Below are positions 1 through 42,983 of a DNA stretch of 42,983 bases, piece by piece. Where the stretch lies: positions 280 through 43,262 of the forward strand of contig JANWVZ010000006.1 of the NCBI GenBank assembly GCA_025056555.1, in the 5' to 3' direction. Within the stretch, counting starts at the first letter, position 1. Each line of letters opens with the position of its first letter. Position numbers and translations under genes: made by a program. Origin of the DNA: Gemmatales bacterium. GTDB taxonomy: Bacteria; Planctomycetota; Planctomycetia; Gemmatales; HRBIN36. The notes beneath the pieces were generated by a model. That model was given only the letters and a program-made list of their open reading frames with translations. It had not been told where the DNA came from and made no database searches.

Positions 1-47
1 GTCTGACTCTTTGTTCCAGCCAAGAAGATGTTCCTGTGCTGGCAGAG

Positions 48-53
48 TATAAT
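48..53 (+). promoter_or_regulatory. possible -10 box upstream of leuS
   Basis: A perfect TATAAT hexamer lies about 70 bases before the leuS start. No convincing TTGACA-like box is found 16-18 bases further upstream, so this is only a candidate -10 element. Confidence 0.2.
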
Positions 54-120
54 GTACAACTTGTCAGCGGCGTTATTTTCCTGCCTTGGCACGGCGGAGA
101 AGGAGTCGGAGTAGCTGATT

Positions 121-2952
121 ATGCCGAAGTACAACCCTCAGGCCATCGAACCGAAATGGCAGCATTACTGGCTAAGCAACAAAACCTTTCGCACACCCGA
201 TTTTCCCGATAAGCCAAAGTTCTACATTCTGGACATGTTTCCGTATCCTAGCGGGGCCGGTTTGCACGTAGGCCATCCTGAGGGGTACACGGCGACGGAC
301 ATCGTGGCTCGTTATAAACGAATGCGCGGCTATAGTGTGCTGCATCCCATGGGATGGGATGCGTTTGGTTTGCCGGCAGAACAATATGCTATTGAAACCG
401 GTACCCATCCTCGACAGACTACCCAACACAATATCGCCACGTTTCGTCGGCAGATTCAGATGCTCGGTTTCAGCTACGACTGGGATCGCGAAATAGATAC
501 CACCGATCCCGCTTATTACAAATGGACGCAATGGATTTTCCTGCTATTGTTTGACACGTGGTACGATGAAAATCAGCAACGGGGTCGTCCCATTTCGGAG
601 TTGCCCATACCTGCCGAGGTGCGTGCCCAGGGGGAGCGGGCCGTGCGGCAATACCAGGACAGCAAACGGTTGGCATATCTGGCCGATGCGCCCGTGAACT
701 GGTGCCCCGCCCTGGGCACGGTGCTGGCCAACGAAGAGGTGGTGGACGGCAAGTCGGAACGAGGCGGCCATCCCGTAGTGCGCCTTCCCCTGCGCCAATG
801 GATGTTGCGTATTACTGCCTACGCGGAGCGCCTGCTTCGCGACCTCGACCTGGTGGATTGGCCGGAACCAATCAAGGAAATGCAGCGCAACTGGATCGGA
901 CGCAGCGAGGGCGCGGAGGTAGATTTCCCGCTGGACCGATCTGCCGACGCTTATCAACGATGGTTATCCGAACGTGGACGTCACGGCTGGCCGGAGAAAC
1001 CTGAACCGGACGTCATTCGGATCTACACCACCCGCCCCGACACTCTCTTCGGCGCTACGTACATGGTACTCGCCCCCGAGCACCCACTTGTGCCCCAAAT
1101 TACCTCACCAGCACAGCGCGAAGCCGTCGAAGCCTATCGCGCGGATGCGGCACGTAAAAGCGACCTGGAGCGCACTGAGTTAGCACGAAAAAAGACTGGT
1201 GTGTTTACAGGGGCTTACGCCATCAACCCTGTAAATGGGGAACGCATTCCCATCTGGATTGCAGACTATGTACTGATCAGTTACGGGACTGGAGCCATAA
1301 TGGCGGTGCCGGCACATGATGAACGCGATTTTGAATTCGCCCGCGAGTTTGGCTTACCCGTTCGAACCGTCGTGCGTCCGCCTGAGGATTGGCTCAAGCA
1401 GACCAACAGTACACTTGACCTTCTTACCCAGGCTTATATAGGCGACGGCGTGGCGGTTCATAGCGGTACCTTTGACGGATTGCCGACACCCGAATTCAAG
1501 AAACGCATCACCGCCTGGCTCAGCGAGCGCGGCTTGGGACGTTTCAAAGTAAACTATAAGCTGCGCGATTGGCTTTTCAGTCGCCAACGTTATTGGGGTG
1601 AACCGTTTCCCATTCTTTTCGAGTTAGACGAACAGGGCGACCCCACAGGTCTCATCGAGCCACTTTCTCCGCACGAACTTCCCGTAACACTGCCTGATTT
1701 GGATGATTTCAAGCCCAGCGGCAAGCCGGAGCCGCCACTCGAAAAGGCCAAGGCTTGGGTTTATCTAACTCGACAGGGCAAACGCTATAAACGGGAAACG
1801 AACACCATGCCCCAGTGGGCGGGCTCCTGTTGGTATTATCTGCGCTATATAGACCCGCGCAATGACACTATGTTTTGCGACCCCGCTAAGGAAAAGGCCT
1901 GGATGCCCGTAGATCTTTACGTGGGCGGGGCTGAGCATGCAGTGTTGCATCTGCTCTATTCGCGATTCTGGCATAAAGTGCTCTATGACCGGGGTTATGT
2001 CTCCACTCCCGAACCGTTCCAGAAACTGGTCAATCAAGGCATGATCCTGGGGGAGATGGAATACACAGCGTTTCGCAAGGCAAGCGGCGAATGGGTATCC
2101 GCGGAATACGTTGCTGAAGAGACCGCCGAGGATAAACGCACCGGGGAAAAATATGAACGGGTTCGTATCGGCGAAGAGCAGGTGGAAAAACGGGGAGACT
2201 ACTTTGTTCTCCGCGAGGCTCCCGATGTTCGTGTGGATGCCCGTGCTTACAAGATGTCGAAAAGCCGCGGCAACGTGATCAATCCCGATGAGGTAGTCGC
2301 CCAATATGGGGCGGACAGCCTCCGCTTGTATGAGATGTTTATGGGACCCCTGGAGGCCACTAAGCCGTGGAGTATGCGAGGCGTAGAAGGGGTTTACAGG
2401 TTCTTGCATCGTGTCTGGCGGCTCGTCGTAGATGAAGAGGCTGAGGTTCTGCGCCTCAGTCCGGCGGTGCAAGAAGTGGAAGCTGACCGCGAAACACTTC
2501 GGCGTCTGCACACAACCATCAGGAAAGTTACGGAAGACATCGAGGCCATGCGCTTCAACACAGCTATCGCGGCCATGATGGAGTTGTCGAACTATCTCAG
2601 TCGGCTGACGGTGCGCCCCAAATCGGTCTTGGAAACGCTGGTGCTGTTATTATCCCCCTTTGCACCTCACCTGGCGGAGGAATTGTGGCAAGCTTTGGGA
2701 CATACGGAAACGCTCGCCTATCACCCTTGGCCGGAGTACGATGTCAACCTGATCCGGACTGAAGAAATAGAAATCCCCGTCCAGGTGAATGGGAAAGTGC
2801 GAACGCGTATCATTGTGCCTGTAGATGCGGACGAGGAAACCGTAACGCGGACAGCATTGTCCGACCCCAAAGTTCAAGATTGGATCGCGGGTAAGTCGCT
2901 GCGCAAGACAATTGTTGTGCCTAACAAACTGGTCAATCTTGTCGTTGCTTAG
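121..2952 (+). CDS. leuS: leucyl-tRNA synthetase
   Basis: Charges tRNA-Leu with leucine in the cytoplasm. It is a class I synthetase: the HIGH-type motif HVGH is at residues 49-52 inside the LeuRS signature [12 protein letters not shown], and KMSKS is at 711-715. The CP1 editing domain, which hydrolyses mischarged tRNA, shows TTRPDTLF (303-310) and the aspartate of PAHDERDF (397-404). The C-terminal anticodon-binding region ends in a VQVNGKVR-type segment near residue 890. At 943 residues it is longer than the roughly 860 of E. coli LeuRS; a charged insertion (about 650-705) sits just before KMSKS. The ATG is preceded by AGGAG at 101-105, a somewhat long spacing. It is followed 44 bases later by the peptidase gene on the same strand. 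Confidence 0.97.
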
Positions 2953-2996
2953 TACACAATAGAGAGCGAGAAAGGCAACTAAGTTGGAGACGGACT

Positions 2997-4424
2997 ATGT
3001 CTCGGGAATCAAACCGGCACGAAGGATGTGCGTCGGCGCTGCAGTATCTGGAACAGCAGCAGGAGCGTTTTGTTCGCGATTTGGCGGAATTAGTCGCCAT
3101 TCCCAGCATCAGCACAGACGGTGCTCACGCCCAGGAGATCGAGACCTGTGCGCACGTGACAGCTGAACAGATGCGCCGGGCTGGTTTGGAACACGTAGAG
3201 GTTCTGCACGCTCCAGGAGCCTACCCTTATGTTTATGGAGACTGGCTGCATGCAGACGGTCAGCCCACCGTTCTGCTTTATTCGCATTACGACGTTCAGC
3301 CAACCAACTATTTGGAACAATGGCACAGCGATCCGTGGACACTCACAGAACGAGACGGTCGGCTCTATGGACGCGGTGCTGCAGATGATAAAGGAGCTAT
3401 TTCGGTACAACTGGCATCTCTGGAAGCTTGGCTGAAAACAGTCGGACGGTTGCCTGTGAATGTCAAAATGCTGGTCGAGGGGGAGGAAGAAGTCGGTTCG
3501 CGTAATTTACTTGGCTTCCTGCGACACCATCGAGAACGGTTGCAGGCAGATGTCTTAGTAGTTACCGACACAGAAAACCTGGACACCCAAACGCCTTGTA
3601 TCACCACCTCGCTGCGGGGCATTATCACGCTGAAAGTCGAAGTGCGCGCCCTGGAACGCCCGCTGCATTCTGGAATGGCGGGAGGCCTCGCCCCCGATGC
3701 AGCGCTGGCGCTGAACGCGGTCCTAGCGAGGCTGTGCTGGGCTGGAAAACGGCGTATTCCCGTTCCCGGCTTCTACGAAGGCGTCAAGCGCATGAGCGGC
3801 AAGGAGCGGAAAGCCCTTCGTGCCCTGAAAGTCGCCCCACAAAAGCTGCGCAAGGACCTCACGTTGTTGCCGGGGGTCAAGTTTGCCAACCTGGCCGGAG
3901 TACACCCCTACGAGCAAACCTGGCGCTTACCCGCCGTTACCGTCATCGCCCAGGAGGCCAGTTCTTTGAAACAGGCCAGTAATCAGGTACTTCCGTACGC
4001 CACGGCCTTAGTCAGTGTGCGGATCGTGCCCGAACAAGAGCCGAAAAAGGTAATTCGGGCCCTTACTAAGGAACTGTGTTCCCGTGCCCCCTGGGGAGTG
4101 CAAGTGCAGGTGACGCCTGTCGGTGAGCCAGTCAAGTGGTGGTATATTCAACCCAAAGGCGCAGCGTTTGACGCGGCCCTTCGTGCGTTGCAGGCCGGCT
4201 ACGGCAGAAAGCCGCTAGCTATCGGATGCGGAGGAACTATCGGATTTGTAGGGCCATTATGCGAAATGTTTGGCGGTATCCCCGCCCTGTTACTGGGGAT
4301 CGAGGACCCGCAATCGGCGGCTCATTCCCCAAACGAGAGTCTCAGCTTGGACATTTTCCGCAATCTGGCTCGGTCGCTGGTGTTCTTATTCGCAGAATTA
4401 GCGCAACAGAAGTTACAAACCTGA
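2997..4424 (+). CDS. M20 family dipeptidase (PepV/carnosinase-like metallopeptidase)
   Basis: Probable di-zinc cytoplasmic dipeptidase of the M20 (ArgE/DapE/CNDP) superfamily, likely cleaving dipeptides or related amide bonds. The metal and catalytic motifs are in order: SHYDVQP (H97, D99), GRGAADDKG (bridging D130), EGEEEVGS (161-168, catalytic and metal-binding glutamates), DTEN, HSGMAGG of the lid domain, and a final metal histidine in AAHSPNE (H443). The length (475) fits the 450-480-residue dipeptidase branch rather than the shorter ArgE/DapE branch. The ATG has GGAGA about six bases upstream. Substrate cannot be read from sequence; a cysteinylglycine or beta-Ala-Xaa dipeptidase role is equally possible. 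Confidence 0.9.
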   Translation: MSRESNRHEGCASALQYLEQQQERFVRDLAELVAIPSISTDGAHAQEIETCAHVTAEQMRRAGLEHVEVLHAPGAYPYVYGDWLHADGQPTVLLYSHYDVQPTNYLEQWHSDPWTLTERDGRLYGRGAADDKGAISVQLASLEAWLKTVGRLPVNVKMLVEGEEEVGSRNLLGFLRHHRERLQADVLVVTDTENLDTQTPCITTSLRGIITLKVEVRALERPLHSGMAGGLAPDAALALNAVLARLCWAGKRRIPVPGFYEGVKRMSGKERKALRALKVAPQKLRKDLTLLPGVKFANLAGVHPYEQTWRLPAVTVIAQEASSLKQASNQVLPYATALVSVRIVPEQEPKKVIRALTKELCSRAPWGVQVQVTPVGEPVKWWYIQPKGAAFDAALRALQAGYGRKPLAIGCGGTIGFVGPLCEMFGGIPALLLGIEDPQSAAHSPNESLSLDIFRNLARSLVFLFAELAQQKLQT

Positions 4425-4584
4425 GGTCTCTGGAAGCTGGCCCACCGGCTCGGCTAAGGTTATGGAAAGGCGCTTGCTGGCAGCCTGCCGCGGGAAGGAT
4501 TATGCTATTGGGTCGTGCTGAGGGGCGTGTACTTGGCACACAAGATTGGTGCCGAGCTTGGCTTATGGGGAAGAGAACCGCGCT

Positions 4585-5217
4585 GTGTCTTGGCCAAGAC
4601 CTTTGATATTAGCGAGTAGTTCCCCTGCACGGCGGGAATTGTTGCGGAAATATGGCTTCGACTTTGAGGCCATGCCTCCGCAAATCGAGGAGCCGGACGG
4701 AATTGGAGTGACTGATGTACGTCCGTATGTGGCGGAGTTAGCTTGGCGAAAAGCGTATGCCGTGGCTTCGCGAGTCAGCTTCGGTATCGTCGTCGCCGCT
4801 GATTCCGTGGGTTGGCATCAAGGCGAGGTCATCGGCAAGCCCTTGGACCGCGAGCACGCGCGCAGCATATTACTGCGCCTCAGCGGAACAGTTCATGAGT
4901 TGTGGACGGGGGTGTGTGTCTGGGTGCGTCCGGAAAATTGGCAGCTTGCCTGGCAGGAAAAGAGCACGTTGTCCATGAGGCCTTTTTCGGAGGCTGAGCT
5001 AGAAGCGTACCTCGATTCTGGCCAGTGGCAGGGCAAGTCCGGCGCCTATGCCATCGAAGAACATAACGACCCATACTTGACGGTGCTGGAAGGCACGGTG
5101 AGCAACGTAGTAGGTTTTCCCATGGAGACGTTCTGCAAGGTGTGGCATCATTATCTGCCCATCCTGACGAGCGGAGCCGCACTTGGAAACCGCGTTTCTG
5201 GCGAAGCTATGCAATAA
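4585..5217 (+). CDS. maf: Maf-like nucleoside triphosphate pyrophosphatase
   Basis: House-cleaning pyrophosphatase that hydrolyses non-canonical or specific NTPs to NMP and diphosphate. Seen: the N-terminal Maf signature ILASSSPARRELL, the central AADSVGW (usually ADT) with the catalytic aspartate, GKPLDREHARSILLRLSG, and the C-terminal GKSGAYAIEE segment. I chose GTG 4585, with GGGGAAGAG nine bases upstream; this gives 210 residues, the normal family length. TTG 4546 and GTG 4549 upstream would add 12-13 residues but have no ribosome-binding site. Threonine to serine in the AD[TS] motif may reflect a subfamily difference in base preference. Confidence 0.9.
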   Translation: MSWPRPLILASSSPARRELLRKYGFDFEAMPPQIEEPDGIGVTDVRPYVAELAWRKAYAVASRVSFGIVVAADSVGWHQGEVIGKPLDREHARSILLRLSGTVHELWTGVCVWVRPENWQLAWQEKSTLSMRPFSEAELEAYLDSGQWQGKSGAYAIEEHNDPYLTVLEGTVSNVVGFPMETFCKVWHHYLPILTSGAALGNRVSGEAMQ

Positions 5218-5309
5218 ATGCGGAGAGCGTTTCGATTGACTGGGGGAGCGAAGTTATCTATGATTAGTTCGCAGACCAGAATCTCCCGCACAAACCAAGG
5301 AGTCCACCC

Positions 5310-5630
5310 GTGCTGGTCAAAATTTCCGCCCGTCACGGTCAGCTTTCGCCGGAACTGCAAGACTTTATTCGGGAGAAAGCGGAGCGGCTGGTGCATTATT
5401 TTGATCGGTTGATGGCGGTGGAAGTAACCGTAGACCTCAAAGGAGACAGGAAAGAGGTGGAATTCCTGGTCTCAGCAGAGCACAAGCATGACTTCGTCGC
5501 ACGTGAGTCGGCGGGAGATGTCCGAGCTGCCGTGGACATGATTTTGGACAAGCTCGAAAGGCAACTGACTCGCTATAAGGAAAAGCTTCAGGATCATCGG
5601 CGCACTCCACCTATGGGAGGGGTGCCTTAG
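5310..5630 (+). CDS. hpf: short ribosome hibernation promoting factor (HPF/RaiA family)
   Basis: Binds the decoding centre of the 30S subunit and stabilises inactive ribosomes in stress or stationary phase. The 106 residues cover one S30AE/sigma-54-modulation domain: a beta-alpha-beta start (VKISARHGQLSPELQDFI), the basic helix EKAERLVHYFDRL, strands rich in V/E, and the second helix with DMILDKLERQLTRYKEKL. It is a short type without the long-HPF dimerisation domain. The start is GTG 5310 with AAGGAG at 5297-5302. It sits directly before a PTS EIIA gene, as in the proteobacterial rpoN-hpf-ptsN operon, though no rpoN is present. A second HPF domain occurs in the fusion protein at 30910. Confidence 0.93.
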   Translation: MLVKISARHGQLSPELQDFIREKAERLVHYFDRLMAVEVTVDLKGDRKEVEFLVSAEHKHDFVARESAGDVRAAVDMILDKLERQLTRYKEKLQDHRRTPPMGGVP

Positions 5631-5773
5631 TCGGCTCAGGGTTGGAGCCGGGCCGCAGCGTTAGGCACTGGGTCGGTCGCAGCCAGGGCCGAGTTCCAGC
5701 AAGCCATGCTGCTGGCCAACGACTGTGGCAGCCAGTCGTCTCAGGATTCCTGAGCACAGAAAGGGCTTAGCCC

Positions 5774-6241
5774 ATGCGCATGTCGGAATTCGTCATCAAA
5801 GAAGCCCTGATCCCTAACTTGACACAGACCACGAAGGAAGGCGTCATTCGGGAGATGGTAGAATCGCTGAAACGCAGTGGCCACATCAAAGCCAGCCAGG
5901 TGGAAAGTATCGTCAAAGCGTTGCTGAAGCGGGAGCAGTTAGGCTCCACGGGCATCGGCCACGGAGTGGCCATTCCCCATACCAAGCACGAAGGGGTCGA
6001 TCGCCCCATCGGCACGGTGGCTGTTTCTCACCAGGGGGTGGATTTTCAGAGCATTGACAATGAGGCGGTTTATATCTTTGTCCTGCTGATTTCCCCTTTG
6101 GAACGGACGGGGGAACATCTGCGGGCTTTGGAGAATGTGACGCGCAATTTGCGCAACGAAACCTTCTGCCGCTTTCTGCGTCAGGCGACAACGGCCGACG
6201 AAATCTGGGAACTGATCCTCGAAGCGGAAGGCAGTGCCTGA
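5774..6241 (+). CDS. ptsN: PTS EIIA component, PtsN/fructose-type (EIIA-Ntr-like)
   Basis: Accepts phosphate from HPr on a histidine and probably regulates partner proteins. The phosphorylation site is H69 in GHGVAIPHTKHEG, typical of the fructose/nitrogen EIIA family. The second conserved histidine is H116 in ERTGEHLRAL. At 155 residues it is a stand-alone EIIA with no fused EIIB or GAF domain. It lies between hpf and the HPr gene. AAGGGC precedes ATG 5774, and ATG 5780 is an in-frame alternative. With no EIIB/EIIC nearby, a regulatory phosphorelay is more likely than sugar uptake. Confidence 0.93.
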   Translation: MRMSEFVIKEALIPNLTQTTKEGVIREMVESLKRSGHIKASQVESIVKALLKREQLGSTGIGHGVAIPHTKHEGVDRPIGTVAVSHQGVDFQSIDNEAVYIFVLLISPLERTGEHLRALENVTRNLRNETFCRFLRQATTADEIWELILEAEGSA

Positions 6242-6317
6242 AGCGGTGCGCCACGGCAACCCGTCACCGTAACAGACGCTGCTCCGACATCCCAGTTATC
6301 CCGCAGGGCAAGGAGCG

Positions 6318-6596
6318 ATGCCTCAGCAGCGCGTGGTGCGCAGCGTCACCATTGCCGACCGGCAAGGATTGCATGTGCGCCAGGCCGTGGAATGTGCTCG
6401 AGCCGCCGCTCGATTTCAATGCCAGATCATTCTGGTTCACGGAGAGCGGCGGGCGGAGAACTGTCGCAGCCCTTTTGACATTCTGCAACTGGGAGCCGGC
6501 TACGGTGCGGAAGTGACCATTGAGGCTATCGGTTCCGATGCGCAGGAGGCGGTCGAAGAGATTGCCACCATTCTCAGTCGTGAATTTCCTAATTGA
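6318..6596 (+). CDS. ptsH: HPr-family phosphocarrier protein
   Basis: Phosphocarrier between enzyme I (next gene, 21 bases downstream) and EIIA. The active site is GLHVRQA with H19 and R21. The family consensus GLHARPA is altered: alanine is valine and the proline after the arginine is glutamine (Q22). A serine (S51 in CRSPFDIL) aligns with the Ser46 that HPr kinase phosphorylates in other bacteria, though the following residue is proline rather than Ile/Leu. The length (92) is normal. AGGAG lies two bases before the ATG, an unusually tight spacing. The variations suggest a specialised Npr-like role; function is inferred from family and operon. Confidence 0.9.
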   Translation: MPQQRVVRSVTIADRQGLHVRQAVECARAAARFQCQIILVHGERRAENCRSPFDILQLGAGYGAEVTIEAIGSDAQEAVEEIATILSREFPN

Positions 6597-6617
6597 GCAG
6601 ATACGCCTATTGCCGAC

Positions 6618-8366
6618 ATGGAAATCAAGCGCGGAGTTGCCGTTTCGCCTGGAGTAGCCATCGGGCCAGCCTGGGTGCTGGACACAGAAGAAGTACGCAT
6701 CGGCGAACGTTTCATCGCTCCGGGGACTTATCCGGAAGAGATTGAACGCTTTGATCGCGCAGTGCGATCTGCAGCCGGCGAGGCGCGGCAGGTGCAGAAG
6801 ACTGTTTCCGAACGCCTCGGCGAGCAATATGGCGCCATCTTTGGCGCTCATGCCGCCCTTATTGAGGATCCCAGCCTACGCCAAGAGGTGGCGGCGCAGA
6901 TTCGCGACCAAGGTTTCACTGCCGAGTATGCCCTCAGCCGCGTTATCCGGCGTCGGGCCAAACTTCTGGCAGGACTGAACGACCGCATTCTGGCCGACCG
7001 CCAGAGTGATTTGTTCGACATTGAAAAACGCCTGTTGCGTCAATTGGTCGGTCAGCGTCAGCAGCAGTTGCAGAAGCTTTCTCAGCCCACCATTCTCCTG
7101 GCCCATGATTTGACTCCCAGCGAAACGGCGCAACTGGATCGCCGACAGGTCCTGGCTTTTGCGACGGAAGCAGGCGGCCGCACCAGCCATACCGCTATTG
7201 TGGCCAACGCGCTGGGCATCCCGGCAGTGGTCGGTTTGGGGCCTTTCCTGACCGACGTATCCGGGGGCGATCTGGTAATCGTAGATGGCAATCGCGGCGT
7301 TCTCATCCTGGACCCCGATGCTGAGACCTTGGAGCATTACCGCCAAGCTCAGCAAGCGCAGGCTGGTCATGAGCGGGAGTTGGTCGAATTGCGCGATTTG
7401 CCAGCGGTTACGCGGGACGGCGTGCGCATTTTCCTGCTGGGCAACATCGAGTTTCCCGAAGAAGCTGCCCAAATCCTGGAACGCGGCGCCGATGGTGTGG
7501 GTTTGTATCGCACTGAGTTCCTCTATCTCGGTCGCAAGGAAGATCCCACCGAGCAGGAACATTTCCAGGCTTACCTTCAGGTGCTGCGTCAACTTCCCAG
7601 CAAGCCCATTGTGATTCGTACTCTGGACATCGGCGCCGACAAATTCAGCTCGGTAACCGAGCCGCTGGCGCAGGAGCGCAACCCCTTCCTCGGCGTGAGG
7701 AGTTTGCGGTTATGCTTACATAACAAAAATCTGTTTCGCGTGCAACTGCGAGCCATTTTGCGGGCCAGCGCTTACGGCGACATCCGCATTATGTTTCCCA
7801 TGGTCAGCACCCTGGCGGAGTTACGCGAAGCCAAGCTTCTGCTGTACGACGTCATGGAAGAACTCAGTGAAGAACAAGTGCCTTTTAACCAACGCATCCC
7901 TGTCGGCACAATGATAGAAGTACCGTCAGCGGCCCTGATGGCCGACCAGTTGGCTCGGGAGGTAGATTTCTTCTCTATTGGTACCAATGATCTCATCCAG
8001 TACGTGTTGGCAGCCGATCGTACCAACGAAAACGTCGCCTATTTGTATAACGCCTCCGACCCCGCTGTGCTTCGACTGATTGACCAGGTGGTACGTGCCG
8101 CTGAGCGTGCTCGGATTCCCGTCAATGTTTGCGGGGAGATGAGCGCCGAGCCAATGTATGCCTATTTCCTGGTCGGCATCGGGTTGAGGCAACTGAGCGC
8201 TTCGCCTCACGCCATACCAGAAATCAAACGGTTGGTGCGCTCTATCACTGCCGAAGACGCCCGCCGCGCCGCCCAAGCCGTGTTGCAAATGGAAACTGCT
8301 CAGGATATTACTAGCTACTTACGCGACCAGCTTCGCCGTATCCTCCCCGAGGCACTGGCCGTCTGA
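6618..8366 (+). CDS. ptsI: phosphoenolpyruvate-protein phosphotransferase (enzyme I)
   Basis: Transfers phosphate from PEP to HPr. Domains in order: an N-terminal HPr-binding helical domain, a swivelling phosphohistidine domain with H191 in GGRTSHTAIVANALGIPAV, and the C-terminal PEP-binding TIM barrel with GVGLYRTEFLY, VIRTLDIGADK, GVRSLRLCL, IMFPMVSTLAEL, GTMIEVPSAALMAD, FFSIGTNDLIQY and VNVCGEMS (active-site cysteine). At 582 residues it is a plain enzyme I without the GAF domain of PtsP. It closes the hpf-ptsN-ptsH-ptsI set; no permease components are present here. Confidence 0.96.
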   Translation: MEIKRGVAVSPGVAIGPAWVLDTEEVRIGERFIAPGTYPEEIERFDRAVRSAAGEARQVQKTVSERLGEQYGAIFGAHAALIEDPSLRQEVAAQIRDQGFTAEYALSRVIRRRAKLLAGLNDRILADRQSDLFDIEKRLLRQLVGQRQQQLQKLSQPTILLAHDLTPSETAQLDRRQVLAFATEAGGRTSHTAIVANALGIPAVVGLGPFLTDVSGGDLVIVDGNRGVLILDPDAETLEHYRQAQQAQAGHERELVELRDLPAVTRDGVRIFLLGNIEFPEEAAQILERGADGVGLYRTEFLYLGRKEDPTEQEHFQAYLQVLRQLPSKPIVIRTLDIGADKFSSVTEPLAQERNPFLGVRSLRLCLHNKNLFRVQLRAILRASAYGDIRIMFPMVSTLAELREAKLLLYDVMEELSEEQVPFNQRIPVGTMIEVPSAALMADQLAREVDFFSIGTNDLIQYVLAADRTNENVAYLYNASDPAVLRLIDQVVRAAERARIPVNVCGEMSAEPMYAYFLVGIGLRQLSASPHAIPEIKRLVRSITAEDARRAAQAVLQMETAQDITSYLRDQLRRILPEALAV

Positions 8367-8439
8367 CACGCCGGATGCCTGCTGGCTTCGTAAGCAGATA
8401 ACTTGGCCGACCGAATCAGCCCGAGCTGTGCTCTGCCTG

Positions 8440-8453
8440 GGACATGCATGTCC
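8440..8453. promoter_or_regulatory. perfect 14-bp palindrome (operator-like)
   Basis: GGACATGCATGTCC is a perfect palindrome midway between the enzyme I stop and the DUF2344-rng operon, about 115 bases before the next start codon. Such symmetry is typical of dimeric repressor sites, but no regulator can be named. Confidence 0.3.
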
Positions 8454-8545
8454 TTCATCCCCTGCCTCCATTCCGCCTCCGGAAAATCAGGGCCCCAGGT
8501 CGAGTAATTCGGCGGAATTCAGTAGAGTGTCAGCACAGGTGTCCG

Positions 8546-8564
8546 GCCAGGAGCTTTTCCTGGC
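8546..8564 (+). promoter_or_regulatory. hairpin masking the ribosome-binding region of the DUF2344-rng operon
   Basis: GCCAGGA and TCCTGGC form a perfect 7-bp stem with the 5-base loop GCTTT, ending three bases before ATG 8568. The 5' arm contains the only Shine-Dalgarno-like sequence (AGGAG), so folding would hide it. RNase E in E. coli controls its own mRNA through 5'-UTR hairpins; a comparable role here is inference. Confidence 0.45.
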
Positions 8565-8567
8565 AAC

Positions 8568-9305
8568 ATGACTACTCATACTAAAGCACGCATTCGGTTT
8601 CGGAAAATCGGCGACTTGCGCTTTTTCAGTCACCATGATCTGATGCGGATGTTCGAGCGCATGCTCCGCCGAGCTAACTTGCCGTTTCGTCTGTCCGAGG
8701 GGTTCCACCCGATGCCTCGTATGGTCTTCGCCAGCGCCTTGGGTTTAGGGATTGCCGGGCTCGATGAAGTCGTCGAAATCGAGTTTACCCAGCCGCTGGC
8801 CGCTGCAGAAATCGAGCGCCGACTCGCGGAGCAGGCACCTCCGGGACTACAAATCACCTCCGTACGGTTGATCGATCCCCGGCAACAGGCCCAGCCCATC
8901 CGGGCCACTTACCGCTTCCCAATCCCAGACTCCTTGCAGCGGGAGATTTCGCATCGGGTGGTGGAGTTGCACCAGCAACCGCAGTGGTGGGTGGAGCGAA
9001 TTCGCATTCTCGAGGGGGGCGCTCATCGCCCGGATCCGGCTACCGGCGATATGGAAGTCCCTCTGGTCGCTCCTGTTCCCCGCCGCCAAGTCCGTTCTCT
9101 GGACATTCGTCCCTTTGTTGAAAGACTCTGGATTCAGGAGGGCTTTCTCTACTTCACCTGCCGCATTACCCCTCAGGGTTCCGCTCGTGCCGAAGAGATC
9201 CTCCGTCTGCTCGACCTCGAAACGCTCCTCGATGCAGGCTACGTACTGGAACGCACCGCCTTACAACTGGATGACGAAACGATTCTGGAGGATTATTCCT
9301 CATGA
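8568..9305 (+). CDS. DUF2344 / TIGR03936 family protein (radical-SAM-linked)
   Basis: The function of this family is unestablished. It is usually fused to or encoded beside a TIGR03960 radical SAM protein and next to RNase E/G. The characteristic start is present: IRFRKIGDLRFFSHHDLMRMFERMLRR, then LPFRLSEGFHPMPRM and ASALGLGIAGLDEVVEIEF. No radical SAM gene is seen in the window, so the partner must lie elsewhere or be missing. Its stop overlaps the rng start by four bases (ATGA), implying coupled translation. The 245 residues match the stand-alone form. Confidence in family is high, in function low. Confidence 0.85.
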   Translation: MTTHTKARIRFRKIGDLRFFSHHDLMRMFERMLRRANLPFRLSEGFHPMPRMVFASALGLGIAGLDEVVEIEFTQPLAAAEIERRLAEQAPPGLQITSVRLIDPRQQAQPIRATYRFPIPDSLQREISHRVVELHQQPQWWVERIRILEGGAHRPDPATGDMEVPLVAPVPRRQVRSLDIRPFVERLWIQEGFLYFTCRITPQGSARAEEILRLLDLETLLDAGYVLERTALQLDDETILEDYSS

Positions 9306-11245
9306 AAAAAGAAATGCTTATCAACGTCCTTGAGCCTGAAGAATGTCGCATTGCCATACTGGAGGATGGAGTTTTGGAGGAGCTTTACATCGAACGCACT
9401 TCGCAGGAAAGTTACATCGGCAACATTTACAAGGGGCGCATCGTCAACATTGAGCCAAGTATTCAGGCAGCTTTCGTGGACTTCGGCATCGGCCGTAATG
9501 GTTTCCTTCACGTCAGCGATGTTGCTCCGCCGTACTATCGCCACATCCTCGAAGGCGAACCTGCTCCAGCCGACCCTCTTCTCGAACTGCCGGACATGCC
9601 AGTTTACGACGTTCCGGAGGAGGACGAGGAAGTAACTGGAGAGGTAACCTCGACTCAGGGAGAAGCTCTGTCCTCGGCTGAGGCCTCAGCGTCAACGCCC
9701 AGTCCTCACAAATCGGAAACGCGAGGTCGAGATCGTCCCTTCGGAGGATTTGCCGAACCTTTGCTTTCCTCGACCAGTCCTATGTCGTTTCAACCGCTGC
9801 AAGTTTCGGAAAGTATTCCGACGCTGCAATCCAGCAGCTTGGAGGTAGGCACCAGTGCATTGCCACATGAGGAAACACCTCCCGCAGCCTCCAGATCGCC
9901 TGCCGCCAACGGGCCGGAAGTTACACTGCACGAGCAGGAGGAATCGCCCATTAGTCCCCGCCCGCGCCTGCGCGTGCGAACCAGCACACGACGTCAGCCC
10001 AAGCCACCCATTCAGGAAATCTTTCGCCGGGGGCAGGAGGTCCTCGTTCAGGTGATCAAGGAAGGCTTAGGCTCTAAGGGGCCGACCCTTTCTACTTACA
10101 TCAGCATCCCGGGCCGATACCTGGTTCTGATGCCTGGCCTGAGCCGCATCGGTGTTTCCCGCAAGATCACCGACGAAGGACAACGGCAACGCCTAAGGCA
10201 AATCCTGCAGGAATTGCATCCGCCCAAAGGCCTGGGTTTTATCATCCGCACTGCAGGCCTTGATCGCACTAAAAAGGAACTACAACGCGATCTGGCCTAT
10301 CTATCGCGGGTTTGGAAGGTTGTTCTTCGTCGCGTGCGCAAGTCCAAGGCTCCGGCCTTGATCTATCAGGAAAGCGACATGATCATTCGTACCATTCGCG
10401 ATGTCTTTGACAGTAACATCGAAACCATCTGGGTAGATGAAGTCCAGGCTTACGAACATGCTCGAGAGTTCTTGCAAATCGTCATGCCGCGTTACGCTAA
10501 CCGCCTGAAACTTTATTCAGACAGCGAGCCTCTGTTTCATCGCTATGGCATTGAGAGAGAAATCGCCCGTGTTCAGAGCCGGCGGGTACAACTACCAGGT
10601 GGTGCGTCTTTGGTTATTGACACTACGGAGGCCCTGGTGGCTGTGGACGTCAATAGTGGCAATTTTCGGGCGGATAACGATGCGGAGAAGACAGCGTATC
10701 AGGTCAACCTGGCGGCGGCCAAGGAGGTGGCTCGGCAACTTCGGCTTCGCGATCTCGGCGGGGTGATCATTATTGATTTCATAGATATGCGAGAGGAACA
10801 GCACAAACGCGAGGTGGAGCGTACACTTCGAGAGGCCGTCAAGCGCGACCGTGCCCGTACCAAGATTCTTCGCATGTCTCCGTTCTGCATTGTCGAAATG
10901 ACCCGCCAGCGGATTCGTCCCTCGCTTAAACGCAGTGTCTTTGAAGATTGCCCCTGGTGTCATGGCACGGGACAGGTCAAGACCCCCGAAAGTACGAGCC
11001 TGGAAATCATGCGTCTGCTCAAGCTCGCCGCTCATCGATCTGAAATTCATCGCGTTCATCTGCGGGTTGCAGAGCCCGTTGCCCATTATCTGCTCAACCG
11101 TCGGCGCAGGGACATCTCCGTGCTTGAAGAACGTCACCAGATGCACATTGTCATCAATGTCGTCCCCAACCAACCCCCGGACTTTCTCGAAATTCATTGC
11201 CTGGACCGCAACGGCGCGGAAGTCAAGTTGCTGACTTCTCATTGA
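9302..11245 (+). CDS. rng: ribonuclease E/G family endoribonuclease
   Basis: Single-strand-specific endoribonuclease for mRNA decay and rRNA/tRNA processing. The S1 domain begins with SYIGNIYKGRIVNIEPSIQAAFVDFG (38-62). The catalytic core has magnesium-binding aspartates D449 (VAVDVNSGNF) and D492 (IIIDFIDM), separated by 43 residues exactly as D303/D346 of E. coli RNase E, and the Zn-link CPWC (C550, C553). The oddity is a Pro/Ser/Thr/Glu-rich, apparently disordered insertion of about 155 residues (82-236) inside the S1 domain, after FLHVSDVAPPYYRHI and before the strand FRRGQEVLVQVIKEGLGSKG. There is no long C-terminal degradosome scaffold, so overall form is RNase G-like. Translation is coupled to the preceding gene. 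Confidence 0.93.
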   Translation: MKKEMLINVLEPEECRIAILEDGVLEELYIERTSQESYIGNIYKGRIVNIEPSIQAAFVDFGIGRNGFLHVSDVAPPYYRHILEGEPAPADPLLELPDMPVYDVPEEDEEVTGEVTSTQGEALSSAEASASTPSPHKSETRGRDRPFGGFAEPLLSSTSPMSFQPLQVSESIPTLQSSSLEVGTSALPHEETPPAASRSPAANGPEVTLHEQEESPISPRPRLRVRTSTRRQPKPPIQEIFRRGQEVLVQVIKEGLGSKGPTLSTYISIPGRYLVLMPGLSRIGVSRKITDEGQRQRLRQILQELHPPKGLGFIIRTAGLDRTKKELQRDLAYLSRVWKVVLRRVRKSKAPALIYQESDMIIRTIRDVFDSNIETIWVDEVQAYEHAREFLQIVMPRYANRLKLYSDSEPLFHRYGIEREIARVQSRRVQLPGGASLVIDTTEALVAVDVNSGNFRADNDAEKTAYQVNLAAAKEVARQLRLRDLGGVIIIDFIDMREEQHKREVERTLREAVKRDRARTKILRMSPFCIVEMTRQRIRPSLKRSVFEDCPWCHGTGQVKTPESTSLEIMRLLKLAAHRSEIHRVHLRVAEPVAHYLLNRRRRDISVLEERHQMHIVINVVPNQPPDFLEIHCLDRNGAEVKLLTSH

Positions 11246-11394
11246 CCTCAGAGTTATGAGACCAGGATCAACGTGAGGAACGATTTTCAGGATGGATATA
11301 GCCAGACAGTCTACATTGACCCTACTTACAAAAAGGAGTAGGACTGAATAATCAGGGATTCCGACATGGGCCATGGCGTCAAGGAGGGCGAAAC

Positions 11395-12336
11395 ATGCGG
11401 TGTCTCGTAACTGGGGCCGCCGGATTCCTCGGTTCGCATTTGTGTGAACGATTGTTACAGGAAGGGCATGAAGTCTTGGGAATAGATGCGTTCATTCCCT
11501 ATTATGATCCTGCCGTGAAAGAACGCAACTTAGCCGATATCTGGAAGCATCCTCGTTTCCGGTTTTACCGTCTGGATTTGCGTCATGCTGATCTGCGTGA
11601 CATCGTTCAAGGTCAGGAGTATGTATTTCACCTGGCGGCAATGCCGGGATTAGTACAGGCCTGGCACGATTTCGAGGGCTATTGGACGTGCAACGTGTTG
11701 GCCACGCATCGTTTATTAGAGGCCGTCCGACAATGTGCCTCACCTTTGCGCCGATTCCTTTACATCAGCACATCGTCGGTCTATGGTCGCTATGCTTCCG
11801 GGGATGAGGTATTGCCTCTGAAACCAATTTCACCCTACGGAGTGACCAAGTTGGCAGGCGAACACTTGTGCCGCGCGCATGCAGAGGCCTTTGGCTTGCC
11901 ATTGGTTGTGTTACGTTATTTCTCCGTCTATGGCCCACGGCAACGTCCGGACATGGCGTATTACCGATTTATTCGCGCCTTGCTTTTGGAAGAACCCATA
12001 ACCGTCTACGGCGATGGGTTCCAGGTGCGCGGCAATACTTATGTCAGCGATTGCATCGAGGCTACTATCCGCGCTATGGAGGCATTGCCCGGAGAGACCT
12101 ATAACATCGGAGGGGGAGAGGCAGCCACGGTCTGGGACATTATTCGTAAATTGGAAGCGATTAGCGGGCGCAAGGCACGAGTACGTCATGAACCTCCCCG
12201 GCCCGGTGATCAACGCTATACCTTTGCCGACACTTCCAAGCTTCGCATTCACCTGGATTGGCAACCACGCATCAGCCTGGAGGAAGGGCTGCGCCAACAA
12301 TGGGCTTGGCAGGAACGAGAACTCGCTCTTACCTGA
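11395..12336 (+). CDS. NAD-dependent nucleotide-sugar epimerase/dehydratase (extended SDR)
   Basis: Cytoplasmic extended short-chain dehydrogenase acting on a nucleotide sugar, feeding surface polysaccharide synthesis. Seen: the Rossmann motif GAAGFLG (7-13), an acidic residue for the NAD ribose (GIDAF), the catalytic Ser/Thr region ISTSSVYG, and Y148-x3-K152 in SPYGVTKLAGEHL. The segment FIPYYDPAVKERNL resembles the UDP-glucuronate 4-epimerase branch, while the 313-residue length fits UDP-glucose 4-epimerase-like proteins. An AAGGAGGG ribosome site precedes the ATG. It is a single gene, not in a sugar operon, so the exact substrate is open. Confidence 0.88.
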   Translation: MRCLVTGAAGFLGSHLCERLLQEGHEVLGIDAFIPYYDPAVKERNLADIWKHPRFRFYRLDLRHADLRDIVQGQEYVFHLAAMPGLVQAWHDFEGYWTCNVLATHRLLEAVRQCASPLRRFLYISTSSVYGRYASGDEVLPLKPISPYGVTKLAGEHLCRAHAEAFGLPLVVLRYFSVYGPRQRPDMAYYRFIRALLLEEPITVYGDGFQVRGNTYVSDCIEATIRAMEALPGETYNIGGGEAATVWDIIRKLEAISGRKARVRHEPPRPGDQRYTFADTSKLRIHLDWQPRISLEEGLRQQWAWQERELALT

Positions 12337-12371
12337 TAGCACGCGCTCAACTCCCTCGCCTTGCCGTGCTA
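12337..12371 (+). terminator. possible stem-loop after the epimerase gene
   Basis: TAGCACG immediately after the stop codon pairs perfectly with CGTGCTA 21 bases later. There is no downstream T-run, so rho-independent termination is uncertain; it may only be a 3' stabilising stem. Confidence 0.25.
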
Positions 12372-12583
12372 GCATACGGCAATGCAACAATCCCAAGGGA
12401 GGCCTTCGAAATCCGAAGGTGAAAAATGACTAACCGACAGCTTAGGGCCAATGCGGTGAACTGGCCTTCATAGGTTTCCCATATCCCAAGTCGAGAGTGG
12501 ATGCCGGAATAGGTGGTACGGTCCAGCCATGATCAGACTCTACACGAAGTCACCCGCATTACATCCGAGGACGGAGATCACGC

Positions 12584-13063
12584 ATGGATCTTCAGGCTCG
12601 CATTCAGGAATACTTGCAGGGTCCGCAACTCTTGCGTCGAGCGGTGTCCGGAATGACGCAGGAACAATTGCTGGCGCGTCCGATTCCAGGACGTTGGAGC
12701 ACTCTCGAAGTGGTTTGTCACCTGGCCGACTTCGAGCCGATCTTTGCAGACCGCATCAAACGGGCGATTGCCGAAGATCGCCCGACGATTTTGGGTGCGA
12801 ATCAAGACCTTTTCGTGCAGCGTCTGGCTTACCACCTAAGAGATTTGCAGGAAGAACTCAGCATCATTGAACTAACACGCCAGCAACTAGCCCGCATTCT
12901 CAGGACGTTGGCACCTGAGGATTTTCAACGTGTCGCTGTACATAATCAGGCAGGTCCACGCACCGTTGAGCAACTCCTTCAAACGGCTATTCGACACATT
13001 CCGCACCACATTAAGTTTATCGAAGAAAAACGCCGGGCTTTGGGATTGCCGAGTATTGACTAA
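12584..13063 (+). CDS. DinB-like superfamily protein
   Basis: Small four-helix metal-binding protein of the DinB/YfiT superfamily, whose members include thiol-dependent transferases and many uncharacterised proteins. The pattern fits: LLRRAVSGMTQEQLLARPIPGRWSTLEVVCHLADFE with metal ligand H46, and a C-terminal HIPHHIKFI carrying H138 and H142 as the other likely ligands. The 159 residues match the family length. The ATG follows GGACGGAGATC. It is monocistronic in appearance, with about 250 bases of non-coding DNA before it. The substrate is unknown. Confidence 0.82.
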   Translation: MDLQARIQEYLQGPQLLRRAVSGMTQEQLLARPIPGRWSTLEVVCHLADFEPIFADRIKRAIAEDRPTILGANQDLFVQRLAYHLRDLQEELSIIELTRQQLARILRTLAPEDFQRVAVHNQAGPRTVEQLLQTAIRHIPHHIKFIEEKRRALGLPSID

Positions 13064-13409
13064 CGGATTGTGACGCCGCAGGATCGCAGGCCGGTTTTTG
13101 CAAAGCAAGGCACAGCGTGTTATCTCTAGCTTCCTACTCCCGACCATTCCCGCTGCGTGCATGCGGCAGTTCTTCGAGGCACGAACCCCGCCCCATTGTT
13201 GCCGAGAGTCCGGACTGATCGGAGGAACTGCTTACACGTTGCTTGGCTGGGCAGTACCCTTTCGCAGCGCAGTTGTCCCCTTCAGTAGGCAAAATGCACC
13301 CCTTGAATTGCCTGCCGCATGGTGGGGCCGCTGAATCTTCTGCCACGAACCCCCTCCACGACTGGACGGATGATTGCCAAGAAATGCCTCGGCGGCTAAA
13401 ATTCAAATC
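13064..13409. other. intergenic stretch without recognisable gene
   Basis: About 350 bases between the DinB-like gene and the GbsR/MarR regulator. Open frames here have no recognisable protein. No clear promoter, tRNA or hairpin with a T-run was seen. Confidence 0.5.
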
Positions 13410-14000
13410 ATGCTGAACAAAGTAAATCGTGCAAAAGGTGCAAAATCAGTGAAAGCCAATGGTAGTAGGTTACCCCAACTTCTGGCGGAAGTGGAACAAC
13501 AATTCGTCGAGTTGTGGGGCGATATGAGTTCGTGGTGGGGTGTCAGTCGGACGATGGCGGAAATCCACGGTCTGCTCTACATAACTGGCGAAGCGCTGAG
13601 CGCGGAGGAAATTCAAAGGCGCCTGGGAATATCGCGGGGAAACGTAAGCATGAACATTCGCACCCTGGTAGAATGGGGCCTGGTCCGGCGCGTCCGTAAA
13701 CGCGGTGATCGGCGTGATTACTTCCAGTCAGTTACTGATGTCTGGGAGATGTTCACCGTGCTGGCAGCGCAACGCAAACGTCGGGAAATTGATCCGGTGC
13801 TACGAACTTTGGAACACTGCCGCGAACGGCTCAGCACTGAGTCGCTCGGAGATGCTGCACAAGACCCCAAGGCTCGGCAACGGCTCGAACGCATTGAGAA
13901 TCTGCTGACGTTCCTGAGGCTCCTGGAGCAGCTGGCGGAAAAGTTTGTGAACAGTCAGCGTGGCCTTCAGGCAGCTGTGCAGCGGTTGACGGAACGATGA
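13410..14000 (+). CDS. GbsR/MarR-family transcriptional regulator
   Basis: Winged-helix DNA-binding regulator. After a basic, low-complexity N-terminus (about 22 residues) comes QQFVELWGDMSSWWGVSRTMAEIHGLLYI and then the helix-turn-helix LSAEEIQRRLGISRGNVSMNIRTLVEWGLVRRV with the wing RKRGDRRDYFQS. This is the GbsR-type arrangement, also linked to choline/osmoprotectant and fatty-acid desaturase control elsewhere. The C-terminal half is a helical dimerisation region. ATG 13410 gives 196 residues; an upstream in-frame TTG (13374) would add 12 with weaker justification. No neighbouring target gene is obvious. Confidence 0.85.
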   Translation: MLNKVNRAKGAKSVKANGSRLPQLLAEVEQQFVELWGDMSSWWGVSRTMAEIHGLLYITGEALSAEEIQRRLGISRGNVSMNIRTLVEWGLVRRVRKRGDRRDYFQSVTDVWEMFTVLAAQRKRREIDPVLRTLEHCRERLSTESLGDAAQDPKARQRLERIENLLTFLRLLEQLAEKFVNSQRGLQAAVQRLTER

Positions 14001-14171
14001 GCCTTGGGATTAAGTTTGTGCGGAGCAAGACCCTCGGAGCCGTCGCCAGCTGTGGAGTCCGGGTCGCTGCTGGGCCAAAAAATTGCTGAAAAATCAGGAT
14101 TTCTTGAATTTCCCGATTGAAAATCTTGGAGATTTCGTTATTGTTGGACTTCATAAATGCCCTTGAGGTCC

Positions 14172-14188
14172 CCGTGCGTGGGGCACGG
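14172..14188. repeat. GC-rich inverted repeat upstream of the HU-like gene
   Basis: CCGTGC and GCACGG form a perfect 6-bp stem with loop GTGGG, about 90 bases before the HU-like start. No T-run follows on the plus strand. It could be a 5'-UTR hairpin or the end of the preceding transcript. Confidence 0.25.
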
Positions 14189-14277
14189 CGGAAGCCGCTG
14201 CACTGGGATTGGGGAAGCAGTGTCGCGGCTCAGAGATGCCAACATTTCGTGGTCTTCCCAGGTCGGTGAGGTGCCTC

Positions 14278-14595
14278 ATGGCTAAAGCAGCAGCTCCCGG
14301 ACGGATGAGCAAGTCGCAGATTGCCGCACATCTGGCCGAACGCGTCGGCATCACTAAGAAACAGGCGGCCCAAGTGATGGAAGAACTGGTCGAGTTGGTT
14401 TATAAACAGGCCAAGAATGGCTTTGTACTGCCGGGGCTTGGCAAGATTGTGCTGACGGAGCGGCCCGCTCGTAAGATGATTATGCGCTTCGGCCCCAAGC
14501 AAGGGCAGGAAATCACCATACCCAAGAAGAAAGTTCTCAAGTTCCGATTCTTGAAAGCTGCCAAAGATGCGATTCTTGGACCCGCTAAGAAGTAG
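14278..14595 (+). CDS. HU/IHF-family DNA-binding protein
   Basis: Nucleoid-associated architectural protein. After a short basic N-tail (MAKAAAPGR) it shows the HU fold: MSKSQIAAHLAERVGITKK, two helices to NGFVLPGLGKIVL, then the beta-arm region TERPARKMIMRFGPKQGQEITIPKKKVLKF and the terminal helix KAAKDAIL. The arm carries RFGPKQGQE in place of the common RNPQTGE, keeping the proline that intercalates in DNA. It has 105 residues from ATG 14278, preceded by GGTGAGGTG; a frame extension to TTG 14209 lacks support. Extra lysines at both ends would strengthen DNA binding. Confidence 0.9.
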   Translation: MAKAAAPGRMSKSQIAAHLAERVGITKKQAAQVMEELVELVYKQAKNGFVLPGLGKIVLTERPARKMIMRFGPKQGQEITIPKKKVLKFRFLKAAKDAILGPAKK

Positions 14596-14732
14596 CGTCG
14601 TGCTGCGGGCTTGGCTAAGGTTTGGACGCTTAGCGCAGCCGAGATGTCTTGGGGTGTGGCCGGGCTGATGCTTTGCATTGAGCCACGGCAGGTTTGGGCT
14701 AAGCGCCAGGTACCTATGCGGAGAAAAGACTG

Positions 14733-15311
14733 ATGCTGACAACTATTCGCGGCCCAGCTTACGTCTTGGGGGATAACATAGATACTGACCAGATAATTCC
14801 CGCCCAGTACCTGATGTATAATCCGGCCATCCCAGAGGAATATCGCCTGTTTGGGAAATATGCGTTGGCTGGCGTTCCTGCGGCGCAAGCTGGGCTGCCC
14901 AAGGGAAACGTTCCATTTCACGGGCCCGAGGACGAGTTCGTCTCTCCTTATCGGATCATTGTTGCCGGCCGCAATTTTGGCTGCGGTTCGTCTCGAGAGC
15001 ACGCACCGATCGCTCTGAATGCAGCCGGCGTCCGCGTCGTAGTCGCGGAGTTTTTTGCCCGTATTTTCTATCGTAATGCGGTCAATGGGGGCTATCTGAT
15101 TCCATTTGAGTCGCCAGAGCGGCTGATCGAGAAGATCAGCACGGGCGACGACGTGGAAGTAGATGTTACCAAAGCTTTACTCACCAATCATACAACGGGC
15201 CAGACGTTCGCCCTGAAGCCGCTGGGCGAAATTGCTGCGATTCTGGCAGCGGGTGGTCTCTTTGCGTATGCACGGCAGGCAGGACTTCTACCAAGCGGGT
15301 CGTATTCATGA
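14733..15311 (+). CDS. leuD: 3-isopropylmalate dehydratase small subunit
   Basis: Small (swivel) subunit that combines with the iron-sulfur LeuC subunit to isomerise 2- to 3-isopropylmalate in leucine synthesis. The signatures are [15 protein letters not shown] (13-27) and [14 protein letters not shown], with the substrate-contacting serines and arginine. The length of 192 and the compact form resemble the LeuD/HacB type shared by archaea and many bacteria. leuC is not adjacent. GGAGAAAAG lies upstream of the ATG. Its final four bases overlap the next start (ATGA). A homoaconitase-like substrate cannot be excluded from sequence alone. Confidence 0.93.
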
Positions 15312-15646
15312 ATGAGAACGAGAGCCGTTCCGGTTGGCTGGCGCGGGCTTGGTATAGTTGGCGGGTACGTCATCAGCATCCTGTGAATTTCCTGCTGCAC
15401 GGGATAGGAATACCCCTGACGCTGGTTGCGCTCCCCTGTTTGCTGATGGGTTGGTGGTGGACCGCTGGGCTGCTCCTGCTGGGGGGCTATGTTCTGCAAT
15501 TCCTCGGTCATGCTCTCGAGGGCAACGACCCAGGGGAAGTGATACTAGTGAAACGAACGCTTGGCTTGCGATACATAGCCGTCGCTCCTGTCCCGCCTCG
15601 ATCGCGCAGCCTTTCGGTTGAGCAGCAGAAGCAACAAACCTCTTGA
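15308..15646 (+). CDS. DUF962/Mpo1-like membrane protein
   Basis: Small membrane protein of the Mpo1/YGL010w family; the yeast member is an iron-dependent dioxygenase of 2-hydroxy fatty acids. It keeps the putative metal-binding histidines: RHQHPVNFLLHGIGIP (H22, H24, H31) and QFLGHALEGNDP (H68 with E71). Two hydrophobic stretches (about 28-48 and 50-68) predict membrane insertion. At 112 residues it is shorter than eukaryotic members but usual for bacterial ones. It overlaps leuD by four bases, so it is co-translated, although no metabolic link is obvious. Enzyme activity here is inference. Confidence 0.75.
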   Translation: MNENESRSGWLARAWYSWRVRHQHPVNFLLHGIGIPLTLVALPCLLMGWWWTAGLLLLGGYVLQFLGHALEGNDPGEVILVKRTLGLRYIAVAPVPPRSRSLSVEQQKQQTS

Positions 15647-15760
15647 AACTGTGGGCTATGCCTCATAAATTGTGTTATGAATACAAGAATAAAGTGGATT
15701 ATTCTGGGACCAGGTCGGTGAAGCCGACGACGCCTAACGAAGCTGAGGCAAGGGCGGACC

Positions 15761-16030
15761 ATGGCCATTACTAAAGAGCGCAAGACGGAGATTATTGAAC
15801 AGTATCGTCGAAGCGAGAGTGACACCGGCTCGCCGGAGGTCCAGATTGCGCTACTAACCGCCCGAATCAACGAGCTGACCGAACATCTCAAACAACACCG
15901 CAAGGATTTTTCGAGCCGACGCGGTCTGCTCATGCTGGTCAGTAAACGCAATCGTCTGCTTGGCTACATCCGCAGAAAGGCCCCGCAACGCTATGCGGAA
16001 ATTGTGCAGCGTCTGGGTTTGCGGAAGTAA
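15761..16030 (+). CDS. rpsO: 30S ribosomal protein S15
   Basis: Primary 16S rRNA-binding protein of the 30S platform. At 89 residues it has full family length, with [49 protein letters not shown] and the basic end of S15. The neighbour downstream is pnp, the classical rpsO-pnp pair. A small stem (GTCGG, loop TGAAG, CCGAC at 15714-15728) lies in the leader 32 bases before the start; S15 represses its own translation via leader structures in several bacteria, but this hairpin is too short to claim that. Confidence 0.98.
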
Positions 16031-16272
16031 CGATAACAGTTAGGCCAATCGCTCCAGTCGGGCGTGCAGGCTTCACACACTCGCCGGCATCGCCCGGGGA
16101 ACAGAAAGCACCATGCTGTGCAGCCTGGCCAATGGCAGCCGTAAGCATGAAAAGGCTTGCGCTAAACCAAGCCATAGTGAACAGTCGGTCTCAACTCGGT
16201 GGGCGTCGTTGCGCCGGGCAAGATTGCACCCAGGTTTGGGCTCAGCCGACCATTATCAGCGAGGAGTAAGCA

Positions 16273-18552
16273 GTGTCAGTTGTTCGCGTCGAACAGGTCA
16301 TTGGAAGACATACCTTAGCCATCGAAACCGGTAAACTGGCCAAACAGGCTCATGGAGCGGTTACTGTCCAATATGCCGATAGTGTCGTGCTGGTAGCGGT
16401 GGTTGAGGGAACTGCCCAAGCGGGCCAGGATTTCTTCCCTCTGGTAGTGGATTACCGTGAAAAAACCTACGCGGCGGGCAAATTCCCCGGTGGCTTTATC
16501 AAGCGCGAGGGCCGACCTACTACGAAGGAAATCCTGACCAGCCGGTTGATAGACCGCCCGATCCGTCCGCTGTTCCCGCCGAATTACGTCAACGAAGTGC
16601 AAATACATGCCATCGTGTTATCGGCCGACCCCGACTACGACCCCGATGTGCTGGCCATGATTGGCGCCAGCGCGGCGCTGCACATTTCCCCGATTCCGTT
16701 TCTGGGTCCTACCGGAGCCATTCGCCTGGGACGGGTGCAGGGGCAGTTGATTGTTCTGCCCACATACGATGAAGTCGAACAAGGGGAACTCGACCTGGTC
16801 GTTTCCGGCAATCGTCAGGCAGTTACTATGATCGAGGGTTTTGCCCAGGAGTTGTCGGAAGAAGAGATGGTGCAGGCCATTGTCCGCGCCCATCGGGAAG
16901 CCCTGGCCATTATTGACATGATCGCCGACCTGCGCCACAAGCTTGGTTTGCCCCCGAAAGAAATCCCGCCGCCGTCGGCCAATCCCCTCAAGCAGGTGTT
17001 TTGTGAACGTTTTTATCAGGAGATGCTGGAAGCAAAACGGACGCCGAAAAAGCAGGAACGCAAAGAGAAAGTCGAAGCTCTGAAACAGCGAATTGCCCAG
17101 GAATATATCGGGGGGACCATAGCCAGCGACGGTACTCCTACCAGCTGGACGGAGGCTCAGATTCACGAAGCACTGACGTGGTTGGAAAAACGAGTGGTGC
17201 GCGACCTGGCCCTTCAGGGACATCGGTTGGATGGTCGCGGCTTGCGCGATTTGCGACCAGTAAGCTGTGAGGTAGGCGTACTGCCTCGGACCCATGGCTC
17301 GGCAGTGTTCACGCGAGGCGAAACCCAGGCTCTGGTTACCACCACGCTCGGTACTGTCAGCGATGAACAACGAGTCGAAGGGTTGGTCGAGGAATACACT
17401 AAGAAGTTTATGCTTGACTACAACTTCCCGCCTTTCAGCGTCGGCGAGGTACGTCCTATTCGCGGCCCAGGACGACGCGAAGTCGGACATGGCGCCTTGG
17501 CAGAACGTTCTCTGAAAGCGGTGATTCCTGCTCCTGAGGAATTCCCATACACCATTCGAGTTGTTTCTGAGATTCTCGAATCTAATGGCTCCAGCAGCAT
17601 GGCCACGGTGTGTGGGGCCACCTTGAGCCTTATGGACGCCGGCGTGCCGATTTACCAACCCGTGGCAGGAATCTCTATCGGTTTGGTTAAAGAGGATGAC
17701 CGCTACGTGCTGTTGACGGATATTATGGGCGACGAGGACCATTACGGAGACATGGATTTCAAAGTCGCCGGCACGGGCTACGGCATAACCGGTATTCAGC
17801 TCGACCTGAAGATAGACGGCATCAATGAGCAAATCATTCGCGAAACCTTGCTCCAGGCCCGAGAAGCGCGTCATCGGATTCTTCAAATCATGTTGCAAAC
17901 TTTGCCGCAGCCGCGTCCCGAAATCAGCAAGAATGCCCCCAGGCTCTTTGTGCTGCGGATAGACCCTGAGAAGATTGGCTTGCTGATCGGACCAGGTGGG
18001 AAGACCATCAAGGCGATTCAGGATGAGACCCACTCCCGCATTGATATTTCCGAAGATGGCACAGTAGCTATCTGTTGCTACGATCCTGAAAAAGCAGACT
18101 TGGCCGTCAGCAAGGTGCGCGCTCTCACGGAGGAAGTGCGCGTGGGTAATATTTATGATGGCAAGGTAGTCGGCATTAAGGAGTTCGGTGCTTTCGTCGA
18201 GGTGCTGCCTGGTAAGGATGGTCTGGTGCACATCAGTGAATTGGACGACAAGTTCGTCTCTCGCGTCGAGGATGTAGTAAAGCTGGGTGACCGTATTCCT
18301 GTGAAGGTTATCGCTATAGATGAACAGGATCGCTTGAAACTGTCGCGCAAGGCAGCCCTGCGAGAATTACGAGAAAAACAGGCTGTGCCCGGTGAGGTGA
18401 GTTCGCCCTCTGTGGTAGAGGAAGAGATAGCCCCGCCTTCGGAAGCCTACGAAACTGAAACGGCGCCGGCCCGCCGTGAATCTTACCGCGAACGTCGCGA
18501 GCCCGGTCGCCGACCCCCACGTCGCCGTGAGCATCGAGACCGTTATCGCTAG
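16273..18552 (+). CDS. pnp: polynucleotide phosphorylase
   Basis: Trimeric 3'-5' phosphorolytic exoribonuclease. Domains: first RNase PH-like domain (about 10-140), helical linker with the RTPKKQERKEK stretch, second catalytic RNase PH domain (about 315-550) with EILESNGSSSMATVCG and the metal-binding DIMGDEDHYGDMDFK, KH domain GLLIGPGGKTIKAIQ, and S1 domain VGNIYDGKVVGIKEFGAFV. The start is GTG 16273 with GAGGAG at 16261-16266. The C-terminal tail (about 700-759) is acidic then strongly Arg-rich (RRESYRERREPGRRPPRRR) and probably disordered, an extension beyond the usual roughly 700 residues that may bind RNA. Confidence 0.97.
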   Translation: MSVVRVEQVIGRHTLAIETGKLAKQAHGAVTVQYADSVVLVAVVEGTAQAGQDFFPLVVDYREKTYAAGKFPGGFIKREGRPTTKEILTSRLIDRPIRPLFPPNYVNEVQIHAIVLSADPDYDPDVLAMIGASAALHISPIPFLGPTGAIRLGRVQGQLIVLPTYDEVEQGELDLVVSGNRQAVTMIEGFAQELSEEEMVQAIVRAHREALAIIDMIADLRHKLGLPPKEIPPPSANPLKQVFCERFYQEMLEAKRTPKKQERKEKVEALKQRIAQEYIGGTIASDGTPTSWTEAQIHEALTWLEKRVVRDLALQGHRLDGRGLRDLRPVSCEVGVLPRTHGSAVFTRGETQALVTTTLGTVSDEQRVEGLVEEYTKKFMLDYNFPPFSVGEVRPIRGPGRREVGHGALAERSLKAVIPAPEEFPYTIRVVSEILESNGSSSMATVCGATLSLMDAGVPIYQPVAGISIGLVKEDDRYVLLTDIMGDEDHYGDMDFKVAGTGYGITGIQLDLKIDGINEQIIRETLLQAREARHRILQIMLQTLPQPRPEISKNAPRLFVLRIDPEKIGLLIGPGGKTIKAIQDETHSRIDISEDGTVAICCYDPEKADLAVSKVRALTEEVRVGNIYDGKVVGIKEFGAFVEVLPGKDGLVHISELDDKFVSRVEDVVKLGDRIPVKVIAIDEQDRLKLSRKAALRELREKQAVPGEVSSPSVVEEEIAPPSEAYETETAPARRESYRERREPGRRPPRRREHRDRYR

Positions 18553-18573
18553 CTCCTCTTGCGGGAACCTCTT

Positions 18574-19353
18574 ATGACTAAGACCGCCACTGCGTCGAGT
18601 CCACCGACCGATCGCCGACCTGAGGAGCCGCCCGGCGCGGGTAGTTCTCAATTAGCCGCCAGCTATCAGGAATTGGCCGATCTCGCCGGTCGTATTGTTC
18701 ACGAAATCAAGAACCATCTCAGTACGCTTAGCCTCAATTTGCAACTGCTCAGCGAGGATCTGCAGCATGCGGAAACAGCTCGGGAACGCCGGGCGCTGCA
18801 ACGGTTGCGTCGGCTCCAGCAGGAATGCCAGCGGTTGGTGGATTTGTCGAACGATTTCCTGCGCTTCGCTCGTGTTTCCCAGATAGACCCTCGACCGGAA
18901 GACTTAGCCAGTCTGCTTCGCGACTTAGCGGAGTTTGTTTCTCCTTCGCTGCGACAGAAAGGCATCGAATTGCAGACCTTTTTTCCGGCAGACCTGCCGC
19001 TTGTCCATCTGGACCGCGATATGTTCCAGCAAGCGTTACTGAACCTGATCATCAACGCTGAACAAGCCATGCCCCAGGGCGGACTGATTACCATCCAAGT
19101 GGAACGCCTGCCGGGTCATATTCGCTTGAGCGTCATTGACACAGGCGAGGGCATGGGGCCGGACGTGCTCGAGCAGATTTTTCGGCCCTTCTTTTCTACC
19201 CGACGCAACGGCAGCGGCTTAGGCTTGCCCACTGCCAAGAAGATCGTCGAGGCCCACGGCGGTCACATCACCGTCCAAAGCGAGCCGGGGCGCGGGACTC
19301 GAGTAGACATCATCCTGCCTGCTTACGCTGCGCAGGATTATTCTTCTGAATGA
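18574..19353 (+). CDS. soluble NtrB-like sensor histidine kinase
   Basis: Two-component kinase with no transmembrane segment and only about 30 disordered residues before the dimerisation helix, so it must be cytoplasmic with little or no own sensor domain. The H-box is H43 in GRIVHEIKNHLSTLSLNLQLL. ATP-binding motifs are the N-box LINAEQAMPQGG, G1 DTGEGMG, F-box FRPFFST and G2 GSGLGLPTAKKIVEAHGG. The arrangement resembles NtrB-type kinases that partner sigma-54 activators. No response regulator is adjacent. ATG 18574 is chosen over TTG 18559; it begins 21 bases after the pnp stop and may be read through from it. Confidence 0.88.
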   Translation: MTKTATASSPPTDRRPEEPPGAGSSQLAASYQELADLAGRIVHEIKNHLSTLSLNLQLLSEDLQHAETARERRALQRLRRLQQECQRLVDLSNDFLRFARVSQIDPRPEDLASLLRDLAEFVSPSLRQKGIELQTFFPADLPLVHLDRDMFQQALLNLIINAEQAMPQGGLITIQVERLPGHIRLSVIDTGEGMGPDVLEQIFRPFFSTRRNGSGLGLPTAKKIVEAHGGHITVQSEPGRGTRVDIILPAYAAQDYSSE

Positions 19354-19871
19354 ATCGTCTTCCAGGCCATCTCCTCCTAGCGGTGTTGTTTCCTTCTTGC
19401 CGTCTGACCGAACGACGTTTGGTAAGATTACCCACATGCCTAGCTGCTCATACGTCTCGTAAAGTGTTTTCTCCCGCAGTTTTCTCAACCGACCTATGCC
19501 CCAGGGGTACAATTAGTCCAACGGATAGTCTCATTTCTCGCTAAATAACTTTTTCTCGATTCTCGAAGCAGCTGGCTTTACTCATAAACGCTAGCGAAGC
19601 AGAATGCCTGGAAGGACTGTTGCACCCCAGCATTCTTAAGGGATATTCGCAGTGAACCGCGTAATGGTTGAGCGGCCCGCAACGGGGATCGGCTCGAAAC
19701 CAGAATCTGGCAGGCTGCAGCAAGGGTTTTCCTTCGAGCCATGGCTTGACCGCCCCCATAACATTACTTAGCATGATGATGAAGGCAAGTTGAGCTTCAC
19801 CATTCGTTTCTCGGGAGAGGCTGCTTGCGCTAGATTTGACACATTGGCTTACCAACACAGTGAGGTGTGCC
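19354..19871. other. intergenic stretch without recognisable gene
   Basis: About 520 bases of lower-GC sequence between the kinase and the secreted hydrolase-like protein. No open frame here has a recognisable product and no tRNA-like or hairpin/T-run structure was found. It presumably holds the promoter of the downstream gene. Confidence 0.5.
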
Positions 19872-20933
19872 ATGAGGTATTCTGTGAAGACTCTGCCTTT
19901 GGCGTTGGCTTTCCTGATCACGGTGTGTAGCTTATCGCAACCTGGTTCTCCTGGGGCAGTCCAGGCTCAGCAGCAGCAACTTCCCCAAAAACAGAAATTC
20001 AATGCAGTCACACCTGACGGCGTTCGGCTGGTGGGAGATTTTTACCCTTCGCCTAAGGGACGCAATGGCCCCGTAATCATGCTTTTACACGCCATTGGCC
20101 GTTCTGCTACTAAAGACGCCCTTAGCCGCAAGAATTTCCCCCCGGCCTTCATCGAGGAACTGCAATCTCGCGGTTACGCTGTCCTGGCCTTCGACTTTCG
20201 CGGTTACGGCGAGAGCACCCAGGTGGACCCCAAATTCTGGGATATCAACCCTCTCGGCCTGGCTGTTAGTCGTACTAATCCTCCAAGTTCCATCGAGGCC
20301 AAGCAGTTTACTCGCGCTCATCATTTTCTGAGTATGGGCAATGATCTCACGGCCGCTAAGGAATGGCTCAATCTCGCGAATAACGGCAACGAATGCAATT
20401 CCGCTTCGACGGTCATTCTGGCCTGTGAGGAAGCGGGAATGCTTGCCTTATGCTGGGCCTATTGCGAATACGTTGATCCAGCGCGTCGTAAAGATCCCAC
20501 GAATCCAACCAGTGAGCAACAAGGGAAAGATATAGCGGCGTTCATTTTCTTCAGTTTCCGCGATTCTCTCAACGGTTTCGCACTGGCGCCACGTTTACCC
20601 GCTTGGTTTCAGAAATGTCCAGACCTGCGGGACACGCCCATGGCCAACAACGTCAGTACGGATGATACTACAGGGCGCGGTTCCTGGCAGCGTGTTCTCT
20701 CCTACATCCGCCCCGAGAGCATGAAGGCCAAGTTTGAAGCTCGCGGCACGGGCACTAATCAAATCAAGAGCAAACTGATCGGCCACCGTCTTCTGACAGG
20801 CGTCGCCAATTTCAAGGCGGAAGAATGGATTGATACTTACCTGACCACCCATTTACCGGGCGACCGACGCTGGCGGCAGCAGCCGCAGCTGGGCAACGTG
20901 GCGGAATTCAATATACGTCTTCTCGGCTTTTAG
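19872..20933 (+). CDS. secreted alpha/beta-hydrolase-fold protein lacking the nucleophile serine
   Basis: A signal peptide is visible: MRYSVK, then a hydrophobic core (TLPLALAFLITVCSL) and an AVQA cleavage-type site before a glutamine run. The mature part has the hydrolase fold start (TPDGVRLVGDFYPS, VIMLLHAIGRSATKD, oxyanion-type HAIG) and AVLAFDFRGYGEST. At the nucleophile elbow, where G-x-S-x-G is expected, the sequence reads ACEEAG (184-189), placing a glutamate (E187) where serine should be. It is therefore probably not a serine hydrolase. ATG 19872 with GAGGTG upstream is chosen over TTG 19836. Function unknown; the protein is exported. Confidence 0.72.
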   Translation: MRYSVKTLPLALAFLITVCSLSQPGSPGAVQAQQQQLPQKQKFNAVTPDGVRLVGDFYPSPKGRNGPVIMLLHAIGRSATKDALSRKNFPPAFIEELQSRGYAVLAFDFRGYGESTQVDPKFWDINPLGLAVSRTNPPSSIEAKQFTRAHHFLSMGNDLTAAKEWLNLANNGNECNSASTVILACEEAGMLALCWAYCEYVDPARRKDPTNPTSEQQGKDIAAFIFFSFRDSLNGFALAPRLPAWFQKCPDLRDTPMANNVSTDDTTGRGSWQRVLSYIRPESMKAKFEARGTGTNQIKSKLIGHRLLTGVANFKAEEWIDTYLTTHLPGDRRWRQQPQLGNVAEFNIRLLGF

Positions 20934-21642
20934 CCTTTTCACTTCTTTCGGCCTGTTTCGCGTGATGTCGCACTGCAGGAAGAGGCCACTTTCGAGGATG
21001 GTGAACAGCGACCGAATCCTAGCGCCGCTCCGGGGATTCCGTTCGTCATAAATCTCCGCTTTTTCGGAAGCTTCCAGGGATGTCCAACCCTCCCCGGCGC
21101 TATCATAAGACCGAAAAAGAAAGGCCAACTTACCCGTTGGTTTTCGCGTTTATTCAGCCCGGTAACCAAATCTTTATTGTTCGATCGGTCAATCCTTAGA
21201 TTCATCACTCGTTGAGTTTGGATTCGACAAGCCGATTATGGCGATGGCTCGGCCACTACCAGGCTCCTGGACACTGCTTCCCTTGCCGTCATGGCTTTTC
21301 GTCGCCAGTCTAAAGATTCGGAAGCCGGCTCGGTGTTGAACCGCATCCCCTCGTGCGCTAAGGCGCTGCTGGTTTCCTGCGTAAGTTAGATGATAGAGAA
21401 CTACCAACTCAAGGTGAGAGGCGCTTTGATGACGTGCTTAGCAAACCGCTCTGCCTGTGGACTTACGCTATCGTGCAGAGGGTAACTTGAGCGGGAAAGC
21501 CGGGAATAACCGTCTTCCGTTTTGTCGGGTTATGGACTTACATGGATGCGGTGGGGCGGGTGAGTCGTGGCCGCCCTGATGGCAGTTGTACTTGATAGAT
21601 AACTCCGATTGGCCATTGCGGTCAGAAGTCGTGGAACACAAG
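20934..21642. other. long intergenic stretch between convergent genes
   Basis: About 710 bases between the plus-strand hydrolase-like gene and the end of nadB. No protein, tRNA or known structured RNA was recognised. The only structure noticed is a perfect 9-bp inverted repeat separated by 43 bases (listed separately). It may contain a decayed gene or an unrecognised RNA. Confidence 0.5.
21059..21119. repeat. 9-bp inverted repeat CTTTTTCGG...CCGAAAAAG
   Basis: Perfect arms at 21059-21067 and 21111-21119 enclose 43 bases, including a small GAAGCTTC palindrome. With T-rich and A-rich outer arms it could serve bidirectional termination between the two convergent genes, but the long loop makes this weak. 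Confidence 0.25.
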
Positions 21643-23283
21643 TCACTCGGCAGGGACGGAGACGAACTGAGGTGGAGGCACCGTGATATGACATTGCCAA
21701 TGCCGGTCATCGCGTTGAGGATAATCTTCGCGGTAATGAACACCTCGGGACTCCCGACGTTGCAGCGCCGACCAGACCAGCATCCAGGCGTTGGTGAGTA
21801 AGTTCTGTAACTCCCAGGCGGAGGCAGTGCGAAATTCCTGAGCGAGAACGTAACGCGCCCAGAAGAGCACGTCGTGCAAGGCCTCGCTCAATCCCTGGGC
21901 GTGGCGAATGATACCAGCCTTGCGCCAGAGCAAGCTCTGCAGGGCGTTGCGGATGTCGTTCACCTGGAGATTAGGGTCGCAGGGGGCAGCCGGCGCCGAA
22001 ATGGCGAACGGAGGTGACCAGCTGGCAAGGCTGATAGCCTGAGCGCTGGCTCCTTCCCCGCACCATCGGCCAAAGACCAAACTTTCCAGCAAACTGTTGG
22101 AAGCGAGGCGATTGGCACCGTGTAAGCCGCTGGAGGAAACTTCGCCGCAAGCCCATAGTCCGGGTAAGCTCGTGCGGCCCGAGGCGTCTAGGCATACGCC
22201 GCCTATCAGGTAATGGGCCGCCGGCCGCACCGGTATCCAGTCGCGGGTGATGTCCAGGCCGAAACTTGCACACACCCGCGCTATGCCCGGAAAATCACGG
22301 CGGAGGTGCTCAGCGTCGAGGTGGGACATGTCCAGATACACGCACGGGTGCTGAGTCTGCTCCATCTGGCGCACGATGGCACGCGCTACAATGTCTCGAG
22401 GGGCTAGTTCGGCCAGGGGATGAACGTCGGGCATAAAACGCCTGCCGAGACGGTCGCGCAGCACGGCACCCGCACCGCGCACCGCCTCGGTAATCAGATA
22501 ACGTGCCGACCCTGCTACATAGAGCACGGTCGGATGAAATTGGAAGAATTCCATATCGCGAATCTGGACTCCGGCGCGCCAAGCCAGGGCAATGCCGTCG
22601 CCGGTGGCCACTGCCGGGTTCGTCGTTTCGCGATAGAGTTGACCGGCACCTCCTGTAGCCAGGATCGTCTGCCGCGCCCATACCAACATGGCTTCGCCGC
22701 CCCGGTACACCACTGCACCGACACATGAGCTGTCGCGCGTCAGCAGGTCCAGGGTAAAGGTGTTCTCCCAAATGGTAATGTGGGGGCGCTGCTGTGCTTG
22801 AGCAATGACGACGCGCATCACTTCCTGGCCAGTGGCATCACCGACGTGGACAATGCGATTATAACTATGGCCACCCTCCCGGCCGAGTTTCAGTTTGCCA
22901 GGGCCTTCCTGGTCGAAACGAGCGCCCCAGCTTTGGAGGGTTTCGATTTCGCGTGGAGCTTCGCGTACCACTCGAGCTACGACGCCCACATCGCATAACC
23001 CATCCCCGGCCCGCAAGGTGTCCTGTTCATGGTCTTCAAAGCGGTCACCGGCATCCACGACGCTGGCAATTCCGCCCTGGGCATAGTAGCTGCTCGATTC
23101 CGGCAGACGATCTTTGGTCACAACCAATACATCGAGGCTCGGCTCGACGGCGAGTGCCGCTCGCAGTCCTGCTAATCCAGCGCCCAAGATCAGGATGTCT
23201 GTGAAATAATGCGCCAGCCGCCGTCCACGGAAGCCGATCAGGTAGCGCCGTGCTTCCGTCAATTCCCGGACGTCATCGGTCAT
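21643..23283 (-). CDS. nadB: L-aspartate oxidase
   Basis: FAD-dependent oxidation of L-aspartate to iminoaspartate, the first step of de novo NAD synthesis (with NadA). Seen: the dinucleotide-binding motif ILGAGLAGLRAAL (G34, G36, G39), SSYYAQGGIAS, a FAD-covering GGAGQLYRETTNP segment, the substrate-site FFQFHPTVLY and R-containing RPAAHYLIGGV, and the flavoprotein C-motif GLHGANRLASNSLLE. It is full length at 546 residues, with an N-terminal extension of about 25 residues before the FAD motif. GGAG lies eight bases before the ATG. nadA and nadC are not in the window. NadB rather than SdhA is favoured by length and the C-terminal region. Confidence 0.94.
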   Translation of the reverse strand: MTDDVRELTEARRYLIGFRGRRLAHYFTDILILGAGLAGLRAALAVEPSLDVLVVTKDRLPESSSYYAQGGIASVVDAGDRFEDHEQDTLRAGDGLCDVGVVARVVREAPREIETLQSWGARFDQEGPGKLKLGREGGHSYNRIVHVGDATGQEVMRVVIAQAQQRPHITIWENTFTLDLLTRDSSCVGAVVYRGGEAMLVWARQTILATGGAGQLYRETTNPAVATGDGIALAWRAGVQIRDMEFFQFHPTVLYVAGSARYLITEAVRGAGAVLRDRLGRRFMPDVHPLAELAPRDIVARAIVRQMEQTQHPCVYLDMSHLDAEHLRRDFPGIARVCASFGLDITRDWIPVRPAAHYLIGGVCLDASGRTSLPGLWACGEVSSSGLHGANRLASNSLLESLVFGRWCGEGASAQAISLASWSPPFAISAPAAPCDPNLQVNDIRNALQSLLWRKAGIIRHAQGLSEALHDVLFWARYVLAQEFRTASAWELQNLLTNAWMLVWSALQRRESRGVHYREDYPQRDDRHWQCHITVPPPQFVSVPAE

Positions 23284-23506
23284 GATCCGTACTCCATGCC
23301 CTGCCGGGCTAACTTTCTCAGGATGCGTAACTTATCGTATGAGTGCGAGCTGGCGACTGGGATGGCCCCGTAGCTGATAGCCGGCGCACACGGAAGCGGT
23401 AATTGCCTGATGGAGATAATCCTGAGGGAGGCAGGTCAGCGACGCGGGCAGACACGCAGTTGCTATACTTTTAAGGTTATAGTGTACTCAGCACTAAAGA
23501 GCGCCC

Positions 23507-24952
23507 ATGAGCGGAAGCAGCGGTTCGATATTTCTGGACTTTCGCCTGCCCAGCGCGACGACATGGTTTTACCTGTCGTTGGTGTTGGCGGTGGCGTTGT
23601 TTGTGCGATTTCGGCACTGGACGAATTGGCAGAATTGGGACGTATTGCTGATGTTCCTGTTAGTGCCGGGACTGCTTTATCTGCGCGAGTGCCAGGCTCG
23701 CCGTCAGGAAGTGGCCCAGCTGTTTGCCCAAACCCTCAGCACCAGCGTCACGGAAGCGGCCGCAGGACACGCCCTCGGTTCCGGTCTGGCGGAAACAGCC
23801 CTGCCCTGGAGTCAGGCCATAGAGGCGGCCGGACGATTGCACCAGGCAGACCGTGGAGTACGACGGGCTTATCTTCTGCTGCTTCTGGGCAGTGCCGCGC
23901 TGCTGTTGCGCTGCTTGGCAGACCTGTTCATTCAGCGACGGCAATCGTTTCAGGCCAACTTGAGCACGGATGGTCTGGTCTGGCTAACGGTGATGCTGTT
24001 GATTGTCTTCAGCATCACGACGGCCCTGCCGGCCTTTGAAGCTCCTAAGACACCGGAAGCGGGAGCAGTGCTGATCGAACGGGCAGGGCAGGTATTGGCA
24101 CGTCAACCGGTGGTCGAGCGCTTGTTCGATTTGGACCGCTTGCTGGCTGGGATGAACGTGGTGGCTCACGTGTTCAATGTCGCAGGTTTATTCTGGATAG
24201 GCTGGCGTTATTTTGGTCGAGCCGCGTTGGGCGCTTCAGCGGCCCTGTTATATCTGCTGTTGCCCTACAGCGCCTACCAGGCACGGGATCTTCTCCATGT
24301 CGCTCCGGCCAGTTTACTGATAGGAATGATCGTGGTCTATCGTTTGCCGTCCGTTGCAGGTTTTCTGTTGGGCCTGGGGTGTGTCTTGGTGAATTTTCCG
24401 TTGTTTCTGGCTCCCCTATGGATCAGCTACTATCTCGGCCGAGGATTAGGGCGTTTCCTGATAGGGTTAGGGGCTGCAGTGGCGGTCCTGGCAGGCGCGT
24501 TATGGTGGGGTGGCACACTATGGCAAGAATGGCAGTCCGTACTGAACTGGCCCGATTGGCGTGTCTGGGATGTCTCCCGTCGCCCGAGCGGCGAAGGGCT
24601 TTGGTCGGGCTTGGAGTTGCATTATGCTTACCGTGTGCCGTTATTCATAGCTTACCTGGCCCTGGCTGCGGGAACGGCAATCTGGCCACGCGAGAAGAAT
24701 CTTGGTCACCTGGTGACATTAACCAGTGCCCTGACGCTGGGAGTGCAATTCTGGTATGGGCGAGCTGGAGGGACTTACGTACTGTGGTACGCTCCGTTAC
24801 TGATTCTGGTGATGCTGCGGCCAAACTTTCGCGACTTGGAGGAACGTGCCATACCCAGCTGGCGGGAGCGGTTGCGGGATTGGTGGCAGCGTCTGGCTGG
24901 GGGCAGCACCGCCCCGGCACCGCCTGCCGCTACGGGCACGAGTAAAGTGTGA
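23507..24952 (+). CDS. polytopic membrane protein of unknown function
   Basis: A 481-residue integral membrane protein with about 11 hydrophobic helices (for example 20-36, 46-62, 123-145, 160-178, 210-232, several between 240 and 330, and 370-430). The loops contain WxxW/aromatic-rich segments and a YYLGRG motif, loosely reminiscent of dolichol-phosphate-sugar-dependent glycosyltransferases, but no acidic DxD/DE catalytic signature is clear, so no family is assigned. The Pro/Ala-rich C-tail lies outside the membrane. A four-base GTGA overlap with an upstream in-frame start of the Ser/Thr kinase suggests co-expression and possibly a functional pair. Confidence 0.7.
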   Translation: MSGSSGSIFLDFRLPSATTWFYLSLVLAVALFVRFRHWTNWQNWDVLLMFLLVPGLLYLRECQARRQEVAQLFAQTLSTSVTEAAAGHALGSGLAETALPWSQAIEAAGRLHQADRGVRRAYLLLLLGSAALLLRCLADLFIQRRQSFQANLSTDGLVWLTVMLLIVFSITTALPAFEAPKTPEAGAVLIERAGQVLARQPVVERLFDLDRLLAGMNVVAHVFNVAGLFWIGWRYFGRAALGASAALLYLLLPYSAYQARDLLHVAPASLLIGMIVVYRLPSVAGFLLGLGCVLVNFPLFLAPLWISYYLGRGLGRFLIGLGAAVAVLAGALWWGGTLWQEWQSVLNWPDWRVWDVSRRPSGEGLWSGLELHYAYRVPLFIAYLALAAGTAIWPREKNLGHLVTLTSALTLGVQFWYGRAGGTYVLWYAPLLILVMLRPNFRDLEERAIPSWRERLRDWWQRLAGGSTAPAPPAATGTSKV

Positions 24953-24978
24953 GCATGTCTTTGGAGGATGGTCGAGAT

Positions 24979-26415
24979 ATGCACCGGCAGGAATTCTTCC
25001 GCCAACTTCAGCAGAGCGGCTTGGCGCTCCTGCCGGCTATTCATGAGCGTCTGCGCCGTGCTGACACCCAAGGCTTGGATGGCTTGAATCTGGCACGGTT
25101 GCTGGTACGGGAACGATATCTGACCCCCCTTCAAGCCAATTATCTTCTTTCCGGGCGTGGCGAACAGTTGCGCCTGGGGCCTTATGCGCTTCTGGAACGC
25201 CTCGGTCATGGAGGCATGTCCCGCGTCTATAAGGCCCAACATCTAGCCACGGGGCTGGTCGTTGCCGTGAAGATTCTGGATGAACGGCATGCGCAGAATC
25301 CCACCGCGTTGGCACGCTTCCGCCGTGAAATCGCTGCGTTACAGCAACTGGAGCATCCCAATATTGTGCGGGCCCTGGACGCCGCTGAACATAACGGCCA
25401 GTTTTACCTGGTACTGGAGTACGTCGAAGGTATAGACTTGCTACGACTGATCAAGAAGGTCGGCCCGCTACCGGTACACTTGGCAGCCTATTGTATCCAT
25501 CAGGCAGCCTTGGGTTTACATCATGCCCACCAGCGCGGCATCGTCCACCGTGACATGAAGCCTTCCAATATCATGTTGGAGATTGTGCGCCAAGAGGACA
25601 GTTCGACGGCCGTGCAGCGGCTGACCTATGGCCGAATAAAGATCCTTGACCTCGGTCTGGCACGTGTGGATGCCCAGCGACAACTGGAGTCTACGCAAAT
25701 CACGCGCTTACACGCCATTATGGGTACGCCAGACTACATGGCTCCGGAACAGGCGCGCGATAGCCGGAATGCCGATCCGCGTTCCGACATTTATAGCTTG
25801 GGCGCGACACTGTATTTTTGCCTGGCCGGTCGTCCTCCGTTCCCAGACGGCACGCCCATGGAGAAAATTCTGCGGCACCAGACTGAAGAGCCTACACCTC
25901 TGAACCGGTTGCGTTCGGACGTGCCGGCAGAGTTGGCTTTATTGGTCAGTAGTATGATGGCCAAAGAACCGCGGCAACGCCCGCAATCAGCATTAGCGGT
26001 CGCCCAATGTTTACAGCGTTGGCATAAGCCTCCGCGGGTCTGCGTCGTGAGCAACCAACCGGTGCAGGTGCGCGACGAGAACATTCCGGAAGCAGTTTTG
26101 CTGTCCGACAAGGATCGGCCCGTTCCAAAGACCACTGAGCCGGCAGCAGCACCGTCTCCGCTCGCACCGGCCAGCGCTTCGCGCGGATCGCCGCCGCCCT
26201 CTTTGTCCGACCAAGAGGCTGATCGGGCTTCTACACAACTTTCGGTGCACCTGATTCCGGCCGGCGAAGGAGTGGCTTTAGCCGAGGTCGCCGGTATCCG
26301 CAAACGAGGCCAGAGCGCTCAGTGGTCGGCCTGGATCTGGCTCTTAGTGCTTCTGGCGGGATTGAATCTTGGACTGCTCTTTGTGCTTGCAGTGCGACGT
26401 TGGCTCATTCAGTAG
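24979..26415 (+). CDS. membrane-anchored Ser/Thr protein kinase (Hanks type)
   Basis: An N-terminal helical module (1-65) precedes a complete kinase domain: glycine loop LGHGGMSRVY, lysine K98 in VAVKIL, HRDMKPSNIML (H190, D192), DLGLA in place of DFG (D224), and MGTPDYMAPEQARD. A Pro/Ser-rich linker (about 345-430) leads to one C-terminal transmembrane helix (WLLVLLAGLNLGLLFVLAV) with the very short tail RRWLIQ, so the kinase faces the cytoplasm and almost nothing is outside. ATG 24979 follows GGAGG (24963-24967). In-frame GTG 24949 overlaps the upstream stop (GTGA) and ATG 24955 is another option. This kinase class is greatly expanded in planctomycetes. Confidence 0.93.
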   Translation: MHRQEFFRQLQQSGLALLPAIHERLRRADTQGLDGLNLARLLVRERYLTPLQANYLLSGRGEQLRLGPYALLERLGHGGMSRVYKAQHLATGLVVAVKILDERHAQNPTALARFRREIAALQQLEHPNIVRALDAAEHNGQFYLVLEYVEGIDLLRLIKKVGPLPVHLAAYCIHQAALGLHHAHQRGIVHRDMKPSNIMLEIVRQEDSSTAVQRLTYGRIKILDLGLARVDAQRQLESTQITRLHAIMGTPDYMAPEQARDSRNADPRSDIYSLGATLYFCLAGRPPFPDGTPMEKILRHQTEEPTPLNRLRSDVPAELALLVSSMMAKEPRQRPQSALAVAQCLQRWHKPPRVCVVSNQPVQVRDENIPEAVLLSDKDRPVPKTTEPAAAPSPLAPASASRGSPPPSLSDQEADRASTQLSVHLIPAGEGVALAEVAGIRKRGQSAQWSAWIWLLVLLAGLNLGLLFVLAVRRWLIQ

Positions 26416-26425
26416 TTGGCCCCGA

Positions 26426-26448
26426 GGCGAAGCAGGTCGAGATTCGCC
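26426..26448. terminator. small inverted repeat between convergent genes
   Basis: GGCGAA and TTCGCC pair across an 11-base loop in the 43-base gap between the kinase stop and the phosphoesterase-like stop. It may be a weak bidirectional terminator; there is no T-run. Confidence 0.25.
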
Positions 26449-26458
26449 AGGTCGAAGA

Positions 26459-27172
26459 TTAGAGATACAGCAAATCCACCTGTTCATCGGCGTGTTTGGT
26501 GGCATCAAACCAGGCAACGGAATTATCTGCGAGCCGACCTGGATTAATCACGATAGTCTTGGCCACACGCTGCCAGCCGCGATGTTCCGTTGGTCCACCG
26601 ACCAGGCACAACGCCGGATGATAACTGTCGAGGAATTCACCGATAATGGGATTTCCGCTGGCACCGCCCAGTTGGCCGGTCGGCGGTTGGCTCAGGACGA
26701 GAATCTTTCGGGACTGATCGGACTCCCAGAGCTTGCGCAAGTAATACTCGGCCAGGTTGCGTGAAGTGCGGACACGGGTTTCAGAAAGTTCTTCGTGCTC
26801 CGTAATCTCGCCCCCTACGCCACACAGGGCGACGTCCGCCTCCTCCAAGAGGGTGGCATGAATGAGATGGAGTTTAGGATGCTCTCCCTCTTCGTACATT
26901 CCCAGGCGGAGAAAGTGTCGCAGGGGCGCATCTGCGGGTCCCGGCAGGACTGCTGTGAGCACCCCCATTTCGGCGATACTGCCAAGAGCGTCAAAGAAGC
27001 TTTCCCAGCACCGCAAAAGTTGTCCTTCGCTGCTGCGGTCCCGCAGCTCCGCGTCTACCACGCCTCCGGTAAACACGACGGTATCAGCGTGCATCTCTTT
27101 AGCGGCTTTCTTCAGCAGATCAATCTTCTCCAGCTGTCCGTTGATTTGACCGGCCACCAGAAGTCTTCTCAT
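26459..27172 (-). CDS. degenerate calcineurin-like phosphoesterase (metal ligands lost)
   Basis: The fold signature of YfcE/MJ0936-type phosphoesterases is clear: a start strand with xIxGQLEKIDLL, VVFTGGVVDA, a P-loop-like LPGPADAP, LVGGPTEHRG and a closing INPGRLADNSVAWFD. Yet the ligands are replaced: D-x-H is Q9-x-N11, the aspartate of GD is G37, GNHD is GPAD (P79, A80), and GHTH is GPTE (193-196). It is therefore probably unable to bind two metals and acts as a binding or scaffold protein, unless chemistry has changed. It is the last gene of the minus-strand stress cluster, 109 bases after the baeRF gene. An AGGAGG site precedes the ATG. Confidence 0.75.
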   Translation of the reverse strand: MRRLLVAGQINGQLEKIDLLKKAAKEMHADTVVFTGGVVDAELRDRSSEGQLLRCWESFFDALGSIAEMGVLTAVLPGPADAPLRHFLRLGMYEEGEHPKLHLIHATLLEEADVALCGVGGEITEHEELSETRVRTSRNLAEYYLRKLWESDQSRKILVLSQPPTGQLGGASGNPIIGEFLDSYHPALCLVGGPTEHRGWQRVAKTIVINPGRLADNSVAWFDATKHADEQVDLLYL

Positions 27173-27281
27173 GATCAGTCCTCCTGTTGCGCGTTCAGTT
27201 ACACCCTGTGGAAGAAGTAAGTCCCGCCCAGATTATTCGCGAGCAACCCCAGTCAGGAGCCTGGTGATTTATCAGTGAGCC

Positions 27282-28436
27282 CTAATAGCGCAGCAACGCG
27301 GCGAGGCCGTCACGTTCATCCAGTGCAGGATGGTCCCAGTAACGTACCTGGGCGGACTGAGCAACCGCTTCGCGCACGGCCTCTTCGTAAATGTCGGACA
27401 CGGTCTGAACAGCCGCACCACATTCAATGCAAGGCCCACCGCTCAGATGCAGCCGACCACATTGCGGACAAACGTGGCCGTGATAGTGAGTATTCGGCTT
27501 GACCAGCAGGTGCCAGACCCGTCTTTGCCACAGTCCGCGGAACACCTGCTCGGGGCCAAACGCCTGCTGGGAACTCGGCGCGTTGTTCAGTTGTTGCCAC
27601 AGTTGTTGTGCCTGGTGCTCGAGTAACTTCTGTTCTTCCTGCTGCAATCGCGAACGCAACTCCGTCCTGGGAATATGCACATTGACCTGCCAGCGGGCTA
27701 CAATCAGATCTTTCAGATAACGATGCAAATGCGACTCGAATTGAGGCAGAATCTCCCAAAGTCCGCCCACAATCAGATAGCGGAATGGTTCCAATTCCCA
27801 CAAGCGCAGCACATGAAACGCCACCCACTCGAAGTGCTGGTGAAAATGTTCGACATGTTTGCGCCGAAACTGTAGCTCTCCGAAAGCGTCGGGGATACGA
27901 ATCTTGGGCGGCACTTCATCAAAAATGTAAGTAACCTCCTCGACCTCACCGAGATAACCAAGAAACAACTTGGCTTCGTCTTTATCCACCAGAACGATGC
28001 CAAACGGATCCGATTGTTCGAGTGCCTGCCGCAAAGGCCACAGGACAAACCTTTGTTCCAGGAAATGCTGCTGACGCAGTGGCCAGGGCAGCGGAAAAGC
28101 GTAGGCCATGTTTTCGGCACTGGCTATGAAACAAGCCAGACCGCGCATGCCTCGCCTTCCGGCACTGAGATGTGCCACCTCGTGCATCAGCTCAATCTCG
28201 TCCAACAGCCGCTGCCGTTCACCGTTACTCAATCCGGGCAATCTATGAACCTGTTCTCGCAATTGCCCCGCTGCATTCTTGAGGGCGATACGTGTGCCCT
28301 CGATGTCACCCCAACGTCGGGGATCCACGTCCCAATAGACACTCAGCACGTATTCCTGCGGCCGGTGTACACTTTCCAGTTGCCTCACTATGCGGCGCGT
28401 CAAGACTCCTTCATAAAGCTCCAGGCGTCGCGGCAT
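27282..28436 (-). CDS. baeRF-family protein (eRF1/Vms1-like) with zinc ribbon
   Basis: Resembles the bacterial archaeo-eukaryotic release factor (baeRF) families, probably family 10. It has an N-terminal region, a middle domain beginning FGIVLVDKDEAKLFLGYLG and VEEVTYIFDEVPP, the basic helix FRRKHVEHFHQHFE, then LIVGGLWEILPQFESHL. The third domain contains a zinc ribbon (C323, C326, C336, C339) and ends in LAALLRY, typical of these proteins. Relatives of eRF1/Vms1 cleave peptidyl-tRNA on terminated or stalled ribosomes; I see no GGQ motif, so hydrolase activity is unproven. Its location with three Hsp20 genes and a divergent HPF-sigma protein supports a ribosome-stress role. Confidence 0.75.
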   Translation of the reverse strand: MPRRLELYEGVLTRRIVRQLESVHRPQEYVLSVYWDVDPRRWGDIEGTRIALKNAAGQLREQVHRLPGLSNGERQRLLDEIELMHEVAHLSAGRRGMRGLACFIASAENMAYAFPLPWPLRQQHFLEQRFVLWPLRQALEQSDPFGIVLVDKDEAKLFLGYLGEVEEVTYIFDEVPPKIRIPDAFGELQFRRKHVEHFHQHFEWVAFHVLRLWELEPFRYLIVGGLWEILPQFESHLHRYLKDLIVARWQVNVHIPRTELRSRLQQEEQKLLEHQAQQLWQQLNNAPSSQQAFGPEQVFRGLWQRRVWHLLVKPNTHYHGHVCPQCGRLHLSGGPCIECGAAVQTVSDIYEEAVREAVAQSAQVRYWDHPALDERDGLAALLRY

Positions 28437-28492
28437 ATTGATGGGGCCCTCTTAAGGTAATTGGTTTCCTAGATGCACTGAGCGAGAGTTCA

Positions 28493-28744
28493 CTATGGCA
28501 ACAGCCAGGTAATCAGTTCAATGATTCCTCCCAGGACAAGGATGGGGCTCAGAATAATCACCACAGCCATCAAGAGGCCGAGCAACGCCACCATGGCGTG
28601 TCCGGCGACACCAAATGCGATCCAGAATAGCCCACGCAACACCTCGGTAACGCGGTTGGATAAAGGTGCAGCCGTTTCGGCAACGACTTGTGATGCTTGG
28701 GGACGACCTGGTTCCTGGCCGACCGCTTCACTGGCCGATCTCAC
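28493..28744 (-). CDS. small membrane protein in the Hsp20 cluster
   Basis: An 83-residue protein with a polar N-terminal half and one or two adjacent hydrophobic helices (about 37-60 and 62-80, glycine- and leucine-rich, ending TWLLP). It starts at GTG with a perfect AGGAGG seven bases upstream, which strongly supports a real gene. It lies between the third Hsp20 gene and the baeRF gene on the same strand. No family is recognised. It could be a membrane stress peptide or anchor; this is only inferred from position. Confidence 0.65.
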   Translation of the reverse strand: MRSASEAVGQEPGRPQASQVVAETAAPLSNRVTEVLRGLFWIAFGVAGHAMVALLGLLMAVVIILSPILVLGGIIELITWLLP

Positions 28745-28860
28745 ACTTTGCCTCCTGGCACTCCCTCCGACCGCGTCTTGGATTCCTCACGCAGAAAGCC
28801 ACACTACAAAATCGGTACCGCGACTCTCATTTACAGAATATGGGCTTCCTTGCCCTCAGC

Positions 28861-28887
28861 CAAAGGCAGGCTCCTCGCCTGGCTTTG
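28861..28887 (-). repeat. strong stem-loop between hsp20 and the membrane-protein gene
   Basis: Arms CAAAGGCAGGC and GCCTGGCTTTG (10 of 11 positions pair) enclose a 5-base loop TCCTC. On the minus strand it falls 20 bases after the stop of the last Hsp20 gene. Without a T-run it is more likely an mRNA-stabilising or processing stem, or an attenuator within the operon, than a full terminator. Confidence 0.45.
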
Positions 28888-28907
28888 CCTCATAACCCTG
28901 TCAACTG

Positions 28908-29390
28908 TCAGGATGCCTTCACAGGTACTTTACGTCCCGCCGCACCCGGTTTCTTACCGACATGAACTTCCAACACCCCGCTATGGTACTTTGCTTCCAC
29001 CCGCTGTGGATCAATCACATTAGGCAGGGTTACCAGACGATGAAAGCTCCGATAGCTCACTTCCTGGTAGGCGCGGCCTTTTTCTTCCTTCTTTTTCTCG
29101 GCCTTCTTCTCCGCTCGGACAATGAGGCGGTTACCGCTCAACTGCACGTCGAATTCTTCGGGCTCAAAACCAGGAACGTCCAGCTTGACCACGTATTCCT
29201 TATCAGTTTCGGTTAATTCGACGTTGCCCCAGCGTTCTGATTCTTCTTCGGCTGCGGGGAGTTTTCCGAAAAAGCGGTCCACCAGTCGGTCTAATTCATC
29301 CCGCAACCTCGCCAGGGGGCGGAAGAATTCTTCTTCGACGGTCACAGGCACCTTCGTCTCCTTCCTGCGCCAGGGTAGTAGCTTGAACAT
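28908..29390 (-). CDS. Hsp20 family small heat-shock protein (third in cluster)
   Basis: ATP-independent holdase that keeps unfolding proteins soluble. The alpha-crystallin domain runs from about 52 to 145: VELTETDKEYVVKLDVPGFEPEEFDVQLSGNRLIV, then SYRSFHRLVTLPNVIDPQRVEAKYHSGVLEVHVGK. Unlike the other two copies it has a lysine/glutamate-rich segment (EKKAEKKKEEKGRAYQ) in the loop linked to dimerisation. The N-terminal arm is charged rather than aromatic-rich. AAGGAGGAG precedes the ATG. It is the third of three tandem paralogues. Confidence 0.93.
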   Translation of the reverse strand: MFKLLPWRRKETKVPVTVEEEFFRPLARLRDELDRLVDRFFGKLPAAEEESERWGNVELTETDKEYVVKLDVPGFEPEEFDVQLSGNRLIVRAEKKAEKKKEEKGRAYQEVSYRSFHRLVTLPNVIDPQRVEAKYHSGVLEVHVGKKPGAAGRKVPVKAS

Positions 29391-29441
29391 CGGTTGCTCC
29401 TCCTTGTTAGAATTTCTTGATTCTGCGTGCTGCTAGCGCGA

Positions 29442-29468
29442 TCCTGTCAGGGCAAGCGTGAGACAGGA
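29442..29468 (-). repeat. small stem-loop after the second hsp20 gene
   Basis: TCCTGTC and GACAGGA form a perfect 7-bp stem with a 13-base loop, between the second and third Hsp20 genes on the transcribed minus strand. It could protect or separate the mRNA segments of the operon. Confidence 0.3.
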
Positions 29469-29482
29469 AATCAAGCCAATCC

Positions 29483-29872
29483 TCAACTCGTCTTTACGGT
29501 GATCCGCTTGGGCTTCACCGCTTCCCGTTTGGGCAAGTGCAGTACCAGGACACCCTGGGTGAGTTCGGCAGAAATCTTGTCGCTATCAATTTCCTCGCTG
29601 ATCGTGAAAGTGCGATAGAAGTCGCCTACACCGTATTCCCGCAGCAAAAATTCGCCCTTCTCCGGACGAGGCGCCACCTTGGCATGCAAAGTGAGTTCGC
29701 CATTCTCAAAGCGAATATCCAAATCCTCGGGACGAACGCCGGGAAGATCCGCGTACAGCCGCAGTTCATCCGCGGTTTCCACCACGTCTACCGGCGGTGA
29801 GTAAGTGACCGTACGAACGGGTTCTGCTGCGGTTACCTCTCCTCGGTGCTCTCGTTTCACAATGTTAGCCAT
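29483..29872 (-). CDS. Hsp20 family small heat-shock protein (second in cluster)
   Basis: Small heat-shock chaperone of 129 residues with a short N-terminal arm. Alpha-crystallin domain: PPVDVVETADELRLYADLPGVRPEDLDIRFENGELTL, then REYGVGDFYRTFTISEEIDSDKISAELTQGVLVLHLPK, with the A-x-x-x-x-G-V-L-x-L-x-L signature of the family. It is the most compact of the three and clearly diverged from both neighbours, so they are not recent duplicates. AAAAGGAGGTGA lies just upstream of the ATG. It is expected to be co-transcribed with the upstream copy. Confidence 0.94.
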   Translation of the reverse strand: MANIVKREHRGEVTAAEPVRTVTYSPPVDVVETADELRLYADLPGVRPEDLDIRFENGELTLHAKVAPRPEKGEFLLREYGVGDFYRTFTISEEIDSDKISAELTQGVLVLHLPKREAVKPKRITVKTS

Positions 29873-29967
29873 GATTCACCTCCTTTTCTGGTGGCGATTC
29901 AGATTCGTGGGCCTGGTCAGTTGCCTGGGTTCATTCCTTGGCGTCGGCCTTGCCATAACTGGATTCA

Positions 29968-30420
29968 TCAGACTGCTTTGACCGTAATCTTGCGAGGCTT
30001 GGCCTCTTCGCATTTCGGCATGACAATGGTCAGCACACCATTTTGCAATCGTGCCTCAACTTTGTCGGCCTCGACATCTACAGGTAATGTCACGATGCGG
30101 TGGAAGCTGCCAAACGGTCGCTCCTGCCTGAGCCAAGTGCCTTTTTCCACCTGGGGTGCTTTACGCTCCCCCTTGATACTGAGCTGGTTCCGGCCAGTGA
30201 CGTAAATCTCCAGATCCTCCAGGGCCATGCCTGGAAGCTCCAACTCTGCATAGACATTGGCTTCGTCTTCCCAAACGTTGATAGGCGGATAACCCGCGGT
30301 CAGAGAAGGCCAGCCGTACCCCTCCCAACCCCAACGCTCCAAGAGCCGGTCCATCTCACGGCGAAAATTCTCCATTTCCCGCCACAGTCCTGCTAAGGGT
30401 TCCCAGCCTAGCCGTGCCAT
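29968..30420 (-). CDS. Hsp20 family small heat-shock protein (first in cluster)
   Basis: First gene downstream of the sigma-54-type promoter. The N-terminal arm is tryptophan/aromatic-rich (LGWEPLAGLWREMENF, WGWEGYGWPS), as in oligomer-forming sHsps. The alpha-crystallin domain follows: PPINVWEDEANVYAELELPGMALEDLEIYVTGRNQL, then PFGSFHRIVTLPVDVEADKVEARLQNGVLTIVMPK. The C-terminal KPRKITVKAV holds an I-x-V anchor. It has 150 residues; AAAGGAGGTG sits six bases before the ATG, a near-perfect ribosome site that suggests strong expression. Confidence 0.95.
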   Translation of the reverse strand: MARLGWEPLAGLWREMENFRREMDRLLERWGWEGYGWPSLTAGYPPINVWEDEANVYAELELPGMALEDLEIYVTGRNQLSIKGERKAPQVEKGTWLRQERPFGSFHRIVTLPVDVEADKVEARLQNGVLTIVMPKCEEAKPRKITVKAV

Positions 30421-30497
30421 GATACACCTCCTTTCCTGGATTTCCTACTTGTAAAAGCACTGAGCCGGTTTGCTCATGCCTGACGTTTTCATATTTC

Positions 30498-30512
30498 GCA
30501 ATAACTGTGCCA
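30498..30512 (-). promoter_or_regulatory. sigma-54 (RpoN) -24/-12 promoter of the Hsp20 cluster
   Basis: Read on the minus strand, the sequence is TGGCAC-AGTTA-TTGC, an exact match to the sigma-54 core consensus TGGCAC-N5-TTGC, preceded by C. The -24 element is at 30507-30512 and the -12 element at 30498-30501. The predicted start is near 30487, leaving a leader of about 65 bases before the first Hsp20 ATG. Such a promoter needs an AAA+ activator bound upstream; none is encoded in the window. Confidence 0.7.
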
Positions 30513-30847
30513 GCGTCAGTATCCCACGAAACAGAGCGCATATCCCTCTACCTGGTCAAATCTTGCGACTTCGAGCCTAATTATTTGCCAGAATTGGTCT
30601 TGCTTATGGTGCGACACGAAAGATGTCATAACGACAGTTTCAGCGTTAGAATTGAGAGCCTGAGTTTTCAAGCTGCCAAGATGGCATATCGTCGCGCTTT
30701 GTTCCCAACGCTGGGTGATAAGGAACAAGAATCGAGCCATGTTAACTCGAACGCAACTCCTAATCCTGATAGCATCTTGTGTGAGCAAAACTGGATCGTG
30801 GCTTTATAGAGCCATGCCTTGGCACTCAGATTGCCCATTAGACTTGA

Positions 30848-30871
30848 ACAGTTATCGAAACTGATAGCTGT
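30848..30871 (+). promoter_or_regulatory. operator-like inverted repeat upstream of the HPF-sigma fusion gene
   Basis: ACAGTTATC and GATAGCTGT are inverted repeats matching at 8 of 9 positions with a 6-base spacer GAAACT. The centre lies about 50 bases before the start codon, where a dimeric regulator or an mRNA hairpin could act. No clear -35/-10 pair could be fixed beside it. Confidence 0.35.
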
Positions 30872-30909
30872 CAATAAGCCAAATTGCCACAAACAGGAAG
30901 GAGCTGAGC

Positions 30910-31938
30910 ATGCGCACTCATGTAACCTTTCACCACTGCGATAAGCCAGTGGTGGAGGATGTCGAGGCTTATTGGGAAAAGAAATTGCCGAGAATCGAGC
31001 ACCTGTTACAACATTATGCCCCGGACGCTGTAGAGCTTCGTCTGACTGTATGGCATCACCACCAGCGAATCGGTTACCAGGCGCGAGCAGTGTTGCATTT
31101 GCCGTCAGGAACTTTGGTGGCGGACGAAACTGCTAAGGACCTGCACGCTGCCTTAGACGCGGCGATGGACACGTTAGTCCAGAATCTGAAAAAACACGAG
31201 GAGCACATCCGCCGCGATGACGTCTATCGTCGCCATCGTGGGCGTCGGGCCGATGTCAGTGCCGCGGGGCCTATCCTGCAACGCGACCTCGAACAAGGCC
31301 GCCACGATGCCTTTTTCCAACTAATGCGACCCGCCCTGCGCACGCTCCGCCGTTATGCGCAACGGGAAATCCGCCTGCTCGAACTGGAAGGGCTGTTGGC
31401 CGAGCGTGATTGGTCGGTCAGCGAACTTATGGATGCCCTGATTTCGTTAGCGTGGCAGCGTTTCTCTCAACGACCCAAGGACGTGGCTATGGACGTTTGG
31501 CTCATGGATTTGCTGCACGAACTACTGGCTGATTGGACTGCGCAGCGCGCTGAGCAGCGTGCTGAAGATATGGTAATCCCTCCTGCTTCGGAAGGGGAAG
31601 AGATCGAACCGGTCAGTTACAATGAGCAATTGCGTTTGGAGGAGTTGGTGCCCCAGAGTCAACCTCTCCCCAGTTGGAACGCCCTGTCCGCTTCACAGCA
31701 ACATGAAAAGCTCCTGCAGTGGCTGAGTAAACTTCCCAGCCGCCCACGACAAGCCTTCCTGCTCCATGTTCTTGAGGACTATCAGCCTTCTGAAATCGCT
31801 GTCATCCTCCGGCGTAGTGAAGACGACATACGCAAGTACATCGAACAAGCACGCCAACACCTCATCCACTGCCTTCAGCTCGAAGGGTATGTCCAGATTA
31901 CGCAGGGCGGGAACGCGGCTGGTTCTACGGGCAGTTAG
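30910..31938 (+). CDS. HPF/RaiA domain fused to a divergent sigma-70-like (regions 2 and 4) module
   Basis: Residues 1-105 read as a ribosome hibernation (S30AE) domain: FHHCDKPVVEDVEAYWEKKLPRIEHLL, strands VELRLTVWHHHQ and YQARAVLHLPSGTLVADE, and helix DLHAALDAAMDTLVQNLKKHEE. Residues 130-215 look like ECF sigma region 2 (FFQLMRPALRTLRRYAQ, SVSELMDALISLAWQRF, VWLMDLLHELLADW). Residues 268-325 match sigma region 4 (LQWLSKLPSRPRQAFLLHVL, YQPSEIAVILRRSEDDIRKY, IEQARQHLI). An acidic linker (219-250) separates them. AAGGAG lies six bases before the ATG. It is divergent from the Hsp20 cluster. A link between ribosome state and transcription is inferred; DNA binding is unproven and region 2 is weak. 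Confidence 0.78.
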   Translation: MRTHVTFHHCDKPVVEDVEAYWEKKLPRIEHLLQHYAPDAVELRLTVWHHHQRIGYQARAVLHLPSGTLVADETAKDLHAALDAAMDTLVQNLKKHEEHIRRDDVYRRHRGRRADVSAAGPILQRDLEQGRHDAFFQLMRPALRTLRRYAQREIRLLELEGLLAERDWSVSELMDALISLAWQRFSQRPKDVAMDVWLMDLLHELLADWTAQRAEQRAEDMVIPPASEGEEIEPVSYNEQLRLEELVPQSQPLPSWNALSASQQHEKLLQWLSKLPSRPRQAFLLHVLEDYQPSEIAVILRRSEDDIRKYIEQARQHLIHCLQLEGYVQITQGGNAAGSTGS

Positions 31939-32573
31939 CGTTTCGTCCCAAAGTCAGTAACGCACTGATGCGCCGTGTGCTTTTCTCGGTGAGGACGTCG
32001 CTAATCATCATGCCGGGCGCGGCCGATAATTCGCACCCCTAGCTTCGAGGCCACCGCCATGCGTCGCGGCGAGCCAAGCTGGCCTGGCCGAGAAGTGAAT
32101 TATCCGATAGGTCGTCAGCGCGACCAGCTGCGAGGTGCAGGTAAAATGGATTGCCGCAGTTCGTTTACGGCACCTGGTTCGGCGTAACAGTGTCTGCTGA
32201 TGGGTAGTTTTCCGTGTTCCCAGAGAATGATTGCCCGTACACAGGGGCCAATCGGTGCCATTGCTTCCACCTGGGTTGTTGTTACCATCGCGACGCGGCA
32301 AGCGCTACCGTTGGCCACCCATTCCATACCAACGCCTATTAGGCTATTCGAAGGCTTGCGGCACCGGTGCTCGTTCCCATCTGGCTCAGGGAAATTGTGC
32401 AAGCAAACAAAGTTTTCAAGGTCCCGAAACGCGCCTTCCGCGCGGAGGTATCGGCTTATCGAGCGGAATCCCTATGATGAAACTGGAAACAGCGGCGAAT
32501 AGTTATCTCGGACGAATTTGGGACCAGGCGAGCATGGAATGTCCTTCTCGTGCCATAACGAAAGCCTGCGACC
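31939..32573. other. intergenic stretch without recognisable gene
   Basis: About 635 bases between the HPF-sigma gene and the decarboxylase pair. Several open frames occur but none shows a recognisable domain or a good ribosome-binding site. No tRNA-like structure, sigma-54 site or strong hairpin was seen. It may contain the decarboxylase promoter. Confidence 0.5.
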
Positions 32574-33056
32574 ATGATAAGCGGTCAAGAGTTAGTAACA
32601 GGCTTGGTAAGCCAGGGTGTGACCCATTGGCTCTGGATACCGGACAGTGAACTCGGCCGATGGGAAACAGACCTGGTCAGCCACCCGCGGCTACAACTTA
32701 TCCGTGTGAGTCGCGAAGCAGAGGCGATTGGCATCGCTGCGGGATTGATGTTGGGCGGAAAGAAGCCCATCGTTGCGATGCAGTGTACTGGCTTTTTCGA
32801 TGCCGGCGATGCGTTTCGCAATGTCGTGCATGACCTGCATCTGCCGCTCTTCCTGATTCTTGGTATTAGGAATTACCTTGCGTATCAGGAGCGCCGCACC
32901 ACGGATAGCTGCCCGCGCTTCACCATACCCGTGCTCGAGGCCTGGCGCGTGCCTTTCCAGATACTAAGTCCCGAGGCTACCGCAGCAGATCTCGTGCAGC
33001 TATACCGAGAAGCGCAACGTCGCGGGGAGGCGTTCGTCGCAGCACTTCCCGAATAA
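32574..33056 (+). CDS. TPP-dependent decarboxylase, alpha (PYR) subunit, sulfopyruvate/phosphonopyruvate type
   Basis: The N-terminal half of a thiamine-diphosphate enzyme encoded as a separate subunit. It has the PYR-domain layout with the cofactor-activating glutamate E48 in SREAEAIGIAAGLMLGG, then VAMQCTGFFDAGDAFRNVV and LILGIRNYLAYQERRTTD. Sulfopyruvate decarboxylase (ComD/ComE) and phosphonopyruvate decarboxylase share these features. The partner subunit follows after 25 bases. At 160 residues it matches ComD size. No coenzyme M or phosphonate genes are nearby, so the true 2-oxo acid substrate is unknown. The ribosome site is weak. Confidence 0.8.
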   Translation: MISGQELVTGLVSQGVTHWLWIPDSELGRWETDLVSHPRLQLIRVSREAEAIGIAAGLMLGGKKPIVAMQCTGFFDAGDAFRNVVHDLHLPLFLILGIRNYLAYQERRTTDSCPRFTIPVLEAWRVPFQILSPEATAADLVQLYREAQRRGEAFVAALPE

Positions 33057-33081
33057 AACGGCGATAATCCCAGGGGGAGCG

Positions 33082-33651
33082 ATGACCGCTGAACAAGCGT
33101 TGGCCGTTCTGGCGCAACACCGGGGTAACGCGATGGTGATTACAACCATGGGCGCGGTAGGCATTTGGCCGCGACTATCCGATACTCCCCTCGATTTTGC
33201 TTATATGCCGTCCGCCATGGGGGAAGGCCCCGCCTTAGCTCTGGGCTTGGCGTTAGCCCAACCCCAGCGCCGCGTGATTGCCATTTGTGGCGATGGTAGC
33301 CTGCTGATGAACCTCGGTTGCCTGGTAACGATAGCCAATTATCCGGCAGAGCTGTACCTGGTAATCCTGGATAATGGCTTATACGAAGTCACTGGGGGAC
33401 AGCCGATCGTCGGTTCCCGTCGCATTCACTTTGGTCTCCTGGCCCAGGGAGCAGGTATTCGACGCACGTATCACTTTACTGATCTGCAGTCCTGGGAACA
33501 GTCTGCCGGCCTATGCTTAGAACCCCCTGGTCCCGTGGTCATTTGGCTGGAAATAGAAGGTCGGCTCGGACAAAAAACTCCTTCACCGCCCCGTTCCATG
33601 CGCGACCAAATTGAGCGGCTTCATCGGGCCCTGGCAATTGGCAACGTTTAA
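33082..33651 (+). CDS. TPP-dependent decarboxylase, beta (PP) subunit, sulfopyruvate/phosphonopyruvate type
   Basis: The C-terminal, diphosphate-binding half of the enzyme. The TPP motif GDGS starts at residue 70 and ends with DN at 97-98 (ligands D71 and N98 around magnesium). Upstream is the MGEGPALALGLALAQP segment with the pyrimidine-contact loop MGAVGIW. With the alpha subunit it would form the active site at the interface. The length (189) fits ComE. GGGGGAG is two bases before the ATG. As for alpha, a sulfopyruvate, phosphonopyruvate or other 3-substituted pyruvate may be the substrate. Confidence 0.82.
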   Translation: MTAEQALAVLAQHRGNAMVITTMGAVGIWPRLSDTPLDFAYMPSAMGEGPALALGLALAQPQRRVIAICGDGSLLMNLGCLVTIANYPAELYLVILDNGLYEVTGGQPIVGSRRIHFGLLAQGAGIRRTYHFTDLQSWEQSAGLCLEPPGPVVIWLEIEGRLGQKTPSPPRSMRDQIERLHRALAIGNV

Positions 33652-33850
33652 GAATCGCCGCATAAGACTAAGTCTCCTGTTCGACATGTACTATGATCGA
33701 GCTTAGCACAGCATCGTACATGCCTGAAGCTTCGTCTAAGCAGGGCATGCCTGGAAAGTCTTGAGATCAGAGTGTGCGACACCTGGGGCAGCGCGAAGTA
33801 ACTAGATACGGCTCATTCGGTCTGAAGAACGTCCATTCATTACTGCAGGC

Positions 33851-34132
33851 ATGCAATTCGGAAGCTATTTCTTCAGGAGAGGCTTAGCAGGTCGTGCGCC
33901 TCCTTTGGAAGTAGTAATAGGGGCCATCCTAGGAGCTATTCTCGGAAGTATTGGGGTGCTTGTTTTCGTCGCCTGGATGAACCTGATACGCCATCGGCCT
34001 AGAGAATGGTCCGTTGAAATGTGGCATGCCCTGGAAGCTGGCTTGGTAGTAGCCCTTTATCGAGTAATTGCCGGTGCTGTTACGGGAGGCCTCGTGGGAT
34101 ACCTGGTATATAGCCTGAAGCAAGCCCGTTAG
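33851..34132 (+). CDS. small two-helix membrane protein
   Basis: 93 residues with two glycine-rich transmembrane helices (about 19-43, LEVVIGAILGAILGSIGVLVF, and 66-87, VVALYRVIAGAVTGGLVGYLV) joined by a basic loop NLIRHRPREW. Glycine-x3-glycine packing motifs occur in both. No family is recognised. The ribosome site is weak (GCAGG), so the start is tentative. Its stop codon overlaps the end of speA on the other strand by four bases, so the two converge tail to tail with no space for a conventional terminator. Confidence 0.55.
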   Translation: MQFGSYFFRRGLAGRAPPLEVVIGAILGAILGSIGVLVFVAWMNLIRHRPREWSVEMWHALEAGLVVALYRVIAGAVTGGLVGYLVYSLKQAR

Positions 34133-36039
34133 GGTTCCTCCAGGTACGTATAGCCTTCCAAACCATTTTCATAAAATCGTAAGAGCATACGGGCTTCCGC
34201 CAGAGAGATCATGTTCGCACGAACCGCTTTTTCTACATCCTTGCGCATCTGGGCCAACAATTCGTCCGCTGAATATTGAACATAGTGTAACACTTCCCGT
34301 ACGGTGTCCCCCTTGACGACCGCATCTATATAAATCTCCCCATGGTCATCAACGCTAATATGGACGGCGTTAGTGTCTCCAAAGAGATTATGCAGGTCGC
34401 CCAGGATTTCCTGATAGGCACCTAACAAAAAGGCCCCTAAGTAATAAGGTTCTCCTGTGAACGGATGCAACTCGAGGACTGGTTTGACGTCCCGCAGCGA
34501 GGGAAACTTGTCAATCTTACCATCGGAATCACAGGTAATATCGCCCAGAATACCGCGGCGGGTGGGCGGTTCCTCCAACCGATGAATCGGCATAACCGGA
34601 AATACCTGATTAATAGCCCAACTGTCCGGCATGGACTGAAACACCGAAAAGTTACAGAAATATGTATCTGAAAGCAAGGCCTCTAAGTTCTGCAATTCTT
34701 CTGGCACATAAGGCAGTTCCCGGACCATACGAAGCAATTTGTTAGCGAAAGCCCAGAAAAGACGCTCAGCTAAGCCACGCATTTCCAGACTTAGATAACC
34801 CAGATTGAATGCGTGGAGAGCCTGTTCGATAGCCTGCTGGGCATCGTGATAACTTTCGAGATAGTTTTTCTTATTCAGTTCCCTGCAGATGGCATAAAGA
34901 TCTTGAACGGGTTTAGGAGCATCTTCGGGGAGGCTATCTGGCAACGGAGTATCCTCAAAATGAGCTACTCCTAAGACGTTGAAGACGAGGACACTGTGAT
35001 ACGCGACGATAGCGCGCCCGCATTCGGTAATGATGGTGGGATGAGGAACCTCGGCCTCGTCGCAGATGCTTTTGATATAGTAAACGACATCGTTGGCATA
35101 TTCCTGCAAAGTATAGTTGACGCTTGACTCAAAATCGGTCTGGGAACCATCGTAATCAATGCCCAAACCGCCTCCGACATCTAAATACCGAAGTCCGGCC
35201 CCTAGGCGTTTCAGTTCCACGTAGACGCGGGCTGCTTCGTTAATAGCACTCTTGATGCTGCGGATATTCGTAATCTGGCTGCCCAGATGGAAGTGGAGCA
35301 ATTGCAGGCAGTCCTCCATACCTTCCGCTCTGAGGAAATCCAGGGCATCCAGGATTTCGGTAATCGTAAGTCCGAACTTGGAACGATACCCGGCGGACAG
35401 GCGCCACCGCCCCGAACCACGAGCGGCCAGTTTCGTCCGCACGCCGAGCACTGGTCGGACGTTAAGATCACGAGCGTGTTTGACCAGCGTTTCCAATTCC
35501 GTGAACTTCTCGACCACGGGAATAATCGGTTTGCCGATCTTTCGCGCCAAAACTGTCATCCGCAGGAACTCATCATCCTTGAAACCGTTGCAGATAATCA
35601 CGCCTTTATCCTGACTGTTGGTCAGGGCCAACACCGCCAGCAATTCTGGTTTCGACCCAGCCTCCAGGCCAAAACTAAGCTCTTTGCCGAAATGCACTAA
35701 CTCCTCAACAACATGGCGTTGCTGATTGACCTTAATGGGATAGACCGAAATATAGTCGCCACGATAATCGAATTCAACAATAGCATTGCGAAACGCCTGA
35801 TGAATTTCACTCAAGCGGTGATGCAGGATATTGCTGAGCCGGATCAGGATAGGCAGCTGAATTCCCCGCGCCTGGAGTTGATCGACTAACTCTTTAAGGT
35901 CTATGGCAGGCTTAGGTGTCTTATAAGGATGGATGACTACGTGGCCACGATCATTGATTGAGAAGTAGCCTTTGCCCCAGTTGCGAATGCCGTAGGTCTC
36001 GGCAGCATCTTGAACTGACCAGGTTTCCAATAGCTCCAT
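34129..36039 (-). CDS. speA: biosynthetic arginine decarboxylase
   Basis: PLP-dependent conversion of arginine to agmatine, the entry to putrescine and spermidine. It follows E. coli SpeA closely: WGKGYFSINDRGHV, then the PLP lysine in YPIKVNQQRHVVEEL, LGLEAGSK-type SFGLEAGSKPELLAV, VICNGFKDDEF, LHFHLGSQITNIR, DVGGGLGIDYDGS, ITECGRAIVAYHS, and late CDSDGKID. I start at ATG 36039 (636 residues), where the SpeA homology begins (MELLETWSVQDAAETYGI). The in-frame TTG at 36141 would add 34 residues unlike SpeA. AAGGGAG lies 11 bases upstream. It is separate from speB/speE in this window. Confidence 0.94.
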   Translation of the reverse strand: MELLETWSVQDAAETYGIRNWGKGYFSINDRGHVVIHPYKTPKPAIDLKELVDQLQARGIQLPILIRLSNILHHRLSEIHQAFRNAIVEFDYRGDYISVYPIKVNQQRHVVEELVHFGKELSFGLEAGSKPELLAVLALTNSQDKGVIICNGFKDDEFLRMTVLARKIGKPIIPVVEKFTELETLVKHARDLNVRPVLGVRTKLAARGSGRWRLSAGYRSKFGLTITEILDALDFLRAEGMEDCLQLLHFHLGSQITNIRSIKSAINEAARVYVELKRLGAGLRYLDVGGGLGIDYDGSQTDFESSVNYTLQEYANDVVYYIKSICDEAEVPHPTIITECGRAIVAYHSVLVFNVLGVAHFEDTPLPDSLPEDAPKPVQDLYAICRELNKKNYLESYHDAQQAIEQALHAFNLGYLSLEMRGLAERLFWAFANKLLRMVRELPYVPEELQNLEALLSDTYFCNFSVFQSMPDSWAINQVFPVMPIHRLEEPPTRRGILGDITCDSDGKIDKFPSLRDVKPVLELHPFTGEPYYLGAFLLGAYQEILGDLHNLFGDTNAVHISVDDHGEIYIDAVVKGDTVREVLHYVQYSADELLAQMRKDVEKAVRANMISLAEARMLLRFYENGLEGYTYLEEP

Positions 36040-36180
36040 CAGAAGTTCGGCTCCCTTACGAGAAAGCAGTGCGAGAATCCCGGATTCGCGACCCGAAGGT
36101 TCAGCTCGTAACTGAAGAACACCTGCACTTTGTTTGCACAATCTGTATGCTGGCAGGAAGATAATGTCAAGAGACGGTTA

Positions 36181-39100
36181 TCAAGCCGACAAAGCCGCCA
36201 GTCGCTCGGCAAGCTCATGCAGGAAGTTGGCGTCCGGCAACCCATAGGGACGGAACTTTTCGAGTTTGCCCTGTTCCTCGGTGAACAAATACGCACGGTA
36301 GGAACCCAGACGGGAAGCGAGCGGCGAGTCGAGCAAGTTGCTGGAGTCGTTGGCACTCATTTGCAGGGCAATACGCAGATTCAATTCGCGTAAGGCAGCA
36401 CGGTCTAAGGAGCGCTGGAGATTAGTCAGCGTATCGCACCAGAGAAAAGTGTGGATACCCAATGCCGGCCCTTCCCGCAACAGCTCGGCAAGTATCTGCG
36501 TCGGACTGGCAGGTTTGCTGCTATCGAAGCTGAAGCCGTATTCCTCCTCCTGACGGCGCAAATCGCGAAACCGATGCAGTGCGAAGATAAAGAGGAACCA
36601 GGGAGGGAACGAAGCATCACTGTCGGAAATGCGACGTTGCAGTTCGGCCTGGAGTTCCTGCAGGAAGCGAGCGCTATCGCGCCAGCGTCCGACACGAGTC
36701 GGCTGGGGCAAAGCGGCCAGGGTAGCAGCGAGCCCGACAGCAGCCGGCGTGTTTTCCAAAGAGCCGTCCAGGAAGTAGATACGGGCAGCTGCAGGACTGC
36801 TCCGAGCCACGGCACCAGCTGCGACAGGCAACTGAGCGGCCAGACAGATCAGCGAGGCGCAGAACATCCCGGCGGCCAGCATTTCATCCTGCCCAACCAC
36901 TACTACGTTAGCGCCTGCTTGGCGGTGGAGCACGAAGTGGGTTGGCTCCTGAATGGCAATAGAGTCGCCCAGCCAGATCGTTGGTGTCGTCGTGGGCGGC
37001 AATTGACGGGTTAGGAATCGAGCCAATTCGACATTTCGACCCAATTCCGAAGGAGCGTTGCCTTCGAAAACCACCTGAGGCTGAGGCGCGAGGCGACGAC
37101 GGCGGGCCAATTGCTGGATTTCCTGCAGATAATGTTCGCGAGTATCGTCATCAAGCCAAACGATCTGAAACGGACTGTTGCCCTCGACCAGACCGTTCGC
37201 ATCATTGTAAATCGCCTCTCCCGGACGATTGAGTAAGCGGGCAGCAGTGTTATCTTCGCTGAGAATGAGGGAGGAGTCCGCTTCGCTGCATTGAAGGGCA
37301 ATACGCACGGCCATCTGGTCCAGGGTACTGCGGGCTAAGGTATAAGCACCGCCTAGGGTTTGCGAGCCGAGCACGACATGCAGCCCGAAGGCACGACCCT
37401 GACGGACCAGGCGATCGAGTAATAAGGCGGCCTCCTGAGCCAAGCGGTCGTCTTCGATGAAGAACTCCTGGAACTCATCCACCAGCAGGAGAATGCGCGG
37501 CAGCTTTTGTCCCGTGGCTTGGCGATAACTCGGCAAATCCTGAACGGCGGCTTGGCGGAATAACTCGCCGCGGCGCCTCAGCTCCGCGTCGAGCCGCTGC
37601 AGTACGCTCAGGCCAAACTCCCGCTCACTTTCAATGGCGATCACCCGAGCATGAGGCAACTGGTGATTGGCGTAGGTCTTGAATTCGACACCTTTCTTGA
37701 AGTCCACCAGATACAATTCCACCTCTTCCGGGCTGTAATAGAGGGCGAGATTCGTGATGAGCACGTGAAAGAGTGTGGATTTCCCAGAGCCGGTCTTACC
37801 AGCGACCAAAGCATGCTGGGCCGTGCCGCGACCGAGTCGGAAGAATTGGCGTTTGGTGGCACCACATCGTCCGATGGGTATCTCCAGGCCGGCGCCGGCA
37901 TCGAAGGACCACCATTTCTCACGGGGAGGTGCGACCCACCTGAAGGGAACCTCGACACGTTTGGCAGCAAGTGCAGCCGGCCCGATTCGATGCAACACAC
38001 GGTTAGCCAGCTCATCCGGGGGCGGGGGATCGAAATGAAGTGGCATGCTGGCGAAATCCGCATCCTGCCACACCAGGCGGTCCTGACGCCATGCGAAAAT
38101 CGTGCCGACGCGCTCCAGGTCTTCGAGCTGGAAGCCATGAGGCATGGTTTGCCGCAGGTCCACCCCCACCACGGTGTACACACCGCAGCGCGGGCCACTC
38201 GTGATGATGCTCGCCAGACGGCGTGCGGCTTCCGACGTGAAGTTGGCAGGAAAATCTGCTACGACGAGAATGCGATACGGTTCGGCTAACTCGCCGGCCT
38301 GCTGATTATATTCTTCCAGGGTCGCAAACTGATTGCGAAGGTATTTCTGAAACACCGTTTCCATGTGAGCGGTGAGGTCAGCCAGGCGTTGTTCAATGTG
38401 CTGGGGTTCGGTCCAAATACGGCTGGTAACTAGCAGCTCGTCGTAATCGGCCAGGTGCATCAGCGCAGAAAAACTTTCTCCCAAACCAACCGGATCAATA
38501 ATGGTGAAGCGCACCTTCCCCGGCGGTAAAGTGGCTGCCAGGCGGAAGAGATACATCTGCATGAGCCGAATCGCAGCCCCACGCGCACTCTCCGGCGTGG
38601 CGACGGCATGCGGTAAACGAATCATGAGCGAGCAGCGGTGGGGAAACTCCAGGGCCGCTGGCAGCACCAATTCCTCTGGGGTCACCGAGCGCATCTCAGC
38701 ATCTTCGGGGAGTGCGTCCGGCCAATCCCGCAAACTTACGCGGAAGAGACCCAACGGGACATAGGCCGGCGGCTGAGTGCGAGCCTGCCAGTTCAGCCAG
38801 AATGAGTCCGACCAGGGTGGACACGCGGAATAAGCCGCATCGCGCAGTTGTTGTGCCGAGTCAGTCAGACGCTGTAACGTATCTGCCCATTGCCGCCGCA
38901 ACTCATTCCAGCGCCTTTGATGCCAAGCCTCCAGTTCGTTCCTGTCCCGTTCATAGCGGTTTTCAATTTCTGTTCTGGTTGTCTGGTAATAATTCTCCAG
39001 TTCCGCCAGGCGATTCTGGACATCCTCGGTCACTTGCTGGCGGTTGCGCTCGATTTCCTGATGAAACCGAGCCAACTGCCGCTGAAACTGCTCATCCAGC

Positions 39101-40200
39101 AACTGCAAATCGCGCTGACTTTGCACCTCCAATTCCGCCACCTGCCGGCGATAGCGGACAGTCAGTTCCTTGATTTGAGTTTCGTATTGCTGGCGACGTG
39201 CCTTCAGTTCAGCGGCTTGGCGGCGCTGTTCTTCTTGATGGCGCTCCACGCAAAGTTGTCCTGCTTTGGTGGCCTCATAGATCGCCGCCAGGAGCGGACG
39301 ATAGAACTGATTGACACGCCAGCGTGCCAGCATGTATAACCCCGGCAGAATGAGAACGTTTGGCAGCGTGAGAGCGATTGCTATAACAGCCGCAGCAGTC
39401 ACACCGTGGTTTGACCAGAAAGTAGTATCCTTCCACCAGGCCAAAGCGTTGCCGGTCAGCCCCAGCGCGGTAACCAACAGACTGGCCGGCAACAAGAGGA
39501 CAGTGCTGAGCAGAATAATCCACCAGAATCGTCGGCCTTCGAATAACCGCGGCAATACCAGTTGACGCAGCAGTTCAAGATACTGTTTAGCTTCGGCGGC
39601 CTTTTCCTGAATAATCGCGATGAGGTCTTCGTCAGGGGCGAAGGTTCGACGTGTCACCGCCACCTTGTCGGGGGATTGTCGCCAGCGCGTGAGCAATTCG
39701 CGCGATTCCTGGCGAATGTTCCTGATGCGCGCGGACTCGGCTTGAAGTTTGAGTTCCAAATCGCGGGCCCGATTTTCCAGGTCCGTGGCCGAGGCTTCGT
39801 AGGAAGTCTGTAATTCCCATTTCTGCTGCTGGAAAGACTCGTCGAGCTGGGCACGCTCCTGCTCCGCACGTTGCTGGCAACTGGCGCGGCGGCATTCCCA
39901 ATCCGCGGAAATGCGAGCTTGTTCTTCCTGCTGGTGGGCTTCCAAGGCAGTTAGCTGTTCCCGCAGGTAGCTTTCGAGTTGGTGGCGCTGCTGCTGATAG
40001 TTCCTCTCCAGATCGGGGAGTCGGCGTCGGCGTTCGGCTTCAATGGTTTCGAGTCGCTGGCGGTATTGCCCCTCGATTTCTTGCTCGGTGTGAACCCGCC
40101 AGGAGATGAGCTCGCGCAATTGCTGCAGGAGATGCCGCTCCTGGTCGAGCAACGTGTCCATCGAGGCGGTTGAGCAGCTTTCAGTCAGCGTTGCAGACAT
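36181..40200 (-). CDS. membrane-anchored coiled-coil FtsK/SpoIIIE (EccC-like) ATPase
   Basis: A 1339-residue protein. Residues about 20-175 and 310-455 are long Glu/Arg/Gln-rich coiled coils. Between them are two transmembrane helices (about 225-248 and 266-292). Then come three FtsK/SpoIIIE-like modules: a P-loop-less first (about 510-720), an intact second with Walker A GKTGSGKS (801-808) and Walker B ILLLVDE (D908, E909), also VDFKKGVEF and LGSQTLGG, and a third (about 1080-1339) whose P-loop reads VGQDEMLAAG and whose Walker B lacks the acidic pair. Multiple ATPase modules plus adjacent WXG100-like proteins match EccC of ESX/type VII secretion. DNA translocation is less likely; I see no gamma domain. 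Confidence 0.85.
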   Translation of the reverse strand: MSATLTESCSTASMDTLLDQERHLLQQLRELISWRVHTEQEIEGQYRQRLETIEAERRRRLPDLERNYQQQRHQLESYLREQLTALEAHQQEEQARISADWECRRASCQQRAEQERAQLDESFQQQKWELQTSYEASATDLENRARDLELKLQAESARIRNIRQESRELLTRWRQSPDKVAVTRRTFAPDEDLIAIIQEKAAEAKQYLELLRQLVLPRLFEGRRFWWIILLSTVLLLPASLLVTALGLTGNALAWWKDTTFWSNHGVTAAAVIAIALTLPNVLILPGLYMLARWRVNQFYRPLLAAIYEATKAGQLCVERHQEEQRRQAAELKARRQQYETQIKELTVRYRRQVAELEVQSQRDLQLLDEQFQRQLARFHQEIERNRQQVTEDVQNRLAELENYYQTTRTEIENRYERDRNELEAWHQRRWNELRRQWADTLQRLTDSAQQLRDAAYSACPPWSDSFWLNWQARTQPPAYVPLGLFRVSLRDWPDALPEDAEMRSVTPEELVLPAALEFPHRCSLMIRLPHAVATPESARGAAIRLMQMYLFRLAATLPPGKVRFTIIDPVGLGESFSALMHLADYDELLVTSRIWTEPQHIEQRLADLTAHMETVFQKYLRNQFATLEEYNQQAGELAEPYRILVVADFPANFTSEAARRLASIITSGPRCGVYTVVGVDLRQTMPHGFQLEDLERVGTIFAWRQDRLVWQDADFASMPLHFDPPPPDELANRVLHRIGPAALAAKRVEVPFRWVAPPREKWWSFDAGAGLEIPIGRCGATKRQFFRLGRGTAQHALVAGKTGSGKSTLFHVLITNLALYYSPEEVELYLVDFKKGVEFKTYANHQLPHARVIAIESEREFGLSVLQRLDAELRRRGELFRQAAVQDLPSYRQATGQKLPRILLLVDEFQEFFIEDDRLAQEAALLLDRLVRQGRAFGLHVVLGSQTLGGAYTLARSTLDQMAVRIALQCSEADSSLILSEDNTAARLLNRPGEAIYNDANGLVEGNSPFQIVWLDDDTREHYLQEIQQLARRRRLAPQPQVVFEGNAPSELGRNVELARFLTRQLPPTTTPTIWLGDSIAIQEPTHFVLHRQAGANVVVVGQDEMLAAGMFCASLICLAAQLPVAAGAVARSSPAAARIYFLDGSLENTPAAVGLAATLAALPQPTRVGRWRDSARFLQELQAELQRRISDSDASFPPWFLFIFALHRFRDLRRQEEEYGFSFDSSKPASPTQILAELLREGPALGIHTFLWCDTLTNLQRSLDRAALRELNLRIALQMSANDSSNLLDSPLASRLGSYRAYLFTEEQGKLEKFRPYGLPDANFLHELAERLAALSA

Positions 40201-40217
40201 GGTTGGCGGTCATCCGG

Positions 40218-40430
40218 CTAGCTGCAATCACGCTGCATTTGCCGCAGGGCTTCTTCCAGACGTTCCATTTCCTGAAGGGTACGGCGCACGAGCAGCTCCA
40301 GCGGCTGGTAACGCTGGGCGACGAATTCCTGGTAAACTGCATCCGTCCAATACATGCCCACCTGTTGGACTACCTGACCAAGTCGGCGTAGCGCTTCCTG
40401 TAATTGAGCAATGCCACTCTGCACAGACAT
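40218..40430 (-). CDS. 70-residue WXG100-like helical hairpin protein
   Basis: Two amphipathic helices joined by a turn containing W28-T-D30: VGMYWTDAVYQEFVAQRY. The turn aligns with that of the 90-residue protein encoded first in this operon (LGDTWRDQEHEKFAEEF), sharing G-x2-W-x-D-x5-F. This makes it a probable EsxA/WXG100 superfamily member and paralogue. It ends 17 bases before the FtsK-like gene. ATG 40430 is chosen, with AGGAAAG upstream; GTG 40439 would put that site too close. It is shorter than usual WXG100 proteins, so it may be a substrate or structural partner of the ATPase. Confidence 0.65.
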   Translation of the reverse strand: MSVQSGIAQLQEALRRLGQVVQQVGMYWTDAVYQEFVAQRYQPLELLVRRTLQEMERLEEALRQMQRDCS

Positions 40431-40506
40431 AATGAGCACTTTCCTGAGCCGCGAAGTTGTCGCACTACTGTATAGGCTTGGGGATCAGGTCTCAGAAGTC
40501 TTCGTA

Positions 40507-41058
40507 TCAGTGCTCAGGCGCTGGGGAAGCCTCGGCGAGAGTTGGCACCGCCGTGGGTGTTTCACTGGCGACAGCAGGAGGTTGGGCTGTGAGATATGCC
40601 TCCAGGGCCTGGATACGACCCTGCATCCAAGCCAGGAGTTGAAGCATCTCGACATCCACGAAATCGGCCAGACGCTGGCCAATGGGGCGATATTCATTGA
40701 CCGCCCGAGGCCATTGGACTAACCAAGCCTTCACAGCACGAAGCTTTCGCTCGGCTTCTTCAAGGCGTGCCTGAGCACGGCGGAGAGCTTTTTCTTGTTC
40801 GGTGGTGTCCGCAGGACGGTCTAGGATTTCCATCATCTTGCGACGTTGCAGTTCCAGGCGGGCTTCGGAAACTGCCTCTTCGCGTTTGCGAATCTCTTGT
40901 TTCCAGAAACGCTCCTGCTGTTCGAGCCAGACGTAGGCCCGCTCGATCACCAGAGCCACGGAACTGAGGGCCGCGGATGCGTCCTGTCTGAAGAGCACCA
41001 GAGCGGCCCGCAATTCCTCCAAGACTTCGACCGAAAGCACTCGCGCTTTCTCGGCCAT
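40507..41058 (-). CDS. coiled-coil protein in the WXG100-like/FtsK operon
   Basis: 183 residues, almost entirely helical to about 150: QDASAALSSVALVIERAYVWLEQQ, ERFWKQEIRKREEAVSEARLEL and EQEKALRRAQARLEEAERKLRAVKAWL are strong heptad-like stretches. The C-terminal 25 residues are Pro/Ala/Thr-rich and probably flexible. No family is recognised. GAGGAGG sits two bases before the ATG and overlaps the stop of the WXG100-like gene region (seven bases apart), so the two are translated together. It could be a chaperone or a shaft-like structural component. Confidence 0.7.
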   Translation of the reverse strand: MAEKARVLSVEVLEELRAALVLFRQDASAALSSVALVIERAYVWLEQQERFWKQEIRKREEAVSEARLELQRRKMMEILDRPADTTEQEKALRRAQARLEEAERKLRAVKAWLVQWPRAVNEYRPIGQRLADFVDVEMLQLLAWMQGRIQALEAYLTAQPPAVASETPTAVPTLAEASPAPEH

Positions 41059-41065
41059 AGCCTCC

Positions 41066-41338
41066 TCAGCGTATCCGGAGATACTCCTCGATCTTTTCGG
41101 CTTTGCGCAGCAGAAACGGAATCTGTTTCTCAGCAGCTTCGGTAAAACGTTTGAGCACGAGCACCGTTTGCTGAAATTCCTCGGCGAACTTTTCGTGCTC
41201 CTGGTCGCGCCAGGTGTCGCCCAACTGGAGCATCTGGCTGTGCAGAATCTGCAGGCGCTGCTGCAAATCGAGAACGAACTGTTTAAGATTGTGCGCGAAG
41301 CGGCGGAGCTCCGCCGGATCCACGATGGCTTGAGGCAT
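41066..41338 (-). CDS. WXG100-like (EsxA superfamily) protein
   Basis: First gene of the operon. From ATG 41338, with AGGAG six bases upstream, it has 90 residues, the normal WXG100 size. Two helices (about 8-38 and 47-85) flank a turn with W43-R-D45 (LGDTWRDQEHEKFAEEF), where classical members have W-x-G. Charged-heptad character (FVLDLQQRLQILHSQMLQL; TVLVLKRFTEAAEKQIPFLL) fits a helical hairpin dimer. A C-terminal YxxxD/E export signal is not clear, though EEYLRIR ends the protein. Likely the secreted or scaffold partner of the EccC-like ATPase encoded three genes later. Confidence 0.72.
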   Translation of the reverse strand: MPQAIVDPAELRRFAHNLKQFVLDLQQRLQILHSQMLQLGDTWRDQEHEKFAEEFQQTVLVLKRFTEAAEKQIPFLLRKAEKIEEYLRIR

Positions 41339-41758
41339 TTCAGACTCCTGCGAGAAACACTTCACACGTCCGTAGCCGGCCGCGGGACACCCGTGTCTCA
41401 CTAGTCTCCCTTATACAATTTATGCCCACCTGGGATTTTTGGAAAGCAACCGTATCAGAAACCCCTTATGTCTGCAATCCCTTACGTCCGCTGGTGCATA
41501 AGCTGTGGAATGAGGCAACGTCTGACGTTACCGCTCCGATGGCGAAGTGCTCTTTCTCGGAATAGCCAGCAGTGGTATGGTATAGTTGTTAAGCAGGCGA
41601 CTAGAAGCTGGGGCAGGACTGACCTGTGGGCGGAGACAGGACTGATGGCAGGACGATCAAGCCACTTGCCGGACGACCCATTCCTGGCCAGTAAGGCACC
41701 AACAAGTGCCCTCTTAGTGCGAGGCCAGTGCTTCGATGAATTACAGATTCGGCCCAGG
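41339..41758. other. divergent intergenic region
   Basis: About 420 bases between the WXG100-like operon (minus) and the secreted TIGR03009-like gene (plus). Although the plus-strand frame stays open back to 41468, that part has no signal-peptide or domain character. A short palindrome GACAC-CC-GTGTC (41386-41397) lies about 50 bases upstream of the WXG100-like start and could be an operator. Confidence 0.45.
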
Positions 41759-42607
41759 ATGTCAGGGGGCGTGGCACGGTCTCTTAGCAGTCGGATGGCC
41801 CTTCTGGCAATGGTGGGCCTGATAATCAGCAGCGGCCTGTTGACGGTCGTTTCTGGTCAAGCTCCTCAGCAAGCCGATGTCGCTCGGGTGGATAGTCAGC
41901 AATGGCTCGACCGATTGTTACACTATTGGCAGCGGGAGGCGAATCGCACCGTCAAACTCTACGCCCAGTTTGAAGCAACTCGCAAGTTTCATAACTTCGG
42001 TGGTGTGGTCAAATCCTACCAGGGACAAGGCAAATTCATGCGTTTGCCGGATGGCACCTATGGCTTCCTTATTGAGCTCTATGAGAAGGGGCAGAACGAA
42101 CGATTTGAGCGTTATCTGTGTACAGGCACGCACTTTTATTTGTTCCGTCCCGAAGAAAAAACGATTTATTTTCACACCCTGCCCCCACGCAAACCAGGAG
42201 AGGTTCCCGATCAGGGGCCGATGTCGTTTCTGTTCGGTATCAGTGCCGACGAAGCAAAAAAGCGTTATCAGATGGCCATCGCTCGCCAGGACGAATGGTA
42301 CACGTATGTGGAAATTCGTCCGAATTTTCCGAAGGATCAGGTAGATTTCGTATATGCACGCCTGGCGGTGTTGAATAAGCCGACCAGCGTCATCCCGCAA
42401 TACTATCCGCGACAGATTTATTGGGTCGAGCCGCAAAAAGTCGAGGTTATCTGGGACATTGTGCGTTTGAGCCAAAACGAGGCAGCCACTCAGGTGGAGC
42501 GTCGCGATTTCGCCGCTCCCCAAGTGCCCGCAGGTTGGCAACTCAAAGCCATTCAGCAGTCTGCCGGTGATCAGAAACCTCCAGCGGCAGTGCAACCACA
42601 ACAGTAA
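41759..42607 (+). CDS. secreted planctomycete protein resembling TIGR03009
   Basis: Exported protein of unknown function. A signal peptide is evident from ATG 41759: basic start, hydrophobic core MALLAMVGLIISSGLLTVV and a polar GQAPQQ junction. The mature part (ANRTVKLYAQFEATRKFHNFGGVVKSYQGQGKFMRLPDGTYGF, shown in part: VKSYQGQGKFMRLP; YFHTLPPRKPGEV; FLFGISADEAKKRY) looks like the outer-membrane lipoprotein carrier LolA-type half-barrel, as in the planctomycete TIGR03009 domain. The frame is open 97 codons further upstream, but the signal peptide argues for the later start; ATG 41795 is another choice. It ends about 155 bases before the small basic protein. Confidence 0.72.
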   Translation: MSGGVARSLSSRMALLAMVGLIISSGLLTVVSGQAPQQADVARVDSQQWLDRLLHYWQREANRTVKLYAQFEATRKFHNFGGVVKSYQGQGKFMRLPDGTYGFLIELYEKGQNERFERYLCTGTHFYLFRPEEKTIYFHTLPPRKPGEVPDQGPMSFLFGISADEAKKRYQMAIARQDEWYTYVEIRPNFPKDQVDFVYARLAVLNKPTSVIPQYYPRQIYWVEPQKVEVIWDIVRLSQNEAATQVERRDFAAPQVPAGWQLKAIQQSAGDQKPPAAVQPQQ

Positions 42608-42650
42608 CGCTCCCCGGGGTCTCGATTTTCCGTGAGGATACTACGTTTCT

Positions 42651-42656
42651 TATAAT
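42651..42656 (+). promoter_or_regulatory. possible -10 box of the small basic protein gene
   Basis: TATAAT in an A/T-rich patch 106 bases before the start codon. The sequence 17 bases further upstream (TTCCGT) is a poor -35 box, so this is a tentative promoter. Confidence 0.3.
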
Positions 42657-42761
42657 AATGAAGCCTGCCGTCGGCGGGCTGAGAGATGGATCTCTGTGCT
42701 ACGTGTATAGGTCGAATCAGCCGAACGCTCTCAATCGGCACAACTGGATGAGGAAGCGATT

Positions 42762-42983
42762 ATGTCCTTGGATAAGAGTCTGAAACGCAAAGGGGGCATC
42801 ACCCGATCTCGGAACGTCCTGACGCGAGCCGAACGCATTCAACAGCTCATGCAGGAAGAACGTTGGCGCGAAGGGATGAGTCCCTTTGGCCTGCCAAAAG
42901 TTCGCGTCATCAAGTTGAAGAAGTCCAAGCGCTCGGCGAAGGAGGAAAAGGCAGCGGCACAAGCTGCGGGTACTTCGCCGGCA
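42762..42983 (+). CDS. small basic protein (TIGR04137-like), cut by window end
   Basis: 74 codons are visible and the frame is open at the right edge. The start [26 protein letters not shown] and [15 protein letters not shown] match the short Lys/Arg-rich protein conserved in planctomycetes, verrucomicrobia and chlamydiae (TIGR04137). Its function is not established; a ribosome/rRNA association has been suggested from its name and charge. GAGGAAG lies seven bases before the ATG. The visible length already approaches the family size, so only a few residues are probably missing. Confidence 0.85.

Follow-up and report, generated by a model that had tools for sequence, protein, structure and literature searches.

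Does the gene described here encode one protein that joins a ribosome hibernation (HPF) domain to a sigma factor, and if so, can its sigma part still act on promoters? Ribosome hibernation and sigma-factor control are two main arms of bacterial dormancy, and we know of no single described protein that physically joins them. The gene lies in the window, the whole 42,983-nucleotide stretch of Gemmatales DNA analyzed here (Table 1). The original prediction read it as an HPF domain fused to ECF-like sigma regions 2 and 4, possibly coupling ribosome idling to promoter choice or using the sigma-like part to bind RNA or protein. We find that the fusion is real, and that HPF, a diverged ECF sigma region 2 and a sigma region 4 are present in one protein. 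The sigma-derived part is probably a module that docks on proteins and does not bind promoters. The leading explanation, to which we assign a probability of roughly 0.4, is a specialized accessory hibernation factor whose sigma module works by PhyR-like sigma mimicry.

Table 1. Positions of the fusion gene, its parts and related genes in the window.
Feature	Position	Strand	Basis
HPF-sigma fusion gene, 342 aa, ATG start	30910..31938	+	ORF; full length kept in homologues; dN well below dS in every domain
Shine-Dalgarno-like AGGAG, ATG 6 nt downstream	30899..30903	+	direct sequence reading
S30AE/HPF domain part	30910..31215	+	Pfam PF02482, E 3.8e-10; Foldseek to V. cholerae HPF 4hei, TMt 0.88-0.89
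Basic helix (RRDDVYRRHRGRR) bridging HPF and sigma2, residues 103-118	31216..31263	+	AlphaFold
Sigma region 2-like module, residues 120-219, 2.3/2.4 face acidic	31267..31566	+	hhalign against ECF region 2, Prob 96.1; charge and residue comparison
Variable sigma2-sigma4 linker, residues 220-260	31567..31689	+	pLDDT below 50 over 216-238; highest dN among regions
Sigma region 4-like module, residues 261-324, recognition helix acidic	31690..31881	+	PF08281, E 1.5e-11; PhyR_sigma-like PF22233, E 4.9e-11; charge comparison
Canonical short HPF, 106 aa, the host's ordinary hibernation factor	5310..5630	+	PF02482, E 3.7e-20; ORF
Hsp20 chaperone, divergent from fusion gene	29968..30420	-	PF00011, E 5.6e-21
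Second Hsp20 gene	29483..29872	-	PF00011, E 3.4e-18
Third Hsp20 gene	28908..29390	-	PF00011, E 1.2e-22
baeRF family 10 gene, beside the three hsp20 genes	27282-28436	-	E 3.5e-18

Both ends of the window protein are recognized by Pfam, the N-terminus as S30AE and the C-terminus as sigma, so that neither of the two missing hits named as refuting the original prediction occurred. The Ribosomal_S30AE model (PF02482) covers residues 5-100 with 40.8 bits against a gathering score of 23.7, and is matched by 12 of 12 fusion members, with L022 just under the cut-off. Sigma70_r4_2 (PF08281) covers residues 266-318 over its gathering score, and the PhyR_sigma-like model PF22233 fits the same region with a nearly equal E-value; sigma4 is over the Pfam cut-off in the members checked. 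For the module as a whole, the NCBIfam model sigma70-ECF (TIGR02937) aligns with residues 134-321 under its cut-off. Pfam Sigma70_r2 matches one of 12 members (E 0.065), compared with six of six genuine ECFs far over the cut-off.

The middle part, earlier likened only loosely to ECF region 2, was compared by hhalign, with a 21-member profile set against region 2 of 13 ECFs that the genome itself encodes. The loose likeness turns out to be a remote relationship. The match has a Prob of 96.1 and an E-value of 3.3e-9, and both the 2.2 helix and the WL core align in register. Controls reach a Prob of at most 0.7, whether they are profiles with shuffled columns (20 in all) or queries with the HPF domain. 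Aligned over its full length with complete ECFs, the sigma module reaches Prob 99.2 and E 6.6e-20, with regions 2 and 4 following in order. A 12-member profile searched against the PDB finds the ECF sigma 7qh5 over positions 143-329 (E 7e-15) and the HPF 8uu4 over positions 3-110 (E 3e-14). We conclude from these profile comparisons that the region 2 homology is real but remote. The three-part architecture is thus borne out by Pfam, hhalign, the PDB profile matches and the AlphaFold models discussed below. A coding G+C pattern extends across all parts of the ORF.

A chance or assembly fusion is ruled out, because full-length homologues occur in many independent genomes. One full-length homologue shares 66% identity and belongs to the same genus, others elsewhere in the order share about 42%, and distant members at about 20% identity are found in other classes of Planctomycetota. 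Among the carriers are Gemmatales SKYB77, KatS3mg105, Gemmataceae SKYG72, and Planctomycetaceae S146_10 and S141_3, together with two Centralia soil MAGs and a Pirellulaceae MAG, in which the locus ends within the gene copy. Full-length homologues across several Planctomycetota families have the same domain order. A contig profile search with the single window protein returned no loci; a six-member alignment used instead returned eight. Surveyed across the phylum, the architecture recurs patchily. In an even draw, a match extending past the HPF domain is found in at least about 14 of 294 Planctomycetota genomes (about 5%), members are found in at least about 13 of 199 genomes of the class, and some HPF is present in at least 220 of 246 genomes, all counts being lower bounds with a limited number of candidates scored per genome. 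In a tree of the HPF domain, fusion and canonical HPFs fall on opposite sides of one branch. With its weak support (57/85), this branch makes a single origin of the fusion HPFs likely, short of proof.

The patchy distribution, at least about 5% of sampled Planctomycetota genomes, would fit a decaying fusion whose C-terminal part has no selected function. We consider this the least probable of all readings. As judged from substitution rates, all three domains are under purifying selection: dN is about 0.08-0.25 against a dS above 1 in HPF, sigma2 and sigma4 alike, with synonymous sites near saturation. Against decay stand a dN/dS that does not exceed about 0.2 in either sigma domain, a level like that of HPF, the intact reading frames of the complete copies examined and position-specific replacements that are fixed in all members.

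Several Planctomycetia carry a shorter HPF-sigma2 form of about 210-280 aa that ends after region 2 (L070-L073, L075, L076 and L149; for example L070:1372-2094, L071:1354-2109, L072:1279-2163 on the minus strand, L073:1423-2136, and L076:1402-2136 on the minus strand). It keeps the C-terminal pattern WLE.LIDP...PDEE..ISFAR. The short proteins are a second branch of the family, in which a sub-lineage dropped sigma4. Other partial forms were seen as well. L074:1099-2046 (minus strand) keeps the HPF and sigma4-like parts and has largely lost region 2. L016:1387-1791 (minus strand) and L017:1501-1926 (plus strand) are lone HPF domains that belong to the fusion type and differ from canonical HPF. 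Each comes from a genome of genus g23 that has the full fusion as well.

The key observation for function is the state of the surfaces with which a sigma factor contacts DNA. The 13 ECFs of the same genome served as reference, and the p values given here ignore relatedness among family members. From the WL motif through region 2.4, net charge changes from +4.8 in the ECFs to -2.8 in the family (p 1e-6), with ranges that touch at one value. In the recognition helix of region 4.2 it changes from +2.9 to -1.4 (p 6e-6), and the ranges do not overlap. Individual residues follow the same trend. The Gln of the DxxQE motif, present in 12 of 13 ECFs, is Asp or Glu in 21 of 21 family members, and the Asn, His or Arg of region 2.3 has mostly given way to acidic residues or others. 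In the recognition helix, the RAR motif has its Arg in 11 of 13 ECFs and lacks it in 15 of 15 family members.

These findings bear on the main idea of the original prediction, an active ECF-type sigma factor under ribosome control, which HPF would hold on idle 30S subunits and whose release would lead to transcription, or the reverse. In its favor, sigma2 and sigma4 are present in the right order and sigma4 exceeds the Pfam cut-off in the members checked. In contrast, the DNA faces of both sigma regions are charge-inverted, the equivalent of the region 2.3 Asn and the recognition-helix Arg are lost family-wide, and Pfam fails on sigma2. We reject an active sigma factor on the grounds of charge inversion and residue loss, leaving this reading a very small probability, and promoter choice in the sense proposed is not supported. 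Since the faces are acidic where DNA would bind, binding of promoters or rRNA by them is unlikely, as far as sequence comparison can tell, and protein docking is the natural reading. Of the alternative binding module offered by the original prediction, the protein-binding version fits; the acidity of the sigma surfaces makes the RNA-binding version a poor fit. A coupling of ribosome idling to transcription is possible only indirectly, through putative sigma mimicry or docking to RNA polymerase.

Which protein could be docked? The known sigma mimic is PhyR, which acts in the general stress response of Alphaproteobacteria and whose sigma2 and sigma4 serve as a mimic and not as a sigma (PMC4598750). 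PF22233, the PhyR_sigma-like model, matches ten of 12 family members and none of six genuine ECFs. AlphaFold models of the window protein (pLDDT 76, pTM 0.50) and of the L060 homologue (pLDDT 84, pTM 0.74) both contain HPF, a four-helix sigma2 and sigma4. In Foldseek searches with both models, the sigma part as a whole best matches closed, anti-sigma-bound ECFs with a TMt of 0.59-0.78 (RpoE-NepR, CnrH-CnrY and SigW-RsiW; 5uxx, 4cxf and 5wuq/5wur). RNA polymerase-bound ECFs are a poor match (TMt 0.29-0.38), as are some anti-sigma-bound ECFs in other poses (1or7, AlgU-MucA; TMt 0.34-0.41). CnrH-CnrY has been superimposed on PhyR-NepR (review, PMC4598750). The resemblance of the predicted closed sigma2-sigma4 pose to anti-sigma-bound ECFs is suggestive only, and AlphaFold may adopt this pose by default for any ECF. 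A viral structure library contained separate HPF-like and sigma-like phage proteins only, and no fusion was seen there.

A literal PhyR-NepR system is ruled out, as NepR was found in none of 15 fusion-carrying genomes with a positive Caulobacter control. An anti-sigma gene also does not recur beside the fusion gene in the loci compared, and a conserved anti-sigma neighbor was rejected on this ground. The absence of NepR from 15 of 15 genomes, together with the absence of a recurrent anti-sigma neighbor, leaves no candidate partner. The single case of a sigma-like gene with a second gene nearby is the distant member L117, where 5598-7479 on the minus strand holds a gene whose match to sigma region 4 stays below the cut-off, and a protein without assigned function that, by eye, may be anti-sigma-like. 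The best-conserved residues of the family (E153, F185, [RK]188, P189 and D195) are located in sigma2, are family-specific and are not shared by ECFs. As conserved residues new to the family, they hint at a new partner and not at a copied sigma interface.

We rank sigma mimicry first, and a bridging function in ribosome complexes second. Mimicry is favored because both sigma domains are kept in order and match the PhyR model. A new interface, for example in ribosome bridging, is favored by the absence of NepR, by conserved residues that are new to the family and by the form lacking sigma4. A sigma-derived tail would then replace the C-terminal dimerization domain of long HPFs (lHPF) and join two ribosome-bound copies, or the tail would bind a ribosomal protein, giving 100S-like or otherwise protected ribosomes with the sigma fold as a handy scaffold. 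Such a tail sits at the position of the lHPF C-terminal domain. In the L060 model HPF helix 2 runs straight into sigma2 as one continuous helix (residues 77-127); in the window model the joining helix has low confidence. The short form consists of HPF and sigma2 only, the part in which the best-conserved, family-specific residues are found.

The complement of hibernation factors in planctomycete genomes also bears on bridging. The lHPF dimerization domain PF16321 has no match above the cut-off in 22 of 22 planctomycete genomes, with eight of 14 control genomes matched by the same search, and RMF has none in 15 of 15 genomes. PF16321 is also not among the Pfam matches of the window protein, and an lHPF with a diverged C-terminal domain is ruled out by the lack of a PF16321 match above the cut-off. 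These results speak for a replacement dimerizer. On the other hand, a general need for one seems to be lacking, because most sampled planctomycetes do not have the fusion and PF16321 is unseen in all genomes tested. Moreover, the long forms keep a recognizable sigma4 core under purifying selection, which exceeds the needs of a scaffold. We regard bridging as rather unlikely, but as the runner-up.

Binding of the HPF domain to the ribosome is likely, short of proof. The basic helix-2 positions 94, 95 and 97 are kept in 67-76% of members; positions 25, 35, 88 and 104 are mostly not. The canonical RHG motif, the EHKHDF loop and the DHRR tail are lost from the alignment of the fusion family. With so many canonical HPF positions gone, the domain may not bind the ribosome in the usual way. 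The canonical hpf of the host is adjoined by a Maf gene (4546-5217) and, by eye, a ptsN-like PTS IIA gene (5774-6241). Linkage of hpf and ptsN occurs in other bacteria.

A third docking partner could be RNA polymerase itself. The sigma2-like part would dock on the beta-prime clamp and tether RNA polymerase to idle ribosomes or block it there, with promoters left unbound. The 2.2 helix, which contacts beta-prime, is among the better conserved parts, and Asp or Glu is kept at position 172. Against clamp docking, all 21 members have Asp or Glu in place of the DxxQE Gln, which binds core. HPF helix 2 faces the mRNA exit side of the ribosome, and RNA polymerase in known expressomes lies away from there, so that the direction of this helix also argues against docking on the clamp. 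We consider this reading improbable, clearly below bridging.

The genes around the fusion may point to a setting of stress. Divergent hsp20 and fusion genes are found at four loci in two genera, the window included, as a raw count, and at a fifth locus hsp20 lies three genes from the fusion gene. In the window, the three hsp20 genes and the baeRF gene are upstream of the fusion gene; baeRF genes are associated with HPF genes and translation shutdown in a published survey (PMC6514570). The intergenic region between hsp20 and the HPF-sigma gene shows no conserved block in the alignment that would indicate a shared promoter motif, and no CIRCE-like match. Promoter-like and terminator-like sites occur about as often as in shuffled sequence. 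At other loci, a hemerythrin-domain gene of Gemmataceae SKYG72 (L058:5441-5926) starts two bases past the HPF-sigma stop, and the two probably form one operon; at L122, which has the short form, a universal stress protein gene is next downstream. Downstream of the fusion gene in the window, two adjacent small ORFs resemble a thiamine-diphosphate decarboxylase, 32574-33056 its N half (below the cut-off) and 33082-33651 its C half (E 1.9e-17).

For sigma mimicry, the mechanism could work as follows. The N-terminal HPF domain would most likely occupy the channel for mRNA and tRNA on idle 30S subunits. The C-terminal two-thirds would be an ECF sigma factor that was captured by fusion and no longer works as a sigma, apparently with its sigma2-sigma4 fold kept and its promoter-contacting surfaces lost and inverted in charge. 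This part would now be a protein-docking module, most likely a PhyR-type sigma mimic, offering the shape of a sigma to a sigma-binding protein. An anti-sigma factor is the likelier candidate here, ahead of RNA polymerase. By occupying idle ribosomes, the protein would alter the level of the free partner, or bring the partner to parked ribosomes. Given the Hsp20 neighbors, protein-folding stress is a plausible setting, in which the protein may be induced. A more complete version of this mechanism seems rather doubtful. In it, ribosome hibernation would act directly on transcription control. An anti-sigma factor (or RNA polymerase) would be captured by the mimic attached to HPF on idle ribosomes, and the activity of a stress sigma would depend on how many ribosomes are parked. 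The short HPF-sigma2 form would belong to this system as its second branch.

With a mimic as its sigma part, the protein would make parked ribosomes feed directly into transcription. With a bridging tail, it would represent a new way to hibernating ribosome complexes in a phylum without detected known dimerization factors. Either outcome would place another example next to PhyR, in which a sigma factor has become a module that does not bind DNA. A simple annotation rule could prevent mislabelling of such proteins as sigma factors: inverted charge, Asp or Glu in place of the DxxQE Gln, and [RK]P before WL. The HPF-sigma architecture was not described in the literature searched, a scope that excludes subscription papers and preprints, and domain databases may already list the combination.

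The relation to known systems can be followed from the N-terminus onward. With short HPF/RaiA (YfiA), the fusion shares the S30AE fold (TMt 0.88-0.89 to 4hei), and the basic positions on helices 1 and 2 are partly kept. Short HPF is the S30AE domain alone, whereas the fusion adds the sigma module and is without the RHG, EHKHDF and DHRR motifs. Like lHPF, for example of S. aureus (PF02482 and PF16321), it combines HPF with a C-terminal extension that possibly acts outside the decoding channel; the extension is the PF16321 dimerization domain in lHPF and sigma2-sigma4 here. The closest hibernation fusion we found is HibA, the archaeal CBS-HPF protein (PMC13324472). As far as it is described in the main text, HibA is likewise a lineage-specific hibernation factor with HPF joined to an unrelated module. 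It is an archaeal protein with an N-terminal CBS module and a C-terminal HPF, whereas the fusion is bacterial and carries HPF at the N-terminus. Its authors screened bacterial HPFs for fused domains, and the main text names no sigma fusion (PMC13324472). In comparison with ECF sigma factors, homology extends over the whole sigma2-sigma4 module. The fusion differs from them in its inverted DNA-contact surfaces, the loss of the DxxQE Gln, a helix 2.1 that is about ten residues longer, and the HPF domain in front. PhyR likewise combines sigma2-sigma4 with degenerate DNA contacts, and region 4 of the fusion scores on PF22233. PhyR carries a receiver domain and binds NepR; the fusion carries HPF instead, with no receiver domain detected by Pfam and no NepR in the 15 genomes.
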